A stretch of DNA of 64,000 bases from Micromonospora sp. R77 (lineage in GTDB: Bacteria; Actinomycetota; Actinomycetes; Mycobacteriales; Micromonosporaceae): assembly GCF_022747945.1 (NCBI RefSeq), contig NZ_JALDST010000001.1, forward strand, positions 2,294,001-2,358,000, written 5' to 3'. Below, piece after piece: positions 1-64,000 of this stretch. Made by a program: the position numbers and the translations under genes. Position 1 is the first letter of the stretch. The number at the start of each line of letters is the position of its first letter. The notes below the pieces were generated by a model. The model searched no databases. It saw nothing but the letters and a program-made list of their open reading frames with translations, and was not told where the DNA came from.

Positions 1-806
1 GCGAGCTGGACCAGGTTCGGGTCGAAGCCGGCCTCGGCGAGCACCTGACGGGCGTACTTCACGGTGATCGCCAGCGGCAGCACGGCGCGCGGGTGCGGCT
101 TGACGACCACCGGGTTGCCGGTGACCAGCGAGGCGAAGAGCCCCGGGTACGAGTTCCAGGTCGGGAAGGTGTTGCAGCCGATGACCAGCGCCACCCCGCG
201 CGGGACCACGTGGAACGTCTTGGTCATCCGCAGCGGGTCGCCCTTGCCGGCGGCCTTCTCCCAGCCGGCCGTCCCCGGGTGCCGGGTCATCTCCGCGTAC
301 GCGTAGGCGACGGCCTCCAGCGCGCGGTCCAGCGCGTGCGCGCCACCGGCCTGGAAGGCCATCACGAACGCCTGGCCGCTGGTGAACTGCACCGCGTTGG
401 CCAGCTCGAAGATGTGCTTGTGCAGCCGGTCCAGGATCTCCAGGCAGACCCCGACCCGGGCCTGCGGGCCGGCGTCGCGCCAGGCCGGCAGGGCGGCCGA
501 GGCGGCGGCCACCAGCTGGTCGGCGGAGGCGTGCGGGTAGCGGACGTCCAGCGCCAGCCCGAACGGGCTCGCCTCGGTGGCGACCGTGTCGCCGTCCGTC
601 GGCTGGTCCAGGGGGAAGTCGCCGTTCAGGTACGCCTCGAAGGCGGCCTTACCGTCGGCGGCGGCGGTCTCGCCGTAGACCCGAGGGCTGGGCGACTCCG
701 GGTAGGCGGACCAGTAGCCCCGCTCCGTGATCGCGGTCAGCGCACGGTTCAGGGTGTCGGCGTGCCTGTCGTACAGGGGGTGCGGGGTCTCCGTCATGTC
801 CGCCAT
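1..806 (-). CDS. paaN: Phenylacetic acid degradation protein PaaN (aldehyde dehydrogenase family), 3' part cut by window edge
   Basis: The N-terminal 268 codons are visible; the rest lies beyond base 1. The protein opens MADMTETPHPLYDRH and contains NPVVVKPHP and VIGCNTFPTWNSYPG, typical of the actinobacterial PaaN branch of the aldehyde dehydrogenase superfamily. By family knowledge PaaN oxidises the semialdehyde from ring opening in aerobic phenylacetate catabolism. The catalytic Cys region is outside the window. ATG codons at 809, 806 and 797 are all in frame and none has a strong ribosome binding site; 806 is chosen for the best fit to homologous N-termini. It lies 43 bp downstream of the acetyltransferase gene on the same strand, so cotranscription is possible. 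No other paa gene is visible. Confidence 0.85.
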   Translation of the reverse strand, partial: MADMTETPHPLYDRHADTLNRALTAITERGYWSAYPESPSPRVYGETAAADGKAAFEAYLNGDFPLDQPTDGDTVATEASPFGLALDVRYPHASADQLVAAASAALPAWRDAGPQARVGVCLEILDRLHKHIFELANAVQFTSGQAFVMAFQAGGAHALDRALEAVAYAYAEMTRHPGTAGWEKAAGKGDPLRMTKTFHVVPRGVALVIGCNTFPTWNSYPGLFASLVTGNPVVVKPHPRAVLPLAITVKYARQVLAEAGFDPNLVQL

Positions 807-849
807 CATGCAACAGGAAGCCACCAGATCAGTAGACCCGTGTCACATC

Positions 850-1869
850 TCAAACCGTCAACTGCCAGTCCGTCCAGGCGTCGACCGGCCGGAAGCCGAG
901 CTGCTCGTTGATCGCCACCATGTGGTGGTTCTCGGCGGCGTTCCAGGTGTCGATCGCGCGCAGGGCGGGCTCGTGGTCCAGCACGTAGCGCAGATTGTCG
1001 ATCTTGGTGAGCAGGCCGAGCCGGTGCCCCCGGTGCGGCGGGTCGACCAGGGTGATCTGCTGGTACGCGTGCCAGTCCGCGCTCGGACCGAGGTCGATCA
1101 GGGTCCAGGCCACCAGCCGGCCGGACTCCTCGTGCCGCACCGCGTGGTGGTAGCGGCGGCGGCCCCGCGCGTCCAGCGCCCGCTCGGTGCCCCGCAGCCG
1201 GGCCACGTCGACCTGCTCCGGCTCCCACTCCAGGTCACCCAGGGGCGCGTCGGTCATCAGCCGACCGTCGAGGTAGGCCACGTCGGCGGCGTACTCCTCG
1301 GGGGTGTCGCCCTGCCAGCGGACCGTGCGGTAGCCGACGGCGCGCGCCCGGGCCTCCGCGGCCAGGGCGTCGAGTACGGCATGGTCGAGCCGGCCGGTGT
1401 CGAGCCGGCGGCGCACCTCGGCGAGCACCGGCCGGGCGCCCGTCATGGCGGCGAACGCCGCAGGCGCCTCCGGGCGGGCGACTCCGTCCGGCAGCGCCGC
1501 GACGGTCATCCACGCCACCCGCTTGCGGCCGTCCTCGCGCAGCACCCGCAACCCGTGCTCGTGCAGGGCCCGGCCGACGCCCCGCCGACGCAGGTCGGGA
1601 TGCACCACCAGCTCGGCGTTGGCGTTCTCGGTGTTGTCGAGCTGCGGCAGGTCCAGCCGGAGATAGCCGGCCGGTACGCCGTCCAGCCGGGCCAGCGCCC
1701 AGCGCGGCGCGTTGCCCGGCATCGGGTGGTGGATCCCGGCGTCGAAGCGCCGCCGGCAGAACGGCGGGAAGTCCGGCAGGTCGGCGGCGTTGGCCGCCGC
1801 GCCGATCCGGTACGCCTCGTCGATCGCGCCCCGGTCGGCGGCGTCGAACGGCGCGATCGTGATGCTCAT
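850..1869 (-). CDS. Two-domain GNAT family N-acetyltransferase
   Basis: This 339-residue protein contains two tandem GNAT folds. The first has the acetyl-CoA pyrophosphate loop in VVHPDLRRRGVGRALHEHG at about residues 87-105, and the second has a shorter version, PPHRGHRLGLLTKI, near residue 275. The tandem layout recalls mycothiol synthase, but the substrate cannot be read from the sequence. The reading frame is open further upstream; ATG at 1869 (MSITIAPFD) is chosen because the fold begins there and the upstream extension looks non-coding. There is no clear Shine-Dalgarno sequence, so a leaderless mRNA is possible. It precedes paaN by 43 bp. Confidence 0.8.
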   Translation of the reverse strand: MSITIAPFDAADRGAIDEAYRIGAAANAADLPDFPPFCRRRFDAGIHHPMPGNAPRWALARLDGVPAGYLRLDLPQLDNTENANAELVVHPDLRRRGVGRALHEHGLRVLREDGRKRVAWMTVAALPDGVARPEAPAAFAAMTGARPVLAEVRRRLDTGRLDHAVLDALAAEARARAVGYRTVRWQGDTPEEYAADVAYLDGRLMTDAPLGDLEWEPEQVDVARLRGTERALDARGRRRYHHAVRHEESGRLVAWTLIDLGPSADWHAYQQITLVDPPHRGHRLGLLTKIDNLRYVLDHEPALRAIDTWNAAENHHMVAINEQLGFRPVDAWTDWQLTV

Positions 1870-2288
1870 GGGAGCGAGAGTGGTCGCAAACGGCGATCGG
1901 GGCCAGCGAATTTCGCTGACCCCGACGGCGACGTTGGTCGGGAGGGACGATCGCACAACGCCTCCGGCGTTGGGTCGTAAGAACTTAGAAAGTCTCCGGC
2001 GAAACGCCCTCCCGCACGGAGCATCTTGCGCCGTCCGAATCCTGCCGTCAAGTCCTTACCGGCGGGTTTTTCACACTCACAGCGAAACGCCAGTTACCCC
2101 CTGATGCGCCCGATCCCCCCTTCGGGCGATCCCACCCTCCCCCACCCAGCCAGTCGCCCCCGCCTCCCTCGTCGATCATGGAGGCGTGGCGGGCGACAAA
2201 ACTCGCGAAAGCCGTCTCCCGGGCGCGACAAGTCCATGATCGACGCCGAGGGGGCGGGCGGGACGGGGCGGTGGGGGTGGGGGTGGGG
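1870..2288. other. Gene-free interval with a palindromic repeat
   Basis: About 420 bases between the acetyltransferase start and the stop codon of the ThrC-like gene. The part nearest the acetyltransferase should hold its promoter. A short GC hairpin (about 2106-2130, GCCCGA/TCGGGC arms) may end transcription of the ThrC-like gene. A 12-bp inverted repeat at 2171-2244 is listed separately. No credible coding frame was found, and in particular no small ThiS/MoaD-like gene next to the ThrC-like gene. Confidence 0.6.
2171..2244. repeat. Palindromic intergenic repeat, GATCATGG family, copy 1
   Basis: Perfect 12-bp inverted repeat, GTCGATCATGGA at 2171-2182 and TCCATGATCGAC at 2233-2244, separated by 50 bases. 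The outer GATCATGG/CCATGATC sequence resembles the ends of the element at 20471-20537, suggesting one dispersed family. It is intergenic, downstream of the ThrC-like gene. Confidence 0.65.
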
Positions 2289-3578
2289 TCAGGTGAGGAG
2301 GCCGGCGTCGCGGGCGGCGCGAAGGGAGGGCTTGATGCGGTGGGTGGGGCCGACCTCGGCGGCCACCGCGTCGAGGGTCTTGAGGCCCTCGCCGGTGTTG
2401 AAGACCACCGTCTCGGCGGCCGGGTCGAGCTTTCCGGACTCGACCAGCTTGCGCAGGACCGCCACGGTGACGCCGCCTGCGGTCTCCGCGAAGACCCCGG
2501 TGGTACGGGCCAGGTCACGGATGCCGGCGCGGATCTCGTCGTCGTCGGCGTACTCCATCCAGCCGCCAGTGCGGCGGACCGCCTCCAACGCGTAGAGGCC
2601 GGCGGCCGGGTCGCCGATGTTCAGCGACTTGGCGATGCCGGTGGGCTTGACCGGGGTGATGGTGTCGGTGTCCGCGTGCAGCGCGGTGGCGATCGGATTG
2701 CAGCCGGCCGACTGGGCGCCGAACACCTTCCAGCCACCGGCCGGCGCCTCGACCAGGCCGATCTCGACCAGCTCGGCGAACGCCTTGTCGATCTTCGTGA
2801 GCAGTTCGCCGGAGGCCATCGGGATCACCACCTGGGCGGGGATCCGCCAGCCGAGCTGCTCGGCCACCTCGTACCCGAGGGTCTTGGAGCCCTCCGCGTA
2901 GTAGGGCCGGACGTTGACGTTGACGAACGCGGTGTCCTCGAACTCGTCGGTCTCCACCAGCTCACCGCAGAGCCGGTTCACGTCGTCGTACGAGCCGTCG
3001 ATGGCGACCAGCTCGCCGCCGTAGACAGCGGTGGTGACGACCTTGCCCTGCTCCAGGTCGCTGGGGATGAAGACCACCGACGGGACGCCGGCCCGGGCGG
3101 CGTGTGCGGCGACCGAGTTGGCCAGGTTACCGGTGGAGGCACAGGCGTACCGGGTGAAACCGAGCGCCCGGGCGGCGGTCAGCGCCACCGAGACCACCCG
3201 GTCCTTGAACGAGTGGGTCGGGTTGGCACTGTCGTCCTTCACCCAGAGCGGACCGGTGAGGCCCAGCTCGGCGGCGAGGTTCGGGGCGGCGACCAGCGGG
3301 GTGAGGCCCGGGTCGACGGTCACCCGGGTGGCCGGGTCCTGGCCGGCCGGCAGCAGGGCCGCGTACCGCCAGATGCTGTTCGGGCCGGCCTCGATCTGGG
3401 CGCGGGTGACGGTGGCCAGGGCGGCGGTGTCGTAGTCGACCTCCAGCGGGCCGAAGCACTCGTAGCAGGCGTGCTGCGCGGCGAGCGGGTAGCGCGCCGA
3501 ACAGGCGCGACAGACCAGGGCACGGGCCGGGCTGAGGGTGGTGTCGATGCCGGTGGCGGCGGGAAGCGTCGACGTCAT
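2289..3578 (-). CDS. Threonine synthase-family PLP enzyme; possible O-phosphohomoserine-dependent homocysteine synthase
   Basis: A 429-residue fold-type II PLP enzyme of the ThrC family. The N-terminus has a zinc-ribbon-like pair, CRAC (about residues 23-26) and CYEC (about 38-41). The PLP lysine is in NPTHSFKDRV near residue 124, and the phosphate-binding region is TGNLANSVAAHAARAG. The standard reaction is O-phosphohomoserine to threonine. However, the usual actinobacterial ThrC of the hom-thrC-thrB operon is shorter (about 350 residues, from memory) and lacks this N-terminal module, and no hom or thrB is nearby. A SAM-I riboswitch ends 14 nt before the ATG, which points to methionine metabolism. 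I recall a ThrC homologue in Streptomyces (MetM) reported to make homocysteine from O-phosphohomoserine; this gene fits that idea but sequence alone cannot decide. Confidence 0.85.
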   Translation of the reverse strand: MTSTLPAATGIDTTLSPARALVCRACSARYPLAAQHACYECFGPLEVDYDTAALATVTRAQIEAGPNSIWRYAALLPAGQDPATRVTVDPGLTPLVAAPNLAAELGLTGPLWVKDDSANPTHSFKDRVVSVALTAARALGFTRYACASTGNLANSVAAHAARAGVPSVVFIPSDLEQGKVVTTAVYGGELVAIDGSYDDVNRLCGELVETDEFEDTAFVNVNVRPYYAEGSKTLGYEVAEQLGWRIPAQVVIPMASGELLTKIDKAFAELVEIGLVEAPAGGWKVFGAQSAGCNPIATALHADTDTITPVKPTGIAKSLNIGDPAAGLYALEAVRRTGGWMEYADDDEIRAGIRDLARTTGVFAETAGGVTVAVLRKLVESGKLDPAAETVVFNTGEGLKTLDAVAAEVGPTHRIKPSLRAARDAGLLT

Positions 3579-3592
3579 GTCGAGGAGGTCCT

Positions 3593-3720
3593 CTCATCTT
3601 TCCCCGCATCGCACCCTGCGACGGGGACGGAATTGGCACCTGCCCACGCGGCTCGTCGTCGAGCGTGCGGGTGGTTGCCGGGGCGTCGTCGGGCCGTATC
3701 CCTCAGCCCCTCTGGATGAG
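3593..3720 (-). promoter_or_regulatory. SAM-I (S-box) riboswitch controlling the ThrC-family gene
   Basis: On the minus strand the leader shows the S-box hallmarks in order: P1 left strand CTCATC (3720-3715), CAGAGGGGCTGAGGGA, GGCCC, GACGCCCCGGCAACC, GGTGCCAATTCC and a closing GGGGAAAGATGAG with P1 right strand at 3598-3593. The start codon (3578) follows within 14 nt and the AGAGGA ribosome binding site abuts P1. There is no room for a terminator, so control is probably translational. A possible -10 box TAGACT (minus strand, 3745-3740) would place transcription start just before the aptamer. Confidence 0.93.
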
Positions 3721-3864
3721 GTATTCAGTTGTACCGCCGAGTCTAAGCACTCCGTCCACCACCGCCACCCGCGGTTCCCACGCTGTGAGCCACCTGACCC
3801 GCACCGCGCACCCACCGGCCCGGAAGCCGCAGCACCGCTCACCGCGGTGCGGTGGGGTCGGGGG

Positions 3865-4839
3865 TCAGCGGGCGGCCACGGCGAGGGGGTCGACGACCGC
3901 CGGGCGGTCGGTGACGGCGCTGGGAGCAGGCGCGCGTGTGGCGTCGGGAACGGCGCGGGACCGGGTCACCAGGTTCGCGGCGACCAGGGCGGCGATGGTC
4001 AGGGCCGCACCGACCAGCTCCACCACGCCGGGCCGGTAGCCGCGCGCGGTCTGCACCACGAAGGTGGTCACCGGGACCAGGTTCATGAAGAGCGCGGCGT
4101 CCGCCGCGCCCAGCCGGCGGACCCCGGTGTTCCACGCGAGCACCGCGAGCACGGCGGCGACCAGCACGGCGTACGCCAGCTGCGGGGCGACCGCGACGAG
4201 GTCGGCGGCGGCGGGCGCGTGCTGGACGCCGGTACGGTCGGCGACGGCGCTGGCGACGAGCATCGCCACGGTGCCGGCGACCGCGGTCAGCGTGGTGTAG
4301 CGCAACGGGGACCAGTCGGCGAACCGGCTCGCTCCGTGGGTGTAGACGGCCCAGCCGAGCACCGCGCCGATCATCAACAACCCGCCGACCCCGAACTGAC
4401 CGAGCCCGTCGAGCCGACCCCGGGTGATCACCAGGCCGACACCGAGCAGGGCGAAGAGCGAGACCACCAGCAACGCCGGCCGGGGTCGTACGCCGTCCCG
4501 CACCCAGCGGACCAGCTGGGTGACCAGCGGCACGGTGGCGACGAAGAGGGCGATCTGCTGCGGGGCGGCGTGCCCGAGGGCCAGGTTGGTGAGCACGTTG
4601 AAGCCGGCGAAGCCGAGCACCCCGAGCACCACCACCTCGACCGCCCGGCCACCGGAGCGCAACGCGCCGGGACCCTCCCGGAGCAGCAGGAGCGCGACCA
4701 GGACGGCGGTGGCGAGCAGGTAGCGGACGGTGGTGAGGTTCAGCGGGTCGACCCGGGTGAGGGCGCTGGCCAGGACGGGGAACATGACGCCCCAGCTGAG
4801 CACGGCGAAGAGCGGGAAGGTGGCGTGACGAGAGCGCAT
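3865..4839 (-). CDS. EamA/DMT family transporter
   Basis: A 324-residue, strongly hydrophobic protein with about ten predicted membrane segments and two EamA repeats, opening MRSRHATFPLFAVLSWGVMFP. Members of this drug/metabolite transporter superfamily usually export amino acids, metabolites or toxic compounds; the substrate here is unknown. ATG at 4839 is chosen because TTGGAG lies at correct spacing and the frame upstream is non-coding. It is divergent from an ArsR-type regulator, with two palindromic operators between them, so repression by that regulator is likely. Confidence 0.88.
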   Translation of the reverse strand: MRSRHATFPLFAVLSWGVMFPVLASALTRVDPLNLTTVRYLLATAVLVALLLLREGPGALRSGGRAVEVVVLGVLGFAGFNVLTNLALGHAAPQQIALFVATVPLVTQLVRWVRDGVRPRPALLVVSLFALLGVGLVITRGRLDGLGQFGVGGLLMIGAVLGWAVYTHGASRFADWSPLRYTTLTAVAGTVAMLVASAVADRTGVQHAPAAADLVAVAPQLAYAVLVAAVLAVLAWNTGVRRLGAADAALFMNLVPVTTFVVQTARGYRPGVVELVGAALTIAALVAANLVTRSRAVPDATRAPAPSAVTDRPAVVDPLAVAAR

Positions 4840-4851
4840 CGCAGCTCCAAT

Positions 4852-4869
4852 GTTCGAGTATCGTCGAAC
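4852..4869. promoter_or_regulatory. Palindromic operator, EamA-proximal
   Basis: Perfect inverted repeat GTTCGA-N6-TCGAAC in the eamA/arsR intergenic region, 12 bp upstream of the EamA start codon. The half-site is the same as in the operator at 4892-4913. It is a probable site for the adjacent ArsR-family protein. Confidence 0.6.
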
Positions 4870-4891
4870 CAACGACGCCGACTCTAGGAGC

Positions 4892-4913
4892 TTGTTCGAC
4901 GAAAGTCGAACAA
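4892..4913. promoter_or_regulatory. Palindromic operator, ArsR-proximal
   Basis: Perfect 9-bp inverted repeat TTGTTCGAC-GAAA-GTCGAACAA, 16 bp before the ArsR start codon. It shares the GTTCGA half-site with 4852-4869. The position would allow autorepression. Confidence 0.65.
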
Positions 4914-4929
4914 CGGTTACACTGGTCAC

Positions 4930-5235
4930 ATGGAGCTGCACGAGCCCGAGCTGCGCGACGTACCGGTCACCGCCGTCCTGGCGGCGTTGGCCGACGAGGT
5001 CCGGCTGCAGATCGTGCGGACCCTCGCCGGGGGTGGCGAGCACGTCTGCGGCACCTTCGAGCTGGGCATCTCCAAGGCCACCCGGAGCCACCACCTGAAG
5101 GTGCTGCGCGAGGCGGGACTGACCCGGACCCGGGTCGCCGGCACCAGCCGGTACGTCCGACTGCGCCGCGACGAACTGGACCGCCTCTATCCCGGCCTGC
5201 TCGATGCGGTCCTCGCCGCACCCCACCGCCCCTGA
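4930..5235 (+). CDS. ArsR-family winged-helix regulator
   Basis: A 101-residue single-domain winged-helix protein. The recognition helix is in CGTFELGISKATRSHHLKVLREAGL (about residues 40-65), followed by the wing TRVAGTSRYVRLRRDEL. The metal-binding CxC pairs of classical arsenic sensors are not evident, so the signal is probably not a metal or uses other residues. It is divergent from the EamA exporter across 90 bp holding two operators. The likely role is local repression of that exporter and of itself. Confidence 0.85.
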   Translation: MELHEPELRDVPVTAVLAALADEVRLQIVRTLAGGGEHVCGTFELGISKATRSHHLKVLREAGLTRTRVAGTSRYVRLRRDELDRLYPGLLDAVLAAPHRP

Positions 5236-5241
5236 GGGCTG

Positions 5242-5277
5242 AGCCCCGGCGGGGAACGTCCCTTCCCCGCCGGGGCT
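5242..5277. terminator. Bidirectional stem-loop between convergent arsR and doxX
   Basis: Perfect 15-bp GC-rich inverted repeat (5242-5256 and 5263-5277) with a 6-nt loop, placed between the two stop codons of convergent genes. It has no T-run, as is common in high-GC actinobacteria. Confidence 0.65.
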
Positions 5278-5299
5278 GACCGCGGCACGGCGTGGCCGG

Positions 5300-5749
5300 T
5301 CAGGCCGGCACCGAGGAACGCGGGGCCGGTCGGGGGCCGGCGGTGGCGGTCCGGCTGCGCCGGAGCACCGCGTCCAGCGCCCAACTGCCCGGGCCGAGGA
5401 CCGCGATCAGCACGAACGCCCAGCAGAAGAGGACCGCCGGCTCGCCGCCGTTGCGGATCGGCAGCAGCCCTTCGGGCTGGTGCACGGTGAAATAGGCGTA
5501 CGCCATGGAACCGGAGGCGAGGAGGGCGGCGGGGCGGGTGAGGAGCCCGACGAGCACCAGCGCACCGCAGACCGCCTGGATCAGCGCCGCCCACCAGCCC
5601 GGCCACTGCCCCGCCGGCACCGCGTGGCCGGTGCCCCGGTTGCCGCCCAGGACGCCGAGCAGCGACGAGAGGCCGTGACAGAGGAAGAGAAGGCCGACGA
5701 CCATGCGGTACAGGGAGAGGGCCGGACCGTTCAGCCGGTCGAGACTCAT
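5300..5749 (-). CDS. DoxX family membrane protein
   Basis: A 149-residue membrane protein with four predicted hydrophobic segments, starting MSLDRLNGPALSLYRMVVGLLFLCHG, the usual DoxX opening. DoxX proteins are linked in some actinobacteria to redox or thiol stress, but the precise role is not settled. ATG at 5749 is preceded by GGAGG four bases upstream, which decides the start. It is divergent from the lipoprotein gene at 5898, and the AT-rich gap of about 150 bp should contain both promoters. Confidence 0.85.
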   Translation of the reverse strand: MSLDRLNGPALSLYRMVVGLLFLCHGLSSLLGVLGGNRGTGHAVPAGQWPGWWAALIQAVCGALVLVGLLTRPAALLASGSMAYAYFTVHQPEGLLPIRNGGEPAVLFCWAFVLIAVLGPGSWALDAVLRRSRTATAGPRPAPRSSVPA

Positions 5750-5897
5750 GATGCCTCCATTGATGGGGATGAATGGATTTCTCATCATGGGGCACGTAGA
5801 CATAGAAGTTAATAGATTCCTTGTGGATGGGAAGGCGTCCCGGTGGCACCGGCTCAGTACGGTGCGGGCACCTTCCCCGAGAGAGGACCCCCCGCCC

Positions 5898-6611
5898 ATG
5901 CGCCGGACCCTGCCGAGCCTCGCGACCCTCGCCCTGGTCGGTCTGCTGACCGCCTGTGGAGGCGACTCCGGCCCGGTCGCCTCCGCGGTCACCACGGTCA
6001 CCCCGCCGGCCGACACCCCGACCGCCGCCGCGACCACCTCCGACGCCACGCCGACCACCCCTGACGAGACGCCGAGCAGCACCACGGCCGCGCCGGTGGC
6101 CACCACCAAGGCCCCCGCCCCGAAGCCGGTGCCGGCCACGGTGCCGGCGCTCACCTGCAAGCAACTCGCCGGGGCGCACGTCGGCAGCGCGAAGGTGAAG
6201 TTCAACGGCTACCCCGACTACATCCCGCTGCTCGACGGCATCTGGAACGGCGAGGACGGGGCGAGCGTCGAGCTGCAGAAGCCGTGCGGCATCGGCGACT
6301 TGGACGGCGACAAGGCCGCCGACGCGGTCGGCGTGGTGACGTTGCGGGCCGGTGGCGTCGGACAGTTCTGGACCGTCGTGGTGTGGCACAACTCGGCCGG
6401 CAAGCCGGCCTACCGGACCCTGGTCGACCTCGGCGACCGCAACCCGGTCACCTCGATCAGCGTGAGCGGGCAGCGGGCCACCGTGGTCTGGCTGACCCGC
6501 AGCGACGGCCGGAGCATGGCCGAGCTGGACATCAAGCGGACCACGGTCTACCAGCTCGCCGGAACCGCGCTGACGGAGGTCGGCCACACCGACGCCGCGT
6601 ACACCCCCTGA
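5898..6611 (+). CDS. Secreted lipoprotein with Thr/Pro-rich linker
   Basis: A 237-residue protein with a lipoprotein signal: MRR, a hydrophobic stretch, and lipobox LTAC with the modified Cys at residue 20. A low-complexity Thr/Pro/Ala linker (about residues 30-85) follows, then a folded region beginning TCKQLAGAHVGSAKVKFNGY and containing GIGDLDGDKAADAVGVV, an aspartate-rich loop reminiscent of FG-GAP-type calcium loops. No enzyme family is recognised. It is probably anchored outside the cytoplasmic membrane. Confidence 0.8.
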   Translation: MRRTLPSLATLALVGLLTACGGDSGPVASAVTTVTPPADTPTAAATTSDATPTTPDETPSSTTAAPVATTKAPAPKPVPATVPALTCKQLAGAHVGSAKVKFNGYPDYIPLLDGIWNGEDGASVELQKPCGIGDLDGDKAADAVGVVTLRAGGVGQFWTVVVWHNSAGKPAYRTLVDLGDRNPVTSISVSGQRATVVWLTRSDGRSMAELDIKRTTVYQLAGTALTEVGHTDAAYTP

Positions 6612-6678
6612 CGTCGTGGGCGGTGACGGCCGGGGCGTCCGCGCCGGCCCCACCGCGCCCACCGTCCGCGCGCCGACC

Positions 6679-7578
6679 TCAGCTGGTGATGTCCTTGCGG
6701 GTGAAGCGCCAGAAGGCCAGCCCCCAGAACAGCGTGGCGTAGCTGACCGCCGAGATGGTGCCGCGCACCACGTCGTCGGTCTGCACCGGGGTGGAGAGCA
6801 ACCCCAGCCAGGCGCTGGCGTAGTGGGTCGGCAGGAAGGCGCGCAGCGCGCCCAGCGCGGTGATCTGGTCCAGGATGCTGGAGAGGATCCAGAGCAGCAC
6901 CGCACCGCCGACCGCGCCCAACGCGGCGTCCGTCGTCACCGAGAGCAGGAACGCCAGGCCGGCCACCACCAGGAGTACGACCGCCAGATAGCCGAGCACC
7001 GCCAGCAGCCGGAGCAGCCCGTCGGTCGGGGCCAGCTCGGCGGAGACCTGGCTGCGCAGCGGCGACCAGCCGTACCGGAGGGTGCCGGCGAGCAGGGCGG
7101 TGCCGGCGAGCAGCAGCAGCGCCAGCGCCGAGTACGCGAGCGCCACCACCAGCTTCACCGTGAGCAGCCGGGCCCGGGGCACCGGGACCGCCAGCAGGTA
7201 GCGCAGGCTGCCCCAGCTCGCCTCGCTGGCCACCGTGTCCCCGCAGAACAGCGCCACCACCACGACCAGCAGGAACGACGCCGACACGAAGATCGAGAAG
7301 AGGGTGAAGTTGAGCCCGCCCGAGGTGGCCAGGTCGACCAGGCTGGCGAACTCGTTGCGCCCGTTGTCGCCGTCGTTGCCCGAGTCGAACTGGAAGGCGA
7401 CCAGGATGATCAGCGGCAGCAGCACCATGAACCCGAGCGCCAACTGGGTACGCCGCCGCGACGCCTGCCGGCGGAACTCCGCCCGGAACGGCAGCGTCAC
7501 CGACGGCCGGTAGCCGACCGCCGCCCCACCCGGACCGACCGGGTCCGTCGTCGAGCCGACCGAAGAGCCCGCCATCAC
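6679..7578 (-). CDS. ABC transporter permease (ABC-2 type)
   Basis: A 299-residue membrane protein with about six hydrophobic segments and the common ABC-2 layout: cytoplasmic N-terminus with an FRRQASRRRTQLALG start, a large loop after the first membrane helix, and C-terminal RKDITS. Its ATG overlaps the TGA of the upstream ATPase-hydrolase fusion gene by four bases (7575-7578), implying translational coupling and a shared complex. The exported substrate is unknown. Confidence 0.85.
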   Translation of the reverse strand: MMAGSSVGSTTDPVGPGGAAVGYRPSVTLPFRAEFRRQASRRRTQLALGFMVLLPLIILVAFQFDSGNDGDNGRNEFASLVDLATSGGLNFTLFSIFVSASFLLVVVVALFCGDTVASEASWGSLRYLLAVPVPRARLLTVKLVVALAYSALALLLLAGTALLAGTLRYGWSPLRSQVSAELAPTDGLLRLLAVLGYLAVVLLVVAGLAFLLSVTTDAALGAVGGAVLLWILSSILDQITALGALRAFLPTHYASAWLGLLSTPVQTDDVVRGTISAVSYATLFWGLAFWRFTRKDITS

Positions 7579-10442
7579 CGGTCACCGCTTCCCCGAGAGT
7601 TCTCGCCCACCAGGGCGAGGAACGCGTCCTCCAGGCGGCGCCTCGGCACCACCCGGTCCACCCCGATGCCGGCCCGTACCAGCTCCGCCACCACGTCGCT
7701 GCGTGGCGTGCCGTTGGTGTCCACCACCAGGCCGCCGTCGCCGTCGGGCAGCACCCGGACGCCGTGCAGCCGGTCCAGCACCGTCCGGGCGGCGTCCGGG
7801 TCGGAGACCTCGAAGAGCACGCTCGGCGACTCACCGACGATCTCCTCGACCGGGCCGGACGCCACGATCCGCCCCTTGTTCACCACCACCGCGTGGGTGC
7901 AGGTCTGCTCCACCTCGGCCAGCAGGTGGCTGGAGACCAGCACCGCCCGGCCGTCGGTGGCGTACCGCTGGAGCACCCGGCGCATCTCGGCGATCTGCGG
8001 CGGGTCCAGGCCGTCCGTCGGCTCGTCCAGCACCAGCAGCTCGGGCAGGCCGAGCATGGCCTGGGCGATGGCCAGCCGCTGGCGCATGCCGTGGCTGTAG
8101 TTCTTCGTCCGCCGGTGCACCGAGTCGCCCAGACCGGCAATCTCCAGCGCCTGGTCGAAGTGCGCGTCGTCCCAGGGCCGCCCGGTCGCCCGCCAGTACG
8201 CCTTCAGGTTGTCCAGCCCGGACAGGTGCGGCAGGAAGCCCGGCCCCTCCACCAGCGCGCCGATCCGGGACAGCACCGGCGAGCCCGGCACCAGCCGGTG
8301 CCCGAAGACATAGATCTCCCCGGCCGTCGGCTGGGTCAGCCCCATCAGCACCCGCAGCGTGGTGGTCTTGCCGGCGCCGTTCGGGCCGAGCAGGCCCACC
8401 ACCTGACCGGGGTGCACCTCGAAGTCCACGTTCGAGACGGCGACGAAGCCGTCGGCGTACTCCTTGCGGAGTTGGCGGACCGCGAGCGGGATGCCCGCGT
8501 ACTCCGGGTGCACGGAGCTGTCCTGGCGGCCACGCCGGCGGCGGGCGAGCAGGACGACCACGACGAGCCCGACCGCGATCGCGGCGAGCAGCCCGACCAG
8601 CACCCAGCGCCAGACGGTGGCGGTGGTGGGGATCGGCTCGCCGTCGACCGTCGGCACGGTCAGCGGCCCGGCGGCGGCGACCGTGTAGACGGCCGGCTCG
8701 GCGGGGCCGGCGTACGCCTGGTCGGCGGTGGCCACCACGATTCGCAGCCGGTGCCCGGCCTCGACCCGGCGGACGATCGCCGGCAGGGTCACCGTGACCG
8801 GCTGGGCGGCGTCGACGGTCCTCGGCAGGCCGGTCAGCCGGACCGGCGCGACCAGGCCGTCGGGGAGCGTGGCGGCGCCCTGCGGGTCGACGTCGTAGAG
8901 CTTGACGAAGAGCACCGCCTCGCCGGTCGCCGACGCGGCGCGGAGCCGGACCGTCGGGGAGCCCACCACGTCGACCGCGTCGTCCAGCGGCGCGGACTCG
9001 AAGCGGGCGTGCTGGCCGGGGATGTCGCCGGCCACCCCGTCGAGCAGCGAGCCGAGCGCCCCGGCGAAGGGCACCGACGAGATGGCCGCCGGGTTGCCGT
9101 TGGGCGGGTTCGCGATCGCCTGGCCCGGGCCGGTCACCTCGACCTCGCGCCGGGTGTCCCCGTCGACGCCGGGATAGTCGGCGGTGCGGTAGCCGGTGGC
9201 GACCAGGCCCCGGTCGAGCGCGTCGAAGCCGGCGATCCGGGAGAAGGTGAACCCGTCGCCGGGTGCCGGGCCGTCGCCCTTGACGTAGTGGTCGAGCCAC
9301 TGCGCGGTCAGGAACTTCACCCGGTCGGAGTCGGAGGTCGGGCCCGAGCCGCCGTCGTGGCCGCCGGTGAACCAGGCGACCCGCACCGGCGTACCGGCGG
9401 CGGCGATGCCCCGGGCGTTGGCGTCCGCCTCGGCGAGCGGGAAGAGGGTGTCGGCCTCCCCCTGCACCAGCAGGGTGGGCGCCTTGATCCGGTCCAGCAC
9501 GCCGGCCGGCGACGAACGGCGCAGCAGGTCCACCGCCGCCTGGTCGGCCCGTCCGGTGGTGGCGATCCGCAGGTAGGCGGCGCAGACGTCGGCGGCGAAC
9601 CGGCCGCAGGACGGGTCGGCGGCGCCACCGGGGGCGCGGCCGGAGCCGGTGCCGGGGCCCCCGCCGGGCCGGGGGCTGGGCGGGCCGGCCGACGCCGGGG
9701 CGCCCTCCGGCTGACCGGCCGTGCCGCCGGAGACGCCGGCCGGACCGGAGCCGGCGCTGCCGCCGCCCCCGAAGAAGATCCCGGCCCAGCCCTTCTTGAA
9801 CACGCCCTCGGTGGGCGGCTTCCCGGTGCTCTCCGGCAGGAAGGCCCGGGAGAGGTCGTTCCAGGTGATCATCGGGACGATCGCGTCGACCCGGGGGTCC
9901 TGGGCGGCGAGCAGCAGGGCCAGGCCACCGCCGTACGAGCCGCCGACCACACCGACCCGGGGGTCACCGGCGGCGTCGGTGCGGATGTCCGGGCGGGCGG
10001 CCAGCCGGTCGAGCAGGCGCTGGGCGTCCCGTACCTCGTAGTCGGGGTTGTCCAGGTGGATCTCGCCGCCGCTGCGGCCGAAGCCCCGGGCGGTCCAGGT
10101 CAGCACCGCGTAGCCGCGCTCGACCAGGTCCTCCGCGTCGGGACGGACCGACTCCTTGGTGCCGCCGAAGCCGTGCGCCAGCAGCACCGCGGGCACCTTG
10201 CGCGTGGCCGAGGCGTCCGCCGGCAGATAGAGCGTGGTGTCCAGGTCGACCGGCTGGTCGCCGGCCGGTCCGGAGCGCACGGTCACCGTCGCCGACTCGG
10301 TCCGGAAGACCGGCGGTCCGGACCGGGCCGCCCAGAACACGCCGGCGGCGGCCAGACCGAGCACGACCGCCGCGGCGACGACACGGCGTCGGCGGGTGGC
10401 GAGGGCACGCCGGACCCGCGCGGTCGGCAGCGGTGATCTCAT
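7575..10442 (-). CDS. Fusion of extracellular X-Pro-peptidase-like alpha/beta hydrolase with ABC transporter ATPase
   Basis: A 955-residue chimera. A membrane anchor at about residues 20-40 precedes an alpha/beta hydrolase of the CocE/X-prolyl dipeptidyl-peptidase type: oxyanion region AHGFGG, nucleophile elbow GGSYGGG, acid in GEADTLFP, histidine in GGHDGG. A Gly/Pro-rich insertion sits near residues 230-280 and a beta-rich C-terminal domain follows. A second membrane helix (about 605-630, TVWRWVLVGLL) leads to an ABC ATPase with GPNGAGKTT, signature YSHGMRQRLAIAQA, LLVLDEPTDGLDP and the switch histidine in VLVSSHLL. The predicted topology puts the hydrolase outside and the ATPase inside. 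ATG at 10442 (MRSPLPTARVRR) is chosen because it begins just before the basic residues of the anchor. Confidence 0.88.
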   Translation of the reverse strand: MRSPLPTARVRRALATRRRRVVAAAVVLGLAAAGVFWAARSGPPVFRTESATVTVRSGPAGDQPVDLDTTLYLPADASATRKVPAVLLAHGFGGTKESVRPDAEDLVERGYAVLTWTARGFGRSGGEIHLDNPDYEVRDAQRLLDRLAARPDIRTDAAGDPRVGVVGGSYGGGLALLLAAQDPRVDAIVPMITWNDLSRAFLPESTGKPPTEGVFKKGWAGIFFGGGGSAGSGPAGVSGGTAGQPEGAPASAGPPSPRPGGGPGTGSGRAPGGAADPSCGRFAADVCAAYLRIATTGRADQAAVDLLRRSSPAGVLDRIKAPTLLVQGEADTLFPLAEADANARGIAAAGTPVRVAWFTGGHDGGSGPTSDSDRVKFLTAQWLDHYVKGDGPAPGDGFTFSRIAGFDALDRGLVATGYRTADYPGVDGDTRREVEVTGPGQAIANPPNGNPAAISSVPFAGALGSLLDGVAGDIPGQHARFESAPLDDAVDVVGSPTVRLRAASATGEAVLFVKLYDVDPQGAATLPDGLVAPVRLTGLPRTVDAAQPVTVTLPAIVRRVEAGHRLRIVVATADQAYAGPAEPAVYTVAAAGPLTVPTVDGEPIPTTATVWRWVLVGLLAAIAVGLVVVVLLARRRRGRQDSSVHPEYAGIPLAVRQLRKEYADGFVAVSNVDFEVHPGQVVGLLGPNGAGKTTTLRVLMGLTQPTAGEIYVFGHRLVPGSPVLSRIGALVEGPGFLPHLSGLDNLKAYWRATGRPWDDAHFDQALEIAGLGDSVHRRTKNYSHGMRQRLAIAQAMLGLPELLVLDEPTDGLDPPQIAEMRRVLQRYATDGRAVLVSSHLLAEVEQTCTHAVVVNKGRIVASGPVEEIVGESPSVLFEVSDPDAARTVLDRLHGVRVLPDGDGGLVVDTNGTPRSDVVAELVRAGIGVDRVVPRRRLEDAFLALVGENSRGSGDR

Positions 10443-10817
10443 GGCGCACACGGTACGGCGCGGAACCTGAGCATTACCTGAGATCCGCCGTACGTCCGTC
10501 CGGTAGCGCCGATCGGTGTCCGAGTCCGATCGACCGCGCAGCGTCCAGCACATCCCAGCGGGATGAATTCGGATCACGTGAATTCACATCTACGTTCGCA
10601 AACCGTAATCGATGCCGCCATACGACTGCCCAACGGAACGCACGGTGCCGGCCCGGTGAACACCGTGTGACACCGCCCGAAGTGACGCGAAGCCGACTGA
10701 GCGACGGCGCTCCCACCGGCGCGCGGTTCGGTTAGTTTCCGGTCCGGTGTACGGGACCACCGCGGCGACCCCGCCCACCCACCCAGAATCCCCCGCCGTC
10801 GCCGGAGGAGACCGATC
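10443..10817. other. Divergent intergenic region between the hydrolase-ABC gene and the conservon-like operon
   Basis: About 375 bases carrying both promoters. It contains an inverted repeat TGAATTC-N9-GAATTCA at 10564-10586, a possible operator. A weak -10-like TTAGTTT lies near 10732 ahead of the plus-strand operon. No coding frame is convincing. Confidence 0.5.
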
Positions 10818-11983
10818 ATGACCGTCCCCGCGTCGCGGGCCAGTCGACGGCCCCGGCTGTCGGGCCGCGTCCTGCCGCTGCTGCTCGTGCTGGCCCTGGT
10901 CGCCCCGGTCGGGCTGCTCTTCACGCAGACGTACCGGCTGACCGGGGACGACCGGGAACTGGCCGGCCGGGAACGGCTCGGGGTGCGTTACCTGCGCGCC
11001 CTCGGCCCGGTGACCGACGCGCTGGTCGAGGCCCAGTCCACCACCGTCGGCGGCGGATCGGTCTCCCGCGGCGCGCTCACCGCCGCCGTCGAGCAGATGG
11101 CCACCGTGGACAGCGCCGTCGGCGACGAGCTGCGCAGCCACGAACGGTGGTCCGGGCTCCGGGCCAAGCTGGAGGCCCTGCCGGACCGGGCGATCACCGA
11201 CCCGGAGGCGGCCTTCGTCGCGTACGGGGAGGCCACCGACCTGCTGCTGCAGCTGTACCGGAAGGTGCGGGAGAGCTCCGGGCTGACCCGCGACCCACAG
11301 TCCGACTCGTTCTTCCTCCAGGACGCCATCACCGGGGACCTCCCCACCGCCACGGTGTACGCCGGCCGGCTCGTGGACATGTCCCGGCTGGCTCCCCGAC
11401 GCCCGGCCGCCGAACGGCCGAAGGCCCTCCTCCAGCTGGCCGAACTTCGGGTGGCCGCCCTCGTCCCGGCCACCGACCTGGTGGCTGACCTGCGGGCCGC
11501 GGTGGACAGCTCGGAGAGCACCGACCTGGGCGCCAACGTGCTGACCCCACTGGACACCTACCAGCGCTCGCTCGAGGCGTTCGGCGCGTACGGCACGCCG
11601 GCCGCCGGCACCGCGGCACCCGACCCGGCCGGGCTCTCCGCCAGCGGCGGCACCGCCCAGGCCGCCGCCAAGCAGCTGCGCGGCGTCATCTTCGACCAGC
11701 TCGACGCGCTGCTGGCCGAGCGCATCGACCGGCTCGACCGGGACCGCTGGGTGGCCGTGGCCGCCGTGGGAGCCGCCGCGCTGCTGCTGGCGGTGCTGGT
11801 CTGGACGTTGCTCGCGGCCCTGGGCCGGCCCGCCGGGCCGAGCAGGAACGGCGGGAGCGGCAGGACGCCGACACGCTGCCCGACCCGTGGCAGCCGCCCG
11901 CCGAGCCGCGCCAGCTCCAGCCGGTCGGCCCGGTCCGCGGCACCGAGCCGGAACGGTGGGGACCCTTCGATGCTGCTCGGTAG
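10818..11983 (+). CDS. Two-helix membrane sensor protein preceding CvnA-like kinase (apparent frameshift)
   Basis: Starts MTVPASRASRRPRLSG with a membrane helix at about residues 17-36, an extracellular helical domain of about 270 residues opening GRERLGVRYLRALG (similar in style to four-helix-bundle chemoreceptor sensor domains), and a second helix VAVAAVGAAALLLAVLVW. After about base 11835 the plausible frame shifts by one base: the alternative frame gives a charged tail EQERRERQDADTLPDPWQ ending at TAG 11983, which overlaps the next start by 14 bp. In the given sequence the original frame instead runs on into the kinase. One base added near 11830-11840 restores a 388-residue protein. Function is inferred as signal input to the kinase. 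Confidence 0.7.
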
Positions 11984-14695
11984 GCTGCGGATCCGGGGCA
12001 AGCTCGCCCTGCTCGTGATCATCCCGCTGGTGAGCATGGTGGGGCTCGCCGTACCGGTCGTCCTCGGCCGGGTGGCCGCCGCGCAGCGGGCCGGCGACAC
12101 CGCCGCCACCGTCCGGGTCGCCAGCCGGATCGGCAGCCTCGTGCAGGACCTCCAGCAGGAACGGCTGCTCTCGGTGGGGCTGCTGCTGGGCCGGGTGAGC
12201 CGTACCGAGCTGATCCAGAAGTCGGCGACGGTGGACGACCAGGTCGCCGACCTGCGCGCCGAGTCGCTCCCCGGCCGGGTCGCGGCGGCCCTCGACGGCG
12301 TACGCAAACTGGCCGACCTGCGTACCGCCGTGCTCGCCGGGAAGGCCACCCCGGAGCAGATCCTGGCGGCCTTCGGGCCGGTCGACACGGCGCTGATCGA
12401 GGCGCTGCGGCTGCCGTTCCAGGTGGACACCGACACCTCCGCCGGGCGGCAGGTGCTGGCGCTGGACGCGCTGCTGCGCGCCGACGAGGGGCTGAGCGCC
12501 TGCGCCACCCTGATCGTGCTGGTCAAGGCGACGGGCGACCCGAAGGTCTCGGCGGCCTACATCGCCTGCATGTCCGCGCTCCAGGTGGACAACCTGCGGT
12601 TCCGTGGCCTGATCACCCGCGAGCAGTACCAGCTCGCCATGCTGGACGACGCGGCGGTGGCCGCCCGGACCTCGCCCACCTTCCTGGTCGACAGCGTCCG
12701 GGACCCGGTCGCCGCGATCGCCGCCGTGCCGCTGGACGCGCTCTTCCCGTCCGTCCGCTCGATGATCACGCTCGGTCAGTTCGTGGAGAAGAAGGTCGTC
12801 GCGGACGTCATCGCCGAGACCACCGCCGACCAGCGGCGGGCGCTCACCGTCGCCTGGCTGGTGGGCCTGGCCGCCGCCCTGGTCCTGCTGGTCGTGGTGC
12901 TGCTCAGCATGGCCGTCGCCCGGACGGTGGCCCGCCCGCTGACCCGGCTCACCCGCTCCGCCGACCGGGTCGCCCGGGTCGCCGAGGCCGAACTGGTCCG
13001 GGTCGCCGACGACGAGTCCGAGTCCGTCCAGCCGGTCCGCCTCGACCCGGTCGACGTCCGGGCCCGGGACGAGATCGGCGACCTGGCGCGGGCCTTCGAA
13101 CGGGTGCAGAGCACCGCCGCCCGGCTGGTCGAACGGCAGGTCGCCGGCCGGCGCAACGTGGCGCAGATGTTCGGCCACGTCGGCCGCCGTACGCAGAACC
13201 TGGTCGGCCGGCAGATCGCCCTGATCGACCGGCTGGAACGGCAGGAGACCGACCCGGGCCGGCTGGAGCACCTGTACCGCCTCGACCACATCTCCAGCCG
13301 GCTGCGCCGCAACGCCGGGAGCCTGGTCGTCCTCTCCGGGTCGGCCGGCACCGACGGCCACGTCGCACCGGTGCCGCTGGCCGACGTGGTGCGGCTGGCG
13401 CTCGGCGAGATCGAGGACTACACCCGGGTCGACGTGCAGGTCCCGCCCGGCGTGTCGGCCGCGCCGGCCACCGTCGGCGACCTGGTGCTGGCGCTCGCCG
13501 AGCTGATGGAGAACGCCACCGTCTCCTCCCCGCCGCACACCCGGGTGGTGGTGGCCGGCGAGCTGACCGACGGAGGCGCCCGGCTGACCGTGGTCGACCG
13601 GGGCATCGGCATGACCGCCGAACGCCTCGCCGAGGAGAACGCCCGGCTGACCCGGCGGGAACGACTCGACCTGGCCCCGACCGAGGTGCTCGGCCTCTTC
13701 GTGGTCGGGCGGCTGGCCCGCCGGCACGGCTGGAAGGTGGACCTCGTACCGACCGCCGGTGGCGGGGTGACCGCCCGGCTGGAGATCCCCCGGGCGCTGC
13801 TGGTGATCCGCCGGCCGGAGCGGGCCGGGGTCACGGTGGCGCGGGCCGCCGTACCGGCCCGGGACCGGCGGTCGCCGGAACACCGGGGGCCGAGCGCCGC
13901 CCCGGTCGACGGGCGGAGCGCGCTCGCCGCGCCGACGGAGGACCGGCGGCCGGCCGCTGCGGAGCTGGCCCTGCCCGGCTTCGACCCGGCGCTGCTGAGC
14001 CGGGCCACCCGCAGCATGGCGGCGGGCGAGCCGTGGAACGCCTTCGGCACCACCGATGCGGTCGATGCCACCGCGACGGACGCCCCGGCCGCGCGGACCG
14101 GGACCGACCAGCCGCAGCAGCCGGTGGCCGGGCCGCCCTGCTCGCCGCCGGGCCGCCCGCCGCGCCGGCCACCGGGGTACGACCGCTGATCCGGCAGCGG
14201 GTGCCGGGCGCGAGCCTGCCGCGGACCGGCCCGGTGGGCCGGCCGGTCGACGTCCCGCCGGCCGACCCGGCGGCCGTCCGCGCGCTGGTCGAGGAGTTCC
14301 AGTCCGGCATCCTCCGGGCGGAACGCACCCGGCCGAGCACCACCGGGCCGATCCGGACGGACGTCCCGGAACCGATCCGGGCCGACGTCCCCGAAGCGAT
14401 CCGGGCGGACGCCGCCGAAGCTTTCCGGGCGGCCACGACCGAACCGACCCGGGCCGGCGTCGTCGGGCCGGACCCGGCGGGACCGGTGGAGCCCACGCCC
14501 GAGCGACCGCGGCTCAGTCGGCGGGTCCCCGGGGCGAACCTCACCGTCACCGCACCGCACGCACCACCGCCCAGCCCGCACCCCGGCGACCCGGCCGAGG
14601 TACGCGACCTCATCACCCAGTTCGAGGCGGGCGTCGCCCGTGCTCTGCGCGAAGTCAGTCCAGACCGCCGCAACGAAGAGGGATCATCACGGTGA
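11970..14695 (+). CDS. Nitrate/nitrite-sensor-type histidine kinase, CvnA-like (apparent frameshift near the 3' end)
   Basis: Begins MLLGRLRIRGKLALLVIIPL. Domains in order: membrane helix, helical nitrate/nitrite-sensing (NIT)-type region with VQDLQQERLLSVGLLLG, second membrane helix near residue 300, HAMP-like ARTVARPLTRLTRSADRV, a dimerisation region with LDHISSRLRRNAGSL, and an HATPase_c domain with N-box ELMENATVSSPP and DRGIGM. The C-terminal tail with repeated RVPGA motifs and DLITQFEAGVARAL is read only in another frame: a base appears to be missing around 14100-14140, without which the frame stops at 14189. Repaired length is about 908 residues. By analogy with Streptomyces conservons it should form a membrane complex with the next three products. 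Confidence 0.8.
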
Positions 14696-15152
14696 CCAGC
14701 CCTTTCCTGCACGACAACGTCGACAGCCACCCCGGCGAGCTCAGCCCGGAGGCCCGCACCTTCAACTGGCTGCTCGACTCGTTCACCTCCAGCACCGCGG
14801 GGTGATGGAGGCGATCGCGGTCTCCTCGGACGGCCTGCTGATGGCCATGTCCGCGATCAAGGACCGCTCCAACGCGGAACGGCTCGCCGCCGTGGTGTCC
14901 GGGATGACCAGCCTGGCCGGCGGCGCCGCCAGCTGGTACGCCCTCGGCGGCCTGAACCGGGTGATCGTCGACATGGCCGAGGGCTACCTGCTGATCAGCG
15001 CGATCAGCAGCGGCTCGGTGCTCGGCGTCGTCGCGGACCGGTCCGCCAACCTCGGCACCGTCGCGTACGAGATGACGCTCTTCGCCGGGCGGGCCGGTGG
15101 CGCGCTGACCCCGCGCCTCATCGCCGAGCTGAAGAACGCCGTTCAGCAATGA
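14692..15152 (+). CDS. Roadblock/LC7 domain protein, CvnB-like (apparent frameshift)
   Basis: The GTG start overlaps the kinase stop (GTGA at 14692-14695). The N-terminus reads TSPFLHDNVDSHPGELSPE, and the main domain VMEAIAVSSDGLLMAMSAIKD continues through GGLNRVIVDMAEGYLLISAIS. A G is apparently missing in the GGGG run at 14799-14802: as given the frame stops at TGA just after STAG, while the correct continuation GVMEAIAV sits in the next frame. Repaired length is 153 residues. Roadblock proteins of conservons bind the adjacent small GTPase and probably regulate its nucleotide state. Confidence 0.8.
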
Positions 15153-15621
15153 CCCCCGAGGTCGCCGGCGAGGAACCGGATCCGGACCCCGCCGTCCGGA
15201 TCCGGCCCTACCTGCGGTCGTCCCCGCCGGCCCGCCCCCGCCGGCGGAGCCGGGAGGGGTCGACACCGGCCCGGACCGGCCGGCCAGCCCGCGACCGTTC
15301 GTGCTGACCGCCGGGCGGACGACCGGAGCCGACCCGGCGATCGGCCTGGAGACCCAGGTGACCGCCCGCCCGGAGACCGGCTCGTGGGCGGTGTCGTCCC
15401 GGCTCGCCCCCGAACTCCAGGCGATCGTCGCGCTCTGCGGCGAGCCGATCTCGGTCGCCGAGATCTCCGCCCGGATGCGGATGCACTTCGGCGTGACCCG
15501 GGTCCTGGTCGGCGACCTGCGCGCCGCCGGCCACCTCGACGTGCACGTCGGCGGTACCGAGGACGTCTTCGACCCGGCCCTCATCCTGCGACTGATTGAT
15601 GGACTCCGTGCGATCTCCTGA
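15149..15621 (+). CDS. DUF742 domain protein, CvnC-like (apparent frameshift)
   Basis: ATG overlaps the CvnB-like stop (ATGA, 15149-15152). The N-terminus DPAVRIRPYL is in one frame and the rest, PRPFVLTAGRTTGADP onward through a winged-helix-like region with EPISVAEISARMRMHFGV and VGDLRAAGHLDVH, is in another. One base appears missing near 15213-15217; the repaired product has 157 residues. DUF742 proteins are constant members of conservon operons and have a winged-helix fold. Order and overlaps match the cvnABCD layout. Confidence 0.78.
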
Positions 15622-16385
15622 ATGGCCCGTCCCGTCGGCGGGCGGGCTCGCCGCCAACAGCGCCGCCGCCCGCTACGGCACCCCGGCCGGTCCCGGTTCC
15701 GCTCGGCCGGCCGGTGCCGCCACCGCCCGCGCCGGCACCACCCGGGCCCGCACCCACCTCCGCGCCGCCGCCGTACCGGCCGCCGGGCGGGTCCGCGCCG
15801 GCGGTCACGGGCACCCCGGCCAGGACGGCGCCGATCCCGGTGAAGATCCTCATCGCCGGCGGGTTCGGGGTGGGCAAGACCACCACGGTGGGCGCGATCT
15901 CCGAGATCGCCCCGCTGACCACCGAGGCCGAGATGACCAGCGCCGGGATCGGCGTCGACGACCCGGGCGTACGGTCGACCAAGACCACCACCACGGTGGC
16001 GATGGACTTCGGCTGCGTGACCATCGACCGCAGCCTGAAGCTCTATCTCTTCGGCACCCCCGGCCAGACGCGGTTCGGGTTCATGTGGGAGGACCTGGCC
16101 CGGGGCGCGCTCGGGGCACTGGTGGTGGCGGACAGCGCCCGGCTCGACGACTGCTTCCCGGCGATCGACTTCTTCGAGCGGGCCGGGTTGCCCTTCGTGG
16201 TGGGGGTGAACGCCTTCGACGGGCGGCTGGCGCACGACCTGGCGTCGGTCCGTTGGGCGCTGGCCATCGGTGACCACGTACCGGTGGTGCAGTTCGACGC
16301 ACGGGAACGGCTCTCCGTCCGGGACGCCCTGCTGGTCGTCCTGGACCGCGCGCTGGAACGGGCGACCCGGGAGCGGGACGCCTGA
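15599..16385 (+). CDS. Ras-like small GTPase, CvnD-like (apparent frameshift in N-terminal linker)
   Basis: The GTPase core is intact: P-loop GGFGVGKTT, GTPGQTRF as the G3 region, and GVNAFDG in the G4 position. The family is the ATP/GTP-binding partner of conservons. The start MDSVRSPEWPVPS at 15599 overlaps the DUF742 gene by 23 bp, the usual arrangement. A Pro-rich linker (PPPPAPAPPGPAP) then appears in a different frame; here one extra base seems present at about 15685-15690, and removing it gives 261 residues. The insertion falls in a disordered linker, so the gene could also start downstream at GTG 15714. Confidence 0.82.
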
Positions 16386-16423
16386 TCGACGGCTCGACCC
16401 GCTTGCCGGAAGAGGGGGACGTG

Positions 16424-16996
16424 ATGAGAGGTGATCTGGACGAGACACTGGCCCGGATGGCCCGCCGGGAGGAGGCGCTGCGGCGCCGGGCGGGCACTCC
16501 GGACGACGAGGCCGACGGGATCGCACCGGCCCGGCCCGCCGGTGGGGCGGGGACGTACCGGTCGCGGGACGGGCGTGAGCCGGTCACCCGGGAGCCGGAC
16601 GGGCGGCAGCCCGTCGCCCGGGAGACGGACGGCAGGCAGCCCGTCGCCCGGGAGCCGGAGGCCGGCCGACCGCTCGCCGGGCAGCCGGTCGCCCGCGACC
16701 CGGTGGAGGAGGTCGCCGAGGCGGTCCGCCGGGTGGTCGCCGCGCATCCCGGGCTGGCCGTCACCCTACGGGTGGAGCACGACGGGCGGGCGTACCCCCT
16801 GCGGGTGTCCTGGGCCGGGCCGGACGTGACGGTCGGCGCGGAGGCCGTGGCGAAGCCGCCGCCCGCCTGGCCGATGTCGGTGAAGACCGTGTCGGCGCCC
16901 GGCCAGGACGGGCCCGGCGCGGACCCGGCCGCCCGGCTCGCCGAGCTGATCCGGCGCGACCCGTCGCTGCTCGCGGACCCCGGTCCGCTGCCCTGA
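16424..16996 (+). CDS. Uncharacterised protein of the conservon-AAA block
   Basis: A 190-residue soluble protein, not recognised. The N-terminal half is polar and carries imperfect repeats related to DGRQPVAREP (about residues 45-85). The C-terminal half is more ordered: VEEVAEAVRRVVAAHPGLAVTLRVEHDGRAYPLRVSW, then AARLAELIRRDPSLL. ATG at 16424 has AGAGGGGG six bases upstream and is preferred over an in-frame ATG at 16403. It sits 38 bp after the GTPase gene and 66 bp before the AAA ATPase, so it is probably in the same transcript. Confidence 0.7.
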   Translation: MRGDLDETLARMARREEALRRRAGTPDDEADGIAPARPAGGAGTYRSRDGREPVTREPDGRQPVARETDGRQPVAREPEAGRPLAGQPVARDPVEEVAEAVRRVVAAHPGLAVTLRVEHDGRAYPLRVSWAGPDVTVGAEAVAKPPPAWPMSVKTVSAPGQDGPGADPAARLAELIRRDPSLLADPGPLP

Positions 16997-17062
16997 CCGG
17001 GCGCGCGTCCGCCCGCGCCGCCGCCCGCGCGACCGGGGGCCGGCGGCGGCTACTGTCGGGCG

Positions 17063-19395
17063 GTGGCGGAACCCGACCTCACCCTGACCGCGAGCCTGCG
17101 ACCGGCCGCGCTGGACGCCCGGCGCGGCGTGGTCCGCCTGCACCCCGAGGTGCTGACCGCGCTCGCGCTGCGCCCCGGCGACCCGGTACGCCTGGCCGGC
17201 CGCCGGGTGACCGCCGGCATCGCGGCCCCGGCCGACCGGAACGCGAGCACCGCCCTGCTGTACGCCGACGACCTGCTCCTGGGCAACCTGGGCCTGCGCG
17301 ACGGCGGGCAGGTGACGGTGAGCCCGCTGCCGGTCACCCCCGCCCGCCGGGTCACCCTGACCGGCCCGGCGGAGATCGTCGCCGCGGTCTCCCCGGAGAT
17401 GCTGCGGCTGGCGCTGCTCGGCAAGGTCGTCACCGCCGGGGACGACGTGTCGCTGCTGCCCCGGGACGTGCTCCCGGACGCCCCGGTGCGCAGCCTCGTC
17501 GAGGCGGCCCGGCGCAGCCTCGCCAGCGCCGTCGGCTATGCCTGGACCAGCACCCTGCTCACCGTGGTCGCCGTCGAGCCGGCCGCCGGGACGCTGGTCA
17601 CCATGGACACCGTGGTCGGCTGGGACGACGGCACCGCCACCCGCGGTTCCGGGCCGGTCGGCCAGGACAGCACCGGCCGGCTGACCGACGCACCGCCACC
17701 CGGCGGCCCGGCCGGGACACCGGAGCGGGTCCGGCCGGACGACGCACCGGCGCGGGTCGGAGCGGACGGGGCACCGGACCAGGCCGGGGCGGACGGCGCA
17801 CCGGAGCTGGTCGGGCCGGACGGGGCGCCGAGCGTCGACGAGCTGCCCGGGCTGCGGGCGCAGGCCGACCAGCTGACCGAACTGCTCGACCTCGGCTTCC
17901 ACCACCGCGAGGTGCTGGGCCGGCTGGGCACCACCGTGTCGCTGGGTGTGCTGCTGAGCGGGCCGGCCGGCTCGGGCAAGTCGGCGCTGGTCCGGGCGGT
18001 CGCCGCCCGGGTACGCGCCCGGGTCTACCTGCGCCGCTCTGGGCACCGGAGCTGGCGGCGTTGACCAACGACGCCGCGGCGGCCCGGCTGCGCGCCGCCG
18101 CCGAGGCGGTACGCGCCGACGGGCCCGCCGTCCTGCTGGTCACCGACGTGGAGGCGCTCGCCCCGGCCGACGAGCCGGGCCCGCTGGCCACCGTGTTCCG
18201 GCAGGTGCTCGCCGAGACCGTACGGGCCGGGGCGGCGGTCGTCTGCACCACCGGCCGGCCGGAGTCCGTGGACCCCGCGTTGCGCGCTCCCGACCTGCTC
18301 TCGCTGCGGATCACCGTGCCGCTGCCGGACCAGCCGATGCGCCGCGAACAGTTGACCGTGCTGACCCGGCAGGTGCCGCTCGCCGAGGACGTCCGGCTGG
18401 ACGAGGTCGCCGGGCGTACGCCGGGGTTCGTCGCGGCGGACCTGGCGGCGCTGGTCCGGGAGGCCGGGGTACGGGCGGCGCTGCGGCAGAGGTCGGCCGA
18501 GTCACCGACGGTGGCGATGGCCGACCTCGACGCCGCGCTGGAGGTGGTCCGCCCGACCACGATGGCCGGCTCGGCGAGCCTGGAACTGGCCTCGGTGACC
18601 CTGGACGACGTGGGCGGCCTGCACGAGGTGAAGGAGACGCTGACCGAGTCGGTGCTCTGGCCGCTGACCTATCCGGACACCTTCGCCCGGCTCGGCGTGC
18701 AGCCGCCCCGGGGCGTGCTGCTCTACGGGCCGCCCGGCTGCGGCAAGACCTACCTGGTCACCGCGCTCGCCGGGTCGGGGCGGGCGAACGTGCTGTCGGT
18801 GAAGGGCGCGGAGCTGCTCTCGAAGTGGGTGGGCGAGAGCGAGCGCGCGGTCCGGGAGCTGTTCCGCCGGGCCCGCGAGGCCGCGCCCACACTGGTCTTC
18901 CTGGACGAGATGGACGCCCTGGCCCCGGTGCGCGGTCAGGCCACCGACGGGGGTACGACCGACCGGGTGGTCGCCGCGCTGCTGACCGAGCTGGACGGGG
19001 TGGAGACGCTGCGCAACGTGGTGGTGGTCGGCGCGACCAACCGCCCCGACCTGGTCGACCCGGCGCTACTGCGTCCGGGCCGGTTGGAGCGGCTGGTCTA
19101 CGTACCGCCGCCGGACGGGCCGGCCCGGGCGGAGATCCTGCGCGCCGCCGCCCGGAACGTGCCGCTCGCACCGGACGTGGACCTGGCCGGGCTGGGCGAG
19201 GAGTTGGACGGCTTCTCGGCCGCCGACTGCGCGGCCCTGGTCCGCGAGTCCGCCCTGGCCGCGATGCGCGAGTCCCTCACCGCCGCCACCGTCACCACCG
19301 CCCACGTCGCGGCGGCCCGCGCCCGGGTCCGCCCCTCCCTCGACCCCGGCCAGGTGGCCTGGCTGGCGGCGTACGCGCAGCAGCGGGCCGGCTGA
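17063..19395 (+). CDS. Cdc48/VAT-type AAA ATPase with two AAA domains (apparent frameshift in D1)
   Basis: GTG start. An N-terminal double-psi-barrel-like domain (LTASLRPAALDARRGVVRLH to about residue 190) is followed by a variable linker, D1 with Walker A GPAGSGKSA and D2 with Walker A GPPGCGKT, Walker B LVFLDEMDAL, and the SRH segment ATNRPDLVDPALLRPGR. D2 looks fully active. In D1 the Walker B region reads VLLVTDVEAL, with Val where the catalytic Glu is expected. One base appears missing at about 18033-18041: the frame as given ends at 18063 while the continuation (LWAPELAALTNDAAAARL in the repaired frame) opens at once. Repaired length is 777 residues. The family unfolds or remodels proteins; partners here are unknown. 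Confidence 0.85.
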
Positions 19396-19479
19396 CAACC
19401 TCCCGCGACGGCTCGACCGTCTGATCAGGAGAGTGGGTCTCGTCGGAGAGGCCCACCGTCCGATCAGGCGGTGATGTGC

Positions 19480-20439
19480 ATGCGTGTTTCTCGCTTCCCG
19501 ATGCTGCTCAGACTGGTGGCGGCGGCAACCGTCCTCACCCTGCCCGGTACGGCTGTCCTCACCCCGGTCGAGCCGGCGGCGGCCGCGGGGGCCGTCCGCC
19601 CGTTCCCGTCCCGGATCCCGCTGCCCGACGGCTTCACCCCCGAGGGCCTCACCGTGGGGCGCGGCGGCACGGTCTACGTCACCTCGATCCTCGACGGCGC
19701 GGTCTGGCGCGGTGACCTGCGGACCGGACGCGGCGAGGTGCTGATCCCCGGGGTGCCCGGCACCGACAAGGCGGGCGTGAAGCTCGACCGGTCCGGTCGG
19801 CTCTGGACGGCCGACTTCTCCGGCGGCGCCGCCAGCGTGTACGACGCGCGGACCGGTGCCCTGCTGGCCCGCTACCGGTTCACCGACCGACCCGGCAGCC
19901 TGGTCAACGACCTGGTGATCACGGAGCGGGCGGTGTACTTCACCGACTCCGCCCGGCCGGTGCTGTACGTCGTACCGCTCGGGCCGGGCGGTCGGCTGCC
20001 CGCCGCGTCGGCGGTCCGGGAGTTGCCGCTGACCGGTCCGGCGGCGGTGCCGGACGCCTACCACAACGGGATCGTGGCGCTGCCCGACGGTGACCTGCTG
20101 GTGGCGCAGATGCTCCCCGGCCGGCTGGTCCGGGTGGACCCGGTGACCGGCGCCAGCCGCCTGGTGGACCTGGGTGGCTATTCCGTCGAGCGCGCCGACG
20201 GCCTGGTCCGCCGCGGCCACACCCTCTGGGTGGTGCGCAACCTGACCAACATGGTCGTCGAGATCCGGCTCGACCCCACCTTCACCCGGGGCACCGTCAC
20301 CCACGAGACCACCGGCCCCGAACTCCGCGTCCCCACCACCGCCGACCTCTTCGGCAACGCCCTCTACGTGGTCAACGCCCGCTTCGACACCGACCAGACC
20401 CCCGAGACCGACTACGACATCATCCGCCTCCCCGCCTGA
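19480..20439 (+). CDS. Secreted SMP-30/gluconolactonase-like beta-propeller protein
   Basis: A 319-residue protein with a Sec signal peptide (basic MRVSRF, hydrophobic core, cleavage near AAAAGA at about residue 38). The mature part is built of propeller-like repeats: PLPDGFTPEGLTVGRGGTVYVTSI, GVKLDRSGRLWTADF, and SLVNDLVITERAVYFTDS, resembling the SMP-30/LRE family. A lactonase activity is possible but catalytic residues were not verified. ATG at 19480 is chosen over GTG 19471 and ATG 19474 because AGGCGG is best spaced for it. It is convergent with the gas vesicle operon. Confidence 0.78.
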   Translation: MRVSRFPMLLRLVAAATVLTLPGTAVLTPVEPAAAAGAVRPFPSRIPLPDGFTPEGLTVGRGGTVYVTSILDGAVWRGDLRTGRGEVLIPGVPGTDKAGVKLDRSGRLWTADFSGGAASVYDARTGALLARYRFTDRPGSLVNDLVITERAVYFTDSARPVLYVVPLGPGGRLPAASAVRELPLTGPAAVPDAYHNGIVALPDGDLLVAQMLPGRLVRVDPVTGASRLVDLGGYSVERADGLVRRGHTLWVVRNLTNMVVEIRLDPTFTRGTVTHETTGPELRVPTTADLFGNALYVVNARFDTDQTPETDYDIIRLPA

Positions 20440-20470
20440 CCCTCCCTGACCCCTCCCCTCACCTCCCCGA

Positions 20471-20537
20471 CCCGGTGATCATGGGGTTGGCGGCAGTCAT
20501 GGAGATCTACAACGCCGTCAACCTCATGATCACCGGG
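20471..20537. repeat. Palindromic intergenic repeat, GATCATGG family, copy 2
   Basis: Near-perfect 24-bp inverted repeat (20471-20494 with 20514-20537, two mismatches) around a 19-nt loop, with outer sequence CCCGGTGATCATG. It sits between the convergent SMP-30-like gene and gvpK. It could act as a bidirectional terminator or be a small mobile-type palindromic repeat. Confidence 0.75.
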
Positions 20538-20541
20538 GCGC

Positions 20542-20597
20542 TCACCGCCGGGGACGCGAGGCCCGGGGGTTCACCGCCGGGGAGGCGAGGCCCGGGG
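20542..20597. repeat. Short tandem duplication beside the palindromic repeat
   Basis: Two copies of a roughly 27-bp unit beginning TCACCGCCGGGGA, at 20542-20569 and 20571-20597, differing at one or two bases. Non-coding, just downstream of gvpK. Confidence 0.6.
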
Positions 20598-20603
20598 AAG
20601 GGA

Positions 20604-20957
20604 TCAGTCGGTGGGGAGGAGGGGGCCGAGGGGGCCCAGGTCGAGGTTGAGGTCTTCGGGGGAGAGGCCGAAGTAGTCGCGCAGGTGGGTCATCTGCTCC
20701 TCCAGCGCCATCAGGGTGGCGCCGACGCGTTCGATCTGGTCGTCGGTGAGGTCACCCAGGTCGACGCGGCGCAGGGCCTGGCGCTCCATGAGCTGGCGGA
20801 GCAGCTCGACGACGGTGAGCACCAGGCTGGCCAGGCCCCGCTCGACCGAGTCGGCGTCGACGGCCAGCCGACGGTCCAGCGGCCGGACCCGGGGCTTCTC
20901 CCACTGCGGCTCCCCCAGCACGGCGGCCAGTTCAGCCGCCTCGTCCCGGCCGGTCAC
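20604..20957 (-). CDS. gvpK: Gas vesicle protein GvpK
   Basis: A 117-residue GvpK family protein. Conserved features are RLAVDADSVERGLASLVLTVVELLRQLMERQALRRV and IERVGATLMALEEQM, an amphipathic helical region. GvpK is an essential accessory protein of vesicle assembly in the organisms tested. It is the last gene of the operon and its ATG overlaps the gvpS stop by four bases (20954-20957). Confidence 0.93.
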   Translation of the reverse strand: MTGRDEAAELAAVLGEPQWEKPRVRPLDRRLAVDADSVERGLASLVLTVVELLRQLMERQALRRVDLGDLTDDQIERVGATLMALEEQMTHLRDYFGLSPEDLNLDLGPLGPLLPTD

Positions 20958-21307
20958 GACGTCCCCTCCGCCGCCGCACCGGGCAACTCCGGCGACGCGA
21001 GCCCGCCGGGCAGCTCCGGCGACGCCAGCCCGCCGGGCAACTCCGGCGACGCCAGCCCGCCGGGCAACTCCGGCGACCCGAGCGGGGTGGGCGGGGCGGG
21101 CAGCTCCGGCGGGGCGAGCGCGCCGACGGAGGCGACCAGCGCGCGCAGCGAGATCCGGACCAGGTCGATGTCGGCGATGGCCAGGGTGATGTCGCCGCTG
21201 ATCACCACGCCGGTGGCCAGCACCCGGTCCAGCAGGTCGACCAGGGCCACCTGGTGGTGGGCCAGCGGATCGTCGGCGCTGCTCGGCGCGAGCGAGGTCA
21301 CCCCCAT
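20954..21307 (-). CDS. gvpS: Gas vesicle protein GvpS (GvpA/J/M family) with C-terminal repeat
   Basis: A 117-residue protein with the GvpA-type core VALVDLLDRVLATGVVISGDITLAIADIDLVRISLRALVASV, in the GvpM/S branch. The tail is made of four 9-residue repeats of the SPELPGGLA type encoded by 27-bp units. ATG 21307 (MGVTSLAPSS) is preferred over an in-frame ATG at 21358, which would lie inside gvpL. It follows gvpL by about 20 bp. It is probably a minor shell or nucleation component. Confidence 0.88.
   Translation of the reverse strand: MGVTSLAPSSADDPLAHHQVALVDLLDRVLATGVVISGDITLAIADIDLVRISLRALVASVGALAPPELPAPPTPLGSPELPGGLASPELPGGLASPELPGGLASPELPGAAAEGTS
20981..21085 (-). repeat. Four 27-bp tandem repeats inside gvpS
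   Basis: Units start at 20981, 21008, 21035 and 21062, nearly identical at the DNA level, each encoding nine residues (SPELPGGLA type) in frame. The near identity suggests recent expansion or slippage; copy number may vary between strains. Confidence 0.85.
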
Positions 21308-21326
21308 CCCGGCCCCCAAACCCCGG

Positions 21327-22211
21327 TCACACCGGCTCCCCGCGCGCCGGTTCGGCATGCGTCGGCTCCGCGTGCGTCGACTCTCCGCGCACCGGGTCCG
21401 CGGGCACCGGGTCCGCCGAGGGTTCCGCCACGAAGGAGTACGGCGGCCACGGGCCGGTCAGCTCCAGCCGCAGCTCCGGGTGCCGCTCGGCCAGCTCGCC
21501 GACCAGCGCCGCGAAACCGTCCAGCGCGGCCCGGTCGACCAGGTACGCGCCGTTGAGCACCATCGCGGTGGCCGCCCCGGAGAGCCGCCGGTCCTGCGGG
21601 GCGTGCCGGCGGGCGGCGACCGCGTACCCGGCGAGGGCGGTGTGCACGGCGCTGGACGCCTCCGCCGCGATCCGCTGCCCCTCCTCCCGGGCGGTGAGCT
21701 GGGCCCGCCGCCGCCGCAGGTACGCCGCACCGGCCCCGCCCCCGCCGACCGGTTCCTCGGTCCGGGGCGTCGCGCCGGGCACCACGTACCCCTTGACGCC
21801 CCACTCCTCGCGGCCGGTGAGCCGGGCGAGGGTGGCGGTCAGCTCGGCGCGCCGCTCGGTCAGCACCCGGGCGACCCGCTCGTCGTCGCGGTGCACGGTG
21901 GCCAGCCGGGCCGGCACCACCGCGCCCGCCCGGGACAGCGCGTCCACCACCGCGTGGTGGGCCCGGGCGGCCCGCTCCAGCCAGGCCAGGTCCTCCAGGT
22001 TGCGGCGCAGCGGCTCCTCGCCGTACTCGGTTAGCGGGGCGCTGCTGACGACGGCGACCAGGCCGGCGGCGCGGACCGCGCGGACCGGCGTGCCGTCCAT
22101 CCCGGTGATCCCGCCGAGCGTCTGCGGGTCGACCTCGCGGGCCACCCCGTGCAGCCAGGCGCCGACCCCGAGGGCGGCGTCCGCCGAGGTGGACTCAGCG
22201 GTCGTACTCAT
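21327..22211 (-). CDS. gvpL: Gas vesicle protein GvpL (GvpF/L family)
   Basis: A 294-residue GvpF/L family protein: AWLHGVAREVDPQTLGGITGM near the start, HHAVVDALSRAGAVVPARLATV, and C-terminal LDGFAALVGELAERHPELRLELTGPWPPYSF, the family signature. A disordered tail of ADPVPADPVRGE-like repeats follows. GvpF/L proteins bind GvpA and are thought to help nucleate or chaperone shell assembly. The ATG overlaps gvpJ by 17 bp. Confidence 0.92.
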   Translation of the reverse strand: MSTTAESTSADAALGVGAWLHGVAREVDPQTLGGITGMDGTPVRAVRAAGLVAVVSSAPLTEYGEEPLRRNLEDLAWLERAARAHHAVVDALSRAGAVVPARLATVHRDDERVARVLTERRAELTATLARLTGREEWGVKGYVVPGATPRTEEPVGGGGAGAAYLRRRRAQLTAREEGQRIAAEASSAVHTALAGYAVAARRHAPQDRRLSGAATAMVLNGAYLVDRAALDGFAALVGELAERHPELRLELTGPWPPYSFVAEPSADPVPADPVRGESTHAEPTHAEPARGEPV

Positions 22212-22563
22212 TCCGTTCCTCCCTCAGGGCGCGGGCGGCGACCCGGGGACGCCGGGACGCCTCCACCTCCTCCGGGTCGCGAGGGCCGGGCTCGACGGGC
22301 GGCCGGGCCCGGGAACTGAGCCACGGGTCGTGCTCCCACCAGTCGATGCCGATCTGCCGCGCGGTGTCCACCGAGGCGATCACCAGCCGCAGCTTGAGCG
22401 TCAGCAGCTCGATGTCGAGCAGGCTGACCCGGATGTCGCCGGCGATCACGATGCCCCGGTCGAGGACCCGTTCGAGGATGTCGCCCAGGTTCGCCGGCTC
22501 GTGCCCGGCACCCATCACCTGGCCGCTGTTCTGCACCACCGGGGAAGGTCGTGGAGTCGTCAT
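22195..22563 (-). CDS. gvpJ: Gas vesicle protein GvpJ
   Basis: A 122-residue GvpA-related protein with core NLGDILERVLDRGIVIAGDIRVSLLDIELLTLKLRLVIASVD followed by TARQIGIDWWEHDPWLS, a GvpJ-specific ending, and a basic tail. GvpJ is a minor structural component thought to influence vesicle shape. It starts one base after the gvpO stop. Confidence 0.92.
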   Translation of the reverse strand: MTTPRPSPVVQNSGQVMGAGHEPANLGDILERVLDRGIVIAGDIRVSLLDIELLTLKLRLVIASVDTARQIGIDWWEHDPWLSSRARPPVEPGPRDPEEVEASRRPRVAARALREERNEYDR

Positions 22564-22564
22564 C

Positions 22565-22924
22565 TCAGCTCACGTCCCCCTTGCCGCGCTGGTAGCGGCG
22601 GGTCCGCCGGTAGCCGAGCAGGCTGCCCGCCATGTCCAGCTCGACCTCGTAGAGGCCGAGCAGGTCGGTCGACGCCGGGATCCGGTGGTCCTCGACCACC
22701 TCCACCCCGACCAGCCAGCCGTCGTCGGTGGGCTGGATCGAGGTGATCCCGAGCGGGTCCCTGCCGGTCAGCCCGACGAGCTGGCGCAGCCCCTCCCGGG
22801 CGGCCTCGGCGGCCGTGACCGGCTCGTAGTCCTCGTCGTCGGCGTACCGGTCGGGCTCCTCCCGGCCGCCCCGGTCCCGCCACCGCTCCCGGTCGCCGTC
22901 GCCGCGGATCCGTACTCCCGTCAT
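22565..22924 (-). CDS. gvpO: Gas vesicle protein GvpO
   Basis: A 119-residue protein. The N-terminal 35 residues are charged and probably disordered; the conserved GvpO domain runs from AAEAAREGLRQLVGLTGRDPLGITSIQPTDDGWLVGVEVVED to GLYEVELDMAGSLLGYRRTRRYQRG. GvpO is an accessory protein with a regulatory or assembly role. In Streptomyces clusters gvpO precedes gvpA; here it lies between gvpG and gvpJ. Confidence 0.92.
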   Translation of the reverse strand: MTGVRIRGDGDRERWRDRGGREEPDRYADDEDYEPVTAAEAAREGLRQLVGLTGRDPLGITSIQPTDDGWLVGVEVVEDHRIPASTDLLGLYEVELDMAGSLLGYRRTRRYQRGKGDVS

Positions 22925-22925
22925 C

Positions 22926-23264
22926 TCATCTCCCTCGCCGGCGGTCCTGGTCAGCCCGTCCGTCCGTGGACCGACGCCGGGCCGGGGGCGGCCGGCGACC
23001 CGGGCCGGCGGGCCGGGACGGCGTACGTCCGGTGCCGCCGGCCGGGGTGGTCAACCGGTCCAGCACCTGCTGCTGGCCCCGGTCCCGTTCCTCGGGCGTG
23101 ATGTCGCCGGCCGCCGCCGCCCGGTCCAGCTCCTCCAGCTCGTGCCGGATGTTGACCGGGTTGTACTGCCGGGTCTCCGCCTCCCGGGCGATCACCTTGA
23201 CCACCGAGGTCAGCCCCCGCACGGGTGCGTACGGCAGGGTCAGCAACGCCCACAGGATGTCCAT
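22926..23264 (-). CDS. gvpG: Gas vesicle protein GvpG
   Basis: A 112-residue protein opening MDILWALLTLPYAPVRGLTSVVKVIAREAE, the conserved GvpG start, followed by HELEELDRAAAAGDITPEERD, and a basic Pro/Arg-rich tail. GvpG is a small accessory protein needed for assembly in studied systems. It follows gvpF by three bases. Confidence 0.92.
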   Translation of the reverse strand: MDILWALLTLPYAPVRGLTSVVKVIAREAETRQYNPVNIRHELEELDRAAAAGDITPEERDRGQQQVLDRLTTPAGGTGRTPSRPAGPGRRPPPARRRSTDGRADQDRRRGR

Positions 23265-23267
23265 GGG

Positions 23268-24044
23268 TCACTCCACCAGCTGGTGCGCGCTCACGAAGTC
23301 GTACGGGGCCAGCGGGCCGAGCAGTCGCATCCGGATCAGGTCCCGACGCTGCTCGGCGAAGTCCTCCACCGCCCGGACGAACTCCTCCTCGTCGTCCGCG
23401 CCGACCAGGAAGGCCACGTTCACCGCGTCCAGTTCACTGCTCGGTTGGCGGGGCGCGTTCGCCACCGCGTACGGGGTGAGCGCCTCGACCAGCTCGCGGT
23501 TCTCCGCCTCCCGGCGCAGCTCCACCGCTTGGCTGATCATCTCGCCGAGCCGGATCCGCTGCTCCCGGCTCTCCGCCTCCGGCCGGCCGCGTACCTGGTC
23601 GGCCAGTGCGGCGGCACCCGCGTCGGCGGCCAGCACCTCGCTGATCAGCTCCGCCTCGTCGAAGCGCCCGTGCACCGTGTACTGGAGCCGGTCCTCGAAC
23701 TCGTCGAGCGCGGCGGCGAACCGCTCGTGGTGCGCCTCCAACAGGTCGGCCACCGCGTCCGGCCCGGTCACCACCGTGCCGAACCGGACCGGCAGCACCG
23801 GCGCGACCGCCGCCGTGCCGTCCAGCAGCGTCTGGTACGCGGTCAGGTCGGCGGGCCGACCCATCGGCTCCTCCAGCCCGACCTCGCTGACCAGGGCGGT
23901 CAGGTCGCCGTGCCGGACGGCGGTGATCTCGCCCGGCGGGGTGCCGACCCCCTCCGCGTCGGGGGTCGGCTCCACGTCGGACGGCACGATGCCGTAGATG
24001 AACAGGCCGGTCTCGTCGGCCGGCGGAGTCTGCTCGTCGGTCAT
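23268..24044 (-). CDS. gvpF: Gas vesicle protein GvpF
   Basis: A 258-residue GvpF/L protein: GLFIYGIVPSDVE at the start, LPVRFGTVVTGPDAV in the middle, and C-terminal FAEQRRDLIRMRLLGPLAPYDFVS, the family signature. In cyanobacteria GvpF is found at the inner shell surface and binds GvpA. It starts one base after the gvpA stop. Confidence 0.93.
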   Translation of the reverse strand: MTDEQTPPADETGLFIYGIVPSDVEPTPDAEGVGTPPGEITAVRHGDLTALVSEVGLEEPMGRPADLTAYQTLLDGTAAVAPVLPVRFGTVVTGPDAVADLLEAHHERFAAALDEFEDRLQYTVHGRFDEAELISEVLAADAGAAALADQVRGRPEAESREQRIRLGEMISQAVELRREAENRELVEALTPYAVANAPRQPSSELDAVNVAFLVGADDEEEFVRAVEDFAEQRRDLIRMRLLGPLAPYDFVSAHQLVE

Positions 24045-24045
24045 C

Positions 24046-24471
24046 TCAGCCCTCCTCGCCCCGGCGGCGACGCGGACGGTCCCGCTTGCGCTCGGCGCGG
24101 TCGCTGATCGACTCGGCCACCGCGCCGCTGATCTCCTGCGCGGCCTTGCCCAGGCCGGAGATGGCCTTGCCCTTGGTCGCCGCCCCGGCGGCGTCGCCCA
24201 CCAGGTCGGGCAGCCCCTTGGTGCCCTTCGGGGTGATGTCGTACCGGTCGACCGCCTCGGCGAACCGCAGGTACGTCTCCACGCTGGCGATCACGATCCG
24301 GGCGTTGATCTCCAGGAGGTTGATGCCGACCACGGCGATCGACACCTGCGCGTCGATCACCACGCCCTTGTCCAGCACCGTCTCCACCACGTCGGCGAGG
24401 CTTCCCCCGCCGCCACCGCCCCGTTCCAGGGCGCCACCGCCCTGACCGCTGCTCGTCGTCGCAACCGTCAT
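24046..24471 (-). CDS. gvpA: Gas vesicle major shell protein GvpA, actinomycete type with tails
   Basis: 141 residues. The core [51 protein letters not shown] is the GvpA shell fold that forms ribs of the vesicle wall. Unlike the roughly 70-residue cyanobacterial GvpA, it has a Gly-rich N-terminal extension (about 23 residues) and a C-terminal tail ending in a run of basic residues, as in Streptomyces GvpA. The ATG overlaps the upstream stop (ATGA, 24468-24471). Confidence 0.92.
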
Positions 24472-25670
24472 TCGCCACGCTCCTCACGCCGGCGGCGGAC
24501 CACCGGACGACGGGGCGGCTCGGGGGCCCGACGGGCGGCCGGGCGGGGACGCTCCTCACGCGGCTCCCGCTCCTCGCGCGGCTGCGGGCGGCGCGCCCGC
24601 TCCGGCTGGCGGCGGCGCACCGGAGGCCGCTCCTCCTCGGGCTCCTCCTCGTCGTAGCCCTCGTCGAAGTCCTCGCCCTCCTCGTACTCGTCGTACTCCT
24701 CCTCCTCGGGGGGACGACGACGCTGCGGCGCCCGACGGCGGCCACGCTCGGCGGGCCGGCGCTCCTCCTCGGGCTCCTCCGCCGCCTCGGGCTCCTCGGC
24801 CTCCTCGGCCCGGCCCTGCTGCTGCTGCTCGCGGGCCTCCTGCTCCTCCTGGAGCGCGGTCTCGTGGTCCTTGACCACCTGGGAGTCCTCAATCTCGCCG
24901 CGCCAGCCCTCGACCGAGTCCGGGTCGAGCACGGTCTGCGTCATCACGTGCCGGACGAAGTGCTTCAACTCCAGCCGCACCCGCCGGCCCTGGGCCCGCC
25001 ACAGGTTGCCGGTGTGCTCGAAGAGGCCCTTCGGGTGGTACTCCAGCACGACCAGGATCTTCGTCAGCTCCGGGCCGACCTCGTGGAAGCTGACCGTGCC
25101 GTCGACGGAGCCCTTCTCGCCCTTGGACCGCCAGTGGATCAACCGGTCCGGGATCTGCCGGATGATCGTCGACTCCCAGCTGCGGTGCGACCAGAAGATC
25201 TGCGCCTTCCAGTTCATCTTCTCGTCTTCGGAGTTCTCCGCCAGCTCGACCTTCTTCATGAAGCTCGGGAAGTCACCGAAGGTGGTCCACTGGTTGTAGG
25301 CGACCCGGACCGGCACGCCGACCTCGATGGTCTCGACGATGTTGGTGACCTTGAGCTTCTTGCCGCCGCCCTTGCCACCCTTGCCGCCGCCGAACGCCGA
25401 CATGAGTTTCTCCTTACCGCCGGCGAGGCCGGCATGGAACATGGCCTTCATCGGGGAGTGGCCCTCGGCGAGCTTCTGCGCGCCGGTGGCGGCGGCGATC
25501 AGACCGGGGCCACCGCCGGACTTCGCGTACTCACTGAGCCGACCGGTCGCGCCGGTGAGCCGCTCGGTCACCACCGTCACGGCCCGCTCACCGATCGCGG
25601 ACGCCAGGTTGCGCAGTTCACCGCCGAGCTGGTCACGCGCCTTGTCGGCGAGGTTCGTCGTCGCTGCCAT
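24468..25670 (-). CDS. SRPBCC-domain gas vesicle cluster protein, probably GvpZ-type
   Basis: A 400-residue protein. Residues 1-105 are helical and Gly/Lys-rich ([21 protein letters not shown]). An SRPBCC/cyclase-like domain (about 106-250) runs from [29 protein letters not shown] through [15 protein letters not shown]. The last 150 residues are extremely acidic and basic low-complexity sequence. Streptomyces gvp clusters contain actinomycete-specific GvpY and GvpZ; this and the upstream gene appear to be their counterparts, but the exact letter assignment is uncertain. ATG 25670 starts two bases after the previous stop. Confidence 0.8.
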
Positions 25671-25672
25671 GG

Positions 25673-26134
25673 TCACCGCCCCCGCTGCCGGCGGGCGACG
25701 GCCGGCTGCCGCTCGTCCGAGTCGTCCTGGTCGAGGTCGTCCCGGGCCTCGGGCTGGTCCGCCAGTTCCTGCTCCTCGTCCGGCGCGGAGCGCTCGTCGG
25801 AGGCGTCGTCGGGCTGTGCGGCACCGGACTTCCGGCGCAGCGCGTCGGCGCTGCCCCGCAGCCGGCCGCTGAGGGCGTCGATGCCGCTGCCGGCGGCGGC
25901 GGTCGCGGCGGCCTTGCCGGCCGTGGCGAGGGGGGCGCCCAGCTTGCCGAGGTTGCCCAGCTGGGGGGTGCTGTTCAGCAGGTCCGTGCCGTACTTCAGC
26001 AGTCCGCCGGGGTTCTTGCTGGCCCGTCCGGCGGCCACCGCCGCGCCCAGGGTGAGGGCGGTACGCAACTTCTTCCGGCGGCCGAGGACGTAACCGAGGC
26101 CGACCGCCAACGCGATCCGAGCTCCGCTCTTCAT
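25673..26134 (-). CDS. Gas vesicle cluster protein, probably GvpY-type; first gene of operon
   Basis: A 153-residue protein opening MKSGARIALAVGLGYVLGRRKK, a short hydrophobic segment followed by a basic patch, then an Ala/Gly-rich region and an acidic tail (DDASDERSAPDEEQELADQ). It resembles small YtxH-like or GvpY-type proteins. AAGGAGAACTG gives a strong ribosome binding site before ATG 26134. As first gene of the minus-strand gvp operon it follows a 290-bp leader and promoter region. Confidence 0.75.
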   Translation of the reverse strand: MKSGARIALAVGLGYVLGRRKKLRTALTLGAAVAAGRASKNPGGLLKYGTDLLNSTPQLGNLGKLGAPLATAGKAAATAAAGSGIDALSGRLRGSADALRRKSGAAQPDDASDERSAPDEEQELADQPEARDDLDQDDSDERQPAVARRQRGR

Positions 26135-26263
26135 CAGTTCTCCTTCGCTCCCCGGCGTACGGGACTCCCGTCACCACGTCGAGCCGGCCGAGAAACAGCT
26201 ACCGGGGAATAGCGCAAAAATGGCCTGCGGACGGGCGTCCCGCTCAAGCGGACCCGGCCGTCA

Positions 26264-26288
26264 CTACCCGCAGCCATATCCACAAAAC
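26264..26288 (-). promoter_or_regulatory. Candidate stress-sigma (SigB/SigF-type) promoter of the gvp operon
   Basis: On the minus strand GTTT (26288-26285) and GGGTAG (26269-26264) are separated by 15 bases, close to the actinobacterial SigB/SigF pattern GTTT-N14-16-GGGTAY except for the last base. It would leave an untranslated leader of about 120 nt before the first gene. Prediction only. Confidence 0.35.
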
Positions 26289-26426
26289 ATTTCCGCGCCA
26301 TTACCGACAGACTCGTCACGGCACAAAGGGATGGCCCGCGACAGGGGTGACATACAAGCGCAAAGCGGTCAGCGGGATCGCGCCCAGCAGGGACTACGCG
26401 ATAGCCGCCAGGCGAGCGGAAAAACG

Positions 26427-26936
26427 TCAGACGGCCGGGAGAGCGGCGTCCAGGCAAATCTGCGCGAGCACCGAGCCGTCATCTTCGTGCAATTTCGCGC
26501 CACATTTACGGAGTACCGAAATGGCGCCCGCGTTGTCCGGGGTGGTCCGCGCCACGACGGTGTGCATACCGGCCGCGGCGGCCAGGTGGAGCAGTTCCCG
26601 CAGCGCCGCCGCGCCGAGTCCCTGACCCCGCGCCGACCGGCCCAGCCACATCCCCGTCTCGACGGTCCCCGGCTCGTCGCAGCGGGCCATCCGGACCATG
26701 CCGACCACCTCACCGCCGGCGAGGATGGCGTACATCTGGGTCCCGGTCGGGCCGGCGAGGCCGGCGAAGTGGGCGCGGTGGAACTCCCGGAACGCGTCGC
26801 GGCGGGCGGTGGACCAGCCGGCCGGCGCGTCGACCGGGGGCATGACGTCGTCCGGTTCCGCCTCGGCCGCCGCTACCGACAGCAACGGCTCCAGGTTCCC
26901 CTCGCTCACCGGCTCCAGCCGTACCGCACCCGTCAC
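26427..26936 (-). CDS. GNAT family N-acetyltransferase
   Basis: A 169-residue single GNAT domain. The acetyl-CoA loop is in GMWLGRSARGQGLGAAALRELLHLA and the C-terminal part reads NAGAISVLRKCGAKLHEDDG, the usual pattern of ribosomal-protein or small-molecule acetyltransferases. The frame extends to an ATG at 27044, but that extension has a non-coding composition; GTG at 26936 (VTGAVRLEPVSEGN) is preferred because the fold begins there. Substrate unknown. Confidence 0.8.
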   Translation of the reverse strand: MTGAVRLEPVSEGNLEPLLSVAAAEAEPDDVMPPVDAPAGWSTARRDAFREFHRAHFAGLAGPTGTQMYAILAGGEVVGMVRMARCDEPGTVETGMWLGRSARGQGLGAAALRELLHLAAAAGMHTVVARTTPDNAGAISVLRKCGAKLHEDDGSVLAQICLDAALPAV

Positions 26937-27080
26937 GTGCCGCAGTCTGCCGCGCCTGGCGGCCCCAGTCCACCCCATCCGGCCCGGACTGCCGGTCCGG
27001 CGGAAGGTACCGGCCGGTCGGACCGGCCCCGTAATCCGCGTCACGCTCCGCTGTCGACGGCGGAGGCCGGTACGGCGACG

Positions 27081-27974
27081 TCAGGCCGGACCGAACTCGC
27101 AGAGCACCACCGAGGCGTCGTCGGCGCGCTTGAACCGGCGCAGCCGGTCCGGGTGGTCGCGTTCGGCGGACCGGACCCGGTCGATCAGCCCGGCCGGCCC
27201 CTCGGCGACTGTGACGTCGAGCAGGCCGGCCCAGTCGAAGAGCCCGAACTGCTCCACCGCGCAGGAGGCCCCGTCGCTGAGCAGCGCCGCCCGGCGCAAC
27301 GCACCCGGCCCGTGCAGCGGCAGCGTCCCGGTCAGCGCGTGGTACGCCGCGTCCGGGTCGGTGGCCGCCGCCCAGTAGCCGTGCGTCCGGTTCATCCGTT
27401 CCCGCTGCGCGGTCACCGCCCGGCGGAACCGGGCCGCAGGGTCGTCCCCGGGCAGCTCGGCGGCGAGCCGCCGCAGGTCCGCCATCGCCGTGTCCAGCCG
27501 GTCGTCGGAGACCACGCTCACCTCGCCGCCCGCGTCCAGCACCAGCGGACTGTCGCAGAGCACCAGGTAGTCCACCTGTTCCCCGCCCTCGCGCAGCAGG
27601 CAGACGGTGGCCGACGGGGTGCCCGGATGGTCCAGGTCGCAGGCGTCGCCGTGGTCGGCGCGGACCGCCAGGATCGCCGCGGCGAGGCTGCTCATCAGCG
27701 TCGCGGCCGGTCGGGCGGCGACCGCCAGGCCGATCCGGGCGGCGAGGTGCCGCACCAACCAGGCCGGTCCGTGTACGCAGCCGGTGTCGAAGCCGTCCGG
27801 CACGGTCGCCCCGTCGAGCACCCCGACCAGCGGGCCGAACCGGAACACCAGGTCCTCGTTCTCCGGCCGGCCGGGGGCCGGGGCGGAGGCGGAGCGTACC
27901 CGCATCATCGGTGCCGCCCCGACGGGTCGCGCCGGTCGGCTCCCGGTCAGGTACCGGCGGTCCGGTGCCCCCAT
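27081..27974 (-). CDS. PP2C-like protein phosphatase domain protein
   Basis: A 297-residue protein resembling PPM phosphatases: GRPENEDLVFRFGPLVGVLDGAT near the start, LVLCDSPLVLDAGGEV in the middle, ALLSDGASCAVEQFG, and C-terminal RFKRADDASVVLCEF (the DDAS metal motif). Some canonical aspartates seem shifted, so activity is unproven. GGAGGGAG seven bases before ATG 27974 supports the start. No kinase or anti-sigma partner is adjacent. Confidence 0.72.
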   Translation of the reverse strand: MGAPDRRYLTGSRPARPVGAAPMMRVRSASAPAPGRPENEDLVFRFGPLVGVLDGATVPDGFDTGCVHGPAWLVRHLAARIGLAVAARPAATLMSSLAAAILAVRADHGDACDLDHPGTPSATVCLLREGGEQVDYLVLCDSPLVLDAGGEVSVVSDDRLDTAMADLRRLAAELPGDDPAARFRRAVTAQRERMNRTHGYWAAATDPDAAYHALTGTLPLHGPGALRRAALLSDGASCAVEQFGLFDWAGLLDVTVAEGPAGLIDRVRSAERDHPDRLRRFKRADDASVVLCEFGPA

Positions 27975-28183
27975 CCGTCCACTCCCTCCGTCGCCGCCCG
28001 CCTACCCGGCCCGGCCGGCGACATGCGGACGCGGACCGCCGGCGGCCTCCGTCAACCCAGCGGCATCACCCGACGACTCACGGTAGCGTCAGTTCTGGTT
28101 GGCCGTCCGGGCCGCCACCCCACCGGAGCCGGCACGGCGGCCGGTCACGCCCGGAGGCCGTCGACGCGACAGGGGGAATCGTC

Positions 28184-28396
28184 ATGTTGGAACGGTTGCA
28201 CGAGTCGGGGCTCAAGGCGGAGCACGCCTACCTCGCCGGGTTCGTGAGCATCGGGCTCTCCTTCACCAGCTGGTTCCTCTCCAAGCACCTGGAGCGGGCC
28301 GGTGTCGCCCGGGCGGACCGCTGGGGCATCTTCATCGGGGAGTGGGCGCCGACCTTCTTCGCCATCGGCAACGGGCTGCGCACCTACGAGAAGTGA
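28184..28396 (+). CDS. Small conserved-type membrane protein (70 aa)
   Basis: A 70-residue protein starting MLERLHESGLKAEHAYLAG with two hydrophobic segments (about residues 20-35 and 48-62) separated by a charged turn HLERAGVARADR. It is preceded by AGGGGGA at good spacing for ATG 28184. Codon use is normal for the window. Function unknown. It is convergent with the DUF3263 gene, with only six bases between stops. Confidence 0.7.
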   Translation: MLERLHESGLKAEHAYLAGFVSIGLSFTSWFLSKHLERAGVARADRWGIFIGEWAPTFFAIGNGLRTYEK

Positions 28397-28402
28397 GGCC
28401 GG

Positions 28403-28927
28403 TCAGCGCCGCCGGTTGCGGGCCCGGGAGGAACGCAGCCGGCGCAGCCGCCCGATCAGCACCGGCTCGGCGGCCAGCGCGGCCGGCTGGTCCAGCAATC
28501 CGTTGAGCAGCTGGTAGTAGCGGGTCGCGGAGAGGCCGAAGGTGTCCCGGATCGCCTGTTCCTTGGCGCCGGCGTGTTTCCACCACTGCTGTTCGAAGGC
28601 GAGGATCCGCCGTTCCCGCTCGGTGAGCCGATCCGCCGGCCCGTCCGGCGCGGCGCCGGCCCCGTCCGGCCGGGCATCCGACCCGTCGGGCGCGGCGTCG
28701 GTGTCGTCCGGCGCGGCGTCCGCGCCGGTCAGATCGTCGGGGTACGTCGACCCGTCGGCCGGATCGGCCTCGACGGTCCGGACCGGATCGGCCTCCACCA
28801 CCGGGGTCGGGCCGGCCTCCGGGGCGGACCGTGGTGGGGGGACCACCGTCGTGCCCTCGCGGCGCCCGACGTCGACCCGGCCGGACGGCTCGGGCCGGTC
28901 GGCGGCCGTGGCGGCGTCGGCGGGCAT
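28403..28927 (-). CDS. DUF3263 domain protein
   Basis: A 174-residue protein. The first 95 residues are low complexity (Asp/Pro/Ala repeats such as PDGSDARPDG). The conserved DUF3263 domain follows: LTERERRILAFEQQWWKHAGAKEQAIRDTFGLSATRYYQLLNGLLD, a helix-turn-helix-like region, then a basic tail. The role is unknown; the domain is typical of actinobacteria and a DNA-binding function is plausible. GAGGAG before ATG 28927 (MPADAATAAD) sets the start. Confidence 0.82.
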   Translation of the reverse strand: MPADAATAADRPEPSGRVDVGRREGTTVVPPPRSAPEAGPTPVVEADPVRTVEADPADGSTYPDDLTGADAAPDDTDAAPDGSDARPDGAGAAPDGPADRLTERERRILAFEQQWWKHAGAKEQAIRDTFGLSATRYYQLLNGLLDQPAALAAEPVLIGRLRRLRSSRARNRRR

Positions 28928-29059
28928 GGCGCTCCTCGGGAGGCGGGGCCGGGCACGACGGCACCGACCGGGGGGACCCCAGCCTAACCAGGGCCCGCCC
29001 CGGTCGCACCGGACGCGACGTCCGCGTCGGTCACGGTCGGCGACCGCGGCGACCACGCG

Positions 29060-30073
29060 TCAGGAGATGTCCCGACGCCGCATCATCCAGAACGCCGCGA
29101 CCAGCACCACGGCGGTGCCCACCCCGAACACCAGTGCCGAGTCCTGCCAGGTCACCAGCATCTCCTTGGGGGTGCACTGCCCCTGCACGAAGTCGCAGGA
29201 CCGGTAGTCGATCAGCTTCCACTGCTTCTCGAACCAGGCCAGCGCATAGGTGGACAGCACGTAGCGGTCCCCGAAGCGCACGCCCGCCATCGACACGGCG
29301 ATCCGGATGCCGATCTCGCTGATCACGCCGAGGCCGACCGCGACGCCGAGCGCCATCGCGGTGTGCCGGCCCAGGGAGGCGAGGGCGAAGGAGACGGCGG
29401 CGACCGCCAGCACCAGGGCCAGGGCCCGGACGCCGCTGATCGCGGTGGACTGCCAGACCTCGGAGGTGACCTTCGCGGTGCTGCCCCGATAGGTGCCGAT
29501 CAGCCAGAAGGCCGCCGTCCACAGCGCGCCGAGCAGCACGGTCAGCCCGGACACGGCGGTGAGCACGGCGGCCAACTTGGTGCCGAGCACGGCGAGCCGT
29601 TTCGGCCGCCAGAGCAGCAGGTTCATCATCCCGCCGGTGCTCCACTCGGCCCCCACGAAGGAGGCGCCGACCAGGAACGCGAAGAGCGCCACGGCACCGG
29701 CGAAGACGGCGATGAAGTTGGCGAACTCGCTGCGGAAGTCGAACTGGTAGGGCAGGTTCCACTTCGGGTCGAACATGTCCGGTTGCGGCTGCCACTGCCG
29801 GCCGCAGTCGGGGCCGTACCGCTCCTCGGTCTGCTCGCCCCGCTTGGCCGCGGCGTCGCACTCGACGATCGACCGTTCCCACTCCTTGACCGCCTGGCGG
29901 TAGTCGGCGTCGGCCTTCGCCTGAGCCTGCGCGACGACCGCCGGGGAGAGCTTGTGGCTGGAGAAGGTGAAGGCGGTGGCGATGCCGGCCAGCCCGAGGA
30001 CGAGCAGCACCAGCAACAGCCGGGTGAGCCGGCGCTTGGCCAGCCGGCGCAGTTCGGTGACGTACAGGCTCAT
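29060..30073 (-). CDS. ABC transporter permease (ABC-2 type)
   Basis: A 337-residue membrane protein: MSLYVTELRRLAKRRLTRLLLVLLV, a large extracytoplasmic loop (about residues 35-105) with two Cys (VECDAA, GPDCGRQ), then about five further hydrophobic segments and C-terminal MMRRRDIS. Its ATG overlaps the ATPase stop (ATGA, 30070-30073), so both form one transporter; ATG 30082 is less likely. Exported substrate unknown. Confidence 0.87.
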   Translation of the reverse strand: MSLYVTELRRLAKRRLTRLLLVLLVLGLAGIATAFTFSSHKLSPAVVAQAQAKADADYRQAVKEWERSIVECDAAAKRGEQTEERYGPDCGRQWQPQPDMFDPKWNLPYQFDFRSEFANFIAVFAGAVALFAFLVGASFVGAEWSTGGMMNLLLWRPKRLAVLGTKLAAVLTAVSGLTVLLGALWTAAFWLIGTYRGSTAKVTSEVWQSTAISGVRALALVLAVAAVSFALASLGRHTAMALGVAVGLGVISEIGIRIAVSMAGVRFGDRYVLSTYALAWFEKQWKLIDYRSCDFVQGQCTPKEMLVTWQDSALVFGVGTAVVLVAAFWMMRRRDIS

Positions 30074-31077
30074 GCGCCCCAACCTCCCCGGCTGCCGGCC
30101 TGGCCCGGCTCACCGACCTTCGTGGACTGGTCGACCTGCCGGTGCTGGCCGGGTACCGGCGCGGTGGCGGTCAGTTCGAGGAAGACGCTCTCCAGGTCGA
30201 CCGCGATCGGGGCCAGCTCGCTGACATAGAGCCCCTGCTCGGCGAGGAGCCGACTGACGGCGGCCGGCTTCTCGACCCCGGCGAGCATCAGGTGGTCGGG
30301 CGCGGCGGTGACCCGCAGCCCGGCCCGGGTGAGCGTGTCGGCGGCCTGCGGCAGGTCGGTGACCGCCTCCAGGCGTACCCGGACGCTCTGCTGCGAGTGC
30401 TCCGCGAGCACCTGGTCGACGGGGCCGAAGGCGACCCGGCGACCCAGCGAGATGATGGTGACCGAGTCGCAGATGAGCTGGATCTCGCCGAGGATGTGGC
30501 TGGAGAGCACCACCGTCATCCCGGCTTCGGCCAGGTCCCGCATCAGCGACCGCATCTCCCGGATGCCGCCCGGGTCGAGGCCGTTGGCCGGCTCGTCGAG
30601 GATGAGCAGCTTCGGGTCCTTGAGCAGGGCCGAGGCGACGGCGAGCCGCTGTTTCATGCCGAGCGAGTAGGTCTTCACCCGCTCGCCGGCGCGGTCCCGC
30701 AGACCGACCAGTTCCAGCACCTCGTCGACCCGCTGCCGGGGCAGCCGGCCGGCACCGGCGAGCAGGCCCAGGGTGTCGCGGGCGGAGAAGTGCGGGAAGA
30801 ACTGCGGACTCTCCACGATGGCCCCGACCTGGCTGGCGACCGTGGGCAGCGCCCGGGGCACCTCCTGGCCGAGGATGGCCATCCGGCCACCGTTGGGCCG
30901 GATCAGGCCGAGCAGCGTACGCAGGGTGGTGGTCTTGCCCGAGCCGTTCGGACCGAGGAAGCCGTGCACCTGCCCCGCCTCGACCCGCATGTCGAAGCCG
31001 TCGAGCGCGTGTCGCGTGCCGCGCCGACGGCTCCGGTACGTCTTGCGGAGACCTTCTATCTCCAGGACAGCCGACAA
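30070..31077 (-). CDS. ABC transporter ATP-binding protein (TTG start)
   Basis: A 335-residue ATPase with Walker A GPNGSGKTT, signature YSLGMKQRLAVASA, Walker B LLILDEPANGLDP and the switch histidine in VVLSSHIL, plus a C-terminal region typical of drug or peptide exporters. The start chosen is TTG 31077, because GGGGGAGG lies five bases upstream. An in-frame ATG at 31119 lies within the predicted -10 box and has no ribosome binding site. Two operator-like repeats overlap the promoter. Forms an operon with the permease. Confidence 0.85.
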   Translation of the reverse strand: MSAVLEIEGLRKTYRSRRRGTRHALDGFDMRVEAGQVHGFLGPNGSGKTTTLRTLLGLIRPNGGRMAILGQEVPRALPTVASQVGAIVESPQFFPHFSARDTLGLLAGAGRLPRQRVDEVLELVGLRDRAGERVKTYSLGMKQRLAVASALLKDPKLLILDEPANGLDPGGIREMRSLMRDLAEAGMTVVLSSHILGEIQLICDSVTIISLGRRVAFGPVDQVLAEHSQQSVRVRLEAVTDLPQAADTLTRAGLRVTAAPDHLMLAGVEKPAAVSRLLAEQGLYVSELAPIAVDLESVFLELTATAPVPGQHRQVDQSTKVGEPGQAGSRGGWGA

Positions 31078-31114
31078 GCTGACCTCCCCCGATGAGTTCC
31101 GGTGACAGCACGAC

Positions 31115-31155
31115 ACCATACGCGGTATGCAGGCGCTGACAATACCCGGTATGCA
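31115..31155 (-). promoter_or_regulatory. Promoter with two ATACNCGGTATGCA operators upstream of the ABC operon
   Basis: Minus strand -35 TTGTCA (31142-31137) and -10 TATGGT (31120-31115) are 16 bp apart. Two near-identical 14-bp boxes at 31118-31131 and 31142-31155, each an imperfect palindrome (ATACCCGGTAT type), overlap these elements with a 24-bp period. This is what a repressor of the GntR/YtrA type would use, but no such regulator gene is in the window. Confidence 0.55.
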
Positions 31156-31177
31156 TCGGGGTTTTCCCGGATTCGCC

Positions 31178-31978
31178 TCAGGCGCAGATGACGTGTACTC
31201 CCGCGTCGCGGAACGCCTGCACCACCGCCGGGGCCGCGCCGGAGTCGGTGACCAGGGTCTCCACCCGGTCCACCGGGCAGATCCGGGCGAAGGCGTGACC
31301 GCCCAGCTTGGACGAGTCGGCGATGACCACCACCCGCTTGGCCCGCGCCACCATCAGGCTGTTCATCGCGGCCTCCCCCTCATGGTGCGCGGCCGCACCG
31401 AGGTGCGGATCGATCGCGTCCACGCCGAGCAGGGCGACGTCCAGGGTGACCTCGCGCAGCAGCGCCCCACCCAGCGGGCCGACCAGCTCGAACGACTTGG
31501 GCCGGACCACCCCGCCGGCCACCACCACCTTCATCCGGGACCGGACCAGCAGCTCGTTGGCGATGTTCAGCGCGTTGGTGACCACGGTGAGCTGGGCGCC
31601 CTCGGCACTGGTGTTCAGGTCCGGCCGGACGGCCAGCGCCCGGGCCACCTCGGTGCTGGTGGTGCCGCCGTTGAGGCCGACCACGGTGCCCGGGGTGACC
31701 AGCGCGGCGGCTGCCGCGCCGATCCGCTGCTTCTCGGCCGAGTGCTTGGCGGTCTTGTAGCGCAGCGGCAGGTCGTAGGAGACGCCGTTGGCCACCGCGC
31801 CACCCCGGGTACGGGTGATCATCTGCTGCTGCGCGAGCTGGTCGAAGTCACGCCGGATGGTGGCCTGGGAGACGTCGAGCCGCGCCGCCGCCTCCTCCAC
31901 GCTCACCCGCCCGCTGTCGGTCAGCATTTCCAGCAGGGCGTTCCATCGGGCGTACCGGTCCACCGCGGGGGCCTCCAC
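31178..31978 (-). CDS. DeoR/GlpR-family transcriptional regulator of the amino-sugar operon
   Basis: A 266-residue regulator. The N-terminal helix-turn-helix reads RVSVEEAAARLDVSQATIRRDFDQLAQQQMITRTRGGA, and the C-terminal DeoR sensor domain includes VVGLNGGTTSTEVARAL, LTVVTNALNIANELL and VVVIADSSKLGGHAF. DeoR proteins sense phosphorylated sugars. It is divergent from the SIS-ROK-NagA operon, so an amino-sugar phosphate is the probable ligand. Confidence 0.9.
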   Translation of the reverse strand: MEAPAVDRYARWNALLEMLTDSGRVSVEEAAARLDVSQATIRRDFDQLAQQQMITRTRGGAVANGVSYDLPLRYKTAKHSAEKQRIGAAAAALVTPGTVVGLNGGTTSTEVARALAVRPDLNTSAEGAQLTVVTNALNIANELLVRSRMKVVVAGGVVRPKSFELVGPLGGALLREVTLDVALLGVDAIDPHLGAAAHHEGEAAMNSLMVARAKRVVVIADSSKLGGHAFARICPVDRVETLVTDSGAAPAVVQAFRDAGVHVICA

Positions 31979-32017
31979 TGACTCTGCACGATCGGTGATT
32001 GATTGCGTGCACAGTAG

Positions 32018-32110
32018 TGCGCGAAACTACCGGTACGCAAAACCCTGGGTTGCGCGATGTGGGAGTTGGTTGCCACGGCCACCCGGCTTCGCGCAGAATA
32101 ACGCGCGAAA
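32018..32110. promoter_or_regulatory. Repeated GCGCGAAA-type sites between deoR and the amino-sugar operon
   Basis: The motif TGCGCGAAA occurs at 32018-32026 and CGCGCGAAA at 32102-32110; the latter pairs with TTCGCGC at 32088-32094 as an inverted repeat with an 8-bp spacer, and a degenerate TTGCGCGAT lies at 32050-32058. Spaced repeats are typical of DeoR-family operators. Confidence 0.5.
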
Positions 32111-32161
32111 GACGGCCATAACGAGCCGTATTGCGCAGGGTCTCTCCGGCAAGGAGTTGTC

Positions 32162-33091
32162 ATGGCGTACGTGCACGCGGAGATCGCGAGCCAGCCCGAC
32201 TGCTGGCGGGAGGCGGCGCAGCTCGCCCCGACCGTCGCCGACCGCCTGCCGCGCCCGGGCGAGCGGGTCGCCGTCGTCGGTTGCGGCACGTCGTGGTTCA
32301 TGGCCTCGGCGTACGCCGGGCTGCGCGAGCACGCCGGCCAGGGCGAGACCGACGCCTTCCAGGCCTCCGAGTTCCCCACCGGGCGGCGCTACGACCGGCT
32401 CATCGCGATCACCCGCTCCGGCACCACCACCGAGGTGCTGGAGCTGCTCGGCGCGCTGCGCGGCCGGGTGCCGACCACGGTCCTCGTCGGCGACCCCGAC
32501 TCCCCCGCCGTCGAGCTGGCCGACGCGGCGGTCACCATGCCCTTCGCCGACGAGCGGTCGGTGGTGCAGACCCGCTTCGCCACCACCGCGCTGGCGCTGC
32601 TCCGCGCCCACCTCGGTGACGACATCGGCCGGCTCGCCGCCGACGCCGAGGTGGCCGTCCGGGCCCCGCTGCCGATCGACCCGGCCCGGATCGAGCAGGT
32701 CACCTTCCTCGGTCGCGGCTGGACCGTCGGGCTCGCCCAGGAGGCCGCGCTGAAGTGCCGCGAGGCGGCCACCTTCTGGGCCGAGGCGTACCCGGCCATG
32801 GACTACCGGCACGGTCCCATCTCGGTGGGCGCGCCGGGCCGGCTGGTCTGGGCGTTCGGCGGGATCCCGGACGGGCTGCCCGAGGACGTCGCGGCCACCG
32901 GCGCCACCTTCGTGCACAGCCGCACCCACGGCTGCCGCACCGTGCTGACCAGTTGGGCGGCGGGACGTACCCCGGTCGACCCGATGGCCGACCTGATCCT
33001 GGCCCAGCGCTTCGCCGTCGCGCTGGCCACCAGCCGGGGCCTCGACCCGGACGCGCCCCGCCACCTGACCCGCTCCGTGGTCCTCGCGTGA
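32162..33091 (+). CDS. SIS-domain protein (GlmS isomerase-like / AgaS-type)
   Basis: A 309-residue protein with two sugar isomerase (SIS) domains: VAVVGCGTSWFMASAYAG and AITRSGTTTEVLEL in the first, FLGRGWTVGLAQEAALKCREAATFWAEAYPAMDYRHGPIS in the second. It resembles the isomerase half of GlmS without the glutaminase domain, so it may be an amino-sugar-6-phosphate deaminase/isomerase. First gene of an operon with a ROK kinase and NagA, which supports amino-sugar catabolism. Confidence 0.88.
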   Translation: MAYVHAEIASQPDCWREAAQLAPTVADRLPRPGERVAVVGCGTSWFMASAYAGLREHAGQGETDAFQASEFPTGRRYDRLIAITRSGTTTEVLELLGALRGRVPTTVLVGDPDSPAVELADAAVTMPFADERSVVQTRFATTALALLRAHLGDDIGRLAADAEVAVRAPLPIDPARIEQVTFLGRGWTVGLAQEAALKCREAATFWAEAYPAMDYRHGPISVGAPGRLVWAFGGIPDGLPEDVAATGATFVHSRTHGCRTVLTSWAAGRTPVDPMADLILAQRFAVALATSRGLDPDAPRHLTRSVVLA

Positions 33092-34005
33092 CCGATCGGA
33101 GCGTCGTCGTCGCACTGGACGTGGGCGGCACCGGGATGAAGTGCGCCCTGGTCCGCCCGGACGGCAGCACCGTGCACACCGAGCGCCACCCCACCGACGC
33201 CGGGCGCGGACCGGACGCGGTGGTCGACACGATCCTCGAGGTGGCCGAGGGGCTGGCCGGCAAGGCCCGCGCCGCCGACCTGACCCCGGTGGCCTGCGGC
33301 ATCGCCGTGCCGGGCGTGGTCGACGAGGCCCGCGGGGTGGCGGTCTGGTCGGCGAACGTGGGCTTCCGGGACGTACCGCTGCGGGAGCTGGCGGCGGCGC
33401 GGCTCGGCCTGCCGACGGCGCTCGGTCACGACGTGCGCGTCGGCGGCCTGGCCGAGGCCCGGCTCGGCGCCGGACGCGGCACCGGCCACGTGCTCTTCGT
33501 CGCGATCGGCACCGGCATCGCCGCCGCCCACGTGGTCGACGGGTCGGCCGCCACCGGGGCGCACGGCGCCGCCGGCGAGATCGGCCACATCCTGGTACGC
33601 CCCGACGGCCCGCGCTGCGGCTGCGGTCGCCCCGGCTGCCTGGAGGCGGTGGCGTCGGCCGCCGCGGTGGCCCGCCGCTACGCCGAGCTGACCGGCGACC
33701 CGGTGACGGCGGCCGAGGTGGCGGACCGGGCCGCAGCCGGCGAGCCCGCGGCGGCCCGGGTCTGGCAGGAGACCGTGGCGGCACTCGCCGACGGACTCGC
33801 CACCGGGCAGGCCCTCTTCGACGTGGAGACCGTGGTCATCGGCGGTGGACTCGCCCAGGCCGGTCCCCGCCTGCTGGACCCGCTGCGCGTCGCGCTGCAC
33901 GAGCGGATGACCTTCCACCGGGAACCGCGCCTGGTCGGTGCGGCCCTCGGCGACGAGGCCGGCTGCCTCGGTGCGGCGCTGCTGGCCCTCGACGCCCTAC
34001 CCTGA
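33088..34005 (+). CDS. ROK-family sugar kinase, probable amino-sugar kinase
   Basis: A 305-residue kinase. The ATP loop is DVGGTGMKCALV, and the ROK zinc site is GEIGH with CGCGRPGCLE (about residues 165-190). The GTG start overlaps the SIS stop (GTGA, 33088-33091). In this operon the likely substrate is N-acetylglucosamine or a related amino sugar; plain glucokinase activity cannot be excluded. Confidence 0.88.
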   Translation: MTDRSVVVALDVGGTGMKCALVRPDGSTVHTERHPTDAGRGPDAVVDTILEVAEGLAGKARAADLTPVACGIAVPGVVDEARGVAVWSANVGFRDVPLRELAAARLGLPTALGHDVRVGGLAEARLGAGRGTGHVLFVAIGTGIAAAHVVDGSAATGAHGAAGEIGHILVRPDGPRCGCGRPGCLEAVASAAAVARRYAELTGDPVTAAEVADRAAAGEPAAARVWQETVAALADGLATGQALFDVETVVIGGGLAQAGPRLLDPLRVALHERMTFHREPRLVGAALGDEAGCLGAALLALDALP

Positions 34006-34039
34006 GCTGCCCCCACCCCCGACCACGAGGAGAGAGCTG

Positions 34040-35149
34040 ATGACCCTGCGGGTGACCGGGAAGGTGGTGACCCCGACCGGCGTGATCCGGCAGGGTTGCG
34101 TGGAGGTCGCCGGTGATCGGATCCGGGCGGTCGCCGAATACCCGTCGGTGCGCGACGGGCACTGGATCGTCCCCGGCTTCGTGGACATGCACACCCACGG
34201 GGGCGGCGGGCACACCTTCACCACCGGCGACGCCGACTCGGCCCGACAGGCCGCCGCGTTCCACCTCGGCCACGGCACCACCACCCTGCTGGCCAGCCTG
34301 GTCAGCTCCCCGTTCGAGCTGATGCGGGACGCCACCGCCGCCTACCGACCGCTGGTCTCCTCGGGGGTGCTGGCCGGCGTCCACTTCGAGGGTCCCTACC
34401 TGTCGGCGGCCCGCTGCGGCGCGCAGAACCCCGAGTTCCTCCGCGACCCGTCCACCGACGAACTGGCCGAGCTGGTCGAGCTGGGCGGCGGCGCGGTCCG
34501 GATGGTGACCGTCGCCCCCGAGCGGGACGGGGCGCTGGACGCGATCAAGCTGCTCGTCTCGCACGGCGTGGTCGCCGCGGTCGGCCACACCGACGCCACC
34601 TGGGCGCAGACCCGGGCCGCCGTGGCGGCGGGCGCGAGCGTCGGCACCCACCTGTTCAACGGCATGCGCCCGGTGCACCACCGGGAGCCCGGACCGGTGG
34701 TGGCCCTGCTGGAGGCCCCGAACGTGGTCTGCGAGCTGGTCGCCGACGGCGTCCACCTGCACGACGGCATGCTCGGCTTCGCCACCTCCGTCGCCGGCCC
34801 GGAGCGGGCCGCGCTGATCACCGACGCGATGGCCGCCGCCGGCATGCCCGACGGCGAGTACGAACTCGGTGGTCAGGCCGTCACCGTGGCCGACGGGGTG
34901 GCCCGGTTGACCGACGGCGGGGCGATCGCCGGCAGCACCCTCACCATGGACGCCGCCCTCCGGCACGCCGTGGCGGCCGGCGTCCCGCTGCCCGACGCCT
35001 GCCGGATGGTGGCCACCACCCCGGCCCGGGCCATCGGCCTCGGCGACCAGGTGGGCACCCTCCAGGCCGGCCTCCGCGCCGACCTCGTCGTGCTCGACGA
35101 CGACCTGAACGTGGTGCGGGTGATGCGCGCGGGCGCCTGGGTGGAGTGA
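34040..35149 (+). CDS. nagA: N-acetylglucosamine-6-phosphate deacetylase
   Basis: A 369-residue amidohydrolase. Metal-site motifs: DMHTHGGGG, HFEGPYLS, VGHTDAT and the catalytic aspartate in ALITDAMAAAG; THLFNGMRPVHHREPG is characteristic of NagA. It converts GlcNAc-6-phosphate to glucosamine-6-phosphate, which the SIS protein upstream could then isomerise and deaminate. CGAGGAGAG precedes ATG 34040. Last gene of the operon. Confidence 0.93.
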   Translation: MTLRVTGKVVTPTGVIRQGCVEVAGDRIRAVAEYPSVRDGHWIVPGFVDMHTHGGGGHTFTTGDADSARQAAAFHLGHGTTTLLASLVSSPFELMRDATAAYRPLVSSGVLAGVHFEGPYLSAARCGAQNPEFLRDPSTDELAELVELGGGAVRMVTVAPERDGALDAIKLLVSHGVVAAVGHTDATWAQTRAAVAAGASVGTHLFNGMRPVHHREPGPVVALLEAPNVVCELVADGVHLHDGMLGFATSVAGPERAALITDAMAAAGMPDGEYELGGQAVTVADGVARLTDGGAIAGSTLTMDAALRHAVAAGVPLPDACRMVATTPARAIGLGDQVGTLQAGLRADLVVLDDDLNVVRVMRAGAWVE

Positions 35150-35709
35150 CGCTGCGAGGCGGGGGTCACGCGACCACGATCGACGCCACGTACCCCGGCC
35201 GTTCCTGGCGTGACGGTGCTGGCGTGGCGATCCTGACGTGATGCTGTGACGATCGGGCTGGCGTGCCCGCCGTGGTGGTGACGACGGCAGTCCGGCGTGC
35301 CGCCATGGTGGTGGCGACGGCGCGCCGCGCCGCGCTGGTCGCGGATCGTCGGGTGGTGCAAGAACGTCGGTCCGGTGCTGTCGCCCGCCGTCCTCGTGGG
35401 TGAGTACTCAATGGACGCTACGAGTTTGATGACGTTGATGAATCACCCGGCAGGGTCGGGAAGGGCCGAGCCGGGCAGCGGCCCGCGATTCATTTACGTC
35501 ATCAAACTCGTAGGCGACACGAGAGGCGCCGCCACGGCCGGCGGACGCAGCGCGTGTCCCCGCCGCTCGCAGCTCGCAGGACCATCGCGGAACGGTCGAT
35601 CGGGCCAGGTGCCGGGCCGGCAACGACACTGTGAGCGGCCGCAGCCCGCCAACCGAGCGCACGTCAACCAGCCGCGGGCCCAACAGGGGGCGCCCGCCAA
35701 CCAGCCGGG
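35150..35709. other. Gene-free interval of about 560 bp with low-complexity DNA and a long palindrome
   Basis: Between nagA and the DUF4032 gene. The first 180 bases contain repeated GGCGTG/GACG/TGGTGG words that look like decayed repeats, and no open frame there has normal codon use. A strong AT-richer inverted repeat at 35420-35512 is listed separately. Frames spanning this region are antisense or composition artefacts. Confidence 0.6.
35420..35512. repeat. 25-bp imperfect inverted repeat (TACGAGTTTGATGACGT arms)
   Basis: Left arm 35420-35444 and right arm 35487-35511 match at 23 of 25 positions; the loop is 42 bases. The arms are notably AT-richer than the surrounding DNA. The element stands alone in the intergenic region and resembles a small palindromic mobile repeat or structured RNA. 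Confidence 0.7.
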
Positions 35710-36921
35710 TCAGCCGGCGGTGGGCACCTCGACGCCGAGGACGGCCTGCTCGTCGGGGCGGTGCACCAGCACGTCCGCCAGATAGGAGTGCACCGCCTGG
35801 CGCATGCCCACGTCCCGGCCGGCCTGCTCGGAGAGCAGCCACTTGTGCTCGATGATCTGCGCGAAGAGCTCCTGCGGCTCCAGCTTGCGGCGCAGGTGCG
35901 CCGGCACCGCCCGGACCACCGGCTCGAAGACCTCGGTGAGCCAGCGGTGCGCGGCCTGCTGCTCGTCGACCAGGTCGCTCTCCACCCGGTAGGCGTCCAG
36001 GTCGTTGAGGAGCCGCCGGGCCTGGTTCTCCTCGGCGTCCAGGCCGGTCAGCCGGAGCAGCCGACGGGTGTGGTAGCCGGCGTCGACCACCTTGGGCCGA
36101 ACCAGGTAACGCCCGTTGTCGGCGGTCGACATGGCCACCTCGGCGACGTCGAAGCCCAGCTCGTTGAGGCGGCGGATCCGGCCCTCGATGTCGTGCCGGG
36201 CCTCCCGCTCGATCTGCTGCTCGTAGGTGATCTCGTGCCAGAGCCGCTCGTAGCGGGCCACGACCTCCTCGCAGACCACCTCCGGGTCGATCGACTCGTG
36301 CAGCAGCCCGGCGGCCTGCAGGTCCAGCGCCTCACCGAAGATGTTGACCCGCGCGATCTCCAGGTCCTCGCCGCGCTGGCCCTCGGAGAGCGAGGTGTGC
36401 AGCGCCCCCGTCTCGGCGTCCACCAGGTAGGCGGCGAAGGCACCCGCGTCCCGGCGGAACAGCGTGTTCGACAGCGAGCAGTCGCCCCAGAAGAAACCGG
36501 TCAGGTGCATCCGTACGATCAGCGCGGCGAGCGCGTCCAGCAGCCGGTTCATCGTCTCCGGCCGGAGCGTGTTGGAGAAGAGCGCCCGGTAGGGCAGCGA
36601 GAACTGCAGGTGCCGGGTGATCAGCACCGACTCCAGCGGCTCCCCGTCGTCGGTCTGCCGGTCGGCGACGACCGCCACCGCCTCGACCGACGGGAAGTCG
36701 ATCCGTTCCAGGGCGCGGAGCAGGTCGTACTCCCGCTCGGCGATCCGCTCGCGGGTCTCCTTGAACGCGTACACGTAGTCGCCGAGGCGGACGAAGCGCA
36801 CGATGTGCCGCGAGATGCCCTGCGGCAGCGCGACCAGGTGCTGGGCAGGCCACTCCTCCAGCGGGGTCGACCAGGGAAGGTCGAGCAGCGCCGGGTCGAC
36901 GAGAGCCGAGGTGATCCGCAC
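35710..36921 (-). CDS. DUF4032 domain protein with kinase-like fold
   Basis: A 403-residue protein. The N-terminal part looks like an LPS-kinase/Kdo-kinase-type fold: DYVYAFKETRERIAEREYDLLRALE, with LIVRMHLTGFFWGDCSLSNTLF in the catalytic-loop position and YLVDAETGAL where DFG would be. The C-terminal DUF4032 domain follows (from about residue 215, YERLWHEITYEQQIE). Actinobacterial family, function unknown; probably cytoplasmic. Confidence 0.85.
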   Translation of the reverse strand: MRITSALVDPALLDLPWSTPLEEWPAQHLVALPQGISRHIVRFVRLGDYVYAFKETRERIAEREYDLLRALERIDFPSVEAVAVVADRQTDDGEPLESVLITRHLQFSLPYRALFSNTLRPETMNRLLDALAALIVRMHLTGFFWGDCSLSNTLFRRDAGAFAAYLVDAETGALHTSLSEGQRGEDLEIARVNIFGEALDLQAAGLLHESIDPEVVCEEVVARYERLWHEITYEQQIEREARHDIEGRIRRLNELGFDVAEVAMSTADNGRYLVRPKVVDAGYHTRRLLRLTGLDAEENQARRLLNDLDAYRVESDLVDEQQAAHRWLTEVFEPVVRAVPAHLRRKLEPQELFAQIIEHKWLLSEQAGRDVGMRQAVHSYLADVLVHRPDEQAVLGVEVPTAG

Positions 36922-37032
36922 GGGGACAAGTGTGCCGGCTCACCCCGCCGGAGCGCTTCCCTTCGTGGGCCGGCACACAGCGATCGACGCCCGCGCGGCT
37001 CCGGCACCGCCCGCGGCCGGTAGCGTGGTCGC

Positions 37033-37800
37033 GTGCGCCAGACCTCGGGGGTACGCGAGAAGCTGCGACTCCGCCCCGTCCGACCGGCCGGCTGGTGGTG
37101 GGACGCGGCCCTGCTGGCCGCCCTCGTCGCGCTGACCGTGGCGCTCGCCACCGGCCACCTGTTCGGCCTGGACCGGGCGGTCGCCGACTGGGCGGGGGCC
37201 CACCGGCCGACCGCGGCCCGTTGGCTCGCCATGATCCTCAACTACCTGGGCCAGGGCACCCCGCTGACACTGCTCGCCGCCGGGCTGGGCGTGCTGCTGG
37301 CGGTCCGGCTCCGGTCGGTCCGCCCGGTGCTGCCGCCGGTGACCGCGTTCGTGCTCACCTTCCTGACCATCGGCCCGCTGAAGGTGTGGACCGCCCGACC
37401 GGCACCCACCGCCAGCGTCAAGGAGCCGTTTCTGCCGCCGGACCGGACGCTGCCGCTGTTCCAGCACGACCTGCCGGTGAGCTACGCCCAGTCGTACCCG
37501 TCCGGGCACGTCGCCAACGCCATCGTCTGGTACGGCGTGCTCGCGCTGCTGCTCGGTCCGCTGCTGGCCAGCTTCGGCCGGACGGTCCCGCCCCACCTGG
37601 TCACCCTGGTCCGGGTGCTGCCGCCGGTGATCGTGCTCGGCACCACCACCTACCTGGGCTGGCACTGGCTGACCGACTCGGTCGCCGGGCTGCTGCTGGG
37701 GCTGCTGCTGGACCGGATCCTGCGCCGGGTGCCCTGGGACGACCTGCCCCTGCCGGGCAGGTTCCGGAACTGGAACCGGCCGTTCACCTCGTACCCCTAG
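37033..37800 (+). CDS. PAP2 superfamily membrane phosphatase
   Basis: A 255-residue membrane protein with about six hydrophobic segments and the three-part phosphatase signature: KVWTARPAP, YPSGHVANA, and LGWHWLTDSVAG. Such enzymes dephosphorylate lipid phosphates or undecaprenyl pyrophosphate at the outer face of the membrane. GTG start at 37033. Followed after 10 bp by the APC permease gene on the same strand. Confidence 0.88.
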   Translation: MRQTSGVREKLRLRPVRPAGWWWDAALLAALVALTVALATGHLFGLDRAVADWAGAHRPTAARWLAMILNYLGQGTPLTLLAAGLGVLLAVRLRSVRPVLPPVTAFVLTFLTIGPLKVWTARPAPTASVKEPFLPPDRTLPLFQHDLPVSYAQSYPSGHVANAIVWYGVLALLLGPLLASFGRTVPPHLVTLVRVLPPVIVLGTTTYLGWHWLTDSVAGLLLGLLLDRILRRVPWDDLPLPGRFRNWNRPFTSYP

Positions 37801-37810
37801 GGTCCGGACC

Positions 37811-39055
37811 GTGGACGAACTGCGGCGGCGGCTGGGCGTACCCGATGCGGTGGTCATCGGTCTGGGGTCGATGCTCGGCGCGGGCGTCTTCGTGGTCTTC
37901 GCCCCGGCCGCGGCGGCGGCCGGTGGGGCCGGAGTGCTCGTCGCGCTGGCCCTGGCCGGCTTCATCGCCTGGTGCAACGCGACCAGCTCGGCGCGGCTGG
38001 CCGCCCGCTACCCGGAGTCCGGCGGCACCTACGTCTACGGCCGGGAACGGCTGCACCCGTTCGCCGGCTTCGTCGCCGGCTGGGGATTCGTGGTCGGCAA
38101 GACGGCGAGCTGCGCGGCGATGGCGTTGACCATCGGGGCGTACCTCTGGCCCGGCCGGGCGCGGCTCGTCGCGGTCGTGGCGGTGGTGGCGGTGACCGCG
38201 GTGAACCTGCGCGGCATCGGCAAGACCGCGATGGCGACGTGCGCGCTGGTCGCCGTCGTGCTGTCGGTGCTCACGTTGGTCGCGGTGACCGGTGCGCCGC
38301 ACGTCGCGGTGGACCGGCTGGACGGTCTGGCCGGCACCGGGATCCGGGGCGTGCTCACCGCTGCCGGGCTGCTCTTCTTCGCCTTCGCCGGGTACGCCCG
38401 GATCGCCACCCTGGGCGAGGAGGTCCGCGACCCGGCCCGGACCATCCCCCGCGCGGTGCCGCTGGCCCTGGGTACGGTGCTGGCGATCTACCTGGTGCTG
38501 GCCGTCGTCGCGCTGGGCGTGCTCGGCGAGGACCGGCTGGCCGCCTCGACCGCGCCGCTGGCCGACGTGGTGACCGCCGCCGGGCTGCCCGGCCTGGCCT
38601 GGGTGGTCCGGGCCGGCGCGACCGTGGCGGTGACCGGGGTGCTGCTCTCCCTGCTCGCCGGGGTGGGCCGGACGACCCTCGCGATGGCCCGCCGCCGCGA
38701 CCTGCCCCACGGGCTGGCCGCCGTGCACCCCCGGTACGGGGTGCCGCACCGCGCCGAGGTGGCGGTCGCCGCCGTGGTGGTCGTGGTGGTGGCGCTCGGC
38801 GACGTCCGCAGCGCGATCGGCTTCTCCAGCTGCACGGTGCTGGTCTACTACGCGATCGCCAACGCCTCCGCGCTCACCCTCGGCCGGGAGCCGGGACGGC
38901 GGACGCCGGTGCAGCTGCTCGCCGCCCTGGGACTGGTCGGCTGCCTGGTGCTGGCGGTCAGCCTGCCCACGGCCAGCGTGCTCGCCGGCTTCGGCGTCCT
39001 CGCCCTCGGCGCTGCCGGGTACGCCCTCCGCCACGCCGTCACCCGACGGGCCTGA
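37811..39055 (+). CDS. APC family amino acid permease
   Basis: A 414-residue transporter with about 12 hydrophobic segments. The start VIGLGSMLGAGVFVVFAPAAAAAG contains the conserved unwound helix 1, and FFAFAGYARIATLGEEVRDPARTIPRA is the family helix 6 motif. Substrate is probably an amino acid or amine. GTG start 37811, ten bases after the PAP2 stop. Convergent with the RCK-channel gene. Confidence 0.88.
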   Translation: MDELRRRLGVPDAVVIGLGSMLGAGVFVVFAPAAAAAGGAGVLVALALAGFIAWCNATSSARLAARYPESGGTYVYGRERLHPFAGFVAGWGFVVGKTASCAAMALTIGAYLWPGRARLVAVVAVVAVTAVNLRGIGKTAMATCALVAVVLSVLTLVAVTGAPHVAVDRLDGLAGTGIRGVLTAAGLLFFAFAGYARIATLGEEVRDPARTIPRAVPLALGTVLAIYLVLAVVALGVLGEDRLAASTAPLADVVTAAGLPGLAWVVRAGATVAVTGVLLSLLAGVGRTTLAMARRRDLPHGLAAVHPRYGVPHRAEVAVAAVVVVVVALGDVRSAIGFSSCTVLVYYAIANASALTLGREPGRRTPVQLLAALGLVGCLVLAVSLPTASVLAGFGVLALGAAGYALRHAVTRRA

Positions 39056-39062
39056 CCCGGTG

Positions 39063-40847
39063 TCACTCCTCCGGCTGTCTCGGCACGGGTGTGCCGGCCG
39101 GGGCGGGGGGCGGGGCGGGGGAGGTCTCGCGGAGCAGGGCGCTCAGCCCGGCCCGCCGGGCCACCACGGTCAACCGGTCCCCCGCCGAGATCATCATGCG
39201 CGGGTCGGCGGTCCAGTCGGCCTTCTGCCCCGCCCGGGTGTACGCCAGCAGCCGTACCTCGCCGGGCCGGTTCACCGCCGCGAGCGGGCGGCCGTCCAGC
39301 GCGGAACCGGCCACCACCGGCACCTCGGTGACCAGCAGGGCGTGCCGGCCGACCGGGATGGTGGCGATCACCGCCCGGTCCAGCAGCGCCGCCACGAACG
39401 AGGGCGCCGCCAGGTAGGACACGCTGCGCGAGATGCCGATGCCGAACGCCTTCTGGATCCGCTCGGCGAAGTCGCCGTCGAAGAGGCGCAGCACCACCCG
39501 CAGGTCGGCGTTGAGCGAACGGGCGTTCAAGGCGGCCCGCAGGTTGGTGCCGTCGTCGGTGGAGACCACCACGAGCGCCTGGCAGGTGTCGACCGAGGCG
39601 GCCCGGAGCGTCTCCTCCAGCCCGGCGTCCCCGACGATCAGCGGTACGCCCAGCCGGTGCGCCAGCGGTGCGCCCCGGGCGTCCGGGTCCTTGTCGATCG
39701 TCACCACCTCGACGCCGAAGTCCTGCAGCTGGGCCATCACCCGGGTGCCGATGTTGCCGAGCCCGACCACCACCACGTGACCGGCCCGGGCCGGTTGGAT
39801 CCGGCCGGCGTGCAGGGCCAGCCGGGCGTTCACGATGCCGTCCACCACCACCGCGGTGATCAGCGGGATCAGCGCCAGCCCGGCGAGGTTGAGCACCACC
39901 TGCATGACCTGCGCGGCGGCCGGCTTGTGGACGTCCGGGTCCTGACCGCTGAGCGTGGTGACCAGGGTCAGATAGAGCGCCTCGGCCCAGTCGACGCCGG
40001 AGGCACGGGAGTTCAGCCAGCCGAGCAGGGCGATCACCCCGAGCAGCAGGAGCACCGCCATGCCGATCTTGCGGGTGGCGAAGCTGCGGACCGCCCGCAG
40101 CAGCACCACCACCGGCTGCCGGCGCCGCCGGGCCCGGACCAGCCGGCGGGCGGCCAGTTCGGTGCCGGGCGGCTGCCCGGTCGCCTCGGCGAGCACCAGG
40201 TCGGCCGTCGCCTGGTCCGCCGGCAGCAACCGGGCCGGTGCCGGGTCGGTGGTCACGGCCAGCCCGCAGACGACGTCGGCCGGGCGTACGTCGGCGCGGC
40301 GGGCCACGTAGAGGGTGCGTCCGCCGTGCCGGAAGTGGGTGGGCGCGACCTCGCCGAGCGCGGCGGCGACGAACGCCGGGGCGGCCATCGACGCGTCGGA
40401 GAGCACCGCCGAGTCCGGGAAGAGCTGCCGTACGCCGTTCGCCAGGCTGGTGTTGAACATGCGGACCACCAGGCGCAGCCGGGGCTCGACCTCCTGGGCG
40501 CAGAGCGCCGCGTGCATGTTGCCCACGTCGTCCTGGTGCAGCAGGGCCAAGCCGTCCGCACCGGCCAGCCCGGCCCGGCGGAAGGTCGCCTCGTCCAGCC
40601 GGGCGGCGGTGATCACCTGGACACCGTCGAGGTCCCGCCCGTCCGGCCCGTCGGAGCGCCGCCGCTCCGGTACGACCAGGGTGACCCGCACCTGACCGGC
40701 GGGCGTCTCGGTGGCCAGCAGCGACCGGACCACCCAGTAGGCGAGCGGGTCGGAGCCGCAGACCACGTAGTGCGGGCGGGCGTCGCCGTTCATCCGCAGC
40801 CGCCAGCCGGTGGCGCGGCGGGCACGGTCGCGCAGCGGGTCGGCCAT
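39063..40847 (-). CDS. Ion-channel-like protein with two RCK/TrkA-N NAD-binding domains
   Basis: About 594 residues. Order: a Rossmann domain (HYVVCGSDPLAYWVVRSLL), two membrane helices around a pore-like loop (IGMAVLLLLGVIALLGW and VLNLAGLALIPLITAVVV), then a second TrkA-N domain (HVVVVGLGNIGTRVMAQLQ) and a TrkA-C-like end. The selectivity filter position reads LVTTLSGQDPD rather than TVGYGD, so K+ selectivity is doubtful. CASTOR/POLLUX-like channels are a possible relation. Start uncertain: ATG 40895, 40847 or 40793; none has a strong ribosome binding site. Confidence 0.8.
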   Translation of the reverse strand: MADPLRDRARRATGWRLRMNGDARPHYVVCGSDPLAYWVVRSLLATETPAGQVRVTLVVPERRRSDGPDGRDLDGVQVITAARLDEATFRRAGLAGADGLALLHQDDVGNMHAALCAQEVEPRLRLVVRMFNTSLANGVRQLFPDSAVLSDASMAAPAFVAAALGEVAPTHFRHGGRTLYVARRADVRPADVVCGLAVTTDPAPARLLPADQATADLVLAEATGQPPGTELAARRLVRARRRRQPVVVLLRAVRSFATRKIGMAVLLLLGVIALLGWLNSRASGVDWAEALYLTLVTTLSGQDPDVHKPAAAQVMQVVLNLAGLALIPLITAVVVDGIVNARLALHAGRIQPARAGHVVVVGLGNIGTRVMAQLQDFGVEVVTIDKDPDARGAPLAHRLGVPLIVGDAGLEETLRAASVDTCQALVVVSTDDGTNLRAALNARSLNADLRVVLRLFDGDFAERIQKAFGIGISRSVSYLAAPSFVAALLDRAVIATIPVGRHALLVTEVPVVAGSALDGRPLAAVNRPGEVRLLAYTRAGQKADWTADPRMMISAGDRLTVVARRAGLSALLRETSPAPPPAPAGTPVPRQPEE

Positions 40848-40933
40848 GCCCGGATGGTAGTCAGCCGCTCGCAGCCCGCGCAGCCCCGCGATCATGAACG
40901 CATGGCGTCCGCCCTGGCGGGTAGAGCAGCGGC

Positions 40934-41413
40934 ATGCAGACGTTCCTGCCGTACCCGGACTTCCTGGCGAGCGCCCGGACGCTGGACCAGAAGCGCCTGG
41001 GCAAGCAGCGGGTGGAGAGCATCCAGGTGCTGCGTGGGCTGACCCGGCCGGACTACGGCTGGCGCAACCATCCGGCGGTGAAGATGTGGGCCGGGTACGA
41101 GGAGGCGCTGACCCGGTACGGGCTGGACATGTGCGCCGTGTGGTGCGAACCAGGCCGGGCGGACACCTGCGCGGCGACCATGGTCACCGATCTCGCCACC
41201 GCCTGCGGCATCGACGTGGTCCGCACCCAGGCGGAGCTGGCCGGGGCCGGCGAGCTGCCGCCCTGGCTGGGCCGCGACGACCTGCACCGCAGCCACCGCT
41301 CCTCGCTGCTGCGCAAGGACCCCGGCCACTACGCCCCGCAGTTCCCCGACACCCCACCCGACCTGGAGTACGTCTGGCCGCCGTCCGACCGCCCCCGCCG
41401 CTGCCTGCCCTGA
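40934..41413 (+). CDS. MSMEG_6728-family protein (pyrimidine-dimer-glycosylase-like fold)
   Basis: A 159-residue protein opening MQTFLPYPDFLASARTLDQKRLGKQRVES, the hallmark of the MSMEG_6728 family, which Pfam links to endonuclease V-type (Pyr_excise) proteins. Later motifs are GWRNHPAVKMWAGYEEAL and SHRSSLLRKDPGHYAPQF. A role in DNA repair is possible but not proven. A member of a dispersed repeat family begins at its stop codon. Confidence 0.85.
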   Translation: MQTFLPYPDFLASARTLDQKRLGKQRVESIQVLRGLTRPDYGWRNHPAVKMWAGYEEALTRYGLDMCAVWCEPGRADTCAATMVTDLATACGIDVVRTQAELAGAGELPPWLGRDDLHRSHRSSLLRKDPGHYAPQFPDTPPDLEYVWPPSDRPRRCLP

Positions 41414-41530
41414 AGGAAGGGCCCCTTCTTAACGCCTCCGGTAGAGCACGGGACCCTTATTAACGGGCGGTGTTAACAGGGGGCCCCTGTACAACGCGAG
41501 GCGTTAACAGGGGCCCCCTCCTTGCATCTC
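41412..41530. repeat. Dispersed AACGCCTCCGGTAGAG repeat, long copy
   Basis: Begins at the stop codon of the preceding gene. Contains AAGGAAGGGCCCCTTCTT, the core TAACGCCTCCGGTAGAG (41430-41446), and two GTTAACAGGGG-type palindromic modules (about 41472-41492 and 41503-41521). The core is shared exactly with 52467-52520. GC-rich hairpins could end transcription. Confidence 0.75.
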
Positions 41531-41568
41531 GGGCAGACTGGGGGACCCGTGATCCAGGAGAGGTGCTC

Positions 41569-43095
41569 ATGGCGCTGTCGCAAGTGGTCGGCCGGCTGAT
41601 CGGCGTACGGGAGCACGTGGTGGACCCGGGCGGTGGCGGCGCGGACCGGGTGCCGCGCCCCACGACGGCGGTCGTGGTGGGTGGCGGCATCGCCGGCATG
41701 TCGGCGGCGGTGGTGCTCGCCGAGCGCGGCGTGGACGTGACCGTGCTGGAGGCCGCCCCGACGCTGGGCGGCCGGCTGGGTGCCTGGCCGGAGGCGCTGC
41801 CCGACGGCGAGCAGCGCAACGAGCACGGTTTCCACGCCTTCTTCCGGCAGTACTACAACTGGCGGTCGATCCTGCGCCGGGTCGACCCGGGGCTGGGCTT
41901 CCTCAAGCCGATCCCCGGTTATCCAATTTTGAGCGAGCAGTGGCCGACGGAGGAGTTCGGCAAGTTGCCGCCCGCCCCGCCGGCGAACCTGCTGGCCCTG
42001 CTGCTGCGCAGTCCCAGCCTGCGCCTGGCCGACCTGCGCGGGATGGACCGGGACGCCGCGCTGCCGCTGCTCAGCTACGACCCGGTCCGCACCTACGCCG
42101 AGTTCGACGACACCACCGCCGACGAGCTGCTCAGCTCGCTGAAGCTGCCGGACCGGGCGCGGGCGATGCTCTTCGAGGTCTTCTCGCACTCGTTCTTCAA
42201 CCACGAGGCGGAGATGTCGGCCGCCGAGATGATCGCCCAGTTCCACTTCTATCTGCTCGGCAACCCGGAGGGGCTGGCCTTCGACTGCCCCGACGAGGAC
42301 TACGCGACGGCGATCTGGGAGCCGCTGACCCGGCACGTGTCGGAGCACGGTGGTCGGGTGCTCACCGGTGCCGCCGCCACCCGGCTGGACCACGGCCCGG
42401 AGGGCTGGCAGGTCACCGTCGCGGACGGGTCGTCGTACCGGGCCGGGCACGTCGTGCTCGCCGTCGACCCGCCCGCGCTGGCCGCGCTGGTCGCCGCCTC
42501 CCCCGGCCTGGTCGCCGTGGCACCGCAGCTGGTGGAGCGGATGCCCGCGTTCGGCCGGCCCGGGCCGCCGTACGCGGTGGCGCGCTACTGGATGGACGGC
42601 GACGTGCGCGCCGACCGGGCCGTGTTCAGCGGGGTGTCCCGGCAGCCCACGCTCGACTCGGTGACCCTCTACCACCGGCTGGAGAACGAGTCGCGGCGCT
42701 GGGCCGAGCGCACCGGCGGTTCGGTCGTCGAACTGCACGCGTACGCCTGCGAGCCGGACGTGCCGGCAGAGGAGCTGGCCGAGCGGATGCGGGTGGAGCT
42801 GACCCGGCTCTGGCCGGAGGCGGCCGACCTGCGGGTGCGGGAACTACGCGCCCGGGTGGAGGCGCAGGCGCCCGCGTTCACCCCGGGCAGCGACGCCTGG
42901 CGGCCCGGCGTACGCACCGACGCCGACGGCCTCTATCTGGCCGGGGACGGCATCCGGACGGAGTTCCCGAGCGCCCTGATGGAACGCTCGGCGGCCACCG
43001 GCATCATCGCCGCGAACCACATCCTGCGGGCGGCGGGCGGTGCGGCCGAACCGGTCCGCTCGATCCGCCCCCGTGGTCTGCTCGCCCGGAAGTGA
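41569..43095 (+). CDS. FAD-dependent desaturase/amine-oxidase-family oxidoreductase (carotenoid desaturase-like)
   Basis: A 508-residue flavoprotein. The FAD dinucleotide-binding motif is VVVGGGIAGMSAAVVLAERG, followed by EAAPTLGGRLGAW. The segment NEHGFHAFFRQYYNWRSILRRVDP resembles phytoene/zeta-carotene desaturases and isorenieratene synthase-type enzymes, and the C-terminus GLYLAGDGIRTEFPSALMERSAATG is the family's second FAD contact. No other carotenoid gene is nearby, so the substrate is open. CAGGAGAGG precedes ATG 41569. Confidence 0.8.
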   Translation: MALSQVVGRLIGVREHVVDPGGGGADRVPRPTTAVVVGGGIAGMSAAVVLAERGVDVTVLEAAPTLGGRLGAWPEALPDGEQRNEHGFHAFFRQYYNWRSILRRVDPGLGFLKPIPGYPILSEQWPTEEFGKLPPAPPANLLALLLRSPSLRLADLRGMDRDAALPLLSYDPVRTYAEFDDTTADELLSSLKLPDRARAMLFEVFSHSFFNHEAEMSAAEMIAQFHFYLLGNPEGLAFDCPDEDYATAIWEPLTRHVSEHGGRVLTGAAATRLDHGPEGWQVTVADGSSYRAGHVVLAVDPPALAALVAASPGLVAVAPQLVERMPAFGRPGPPYAVARYWMDGDVRADRAVFSGVSRQPTLDSVTLYHRLENESRRWAERTGGSVVELHAYACEPDVPAEELAERMRVELTRLWPEAADLRVRELRARVEAQAPAFTPGSDAWRPGVRTDADGLYLAGDGIRTEFPSALMERSAATGIIAANHILRAAGGAAEPVRSIRPRGLLARK

Positions 43096-43099
43096 GGCA

Positions 43100-43137
43100 G
43101 GGCCCCCGGTCGACGCGGCGATGTCGACCGGGGGCCC
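43100..43137. terminator. Bidirectional stem-loop between convergent desaturase and adhE
   Basis: Perfect 15-bp inverted repeat (43100-43114 and 43123-43137) with an 8-nt loop between the stop codons of two convergent genes. Confidence 0.7.
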
Positions 43138-43143
43138 GCGGCC

Positions 43144-45732
43144 TCAGCGGGTCACGCCGTCCCACCGGGTGCCGTGGTACGCGGCCCGCATGAGTTGCTG
43201 CATGTCTTCCAGCATCGGCATCCGCGGGTTGGCCGGCGCGCACTGGTCCTCATACGCGTTCAGCGCCTGCTGCGGCAGTGCCGCCATGAACTCCTGCTCG
43301 TCCACCCCGATCCGGGCGAAGGACGGCTCGATGCCGACGGCGTCGCGGAGCCGTTCCACCGCGTCGGCGAGGGACGCCACCCCCTCGGCCGGCGTAGCGG
43401 CGGGCAGGCCGAGCAGCCGGGCGATCTCGGCGAAGCGCTCGGGCGCCCGGTAGCTCTCGTACCTGGGCCAGCCGGAGAGCTTCGACGGGACGGTGCCGTT
43501 GTAGCGGATGACGTGCGGCAGCAGCACCGCGTTGGTCCGCCCGTGGGCGATGTGGAAGGTCGCGCCGAGGGTGTGCGACATGGCGTGCACGATGCCGAGA
43601 AAGGCGCTGCCGAAGGCCATCCCGGCGATGGTGCCGGCGTTGTGCATCCGCTCCCGGGCCTCGTCGTCGCCGTTGACCACCGAGAGTTCCAGGTTGGCGA
43701 AGATCAGCCGGATGGCGTGCAGGGCCGGCCCGTCGGTGAAGTCGTTGGCATACACCGACACGTACGCCTCGATGGCGTGGGTGAGCGCGTCGAAGCCGCT
43801 GTCGGCGGCGATGGCGCGCGGCATGCTGGCGGTCAGCACCGGGTCGACGATGGCGACGGTGGGGGTGAGCGCGTAGTCGGCGAGCGGGTACTTCTTGCCG
43901 GTGCGGTGGTCGGTGATGACCGCGAACGGGGTCACCTCCGCCCCGGTGCCCGACGTGGTCGGTACGCACACCAGCCGCGCCTTCTCCCCGAGGTTGGGGA
44001 AGGTGAAGGCCCGCTTGCGGATGTCGAAGAACTTCTCCCGCATGTCGTCGAAGACGACCTCCGGGTGCTCGTACTTCAGCCACATCACCTTGGCCGCGTC
44101 CATGGCCGAGCCGCCGCCGAGGGCGACGATGGTGTCCGGCCGGAAGGCCCGCATCAGCGCGGCGCCTCGGTCGACGGTGGTGACACTCGGCTCGGGCTCC
44201 ACGTCGTCGATGATCTGGAGGGCGATCTTCTCGGCCCGGCGTTGCAGGATCCGGTTGACCCGGTCGACGAAGCCCAGCCGGGTCATGGTGGCGTCGGTGA
44301 CCACGGTGACCCGGTGCACGTCCGGCATCTCGGCGAGGTAGCGGAGCGCGTTCGGCTCGAAGTAGATCTTCGAGGGGACCTTGAACCACTGCATGTTGTT
44401 GGTCCGCCGGCCGATCCGCTTGATGTTGATCAGGTTGACCGCGGAGACGTTGTTGGAGACCGAGTTCCGGCCGTAGCTGCCGCAGCCGAGGGTGAGCGAG
44501 GGCAGGAAGGCGTTGTACATGTCGCCGATGCCGCCCTGCGAGGCCGGCGAGTTCCAGATGATCCGGACCGCCTTGATCCGCTGGCCGAACTCCTCGACCA
44601 GCTTCTCGTCCTCGGTGTGGATGACCGCGCTGTGCCCGAGGCCGTGGAACTCCACCATCTGCTGGGCGTAGGTCAGGCCCTGCTCGCGGGTGCCGGCGCG
44701 CAGCACGGCGAGGACCGGGCAGAGCTTCTCGCGGGTGAGCGGCTCGTCGGGGCCGACGCCGCCCACCTCCGCCAGGATGATCGAGGTACGCGGCGGCACC
44801 GTCATCCCGGCGGCCTCCGCGATCCATTCGGCGGTCCGCCCCACGACGTCCGGGTTGAGCCGGCCGTTGGGGAAGAGCAACGCCTCCAGCCGGCGCTTGT
44901 CCTCGGCCGTGGCCACGTACGCGTGCAGCGTCCGGAACTCGTCCAGCGCGGCGTCCCAGATCGCCTCGTCGACGATGGCGGCCTGTTCCGAGGCGCAGAT
45001 CATGCCGTTGTCGAACGCCTTGGAGAGCACGATGTCGTTGACGGCCCGCTTCAGTTTCGCGCTCGCCTCGACATAGGCGGGCACGTTGCCGGCCCCGACG
45101 CCGAGCGCCGGCTTCCCCGCCGAGTACGCCGCCCGGACCATGCTGTTGCCGCCGGTGGCGAGGATCGTGGCGATGCCGGGGTGATGCATCAGCGCGGTGG
45201 TCGCCTCGACCGACGGCTGGTCGATCCACTGGATGCAGTGTGCGGGCGCCCCGGCGGCGACGGCCGCGTCGCGCACGGTGCGGGCCGCCTCGACGCTGCA
45301 CCGCTGCGCCGAGGGGTGGAACGCGAAGACGATCGGGTTGCGGGTCTTCAACGCGAGCAACGCCTTGAAGATGGTGGTGGAGGTGGGGTTGGTGACGGGC
45401 GTGATGCCGGCGATCACGCCCACCGGGTCGGCGATCTCGACGATCCCGTTGATCTCGTCCCGGCTGATGACGCCGACCGTCTTCAGCGTCGCCATCGAGT
45501 GCGTGACGTGCTCGCAGGCGAAGATGTTCTTGACGGCCTTGTCCTCGAAGACGCCGCGTCCGGTCTCGTCGACGGCGAGTCGGGCGAGCGCGGCGTGCCG
45601 GTCGAGGGCGGCCACGGACGCCTTCCGGACGATGTGGTCGACCTGCTCCTGGGTGAACCGGTCGTAGTCGGCGAGCGCTTTCAGACCGTCGGCGACCAGG
45701 CTGTCGATCATGACGTCGAGTTCGGTGGACAT
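43144..45732 (-). CDS. adhE: Bifunctional acetaldehyde-CoA/alcohol dehydrogenase AdhE
   Basis: An 862-residue fusion enzyme of normal AdhE length. Residues 1-440 form the CoA-acylating aldehyde dehydrogenase ([18 protein letters not shown]; catalytic Cys in [10 protein letters not shown]). Residues 455-862 form an iron-dependent alcohol dehydrogenase with metal ligands in [14 protein letters not shown] and [20 protein letters not shown]. It reduces acetyl-CoA to ethanol through acetaldehyde, regenerating NAD+ when oxygen is limiting; AdhE proteins form helical spirosomes. No Rex site was found upstream, but two DosR-like boxes are noted. The long open frame on the opposite strand is an artefact. 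Confidence 0.95.
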
Positions 45733-45948
45733 GCTCTCTCACCTCGGCGGTTGTGGCGTCAGGGGCAGTTTCAGACTCGGCGGTCCGGCGGCGTGGCGGT
45801 GGTGCGGAAGGACCCGGTGGACCGCTGCCGAAGGTCCCGTCCCGCGTTCCGTCCCATTCGTCGGGATACGCGAATCACCACAAAGGCCATCTGAGCCGCT
45901 TTACGCTCGGCAGACGCCGATCAACCGGCGGCACGGGAGGTCGGGAGG

Positions 45949-47109
45949 ATGTGGGCAGCGCAGCAACCGGACACCGGACCGGCCGTCCCCGACGGTGCCC
46001 GGGACGACGCGTACGGGCTGCTCCGGGACGAGCGGGCGTGCATCGTCACCGCGCTACGGCTGGGCTGGTGGCTGGCCGACGCGTACCAGCACGCGCAGAC
46101 CGCCGACCTGACCGTCGACGGGCGTCCCGCCACCGCACCGGCGAAGCTGTCCAACGTGACCGAGATGCCGGGCCGGGACCGGCTCCGGATGTATCTCGAC
46201 GGGACCGAGGTGGCGCTCGGCCAGATCGCCGCGCTGACCGGCCCGGACCGGCCCGTACCGTCGACCGCCGGGGCGTGCGCCGCCACCGGCGGGGACCGGG
46301 AGCCGCTGCTGCTCGCCCTGGACGAGCTGAACGTCGACCTGCTCCGCTGGACGATGGCCACCAACCACCGGGTCGGGTTGGCCTACCGGCTCGGCCGGTC
46401 GCTCGCCGACACCGTCCGGCACGGCGACCCCGACCAGCTCCTCCGCCGCTTCGGCGGCCGAGAGATCCAGCTCAGCCGGTGGCTGGACGAGTTGGCCAGC
46501 GTGCTGCCCGCGTACTCAGCGGCGGTGGTGCGCCGGTCGCTGGCCGACTGGGCCGGCGCGGTCACCCGGGGAGGCGTCGGCGACCCGACCGAGGCGGCCC
46601 TGCCCGAACTCGCCCGGGAGCTGCGCAACCAGGGCGACCTGTGGCGCAGCGTGCTGACCGGCGGGCTGCACCCGGGCGACCTGCTCGACGAGGAGAACTG
46701 GGCGGTGGTCGCCCGGAACCTGATCATCCGGGACCGGAAGCTGGTGGTGCAGGCGGCCCGGGGGATCTTCTGGCCGGTGCTCGTACCCCTGCTGGTGGTG
46801 CTGTTGGCCGTGGTCGGGGTGAGCGCCGCCGCGGCGGCCGGCTCCCCCACCACCCGGGCGGCCGTGGCCCTGGTCGGCCTCGGCGCGGGACTGACCGCGA
46901 TCTGGCGCTCCGTCTCCGGCCCGGCCCTGTCGGTGGCCGCCGAGGTGAACCGGCCGCTGCTGGAGAGCGAGCTGACCGTGCAGATGGCGGCCCGGATCAA
47001 CCGCCCGCTGGCCGCCGCGCGGGCCGCCGGCCGGGCCCGCCGGCAGCGCCACCCGGTCCCCGGCGGATCGAAATCTGTTGCCGGCCTCACCGGCGCGGAC
47101 CTACGGTGA
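45949..47109 (+). CDS. Uncharacterised membrane-associated protein
   Basis: A 386-residue protein, not recognised. The first 265 residues appear soluble and helical (LRDERACIVTALRLGWWLADAY, LDELNVDLLRWTMATNHRVG). Two hydrophobic segments follow (FWPVLVPLLVVLLAVVGVSAA and AAVALVGLGAGLTAIW), then AEVNRPLLESELTVQMAARINRPL and a basic tail. This suggests a cytoplasmic domain anchored near the C-terminus. Divergent from adhE. ATG 45949 follows GGGAGG. Confidence 0.7.
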   Translation: MWAAQQPDTGPAVPDGARDDAYGLLRDERACIVTALRLGWWLADAYQHAQTADLTVDGRPATAPAKLSNVTEMPGRDRLRMYLDGTEVALGQIAALTGPDRPVPSTAGACAATGGDREPLLLALDELNVDLLRWTMATNHRVGLAYRLGRSLADTVRHGDPDQLLRRFGGREIQLSRWLDELASVLPAYSAAVVRRSLADWAGAVTRGGVGDPTEAALPELARELRNQGDLWRSVLTGGLHPGDLLDEENWAVVARNLIIRDRKLVVQAARGIFWPVLVPLLVVLLAVVGVSAAAAAGSPTTRAAVALVGLGAGLTAIWRSVSGPALSVAAEVNRPLLESELTVQMAARINRPLAAARAAGRARRQRHPVPGGSKSVAGLTGADLR

Positions 47110-47144
47110 CCGGGCAAGGTCAACCACCGCTCCGGGAGCCGTCG

Positions 47145-47234
47145 ATGTCGCTACCGCACGTCACCACCGTGCCGTCGTGGCTGCCCACCGACGGTTGCCG
47201 AGCCGAAGGTCCCGCCGTCGGGTGGCCCGACTGA
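47145..47234 (+). CDS. Tiny ORF (29 aa) followed by a terminator
   Basis: ATG 47145 is preceded by GGGAG at ideal spacing and the frame encodes 29 residues starting MSLPHVTTVPSWLPTDG, ending at TGA 47234. A rho-independent terminator lies 25 bases beyond. It may be an attenuator leader for the HNH gene, a small secreted or signalling peptide, or spurious. Composition is consistent with coding, but no family is recognised. Confidence 0.4.
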   Translation: MSLPHVTTVPSWLPTDGCRAEGPAVGWPD

Positions 47235-47258
47235 CGCGTGCGCCCGCACGCGTCCCCG

Positions 47259-47291
47259 CCGCCCGTCCGATCGCCGGACCGGGCGGCTTTT
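47259..47291 (+). terminator. Rho-independent terminator upstream of the HNH gene
   Basis: Stem CCGCCCG..TCCG / CGGACCGGGCGG (47259-47286) followed directly by CTTTT. It is one of the few hairpins in the window with a T-tract. It separates the tiny ORF from the HNH gene, which starts 41 bases later. Confidence 0.7.
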
Positions 47292-47331
47292 CGCTGTCCG
47301 GACCGCACCGCACGTGAGAAGGGAGTGCCCG

Positions 47332-47775
47332 GTGGACGCCGTCCTCGTCGTCAACGCCGACCTCGGCCCGCTGCACCGGGTCACCGTCCAGCACGCGATC
47401 CGGATGCTCTGCCGGCGGGTCGCCGAGATCCACGAGGCCGAGCCGGACCAGGTGATCGGCGTCTTCCCGATGCCACGGGTGGTCCGCCTCGTCCGCTACG
47501 TGGTGACCCGTTGGCGGTTCAACGCCGGACCGGCCTGGTCCCGGGCCGGGGTGCTGCGCCGCGACGGCCGGCGCTGCGCGTACTGCGACGCCCCGGCCAG
47601 CACCGTCGACCACGTCCTGCCCCGCTCCCGCGGCGGCCGGAACACCTGGAAGAACACCACCGCCGCCTGCTACGGGTGCAACCAGCGCAAGGGCGACCGG
47701 ACCCCGGCCGAGGCGGGCATGCCGCTGCGGCGGGAGCCGGTGACGCCGAGCTGGGCCGCGCTCGCCGGGCGGTGA
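47332..47775 (+). CDS. HNH endonuclease domain protein
   Basis: A 147-residue protein with an HNH/zinc-finger nuclease: CAYCDAPASTVDHVLPRSRGGRNTWKNTTAACYGCNQRKGDRTPAEA, containing the two CxxC zinc pairs and the DH/N/H-type active-site residues. The N-terminal half (VLVVNADLGPLHRVTVQHAIRML) matches actinobacterial stand-alone HNH proteins of unknown role. GTG 47332 is chosen because GGGAG precedes it. No adjacent methylase, so not an obvious restriction system. Confidence 0.85.
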   Translation: MDAVLVVNADLGPLHRVTVQHAIRMLCRRVAEIHEAEPDQVIGVFPMPRVVRLVRYVVTRWRFNAGPAWSRAGVLRRDGRRCAYCDAPASTVDHVLPRSRGGRNTWKNTTAACYGCNQRKGDRTPAEAGMPLRREPVTPSWAALAGR

Positions 47776-47897
47776 CGGACCGGCCGGCGGGCACAGGGGG
47801 CCGCGTCGGAGGTACGCCTCCGGCGCGGCGCCCGCCGGCCCTCACCCCGTCCGACCACCGGGCCCGAGGCTCGGTCCTGCGATCGGCGCAGGTGCCG

Positions 47898-48512
47898 TCA
47901 TGCCGTCGGGCCGGTGCCGGTCGGGGCGTCGTGGGCTGCGGGGGAATCGGCCGGGTGGGCCCGCAGGAACGCCTCACCCCGGCGGGCGTCACGCAGTAGC
48001 TGCCAGCAGGCGAGGACGAACAGGACGCCGGTCAGCACGAAGAGCGCCAGGAAGGCCGGCGAGAACTGGAGCAGCGCCTGCCCGAGGTGCATCGTCACCA
48101 GGCCGCCGAACAGCGGCACGACCCAGCGCTGCCGGGTCAGCTGCGCGGCGACGGCGCGCAGCGCCGGCAGGTCGTGGTCACTGGGCACCACCCCGTGCCG
48201 GACCGCCCGGAGCAGCTCGCGGCGGCGCGGCCCGGCCACCAGCAGCGGCGACTCCCGGGCGGCCCGGTAGCTGCCGTTGCGCGCGGCCCGGACCAGGGCG
48301 GCCACCTCGATGACCAGGCCGAGCACGGCGAGTACGCCACCGGTCACCGCGACCGGTGCGGGTGGGTCGCCGTGCCGCAGGAACGAGCGCGGAATGCCGT
48401 ACGCGGCCAGGAGGCCGACCAGAAGGGAGAGTACGGCGAAGGCGGAGACGCCCACCAGGATCCGGCGCAGCAGGCGCCGGCGGTCGTTCCGGAACTGCCC
48501 GGCACCGTCCAT
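47898..48512 (-). CDS. Uncharacterised membrane protein
   Basis: A 204-residue protein with four predicted membrane segments (for example ILVGVSAFAVLSLLVGLLAAYG and FLALFVLTGVLFVLACWQLL). The central part RQRWVVPLFGGLVTMHLGQALLQFSP is typical of small actinobacterial membrane proteins of unknown role. ATG 48512, the second of two adjacent ATGs, is best spaced from GGGGGA. Confidence 0.65.
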   Translation of the reverse strand: MDGAGQFRNDRRRLLRRILVGVSAFAVLSLLVGLLAAYGIPRSFLRHGDPPAPVAVTGGVLAVLGLVIEVAALVRAARNGSYRAARESPLLVAGPRRRELLRAVRHGVVPSDHDLPALRAVAAQLTRQRWVVPLFGGLVTMHLGQALLQFSPAFLALFVLTGVLFVLACWQLLRDARRGEAFLRAHPADSPAAHDAPTGTGPTA

Positions 48513-48576
48513 CATGGTCCCCCGTCGGTCGTCGACGGGTTCGACGTACCCCGGAACGCGGCCGGGCACACGGCGG

Positions 48577-49344
48577 TCAGTGGGTGGCCGGCGGGGTCCA
48601 GCCGAAGCGCGGCGGGCGGCGCTCGTTGGCCGCCGCCACCCCCTCGCGGGCCTCGCCACTGGCCCGGACCTGCCCGTGCCACCAGGCGATCCGCTCCTCG
48701 TCGGCCCGGCCGTCGACGATCTCCTTGGCCGCCGCCACGGTCAACCGTGAGCGCTGCGCGATCGCGGCGGTGATCGCCCCGACCCGGTCCCGCACCGCGT
48801 CGCCGGGCAGCACCTCGTCGACCAGGCCGACCCGCAGGGCCCGCTCGGCGTCGATCAGCTCGCCGGTGAAGAGCAGGTGCTTGGCGGCCGACGGGCCGAC
48901 CAGCCGGGCCAGCCGGTGGGTGGTCGGCGCGGGATAGACCAGACCCAACCGCGCCGGGGGTACGCCGAACCGGGCGTCCGCCGCGGCGATCCGCAGGTCG
49001 CAGGCGACGGCGAGCTGGCAGCCGCCGCCGACGCAGGCGCCCTGGATCTCGGCGACGGTCGGCTTGCCGAAGCCGGCCAGCCGCTCCTCGGCGGTGACCG
49101 CGATGCTGGCGTCCCCGGCGTCCAGCAGCTCGTCCAGGTCGCCCAGGTCGGCCCCGGCGCAGAAGGTGCCGTCGGCGCCGGTGAGCACCAGCGCATGCAC
49201 CGCCGGGTCGGCCTCCAGCGCGTCGAGGAGCACCGGGAGCTGCCGCCACATGGCCGCGGTCATCGCGTTGCGGCGGGCCGGGTTCCGGATCACCACCGTC
49301 GCCACCGGGCCGGTCACCTCGACGGTCAGCTCCGCGTCCGACAT
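48577..49344 (-). CDS. Enoyl-CoA hydratase/isomerase family protein
   Basis: A 255-residue crotonase. NPARRNAMTAAMWRQL begins the CoA site and the oxyanion-hole region is DGTFCAGADLGDL plus IQGACVGGGCQLAVACDLRIAA. The usual second catalytic Glu region, VGLVYPAPTTHRLARLVG, lacks a clear glutamate, so it may be an isomerase or a non-hydratase member. GGGGGAGAC precedes ATG 49344. Confidence 0.88.
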   Translation of the reverse strand: MSDAELTVEVTGPVATVVIRNPARRNAMTAAMWRQLPVLLDALEADPAVHALVLTGADGTFCAGADLGDLDELLDAGDASIAVTAEERLAGFGKPTVAEIQGACVGGGCQLAVACDLRIAAADARFGVPPARLGLVYPAPTTHRLARLVGPSAAKHLLFTGELIDAERALRVGLVDEVLPGDAVRDRVGAITAAIAQRSRLTVAAAKEIVDGRADEERIAWWHGQVRASGEAREGVAAANERRPPRFGWTPPATH

Positions 49345-49384
49345 GTCTCCCCCTCGCGCCGCCGGTCGGGCCGACCATAACGGC

Positions 49385-49425
49385 GGGGCCCGGTGGCCAC
49401 CCGCGTGGGGTGGCCGCCGGGCCCC
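49385..49425 (-). terminator. Stem-loop downstream of the M4 protease gene
   Basis: 18-bp inverted repeat with one mismatch (49385-49402 and 49408-49425) and a 5-nt loop, just after the protease stop codon. GC-rich, without a T-tract. Confidence 0.6.
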
Positions 49426-49441
49426 TGGTCGGGCGGCTACG

Positions 49442-51838
49442 TCAGGAGACGTTGACCGCGGTGTCGTCCACCACGAAGGAGGTCTGCAGCGAGACGTCCT
49501 CCGCACCGGTGAACTTCAGGGTGACGGTCTGGCCGGCGTACGGGGCCAGCGAGAAGGACTTCAGGCTGTAACCGGTGGCCTTGTTCAGGTTCGAGTACGT
49601 GGCCAGGGTCGCCAGCACCGTCCCGGCCGAGTTGACCACCTGCACCTTGAGCGTGTCGTACGCGGTGCCGGTGGTGGTCTCCGCGCTGTCGATGTGCAGC
49701 CAGAAGCTGAAGTTGTAGCTGGTGCAGCCGCTGGGCAGGCTCACCGACTGGGAGAGCGTGTCGGTGTGGGTGCTGCCGTAGCCGTTCAGCCAGGCGTTCC
49801 AGGTGCCACCGTGGGTCGGCTGGCTGGCCCCGTTCTGGCCGATGACGCCCGAGGTGGACGACCAGACGGTGTTGCCGGACTCGAAGCCGGGGTTGCCGAG
49901 CTTCTGGCCGGCGCCGGTGCAGCCGCCGCCGGTGCCGTTCACGGTCAGCGTGTAGCTGGCCGAGTGGCTGCCCGAGGTGGCGGCGCCGGTGACGGTCACC
50001 GTGTACGTGCCGGACGGGGTGCTCGCCGAGGTGGCGATGGTGAGGGTGGACGAGCCGCCCGAGGTCACCGAGGTCGGGTTGAACGACGCGGTGGCGCCGC
50101 TCGGCAGGCCGGTCGCGGAGAACGACACGGTCTGCGCGGTCCCGCTGGTGGTCGCGGTCGACACGGTGGTGGAGACGGAACCACCGGCGGTCACCGAGCC
50201 GGAGGTCGGCGAGAGCGCCACGGAGAAGTCGTTACCGGTCGACGAGCAGGGCGCGTCGTTGCCGGAGACGGCCACCGCGGTCCACGCCGCCTGGACGGCC
50301 TTGTACTCGGTGGAGCAGTTGCCGTACAGGTCGGTCGCCGCCTTCAGGGTGTACGCCCGGGCGGTGTTCGACGGGGTGGTGGTGTTGACGTACGAGGTGT
50401 TCGAGGTGAAGTACACGTCGAGCGCCCGGTACCAGATCTTCTCCGCCTTGGCGCGGCCGATGCCGGTCACCGCCGGGGCGGAGCCGCAGACCGGCGAGGT
50501 GCCGTACGACGTGGCGCCGGTGCCCTCGGCGAGGTCGAAGAAGAAGTGGTTCGCCACGCCGGAGGAGTAGTGCACGTCCTTGTTCTTCGTGCTGGTGGTC
50601 CAGCAGGAGTCGGACGAGCCGTCCAGCGACGGGTTGTACATGTAGCGCAGCGGCGTGCCGTTGCCGTTGATGTCGATCTTCTCACCGACCTGGTAGTCGC
50701 CCGGGTCGCTCGGCGCGTTGGAGTAGAACTCCACCATGTTGCCGAAGATGTCGCTGGTGGCCTCGTTGAGACCGCCGGACTCACCGGAGTAGGTCAGGCC
50801 GGCGAGCGCCTCGGTGACGCCGTGGCTCATCTCGTGGCCGGCCACGTCGAGCGAGACCAGCGGCTTGGCGTTGCCGGAGCCGTCGCCGTAGGTCATCTGG
50901 GAGCCGTCCCAGAAGGCGTTCACGTAGTTGCTGCCGTAGTGCACCCGGCTCGGCACGCCGGTGCCGTTGCCGAAGATGCCGTTGCGGCCGTGCACGTTCT
51001 TGTAGTAGTCGAAGGTCTCGGCGGCACCGAAGTGCGCGTCCACGGCGGCGGACTGCCGGTTGGAGTTCGACCCGTTGCCCCACGCGTTGTCCGCGTCGGT
51101 GAAGGTGGTGCAGGTGCCGCTGGTGGTGTTGTTCATGTCGCAGGTACGGCCGCTGCCGTGCGACGGGTCCACCATCGAGTAGGTGCTGCCGGAGAGCGTC
51201 GTGTCGATGCTGACCGTGCCCGTGTAGATGCCCTGGCCGCTGCCGACCACCGTCTCGATCTCGTCGTACGAGCCGATCACCTTGCCGGTGGTGGCGTCGG
51301 TGATGACGTGCAGCTTCGACGGCGTCTGCTTGTCCGCCTTCATGCCCGAGGCGACCGTCTCCCAGGCGAGCCGGCCTCGGCCCGAGCTGGCGTCCACGAA
51401 GAGCTCCGGGGTGCCCACGGCGGTGAGCGAACCGGAGAACGCCTTGCGCGCGCTCGCCTGCGCCGCCGACTTGCCGACCTTGGCGGTGGTGGCGAGGGTC
51501 AGCGGTGCGGCCAGACCGACCGAGGTGCCGGCCAGGTTGCCGTCGGGAGCGGTGTGGATGACGAAGTCACCGCCGTAGACCCGCAGACCGTGGTAGGTCC
51601 GGGAGTAGCGGGTGTGCGCCGCGCCGGTGGCGTCGACCTTCGTGCGGACGGCCTGGTACGCCTCACCGCTGACGCCCTGGACGGCGCCCGGGTGGGCACG
51701 GAGCAGGCTGTCCGCCCGAGCTGTGGCGGACGAGGGTGCGGGGGCGCTGGGGGTTGCCGCGTACGCCGTGGTGGTGACGCAGGTCAGCACGCCGCTGGTG
51801 AGCAGCGCTGCGCTGACGGCCGCGAGGGGTCTTTTCAC
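49442..51838 (-). CDS. Secreted M4-family (thermolysin-like) metalloprotease with C-terminal accessory domains
   Basis: A 798-residue preproprotein. A signal peptide (VKRPLAAVSAALLTSGVLTC, cleavage near AYAAT) precedes an FTP/PepSY-type propeptide. The catalytic domain has zinc site HEMSH (about residue 332), third ligand in GLNEATSD, and the later catalytic His region SSGVANHFFFDLAEG. After the peptidase come an Ig-like domain (FSVALSPTSGSVTAGGSVS) and a C-terminal jelly-roll-like domain (LGNPGFESGNTVW). GTG 51838 is chosen for AGGAGGG just upstream. Extracellular protein degradation is the likely role. Confidence 0.93.
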   Translation of the reverse strand: MKRPLAAVSAALLTSGVLTCVTTTAYAATPSAPAPSSATARADSLLRAHPGAVQGVSGEAYQAVRTKVDATGAAHTRYSRTYHGLRVYGGDFVIHTAPDGNLAGTSVGLAAPLTLATTAKVGKSAAQASARKAFSGSLTAVGTPELFVDASSGRGRLAWETVASGMKADKQTPSKLHVITDATTGKVIGSYDEIETVVGSGQGIYTGTVSIDTTLSGSTYSMVDPSHGSGRTCDMNNTTSGTCTTFTDADNAWGNGSNSNRQSAAVDAHFGAAETFDYYKNVHGRNGIFGNGTGVPSRVHYGSNYVNAFWDGSQMTYGDGSGNAKPLVSLDVAGHEMSHGVTEALAGLTYSGESGGLNEATSDIFGNMVEFYSNAPSDPGDYQVGEKIDINGNGTPLRYMYNPSLDGSSDSCWTTSTKNKDVHYSSGVANHFFFDLAEGTGATSYGTSPVCGSAPAVTGIGRAKAEKIWYRALDVYFTSNTSYVNTTTPSNTARAYTLKAATDLYGNCSTEYKAVQAAWTAVAVSGNDAPCSSTGNDFSVALSPTSGSVTAGGSVSTTVSTATTSGTAQTVSFSATGLPSGATASFNPTSVTSGGSSTLTIATSASTPSGTYTVTVTGAATSGSHSASYTLTVNGTGGGCTGAGQKLGNPGFESGNTVWSSTSGVIGQNGASQPTHGGTWNAWLNGYGSTHTDTLSQSVSLPSGCTSYNFSFWLHIDSAETTTGTAYDTLKVQVVNSAGTVLATLATYSNLNKATGYSLKSFSLAPYAGQTVTLKFTGAEDVSLQTSFVVDDTAVNVS

Positions 51839-51847
51839 GGGCCCTCC

Positions 51848-51874
51848 TGACGGGGGTAAGTTGTGACGGGGGTA
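51848..51874. repeat. Paired 11-bp direct repeats in the protease leader
   Basis: TGACGGGGGTA occurs at 51848-51858 and 51864-51874, 16 bp apart, immediately upstream of the protease ribosome binding site. Possibly an operator or RNA-level control site. Confidence 0.4.
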
Positions 51875-52008
51875 GTCACGCATGTAGATATAGCGATACA
51901 CGGAGAGGAGTGGAAGGGGGCAGCGCTTTCCTGCCGGAGACACTGGCCGAACGGATGAGGCGGCGCAGGTGTGGGAACCGGGCGGCACTGTCGTGCGTCC
52001 GATCCGGC

Positions 52009-52467
52009 ATGAGACCGACCCCCGCCGTGGTGGCCACCGCCGCCGCTCTTCTCATCGCACTGACCGGTTGCGCCACGACCGATGCCACCCCCTCGGCCCC
52101 GATCGCCGCCTCGTCCACGGCCACCGCCGTCCGGGTGGTGCTGACGAAGTCCGGTGGCATCGCCGGCCTGCGCGACACGGTCACCGTCGAGCCGGACGGC
52201 CGCTGGACCGTGGCCGACAAGACCGGCGCCACCCGCTCCGGGCAGCTCTCCCCCACCGACCTCGACACGCTGCGCCGGCTCACCACCGACCCGAAGCTGG
52301 CCGCCGAGCCGACCGACACCGCCGCCCCGACCAACTGCGCCGACGCGTTCACCTACCAGCTCACGGCGGGCAGCCACACCACCGGCTACGTCGACTGCCC
52401 CACCGACCCCGACCGCCCGCCGACCACGGCCGCCGTGGCCGACCTGCTCACCCGCGCCACCTCGTGA
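52009..52467 (+). CDS. Putative lipoprotein
   Basis: A 152-residue protein. The signal MRPTPAVVATAAALLIALTGC has a lipobox LTGC with Cys at residue 21, followed by a short Ser/Thr/Ala linker. The mature part (VRVVLTKSGGIAGLRDTVTVEPDGRWTVADK) and two Cys residues (NCADAF, YVDCPT) resemble small secreted actinobacterial proteins of unknown function. Divergent from the protease gene. Confidence 0.78.
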   Translation: MRPTPAVVATAAALLIALTGCATTDATPSAPIAASSTATAVRVVLTKSGGIAGLRDTVTVEPDGRWTVADKTGATRSGQLSPTDLDTLRRLTTDPKLAAEPTDTAAPTNCADAFTYQLTAGSHTTGYVDCPTDPDRPPTTAAVADLLTRATS

Positions 52468-52520
52468 AAGGAGGGGCCCCTCTCTAACGCCTCCGGTAGA
52501 GGAGGGGCCCCCTGTTAACA
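52467..52520. repeat. Dispersed AACGCCTCCGGTAGAG repeat, short copy
   Basis: Starts at the lipoprotein stop codon and fills the gap to the convergent LysR gene. Contains the palindrome GAGGGGCCCCTC, the shared core TAACGCCTCCGGTAGAG (52485-52501), and GGAGGGGCCCCCTGTTAAC. Position between convergent stops suits a terminator. Confidence 0.75.
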
Positions 52521-52522
52521 GC

Positions 52523-53410
52523 TCACCAGGCGTCGTCCGTCGCGGCGAGCAGGGCGCGGCGGACGGCCTGGACCTCCCGCCGGCCGGCCACCGCGGGACG
52601 AGCGGCGAGGAAGAGCGTGTTGAGCGGCGACACCGACGGCGTCAGCAGCGCGCGCAGCGCGCCGCCGGCCAGCTCACCCCGGCAGAGGTACGTCGGCAGC
52701 ACGCTCACCCCGGCACCGGCCAGCACCGCCGCCCGTACCGCCCGCAGGTCGGCCACCACGAGACTCGGCGCGCGGGTGAGCCGGGTGTCGAAGACCGTCC
52801 GCCAGTACCGGCGCAGGATCGGCGCCTCCTCGGCGTACGCGATCAGCGGCACGTCCCGCAGCGCCTGCGGGGTCACCGGCGCGGGCAGCCGCTCCGCCCA
52901 GCTCGGCGCGGCGACCAGCACGAACTCCTCGTCGTAGAGCGGCTCGACGGTCAGCCCGCGCCGCCGCGGGCGGACGCTGGTGACCGCCAGGTCGAGCCGG
53001 CCGGCGACCAGGTCGTCCAGGAGCTGGTCCGGCAGCCCGGCCGAGACCCGCAGCTGAAGCCCGGCGCCCACCAGGCCCGCGACCGCGGGCACGGCCCGCT
53101 CGGCGAGGAACTCGGCCGGTCCGCCGAGGAACACCGTCCGGGGGTACGCCGAGGTGGTGTCGTCGGCGAGCACGACGGCCAGCCGGTCCAGCGGCTCGGC
53201 GACCCGGCGGGCCAGTTCGTCGCCGGCCGCCGTGGGGGTCACCCCGCGGGGCAGCCGGTCGAAGAGCGGCCGGCCGACGACCTCCTCCAGGGCACGCAGC
53301 TGGGCGGTGACCGTCGGCTGGGCCAGCCCGAGCAGCTCGGCGGCCCCGGTCACCGAGCCGGACCGGTACACGGCGAGGAAGCTGCGGAGCAGGTCCAGGG
53401 ACGCCTTCAC
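52523..53410 (-). CDS. LysR-family transcriptional regulator
   Basis: A 295-residue LysR protein: helix-turn-helix LLRSFLAVYRSGSVTGAAELLGLAQPTVTAQLRALEE, linker, and a two-lobed effector domain (LRVSAGLPDQLLDDLVAGRLDLAVTS). Divergent from the DJ-1/PfpI gene across 72 bp, so it probably controls that gene and itself. The coinducer is unknown. Confidence 0.92.
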   Translation of the reverse strand: MKASLDLLRSFLAVYRSGSVTGAAELLGLAQPTVTAQLRALEEVVGRPLFDRLPRGVTPTAAGDELARRVAEPLDRLAVVLADDTTSAYPRTVFLGGPAEFLAERAVPAVAGLVGAGLQLRVSAGLPDQLLDDLVAGRLDLAVTSVRPRRRGLTVEPLYDEEFVLVAAPSWAERLPAPVTPQALRDVPLIAYAEEAPILRRYWRTVFDTRLTRAPSLVVADLRAVRAAVLAGAGVSVLPTYLCRGELAGGALRALLTPSVSPLNTLFLAARPAVAGRREVQAVRRALLAATDDAW

Positions 53411-53482
53411 ATCAGCAAACCTATCGCCGCTGTGTTGTTCGCCTATTGGTCAGCTATGGATCCGCGAGCCAGAGTAGAGGGC

Positions 53483-54142
53483 ATGACTCGTGCACTCATC
53501 GCTCTGACCAGCCACTCCAAGCTCGGCGAGACCGGCCGCGAGACCGGTTTCTATGTGGGCGAGGCCGCCGAGCCGTGGGAGGTCTTCCGGGCCGCCGGCT
53601 ATGACGTGGACCTCGTCTCGGTGGCCGGCGGACAGCCGCCCCAGGACGGCCGGGACGAGAACGACAAGACGCAGAACGACTTCCTCGCCACCGCCGACGT
53701 GGCGAACACGCCGAAGGCCGCGGAGGTCGACCCGGCCGGATACGACATCCTCGTCTTCGCCGGTGGCCACGGTGCCATGTGGGACTTCCCGGGCAACCCG
53801 GACCTGGCCCGGATCGCCCGCTCGATCTACGAGCGCGGCGGCGTGGTGGCCGCCGTCTGCCACGGCCCCGCCGCGCTGGTCGACCTGAAGCTCGCCGACG
53901 GCAGCAACCTGGTCGCCGGCAAGCGGGTGGCCGGCTTCACCAACGCCGAGGAGGCGGCCGTCGGCCTGACCGACCAGGTGCCGTTCCTGCTCGCCGACAA
54001 GCTCACCGAGGCCGGCGCCCAGCACGTCCCCGCCCCCGACTTCACCGAGCACGTGGTCGTGGACGGCCACCTCGTCACCGGCCAGAACCCCCAGTCCGCC
54101 CGCGCCCTCGCCAACGCCATCGTCAACCTCACCAACGCCTGA
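53483..54142 (+). CDS. DJ-1/PfpI family protein (type 1 glutamine amidotransferase-like)
   Basis: A 219-residue protein. The nucleophile elbow is VVAAVCHGPAALV (Cys near residue 134) with upstream GGHGAMWDFPGN contributing to the site, as in Hsp31/YajL-type proteins with glyoxalase or chaperone activity. ATG 53483 (MTRALIALTSHSKLGETG) matches the family start; the frame upstream is non-coding. Divergent from the LysR regulator. Confidence 0.9.
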   Translation: MTRALIALTSHSKLGETGRETGFYVGEAAEPWEVFRAAGYDVDLVSVAGGQPPQDGRDENDKTQNDFLATADVANTPKAAEVDPAGYDILVFAGGHGAMWDFPGNPDLARIARSIYERGGVVAAVCHGPAALVDLKLADGSNLVAGKRVAGFTNAEEAAVGLTDQVPFLLADKLTEAGAQHVPAPDFTEHVVVDGHLVTGQNPQSARALANAIVNLTNA

Positions 54143-54177
54143 CCCACCGTCCCCGCGCCCTGCGTGCTGGGCGCACA

Positions 54178-54227
54178 TTCACGGAAAGAGTGGCCATTCC
54201 ACGCCGGATGGCCACTCTTTCCGTGAA
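54178..54227. repeat. 20-bp perfect inverted repeat (CACGGAAAGAGTGGCCAT) between convergent genes
   Basis: Left arm 54178-54197 and right arm 54208-54227 are exactly complementary, with a 10-nt loop. It lies between the DJ-1 gene and the histidine phosphatase gene, which converge. It could be a bidirectional terminator; its AT-rich arms also suggest a dispersed palindromic repeat. Confidence 0.75.
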
Positions 54228-54249
54228 AGAGGGGCCGAGACGAGGGCGG

Positions 54250-54861
54250 TCAGAAGGTGTAGTCGGGGGGTAGGCCGGTGGCGCGCAGGTCCGGCGGGAG
54301 GTGGGCGGCGTCGTTGAGGGCGATCAGGGTCGGCGGGCCGCCGGAGCTGTAGCGGATCACCGTCAGGCCGCAGTGGTGGACGTTGAGGCCCAGCCAGCGC
54401 GCCTCCGGCGCGTCCAGCGCGTGCCGGACCAGCCAGGCGATCAGGAAGGCGTGCGTGACCACCAGCTCACGGACGTCACCGTCGGCCGGCGGACCGGCGA
54501 ACCGGGCCACCGCCTCCGCCGTCCGGCGCGGCCCGTCGATCCGGGCGCGCTCGTCGAAACCGGCCAGCAGACCGGCGTACGCCGGGGGCAGGCCCGTCGG
54601 GTCCGTGTCGTGCGGCAGGTGGTCACCGACCGTCTCGTCGGCGTACACCGGGACACCGGGCAGTGCGGCGGTGACCAGCCCGGCGGTCTCCACGGCCCGG
54701 CGGAGCGGTCCGTGGTGGACGGCCGTGAGCGGCGTCCGGCGCAGCCGCTCGCCCAGCAGCGTCGCCTGCCGCCGGCCCCGGTCGGTGAGCCCGGTGTCGG
54801 CGCCGGCCTCCGGCCGGTCCTGCTCGCCGTGCCGGACCAGATATAGCACCCGCGTCGCCAC
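54250..54861 (-). CDS. Histidine phosphatase superfamily protein
   Basis: A 203-residue protein with N-terminal LYLVRHGEQDRPEAG, the RHG motif carrying the phosphorylated histidine, then TPLTAVHHGPLRRAVETA and the second catalytic histidine in VVTHAFLIAWLVRHAL. This superfamily covers phosphoglycerate mutases and many metabolite phosphatases; the substrate is unknown. No partner gene is evident. Confidence 0.88.
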   Translation of the reverse strand: MATRVLYLVRHGEQDRPEAGADTGLTDRGRRQATLLGERLRRTPLTAVHHGPLRRAVETAGLVTAALPGVPVYADETVGDHLPHDTDPTGLPPAYAGLLAGFDERARIDGPRRTAEAVARFAGPPADGDVRELVVTHAFLIAWLVRHALDAPEARWLGLNVHHCGLTVIRYSSGGPPTLIALNDAAHLPPDLRATGLPPDYTF

Positions 54862-54928
54862 TCGCCACCCCGCCTGATCGGTGGGCGCGAGCCTAGCCCG
54901 CGCCCACCGGTCGCGCCGCCCCGCCGGC

Positions 54929-55348
54929 TCAGGCGCTCGCGAACATCTGGCCGATGCGGATCTTGTTGCCGAACGGGTCGCGGATGCCGAAGTCGATCCC
55001 GTACGGGCGCTCGGTCGGCTCGTCGGTGATGTCGACGCCCTTCGCCACCAGCTCCTCGTACGTCTTGTGGGCGTCGTCCGTGGTCATGAAGAGGAAGCCG
55101 CCCAACGCCCCCTTGGTGAGCAGTTCCCGGACCTGCTCGGCGGTGGCCGGGTCGAGGGCCGGCGGGCCGGGCTTCTCCAGCAGGATCTCCCGGCTCGGGT
55201 CACCGGGGAGGTTGACGGTGAGCCAGCGCATGAAGCCGAGGTCCTGGTCGACGCTGACCTCCATGCCGAGCTTGCCGACATAGAAGTCGAGCGCCTCGTC
55301 CTGGTCGAGGACATAGATCTGGGAGCGGGAAATCGAGTTCATCGTCAT
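54929..55348 (-). CDS. VOC family protein (glyoxalase/bleomycin resistance-like)
   Basis: A 139-residue vicinal-oxygen-chelate protein with two beta-alpha-beta-beta-beta modules: SQIYVLDQDEALDFYVGKLGMEV and GGFLFMTTDDAHKTYEELVAKGV, ending RDPFGNKIRIGQ. AraC and VOC genes are often paired; here it follows the AraC-type gene by 53 bp on the same strand. Exact reaction unknown. Confidence 0.88.
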   Translation of the reverse strand: MTMNSISRSQIYVLDQDEALDFYVGKLGMEVSVDQDLGFMRWLTVNLPGDPSREILLEKPGPPALDPATAEQVRELLTKGALGGFLFMTTDDAHKTYEELVAKGVDITDEPTERPYGIDFGIRDPFGNKIRIGQMFASA

Positions 55349-55401
55349 GCCGAGAACGCTAGACCGGGGCCCTGAGCTGGTGCTTATCCAAAACTGACCA
55401 G

Positions 55402-55830
55402 TCAGCCGACGCTGCCGGGGCCGGCCACTCGGCGGGCGCTGGTGGGGCGCATCCAGGCCTTCGCGAAGCAGCTCGGCACCGCCGTGGCCGGTGCCCGGCG
55501 CCGCCGGTGCTCCGACGGCGACTCGCCGACGATGTCGCGGAACGTCCGGCTGAACGTGCCCAGGCTGCCGAAGCCCACCGCGTAGCAGATCTCGGTGACC
55601 GACTGCTCCGTCTGCACCAGCAGGTCCATCGCCCGCTCCACCCGGCGCCGCTGCAGATAGCGGTGCGGTGTCTCGCCGAAGGTGGCCCGGAAGGTGCGGA
55701 TGAAGTGCGCCTCGGAGACGTGCGCGATGCGGGCCAGGGCCGGCACGTCCAGCGGCTCCGCGTACGACCGGTCCATGGCGTCGCGGGCACGCAGCATCGC
55801 CCGGTTGGACTCCTCCACGGCGCGGCTCAT
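55402..55830 (-). CDS. AraC-family regulator, DNA-binding domain only
   Basis: A 142-residue protein made of the two AraC helix-turn-helix motifs: DVPALARIAHVSEAHFIRTFRATFGETPHRYLQRRRVERAMDLL and SVTEICYAVGFGSLGTFSRTFRDIVGESPSE. It lacks an effector domain. The neighbouring VOC gene is the likely target. It begins 11 bp after the sigma factor stop, so both may share a transcript. Confidence 0.88.
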   Translation of the reverse strand: MSRAVEESNRAMLRARDAMDRSYAEPLDVPALARIAHVSEAHFIRTFRATFGETPHRYLQRRRVERAMDLLVQTEQSVTEICYAVGFGSLGTFSRTFRDIVGESPSEHRRRRAPATAVPSCFAKAWMRPTSARRVAGPGSVG

Positions 55831-55841
55831 CGCCCGTCAGG

Positions 55842-56732
55842 TTACCGCCCGGCCGGGCCGGTGCCGGTCTCCACGACCAGGTCGAGGGCGGCGAGGCGGG
55901 CCGGGTCCCCGATCACCTCGATGGCGAGGATCCGGTCGGTGACGACGAAGCTGAGCGCGAAGCGGACCTGACCACCGAGGACCACCACCGCCCCCGGGGC
56001 GCCGTCCACGAACGCGGGCACGGCGGCCTGCGCCTGCCCGTTGAAGAACCGCGCCACCGCCGAGGAGCCGTGCAGCCGCTCCGGCGAGCCGGCCCGGGCG
56101 GCGACGGCGTCGGGGCGTACCACGACGTGCGGGTCGAGCAGGGTGAGCAGATCCTCGAAGCGCCCCTCGCGGGCGGCGGCGAGGAATGCCTCGACCACGC
56201 CCCGCTGCCGGACCGGGTCGGTCTCCGGCGCGGTCGGACCGTTCCGCACCCGGCGCCGGGCGCGGCTGGCGATCTGGCGTACGGCCTCGGTGCTGCGATC
56301 GACCACCGGGGCGATCTCGTCGAAGGAGACGGCGAACATGTCGTGCAGGACGAACACCAGCCGCTCGGTGGGGCCGAGCGAGGTGAGCACCACGTCGAGC
56401 GCCCGCCCGACCGACTCGGTGAGCAGTGCCTCCTGCTCCGGATCGCGTCCGCCGGGCCGGTCGGCGATCGACTCGTCGCCGGCCACCTGCGCCGGCTCCT
56501 CGTGCCGGACCCGGGCCGACCGCAGTCGGTCGAGGCAGACCCGCCCGACCGTCGTGGTGAGCCAGCCCGGCAGGTTGTCGAGGGTGTCCGCGTCGACGCG
56601 GCTGAGCCGCAGCCAGGTGTCCTGCACGGCGTCGTCGGCCTCGGCGGCGGAGCCGAGCATCCGGCTGGCCACCGCGTGCAGGCGCGGGCGCTCCTCCTCG
56701 AAGCGCCGGGCCAGCAGATCGGTGTCGCTCAC
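55842..56732 (-). CDS. ECF41-type RNA polymerase sigma factor with SnoaL-like C-terminal domain
   Basis: About 296 residues. Sigma region 2 is LARRFEEERPRLHAVASRMLGSAAEADDAVQDTWLRL and region 4 is LGPTERLVFVLHDMFAVSFDEIAPVVDRSTEAVRQIASRARRR; a SnoaL/NTF2-like extension follows with FFNGQAQAAVPAFVDGAPGAVVVLGG. This layout and an adjacent carboxymuconolactone decarboxylase-family gene define the ECF41 group, where the C-terminal domain replaces an anti-sigma factor. GTG 56732 (VSDTDLLARRF) is favoured; upstream GTG or ATG codons are possible. Confidence 0.88.
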   Translation of the reverse strand: MSDTDLLARRFEEERPRLHAVASRMLGSAAEADDAVQDTWLRLSRVDADTLDNLPGWLTTTVGRVCLDRLRSARVRHEEPAQVAGDESIADRPGGRDPEQEALLTESVGRALDVVLTSLGPTERLVFVLHDMFAVSFDEIAPVVDRSTEAVRQIASRARRRVRNGPTAPETDPVRQRGVVEAFLAAAREGRFEDLLTLLDPHVVVRPDAVAARAGSPERLHGSSAVARFFNGQAQAAVPAFVDGAPGAVVVLGGQVRFALSFVVTDRILAIEVIGDPARLAALDLVVETGTGPAGR

Positions 56733-56783
56733 GACCTCGCCATCCTGACCGCTCCCACGGTTCGAAGTGACCGTCGTCACGTC

Positions 56784-56810
56784 TGTCACGCCGCCCGTCC
56801 GGACCTCGAC
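56784..56810 (+). promoter_or_regulatory. Candidate ECF41-dependent promoter of the CMD-family gene
   Basis: TGTCACG (56784-56790), 16 bases, then CGAC (56807-56810). This is close to the reported ECF41 pattern TGTCACA-N16-CGTC, with one mismatch in each box. It lies 73 bp upstream of the carboxymuconolactone decarboxylase-family start codon. Confidence 0.5.
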
Positions 56811-56882
56811 ATCCGGGTGACGGCACACGAGCGGCGGCGCGAGACGGCGCCGACCACCCTAACAGGACAGGACGAACCAGAA

Positions 56883-57347
56883 ATGACTCACGAAGCGCGC
56901 ATCCAGAATCCCGCGGCCCTGCTCCCCGACGCCGTCAAGGCGATCAACCTGCTCTACCGGGCCGCGCACTCGGCGGGGGTGCCCGGTAACACGCTGGAAC
57001 TGGTCCACCTGCGGGCCAGCCAGATCAACGGCTGCAGCGCCTGCGTCGACTCCGGGGCCCGCGGCGCCCGCAAGGCCGGGGAGACCGAGGAGCGACTGTT
57101 CGCGCTGGCCGCCTGGCGGGAGACGCCGTACTTCACCGACGCGGAGCGGGCGGCCCTCGCCCTGGCCGAGGCCGCGACCCGACTGGCCGACCGGAGTGAC
57201 CCGGTGCCGGACGCGATCTGGGCCGAGGCGGCCAGCCACTTCGGCGAGCAGGAGCTGGCGGCACTGGTGCTCTGGATCGCCACCACCAACCTCTTCAACC
57301 GGATCAACGCCACCACCCGCCAGCCGGCTCCGCAGAACTGGGGCTGA
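56883..57347 (+). CDS. Carboxymuconolactone decarboxylase-family protein (AhpD-like)
   Basis: A 154-residue protein with the AhpD-type redox site INGCSACVDSGARGARKAG (CxxC at about residues 52-55) and the proton-relay region LVHLRASQ. Members act as peroxidatic or decarboxylase-like enzymes; in ECF41 loci they are the usual target of the sigma factor. Divergent from the sigma gene. Confidence 0.9.
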   Translation: MTHEARIQNPAALLPDAVKAINLLYRAAHSAGVPGNTLELVHLRASQINGCSACVDSGARGARKAGETEERLFALAAWRETPYFTDAERAALALAEAATRLADRSDPVPDAIWAEAASHFGEQELAALVLWIATTNLFNRINATTRQPAPQNWG

Positions 57348-57447
57348 CCGGGACCGGCGCGGGTGGCGACCACCGCCACCCGCGCCGGCGTTCTGCCCAC
57401 GGCCGATCCGGATGGTGCCGGCGGATCCGGCCGGTGAGACTCACCGC

Positions 57448-57807
57448 ATGGGAGCAGACCAGATCGACCGCCGGCACCGCCTCCAGGGGCTCTACGCGGC
57501 CTTCAACCGGCGTGACCTGCCCAGCCTGCTGGCCGCGCTGGCACCGGACGTGACCTGGCCGAACGGCTGGGAGGGCGGCACCGTGCACGGGCGCCGGGAG
57601 GTCGCCGACTACTGGACCCGGCAGTGGGCCGAGATCGACCCGACGGTGTCACCGGTGGCATACGAGGCGGAGGACGACGGCCGGACCAGCGTCACCGTTC
57701 ACCAGGTGGTCCGGGACAGCACCGGGGCGATCGTCGTGGACGAGAGGGTCCGGCACGTCTACCGCTTCAGCCACGACCTCGTAGCCGACATGGAGATCCG
57801 CCGCTGA
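57448..57807 (+). CDS. SnoaL/NTF2-like domain protein
   Basis: A 119-residue single-domain protein: LQGLYAAFNRRDLPSLLAALAPDVTWPNGWEGGTVHGRREVADYWTRQW, then a beta-rich half ending RHVYRFSHDLVADMEIRR. The fold covers isomerases, cyclases and binding proteins; no function is assigned. It follows the CMD-family gene by 100 bp on the same strand. ATG 57448 is chosen because the fold begins directly after it. Confidence 0.82.
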   Translation: MGADQIDRRHRLQGLYAAFNRRDLPSLLAALAPDVTWPNGWEGGTVHGRREVADYWTRQWAEIDPTVSPVAYEAEDDGRTSVTVHQVVRDSTGAIVVDERVRHVYRFSHDLVADMEIRR

Positions 57808-57860
57808 GCACGGCACACGGGTCGACGTGGCGGCACCCGTCGGGAGCAACCTGATGGAAT

Positions 57861-57937
57861 TGGAGCCCCCGGCCGGGATCGAACCGGCGACATCTCGCTT
57901 ACAAGGCGAGTGCTCTGGCCAGCTGAGCTACAGGGGC
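57861..57937 (-). tRNA. tRNA-Thr (anticodon UGU)
   Basis: On the minus strand a full cloverleaf: acceptor GCCCCTG pairing with CGGGGGC, D arm with AGCTCAGCTGG, anticodon loop CTTGTAA giving TGT, and T arm CCGGTTCGATCCCGG. CCA is encoded (57863-57861). It reads ACA threonine codons. Confidence 0.95.
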
Positions 57938-58300
57938 GTGCGGCGTCGAGGTCAGCATAGCGACTGACGTCCGGATTTCCCGCTCGGCAGGGGTCCCGAG
58001 CACGGGAAACGTCAATTTACCGACCCCGTACAGCCCTTCCGGCGCCGGGAGCGGCGGGTGGGCGTGGGGATTGATGCCCGGGAGTGCCCGGCTGACCGAA
58101 ATGCGTATGCCGTCCGTCCCACCCCATGCTCCCCGTCTTGGCAGGTACGCAAAACCCGTTTACCGTGCAGTGACACGGACGACACTCCGGCCGGCCTCGG
58201 CTGCCCGGGTGCCGCCCGCCTGGCCGGCACCACGGGTGCCGGTCGCTCCTTCACTCGGATCGTCCGGCACGTTCCTGCCGGTGAAAGGAAGCGCTCCAGC
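57938..58300. other. Intergenic control region upstream of msiK
   Basis: About 360 bases without a credible gene. It contains GGTACGCAAAACCC at 58144-58157, identical to a site at 32032-32045 ahead of the amino-sugar operon, and a LacI-type operator-like sequence at 58287-58298. The part next to the tRNA should hold the tRNA promoter on the minus strand. Confidence 0.6.
58287..58298. promoter_or_regulatory. LacI/CebR-like operator overlapping the msiK ribosome binding site
   Basis: GGAAGCGCTCCA matches the AGCGCT-centred palindrome used by CebR and other LacI-family sugar regulators in actinobacteria. It overlaps the AAAGGAAG ribosome binding site of msiK. Prediction only. Confidence 0.4.
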
Positions 58301-59392
<1,092 letters not shown>

Positions 59393-59398
59393 CGTACG

Positions 59399-59438
59399 CG
59401 AAAAGGGGCGGCCCGCTTCGGCGGACCGCCCCTTTTCG
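59399..59438. terminator. Bidirectional intrinsic terminator between msiK and rlmB
   Basis: Stem CGAAAAGGGGCGG (59399-59411) with CCGCCCCTTTTCG (59426-59438), perfectly paired. The A-run and T-run flanks suit termination from both convergent genes. Confidence 0.9.
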
Positions 59439-59452
59439 TGTCTGCCTGCGGG

Positions 59453-60580
59453 TCAGCCCTCGACGGCCCGGCGGCGGGCGACCTCCGCCAGGGTCACCGC
59501 GGCGGCGACGCTGGCGTTGAGCGACTCGACGTCGGAGACCATCGGGATGCTGACCGTGAGGTCACAGGTCTCCCCGACCAGGCGGGACAGGCCCCGCCCC
59601 TCGGAGCCGACCACCACGACCAGCGGCCCGACCGCGGCCTCCAGGTCGTAGAGGTCGGTGTCGCCGTCGGCGTCCAGCCCGACCACCATGAACCCGGCGT
59701 CCCGGCACGCCTTCAGCGACCGGGTCAGGTTGGTGACCTGGGCGACCGGCACCCGCGCGGCCGCGCCGGCGCTAGTCCGCCAGGCGGTCGCGGTGATCCC
59801 GGCGGCCCGCCGCTCGGGTACGAACACACCCTGCGCGCCGAACGCGGCGGCGGAGCGGATCACCGCGCCGAGGTTGCGCGGGTCGGTGACCCCGTCCAGC
59901 GCGACCAGCAGCGGGGCGGCCTGCTCCAGCGCGGCGGCCATCAGGTCCTCGAACGGCTCGTACGCGAACGGCGGCACCTGGAGGCCGACGCCCTGGTGCA
60001 GCACGCCACCGGTCATCCGGTCCAGCTCGGCGCGGCTGATCTCCAGGATCGCGATGCCCCGGTCGGCGGCGGTCCGGACGATCTCGTTGACCCGGTCGTC
60101 GGCGTCGATGCCCTGCGCGGTGTAGAGCGCCGTCGCCGGCACCTGCGCGCGCAGCGACTCCAGCACCGGGTTCCGACCGACCAGCAGCTCCGGGGTGTCC
60201 TTGGCCGGGTTGGACTTGCGTCCCGGCGCGACCCGCGGACCGGAGCGGCCGGTGGGCTTGCCACCACGGTTACCGGCGCCACCCCGGGTCGGGGCGACCC
60301 CCTTGGTGCCCTTGCCCCAGGTGGTGTCCTTGCTGCCCGGCTGCCCGATCTTGGGGGCGCGCCCCTCCTCGGCCGCCGCGCGGCGCTCCTTGTCCTGCTT
60401 CCAGGCGGTGCGCTGGGGCAGCTTCTCGGTGCCCGAGTACGCCTTGTGCCAGGGCCGCTCGTCGGCGGGCAGCGTCCTGCCGCGCCCGGCGAGCGAGTCC
60501 TTGTTCTTGCCTCCGGAGCCCTTCGGGGCACCCGCCTTCGGCGTCAGTCGCCGGCCACGGCGCTGCGAGTTGCCGGCCAT
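59453..60580 (-). CDS. rlmB: 23S rRNA 2'-O-methyltransferase RlmB (SpoU/TrmH family)
   Basis: 375 residues. A basic disordered N-terminal extension (about 130 residues) precedes the RNA-binding substrate domain ([15 protein letters not shown]) and the SpoU knot with motifs [34 protein letters not shown] and [18 protein letters not shown]. It methylates G2251 (E. coli numbering) in the peptidyl-transferase P loop. Its ATG overlaps the cysS stop (TGATG), a common cysS-rlmB operon. Confidence 0.92.
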
Positions 60581-61995
60581 CAGTCCTGCTCTCCAATAGT
60601 CCAACGGGGGCCCTGGGGGGTGTCCTCGACCACCACGCCGGCCTGCTTGAGCTGGTCACGCACGGCGTCCGCGGCGGCCCAGTCCTTGCGGCTGCGGGCC
60701 TGGGCGCGCTGCTCCAGGGCCAGCGCGATCAGGGAGTCCACCACGCCGCGCAGGTCGTCGGCGCGGCCGGCACCGGTCCACGCCGGGTCGAGGGGGTCGA
60801 CACCGAGGATATCCAGCATCGCGCGGGCGGCGGCCAGAGTCGTGCGGACGGTCACATCGTCGCCGGTGGTCAGCGCGGTGTTGCCGTCCCGGATCACCTC
60901 GTGCAGCACGGCGAGCGCGGCGGAGGTGTTGAGGTCGTCCTCCATCGCTGCCACGAAGCCGCCCGGCAGCTCGCCGAGCTGTCCCGCGCCGACCCGTTCG
61001 GCGGCCCGCTGCACGAAGCCCTCGATCCGCCGGTACGCGACGGCGGACTCCCGCAGCGCGTCCTCCGAGTAGTCGATGCGGGACCGGTAGTGCGCGGCGG
61101 CGTAGTAGTAGCGCAGCTCCACCGGCCGCACCCCGAGCGAGGCGACGTACGTCAGGTCGAGGGCGTTCCCCAGCGACTTGCCCATCTTCGCCCCGCCGAT
61201 GCTGAGCAGCCCGTGGTGCACCCACCAGCGGGCGAAGGGCAGGTCGGCCGCCTGCGACTGGGCCAGCTCGTTCTCGTGGTGCGGGAAGGTCAGGTCGAGC
61301 CCGCCGCCGTGGATGTCGAACTCGGCACCCAGGTAGCGCCAGCACATCGCCGAGCACTCGATGTGCCAGCCGGGCCGGCCCCGACCCCACGGCGACGGCC
61401 AGTAGGCGTCGGCCGGCTCGTCGGGCTTGGCGCCCTTCCACAGGGCGAAGTCCCGCGGGTCCCGCTTGCCCCGCTCGGGGGCGTCCCCGGCGGACTGCAT
61501 GTCGTCGGGCGACTGCCCCGACAGCGAGCCGTAGGCCGGCCAGGAGGCCACGTCGAAGTAGACGTCGCCGGAGCCGTCGGTGGCCGGGTAGGCGTGCCCG
61601 GTCTCGATCAGCCGGGCGATCAGCTGGTGCATCTCCGGGATGTGCCCGGTGGCGCGCGGCTCGTACGTCGGCGGCAGCACGTTCAGCGCGCGGTAGGACT
61701 CGGCGAGGACCAGCTCGTTCGCGTAGGCGATCGACCAGAACGGCCGGCCCTGCTCCGTCGCCTTGACCAGGATCTTGTCGTCGATGTCGGTCAGGTTGCG
61801 GATGAAGGTGACCTCGAAGCCGGCGGCGAGCAGCCAGCGGCGCAGCACGTCGTAGTTGACCCCGGAACGAAGGTGACCGATGTGCGGCGGCGCCTGGAGG
61901 GTGAGACCACACAGGTAGACCCCCACCTTGCCGGCTTCCCGCGGGACGAAGTCCCGCACCGATCGGGTGGCGGTGTCATACAGGCGTAGCGTCAC
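60580..61995 (-). CDS. cysS: Cysteinyl-tRNA synthetase
   Basis: A 471-residue class I synthetase. The HIGH motif is [11 protein letters not shown], the zinc site includes Cys in YLCGLTLQ and the PHHENE segment, and KMGKSLGN is the KMSKS motif. A C-terminal DALR-like helical domain distinguishes it from the shorter MshC ligase of mycothiol synthesis. GTG 61995 ([11 protein letters not shown]) is the start; the open frame upstream is non-coding. Confidence 0.95.
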
Positions 61996-62058
61996 CGTAC
62001 AAGGGTAGCCGTCCGTGCTTTTCGGGGTTGGCCGGAGCCGGGTCGTACGCTGCGTGCT

Positions 62059-62727
62059 GTGGACACGGCGGCGGGTGCGGGTGAGGCGGCGGTACGCGGC
62101 GGCGAGACGGCGCAGACGCTGGACCGGGGGCTGCGCCTGCTGCACCTGGTCGCCGACGCGCCCGGCGGACTGACCGTCACCGAGGCGGCGAACCGGCTGG
62201 GCATCGGGCGGGCCGCCGTCTACCGGCTGGTCGGCGCGCTGACCGGGCACGGGATGCTCCGCCGCGACGACGGCGGCCGGCTGCGCCTCGGTGCCGGGGT
62301 GCTGCACCTGGCCCGGCGCGCCCAGCCGCTGCTGGCCGAGGGGGCGCTGCCCGCCCTGCGGCGACTGGCCGAGCAGGCCGGGGCGACCGCGCACCTCACC
62401 GTCGTGGAGGGCGGCGAGGGGGTCGCGCTGGCGGTGGTGGAGCCGAGTTGGACGGCGTTCCACGTGGCGTACCGGACCGGGTCCCGGCACCCGCTGGAGC
62501 GCGGGGCGGCGGGGCGGGCCATCCTCGCCGGCCGGTCCGGCGTCGCCGGCCCGGTGGGCACCGCCGGGGAGCTGGAGTCCGGGGCGTACGGGGTGGCCGC
62601 GCCGGTGCTCGGGGTGCCCGGGTTGGAGGCGAGCGTCGGCGTGGTCTCCCTCTCCCCCCTCGACGTCGACCTGGTCGGCGCCCAGGTCACCACCGCCGCC
62701 GAGGCCATCGCCACCGCCCTTTCCTGA
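62059..62727 (+). CDS. IclR-family transcriptional regulator
   Basis: A 222-residue protein. The winged helix is TAQTLDRGLRLLHLVADAPGGLTVTEAANRLGIGRAAVYRLVGAL, and the effector domain includes AHLTVVEGGEGVALAVVEP and RHPLERGAAGRAILAG. It is shorter than a standard IclR (about 250 residues). Divergent from cysS; target unknown. Confidence 0.85.
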   Translation: MDTAAGAGEAAVRGGETAQTLDRGLRLLHLVADAPGGLTVTEAANRLGIGRAAVYRLVGALTGHGMLRRDDGGRLRLGAGVLHLARRAQPLLAEGALPALRRLAEQAGATAHLTVVEGGEGVALAVVEPSWTAFHVAYRTGSRHPLERGAAGRAILAGRSGVAGPVGTAGELESGAYGVAAPVLGVPGLEASVGVVSLSPLDVDLVGAQVTTAAEAIATALS

Positions 62728-62772
62728 CCGCAGGGCCCGTTGCCTTAGCACAGGAAACGGCCGTCGTGGCGG

Positions 62773-62816
62773 TTGTCCACAGGGGGCACCGCGGGGCGTG
62801 GCTCCGGTTTTCCACA
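62773..62816. promoter_or_regulatory. Two DnaA-box-like sites upstream of the AbiEi/DUF559-like gene
   Basis: TTGTCCACA at 62773-62781 and TTTTCCACA at 62808-62816, in the same orientation and each followed by GGGG. TTGTCCACA is the high-GC actinobacterial DnaA box. The flanks suggest a duplicated unit of about 35 bp. Confidence 0.5.
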
Positions 62817-62856
62817 GGGGTGTCGGTGCGGCGGCGACCGACGCCAGGCTGTTCGC

Positions 62857-63783
62857 ATGCCTCCTCAACCGCATCGGCCGGCCGAGTTGGCCGGGCAGGT
62901 CTTCCGGGGTTCGGACGCGATCCGGCGTGGGCTGCTGACCCGGCACCAGCTACGCGGCGCGTCCTGGCTCCGGCTCCGCCAGGACGTCTACGCAGACGCC
63001 CGCCTCGACCGTGATCACCACCTCGCCTGTCGGGCCGCCCTGCTCCGACTGCCACCCGGGGCGCTGATCGCCGGGCCGTCGGCGGCCCACCTGCACGGCG
63101 TGGGCGACGCGGCCCGGTTCGACGATGAGGTGCACGTGCTGGTGAGCGGCTCGGCCCGGGTCGATCCGCAGACCGGGATCCGGGTGCACCGCTTCACTCC
63201 CGACCTGGTCGGTGGCCGCAACGGGCGATCGCCGGCTCGTCCTCCGGCCGACGGCGTGGGCGAATCCGGTCCGCTCCGGACGGGCCCGGCGGAATGCGCC
63301 TGGGAGACGGCGGTGTGGTCGGACCCCTTCCGGGCGGTCGCGATCGTCGACGCCCTCCTCGGTCGAGGACTGGTGCGGCGGGACGAGCTCGCCGAGGTGG
63401 CGGATCGGCGGGCCGGGCGGTCCGGAGGCCGACGCGCCGGGTGGATCTTCGGCCTGGCCGACCCCGCGTCCGGTTCGTCGGCCGAGTCGCACCTACGGGT
63501 CGGGCTGGTGCTCGCCGGGTTGCCCCGACCGGTCGCCCGCCACCCGGTACGACTCGGGCCCGACCTGGTGTTGCACCCGGAACTGGCCTGGCCGGAGTTC
63601 CACGTCGCGATCGAGTGCGGCGACCGCCGACGAGCGGTCGCCGACCACCCGGGGCTGGCCCGGCTGGCGGATGCGGGCTGGCTGGTGCTCTCCGTGGCGA
63701 GCCGGCGGCTGCACCGGGAGTTCCCCGCCGTCCAGGCCCAGGTGCTCGCCGCCCTCCGCGCCCGTGGCTGGCGTCGCCGCTGA
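62857..63783 (+). CDS. AbiEi-like winged-helix / DUF559-type nuclease-fold protein
   Basis: A 308-residue protein. The N-terminus GQVFRGSDAIRRGLLTRHQLRGASWLRLRQDVYAD matches the AbiEi-type helix-turn-helix. The C-terminal part (ESHLRVGLVLAGLPRPVARHPV, then WPEFHVAIECGDRRRAVADHPGLARLADAGWLVLSV) resembles DUF559/Vsr-type endonuclease folds, but the usual YDG...H motif is replaced by ECGDRRR, so activity is doubtful. These proteins are frequent singletons in actinobacteria. ATG 62857 (MPPQPHRPAEL). Confidence 0.78.
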   Translation: MPPQPHRPAELAGQVFRGSDAIRRGLLTRHQLRGASWLRLRQDVYADARLDRDHHLACRAALLRLPPGALIAGPSAAHLHGVGDAARFDDEVHVLVSGSARVDPQTGIRVHRFTPDLVGGRNGRSPARPPADGVGESGPLRTGPAECAWETAVWSDPFRAVAIVDALLGRGLVRRDELAEVADRRAGRSGGRRAGWIFGLADPASGSSAESHLRVGLVLAGLPRPVARHPVRLGPDLVLHPELAWPEFHVAIECGDRRRAVADHPGLARLADAGWLVLSVASRRLHREFPAVQAQVLAALRARGWRRR

Positions 63784-63937
63784 CCGGGGTGCTGAACACG
63801 GTGCGGGAGTTGCGGGCGCGAGGCTGCAGCCGGTGCGGGTCGTGGCGGCACCACCGCGCGGGCAGGACCGCGCGGCGGGACCGGCCCGCGGACGGGGCGG
63901 CCACCGGATACCGATGGCCGCCCCGGACCGCGAGGTG

Positions 63938-64000
63938 TCAGGCCGGCGTGGTGACGGCGATGATGTTGCTGTACGGGCCGGTCCCGACGGCGTTGTACGC
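63938..64000 (-). CDS. C-terminal end of a fibronectin type III domain protein (cut by window edge)
   Basis: Only the last 20 residues are visible: AYNAVGTGPYSNIIAVTTPA and a stop. This is the typical final strand of an Fn3 domain, as in secreted glycoside hydrolases or proteases of actinomycetes. The enzyme type cannot be told from this fragment. Confidence 0.75.
   Translation of the reverse strand, partial: AYNAVGTGPYSNIIAVTTPA

Follow-up and report, generated by a model that had tools for sequence, protein, structure and literature searches.

A gene that databases call threonine synthase lies behind a SAM-I riboswitch in the window, the 64,000-nucleotide stretch of Micromonospora sp. R77 DNA analysed here, raising the questions of whether its product serves threonine or methionine synthesis and of where the sulfur for methionine would come from. 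We put the probability at roughly four in five that this gene, metM, makes homocysteine under SAM-switched translation, with CysO as the most likely sulfur carrier and a dedicated MetO missing; this reading is built on sequence comparisons. The pairing of MetM with a SAM riboswitch has been described before, and what is new is the missing cognate carrier in Micromonosporaceae; a literature search did not find the lack of MetO across the family, with CysO as the likely shared donor, in print.

The metM gene and its predicted SAM-responsive leader

The metM ORF runs from 3578 to 2289 on the minus strand (2289..3578), begins with ATG and encodes a ThrC-like PLP enzyme of 429 aa, a proposed O-phosphohomoserine-dependent homocysteine synthase according to profile matches, tree position, signature residues and fold. 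PALP is its sole Pfam domain. The protein scored 242.2 bits against NCBIfam TIGR00260 (thrC; cut-off 167.1) and 276 bits against PRK08197, under the cut-off of 303, indicating that TIGR00260, whose cut-off MetM passes, does not separate MetM from ThrC. The relatives that carry a name among 120 listed of 8000 are all called threonine synthase, and the closest named-genome relatives (among the best 80 of 470 relatives) are 96% identical to the window protein, with M. chalcea first. The N-terminal CxxC-x11-CxxC motif (residues 23-41; codons at 3456..3512, minus strand) is complete, with Cys 23, 26, 38 and 41; it resembles a zinc ribbon and may bind metal, and a CxxC pair of this kind occurred in 176 of 176 MetM loci examined. 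The ThrC-like enzyme with an N-terminal CxxC pair described in the initial annotation was thus recovered, and, as also stated there, the genes next to metM in the window include no recognizable hom, thrB or ThiS/MoaD. Elsewhere in the window, a 1000-aa ORF (7575-10577, minus strand) fuses an X-Pro dipeptidyl-peptidase-like hydrolase (S15, PepX_C) to an ABC-transporter ATPase domain, and an msiK RNA motif (RF01747, 51.5 bits) was found at 58238-58296 (plus strand), with a tRNA-Thr nearby at 57861-57937.

Upstream of metM, RF00162 matched 3722-3591 on the minus strand (3591..3722) with 72.8 bits (gathering score 44.4, E 4e-15) over model positions 1-108 of 108, and the core motifs and P1-P4 were present, indicating that the SAM-I (S-box) aptamer is complete, as had been claimed. 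In a genome-wide RF00162 search at E 0.001 (343 candidates, 150 scored), it was the only SAM-I match. Model R1, which was built from 38 aptamers with the window sequence among its training set, scored the window aptamer at 112.4 bits, and at least one both-sided pair-keeping change was observed in 11 of the 26 predicted pairs of the aptamer in alignment A2 (38 sequences). To see the aptamer in other genomes of the class, we used 40 stretches hand-picked across class families, of which one without metM was dropped. RF00162 was found near the metM 5' end, on the metM strand, in all 39 remaining loci, although two scores were weak and near gathering (L153, 47.0 bits; L154, 49.1 bits). Of the 80 named Micromonosporaceae loci, which are the best of 470 relatives, 79 likewise gave an R1 match to the aptamer, as did the window; the contig of the 80th, L102, begins inside the gene. 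This recurrence upstream of metM orthologues across genomes indicates that the window match is not due to chance. The window gene thus has an upstream SAM riboswitch, as stated for S. albulus metM in an excerpt of PMC12172450. Note that a c-di-AMP riboswitch (1885-2061, plus strand of L171) flanks one of the metM loci.

A gap of 12 nt (3579-3590) separates the aptamer end from the metM start codon, which corrects the 14 nt given initially. The distance from aptamer end to the nearest upstream in-frame start was 6-18 nt in 36 of the 39 loci, the exceptions being L152 (0), L154 (205, partial match) and L164 (no start found). A gap of 6-18 nt leaves no room for a terminator, and the short distance argues for control at translation. 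P1 consists of six pairs, its 3' strand (3593-3598) pairing with 3715-3720, and the first three bases of a Shine-Dalgarno (SD)-like GAGAGG (3595-3590; 3590..3595, minus strand) are the end of this strand. The SD-like element, presumably a ribosome-binding site, was recognized from the sequence, alignment pairs, an anti-SD duplex scan and folding. The proposed contact of P1 with the ribosome-binding site was therefore borne out as an overlap of three bases, but folding of the window leader counts against the SD-blocking model: the predicted accessibility of the SD did not clearly change, most of its stretch being base-paired whether P1 was present or not, and a clean two-state switch was not seen. 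We infer that SAM controls metM at the translational level.

MetM among the ThrC-like proteins of the genome

PALP matched 13 proteins of the genome, 11 with scores above the cut-off, and three are ThrC-like: L006, L007 and MetM. L006 is a canonical ThrC without the cysteine motif, and its gene adjoins a homoserine dehydrogenase gene and lysA, so that metM is not the only thrC in the genome. A second thrC in a hom-thrC-thrB operon, as had been suggested, was accordingly found as regards hom, but visual inspection of the ORFs read next to L006 revealed no thrB. The third paralogue, L007 (C1:4038657-4039577), carries a cysteine motif and scored 596 bits against PRK08197 (called threonine synthase); it reads TNGN for STGN and SFKARG for SFKDRG.

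In the tree, the window MetM clustered with a further 43 MetM rows, and the 11 ThrC rows, among them five threonine synthases of solved structure, lay apart with a support of 100/99. The MetM rows are riboswitch-led ThrC homologues that include metO-linked ones, none labelled MetM by its authors. The window protein thus falls on the MetM side of the ThrC/MetM tree, apart from proven threonine synthases, and it also lacks the Thr of the STGNT loop. In Thermus numbering, MetM has Leu for Thr88 (Leu152, codon 3123..3125, minus strand), His for Gly58 and Val for Gly64, and the Thr88 position was Leu in 176 of 176 MetM loci versus Thr in 119 of 120 canonical ThrC.

The methionine route and the sulfur carrier

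MetX (TIGR01392) was not found in the genome at E 0.001, nor was homoserine succinyltransferase (HTS, PF04204) at 1e-5, suggesting that the SAM-guarded metM fills the resulting gap in the methionine pathway. MetM is therefore the likely route to homocysteine in this genome. Taken with the clade support of 100/99 and the canonical ThrC encoded elsewhere, these absences favour the initial proposal that the protein is a methionine-pathway enzyme of the MetM type rather than a threonine synthase, as far as sequence can tell.

Among 296 genomes of the class, with thresholds of E <1e-60 for MetM and of at most 1e-30 for MetX (a few MetX matches being weak), 98 had MetM without MetX, 101 had MetX without MetM, 93 had both and 4 had neither (G010, G069, G071 and G250). 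The contrast gave a Fisher p of 3.5e-19, a statistic that ignores relatedness. MetM and MetX thus tend to replace each other across the class, although the 93 of 296 genomes with both count against replacement. In 81 Micromonosporaceae genomes, MetM was present in 80 (E up to 1e-100), MetX in 24 (two of them weak) and HTS in 1, and 56 of the 81 had MetM without MetX and without HTS. These MetM-only genomes fit the gap stated for Streptomyces coelicolor, which an excerpt of PMC11356490 describes as being without metA and metXY.

We then considered the carrier. In 31 of the 39 hand-picked actinobacterial loci, metM was directly followed by a co-oriented MetO-like ORF, the eight without it being L152, L153, L154, L161, L168, L169, L177 and L181. 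No metO follows metM directly in the window, which therefore lacks the two-gene MetM/MetO unit. No metO was found near metM in the named Micromonosporaceae loci either (80 loci, the best of 470 relatives; best E 0.03), of which L046, L054, L056 and L068 extend less than 120 bases downstream of metM, or in any of 30 Micromonosporaceae loci, our own genome included, cut with about 1.5 kb downstream. All 25 loci of family f17, which has the next closest MetM, likewise lacked metO within 42 to 1501 bases downstream; three of the genomes concerned (G034, G085 and G095) also supplied loci to the eight without metO among the 39. Since f17 also lacks metO, the fraction of 31 in 39 depends on the families sampled.

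A search with a CysO and MetO alignment in 30 chosen genomes gave two matches in 18 genomes, a single match in 10 and no match in 2, the second match being weak in 4 of the 18 (G095, G261, G012 and G073). Among the genomes whose metM surroundings were read, a single match together with a MetM without adjacent metO was found in our own genome, two other Micromonospora, G227, G085, G034 and G015; G008, outside this set, also had a single match. In a carrier tree, metM-adjacent (31) and cysM-adjacent (42) proteins formed two groups (100/98). The sole CysO/MetO-type match of our genome at 1e-6 fell in the CysO group, and a MetO-clade carrier was not found genome-wide at this threshold. Its gene (C1:4055572-4055922) lies between a JAB-domain protease gene and cysM, forming a mec-cysO-cysM cluster. 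This gene order is that of the mycobacterial pathway. In that pathway, as outlined in an excerpt of PMC3227635, CysO receives its sulfur from MoeZR, O-phosphoserine is the substrate of CysM, and Mec releases the cysteine. Three proteins of our genome were above the Pfam ThiS cut-off, namely CysO, ThiS and a MoaD-like protein, and none of them is encoded beside metM.

A strong CysO match (130 bits or more) was present in 80 of the 81 Micromonosporaceae genomes, and G321, without CysO (1e-6) and without MetM (1e-100), was the sole exception for both. Many other Micromonosporaceae genera, and one of five Micromonospora, had a second, weaker carrier match, so that the one-carrier claim is firm only for single-match genomes. 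Compared with six MetO proteins, our own CysO shows 49-57% identity. It has 26 residues beyond GG, with a tail that varies between relatives, so that trimming would be needed, which counts against its use as the carrier. Many Micromonosporaceae CysO ORFs (L199-L201, L218-L244) extend beyond GG, often with AFGFAAAAA and a variable end, and CysO in this family may be made as a precursor requiring trimming. Note that L213 and L215 of family f17 have a tandem second VTILPAVAGG copy at the CysO C-terminus.

Proposed mechanism, alternatives and known systems

In the proposed mechanism, MetM would convert O-phosphohomoserine, an intermediate common with threonine synthesis, directly to homocysteine, with a small carrier protein providing the sulfur as a thiocarboxylate at its C-terminus. 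At high SAM levels, the ligand would bind the S-box, P1 would form, the overlapping ribosome-binding site would be blocked and MetM would not be made; at low levels, metM translation would resume. Both the substrate and the sulfur donor are deduced from likeness to related systems. CysO as the carrier would serve cysteine as well as homocysteine synthesis in this genome, possibly through a CysO-homocysteine adduct cut by Mec, by analogy with cysteine, and SAM would switch off the translation of metM only. Extending this, we lean slightly towards the view that MetO was lost in Micromonosporaceae, and probably in related lineages, so that CysO feeds CysM and MetM, cysteine and methionine synthesis draw competitively on a single pool of protein-bound sulfur, and SAM switches the methionine branch alone.

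A MetM acting as proposed might instead, with appreciably lower probability, draw on free sulfide or on another carrier, such as the 81-aa MoaD-like protein (G000:C1:2692766) or ThiS. The three ThiS-superfamily proteins above the Pfam cut-off, the second weaker carrier match in many other Micromonosporaceae genomes and the 26 residues after GG in CysO would all suit such a source. However, the CysO/MetO alignment at 1e-6 matched neither ThiS nor the MoaD-like protein, CysO is the only carrier of the CysO/MetO type in four of five Micromonospora genomes, its identity to MetO proteins is 49-57%, and MetM and CysO are absent together in G321. It is improbable that homocysteine arises mainly via cystathionine, with MetM in a minor role. 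Plant cystathionine gamma-synthase (CGS) uses O-phosphohomoserine, and the CGS-like L020, which scored 659 bits against PRK07811 cystathionine gamma-synthase (cut-off 513), might do the same; against this, some 13 kb separate L020 from a gene encoding PALP and CBS domains, which would suit reverse transsulfuration, the sole SAM-I riboswitch found guards metM, and MetM is kept in 80 of 81 Micromonosporaceae genomes.

As for the enzyme itself, the NCBIfam name and the activities reported for a cyanobacterial homologue count against the MetM reading. According to an excerpt of PMC12172450, the Microcystis protein, 51.6% identical to S. albulus MetM and adjoined by a MetO-like gene, had threonine synthase and deaminase activity in vitro and, in the view of its authors, does not fully fulfil the MetM function in cells. 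A second true threonine synthase, its expression set by SAM, for example to divert O-phosphohomoserine, would agree with the TIGR00260 match and with threonine synthases being the best solved relatives and the best folds. It is nevertheless very unlikely, given the canonical ThrC beside hom, the separate clade with changed neighbours of the PLP lysine, the carrier gene after MetM orthologues in 31 of 39 loci and the lack of a clear logic in SAM shutting threonine synthesis. We regard as scarcely credible that MetM is mainly a threonine or O-phosphohomoserine deaminase, as the moonlighting Microcystis enzyme (PMC12172450, excerpt) and the fold common to threonine deaminases might suggest, because both the riboswitch and the way MetM and MetX replace each other indicate a role in methionine synthesis, and other PALP genes (L002, L003 and L005) resemble IlvA by eye.

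A homocysteine-forming MetM could explain methionine synthesis without MetX or MetA in a large antibiotic-producing family (56 of 81 genomes), and it calls the database name threonine synthase for MetM relatives into question. The locus also offers a short test case for carrier sharing, with one carrier and two enzymes, one of them under SAM control.

Among the closest known systems is that of Streptomyces albulus, in which MetM and MetO were reportedly described by Hasebe et al. in 2024 (AEM 90:e01247-24). Both cases have a ThrC-like enzyme with a SAM riboswitch upstream, and the window MetM shares a clade with its orthologues from family f18 genomes, presumably Streptomyces, at about 60% identity; here, in contrast, no metO stands beside metM and no MetO-clade carrier was found, only CysO. 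With ThrC (2d1f, 1uim, 2zsj, 6cgq and 1e5x), MetM has in common the PLP fold, the SFKDR lysine and probably the substrate, but it differs in Leu/His/Val for Thr88/Gly58/Gly64, the CxxC motif and its separate clade. In Wolinella, HcyS-dependent methionine synthesis uses a carrier thiocarboxylate as the sulfur source for homocysteine, with O-acetylhomoserine and a MetY-type enzyme; the type of sulfur donor would be common with the proposed MetM reaction, whereas the substrate and the enzyme differ. The CysM/CysO/Mec system of Mycobacterium, as given in an excerpt of PMC3227635, likewise combines a PLP enzyme, a phosphorylated amino acid and a carrier thiocarboxylate as sulfur donor, and the same carrier is proposed here, but the proposed product of MetM is homocysteine, not cysteine, and MetM is ThrC-like, not CysM-like.
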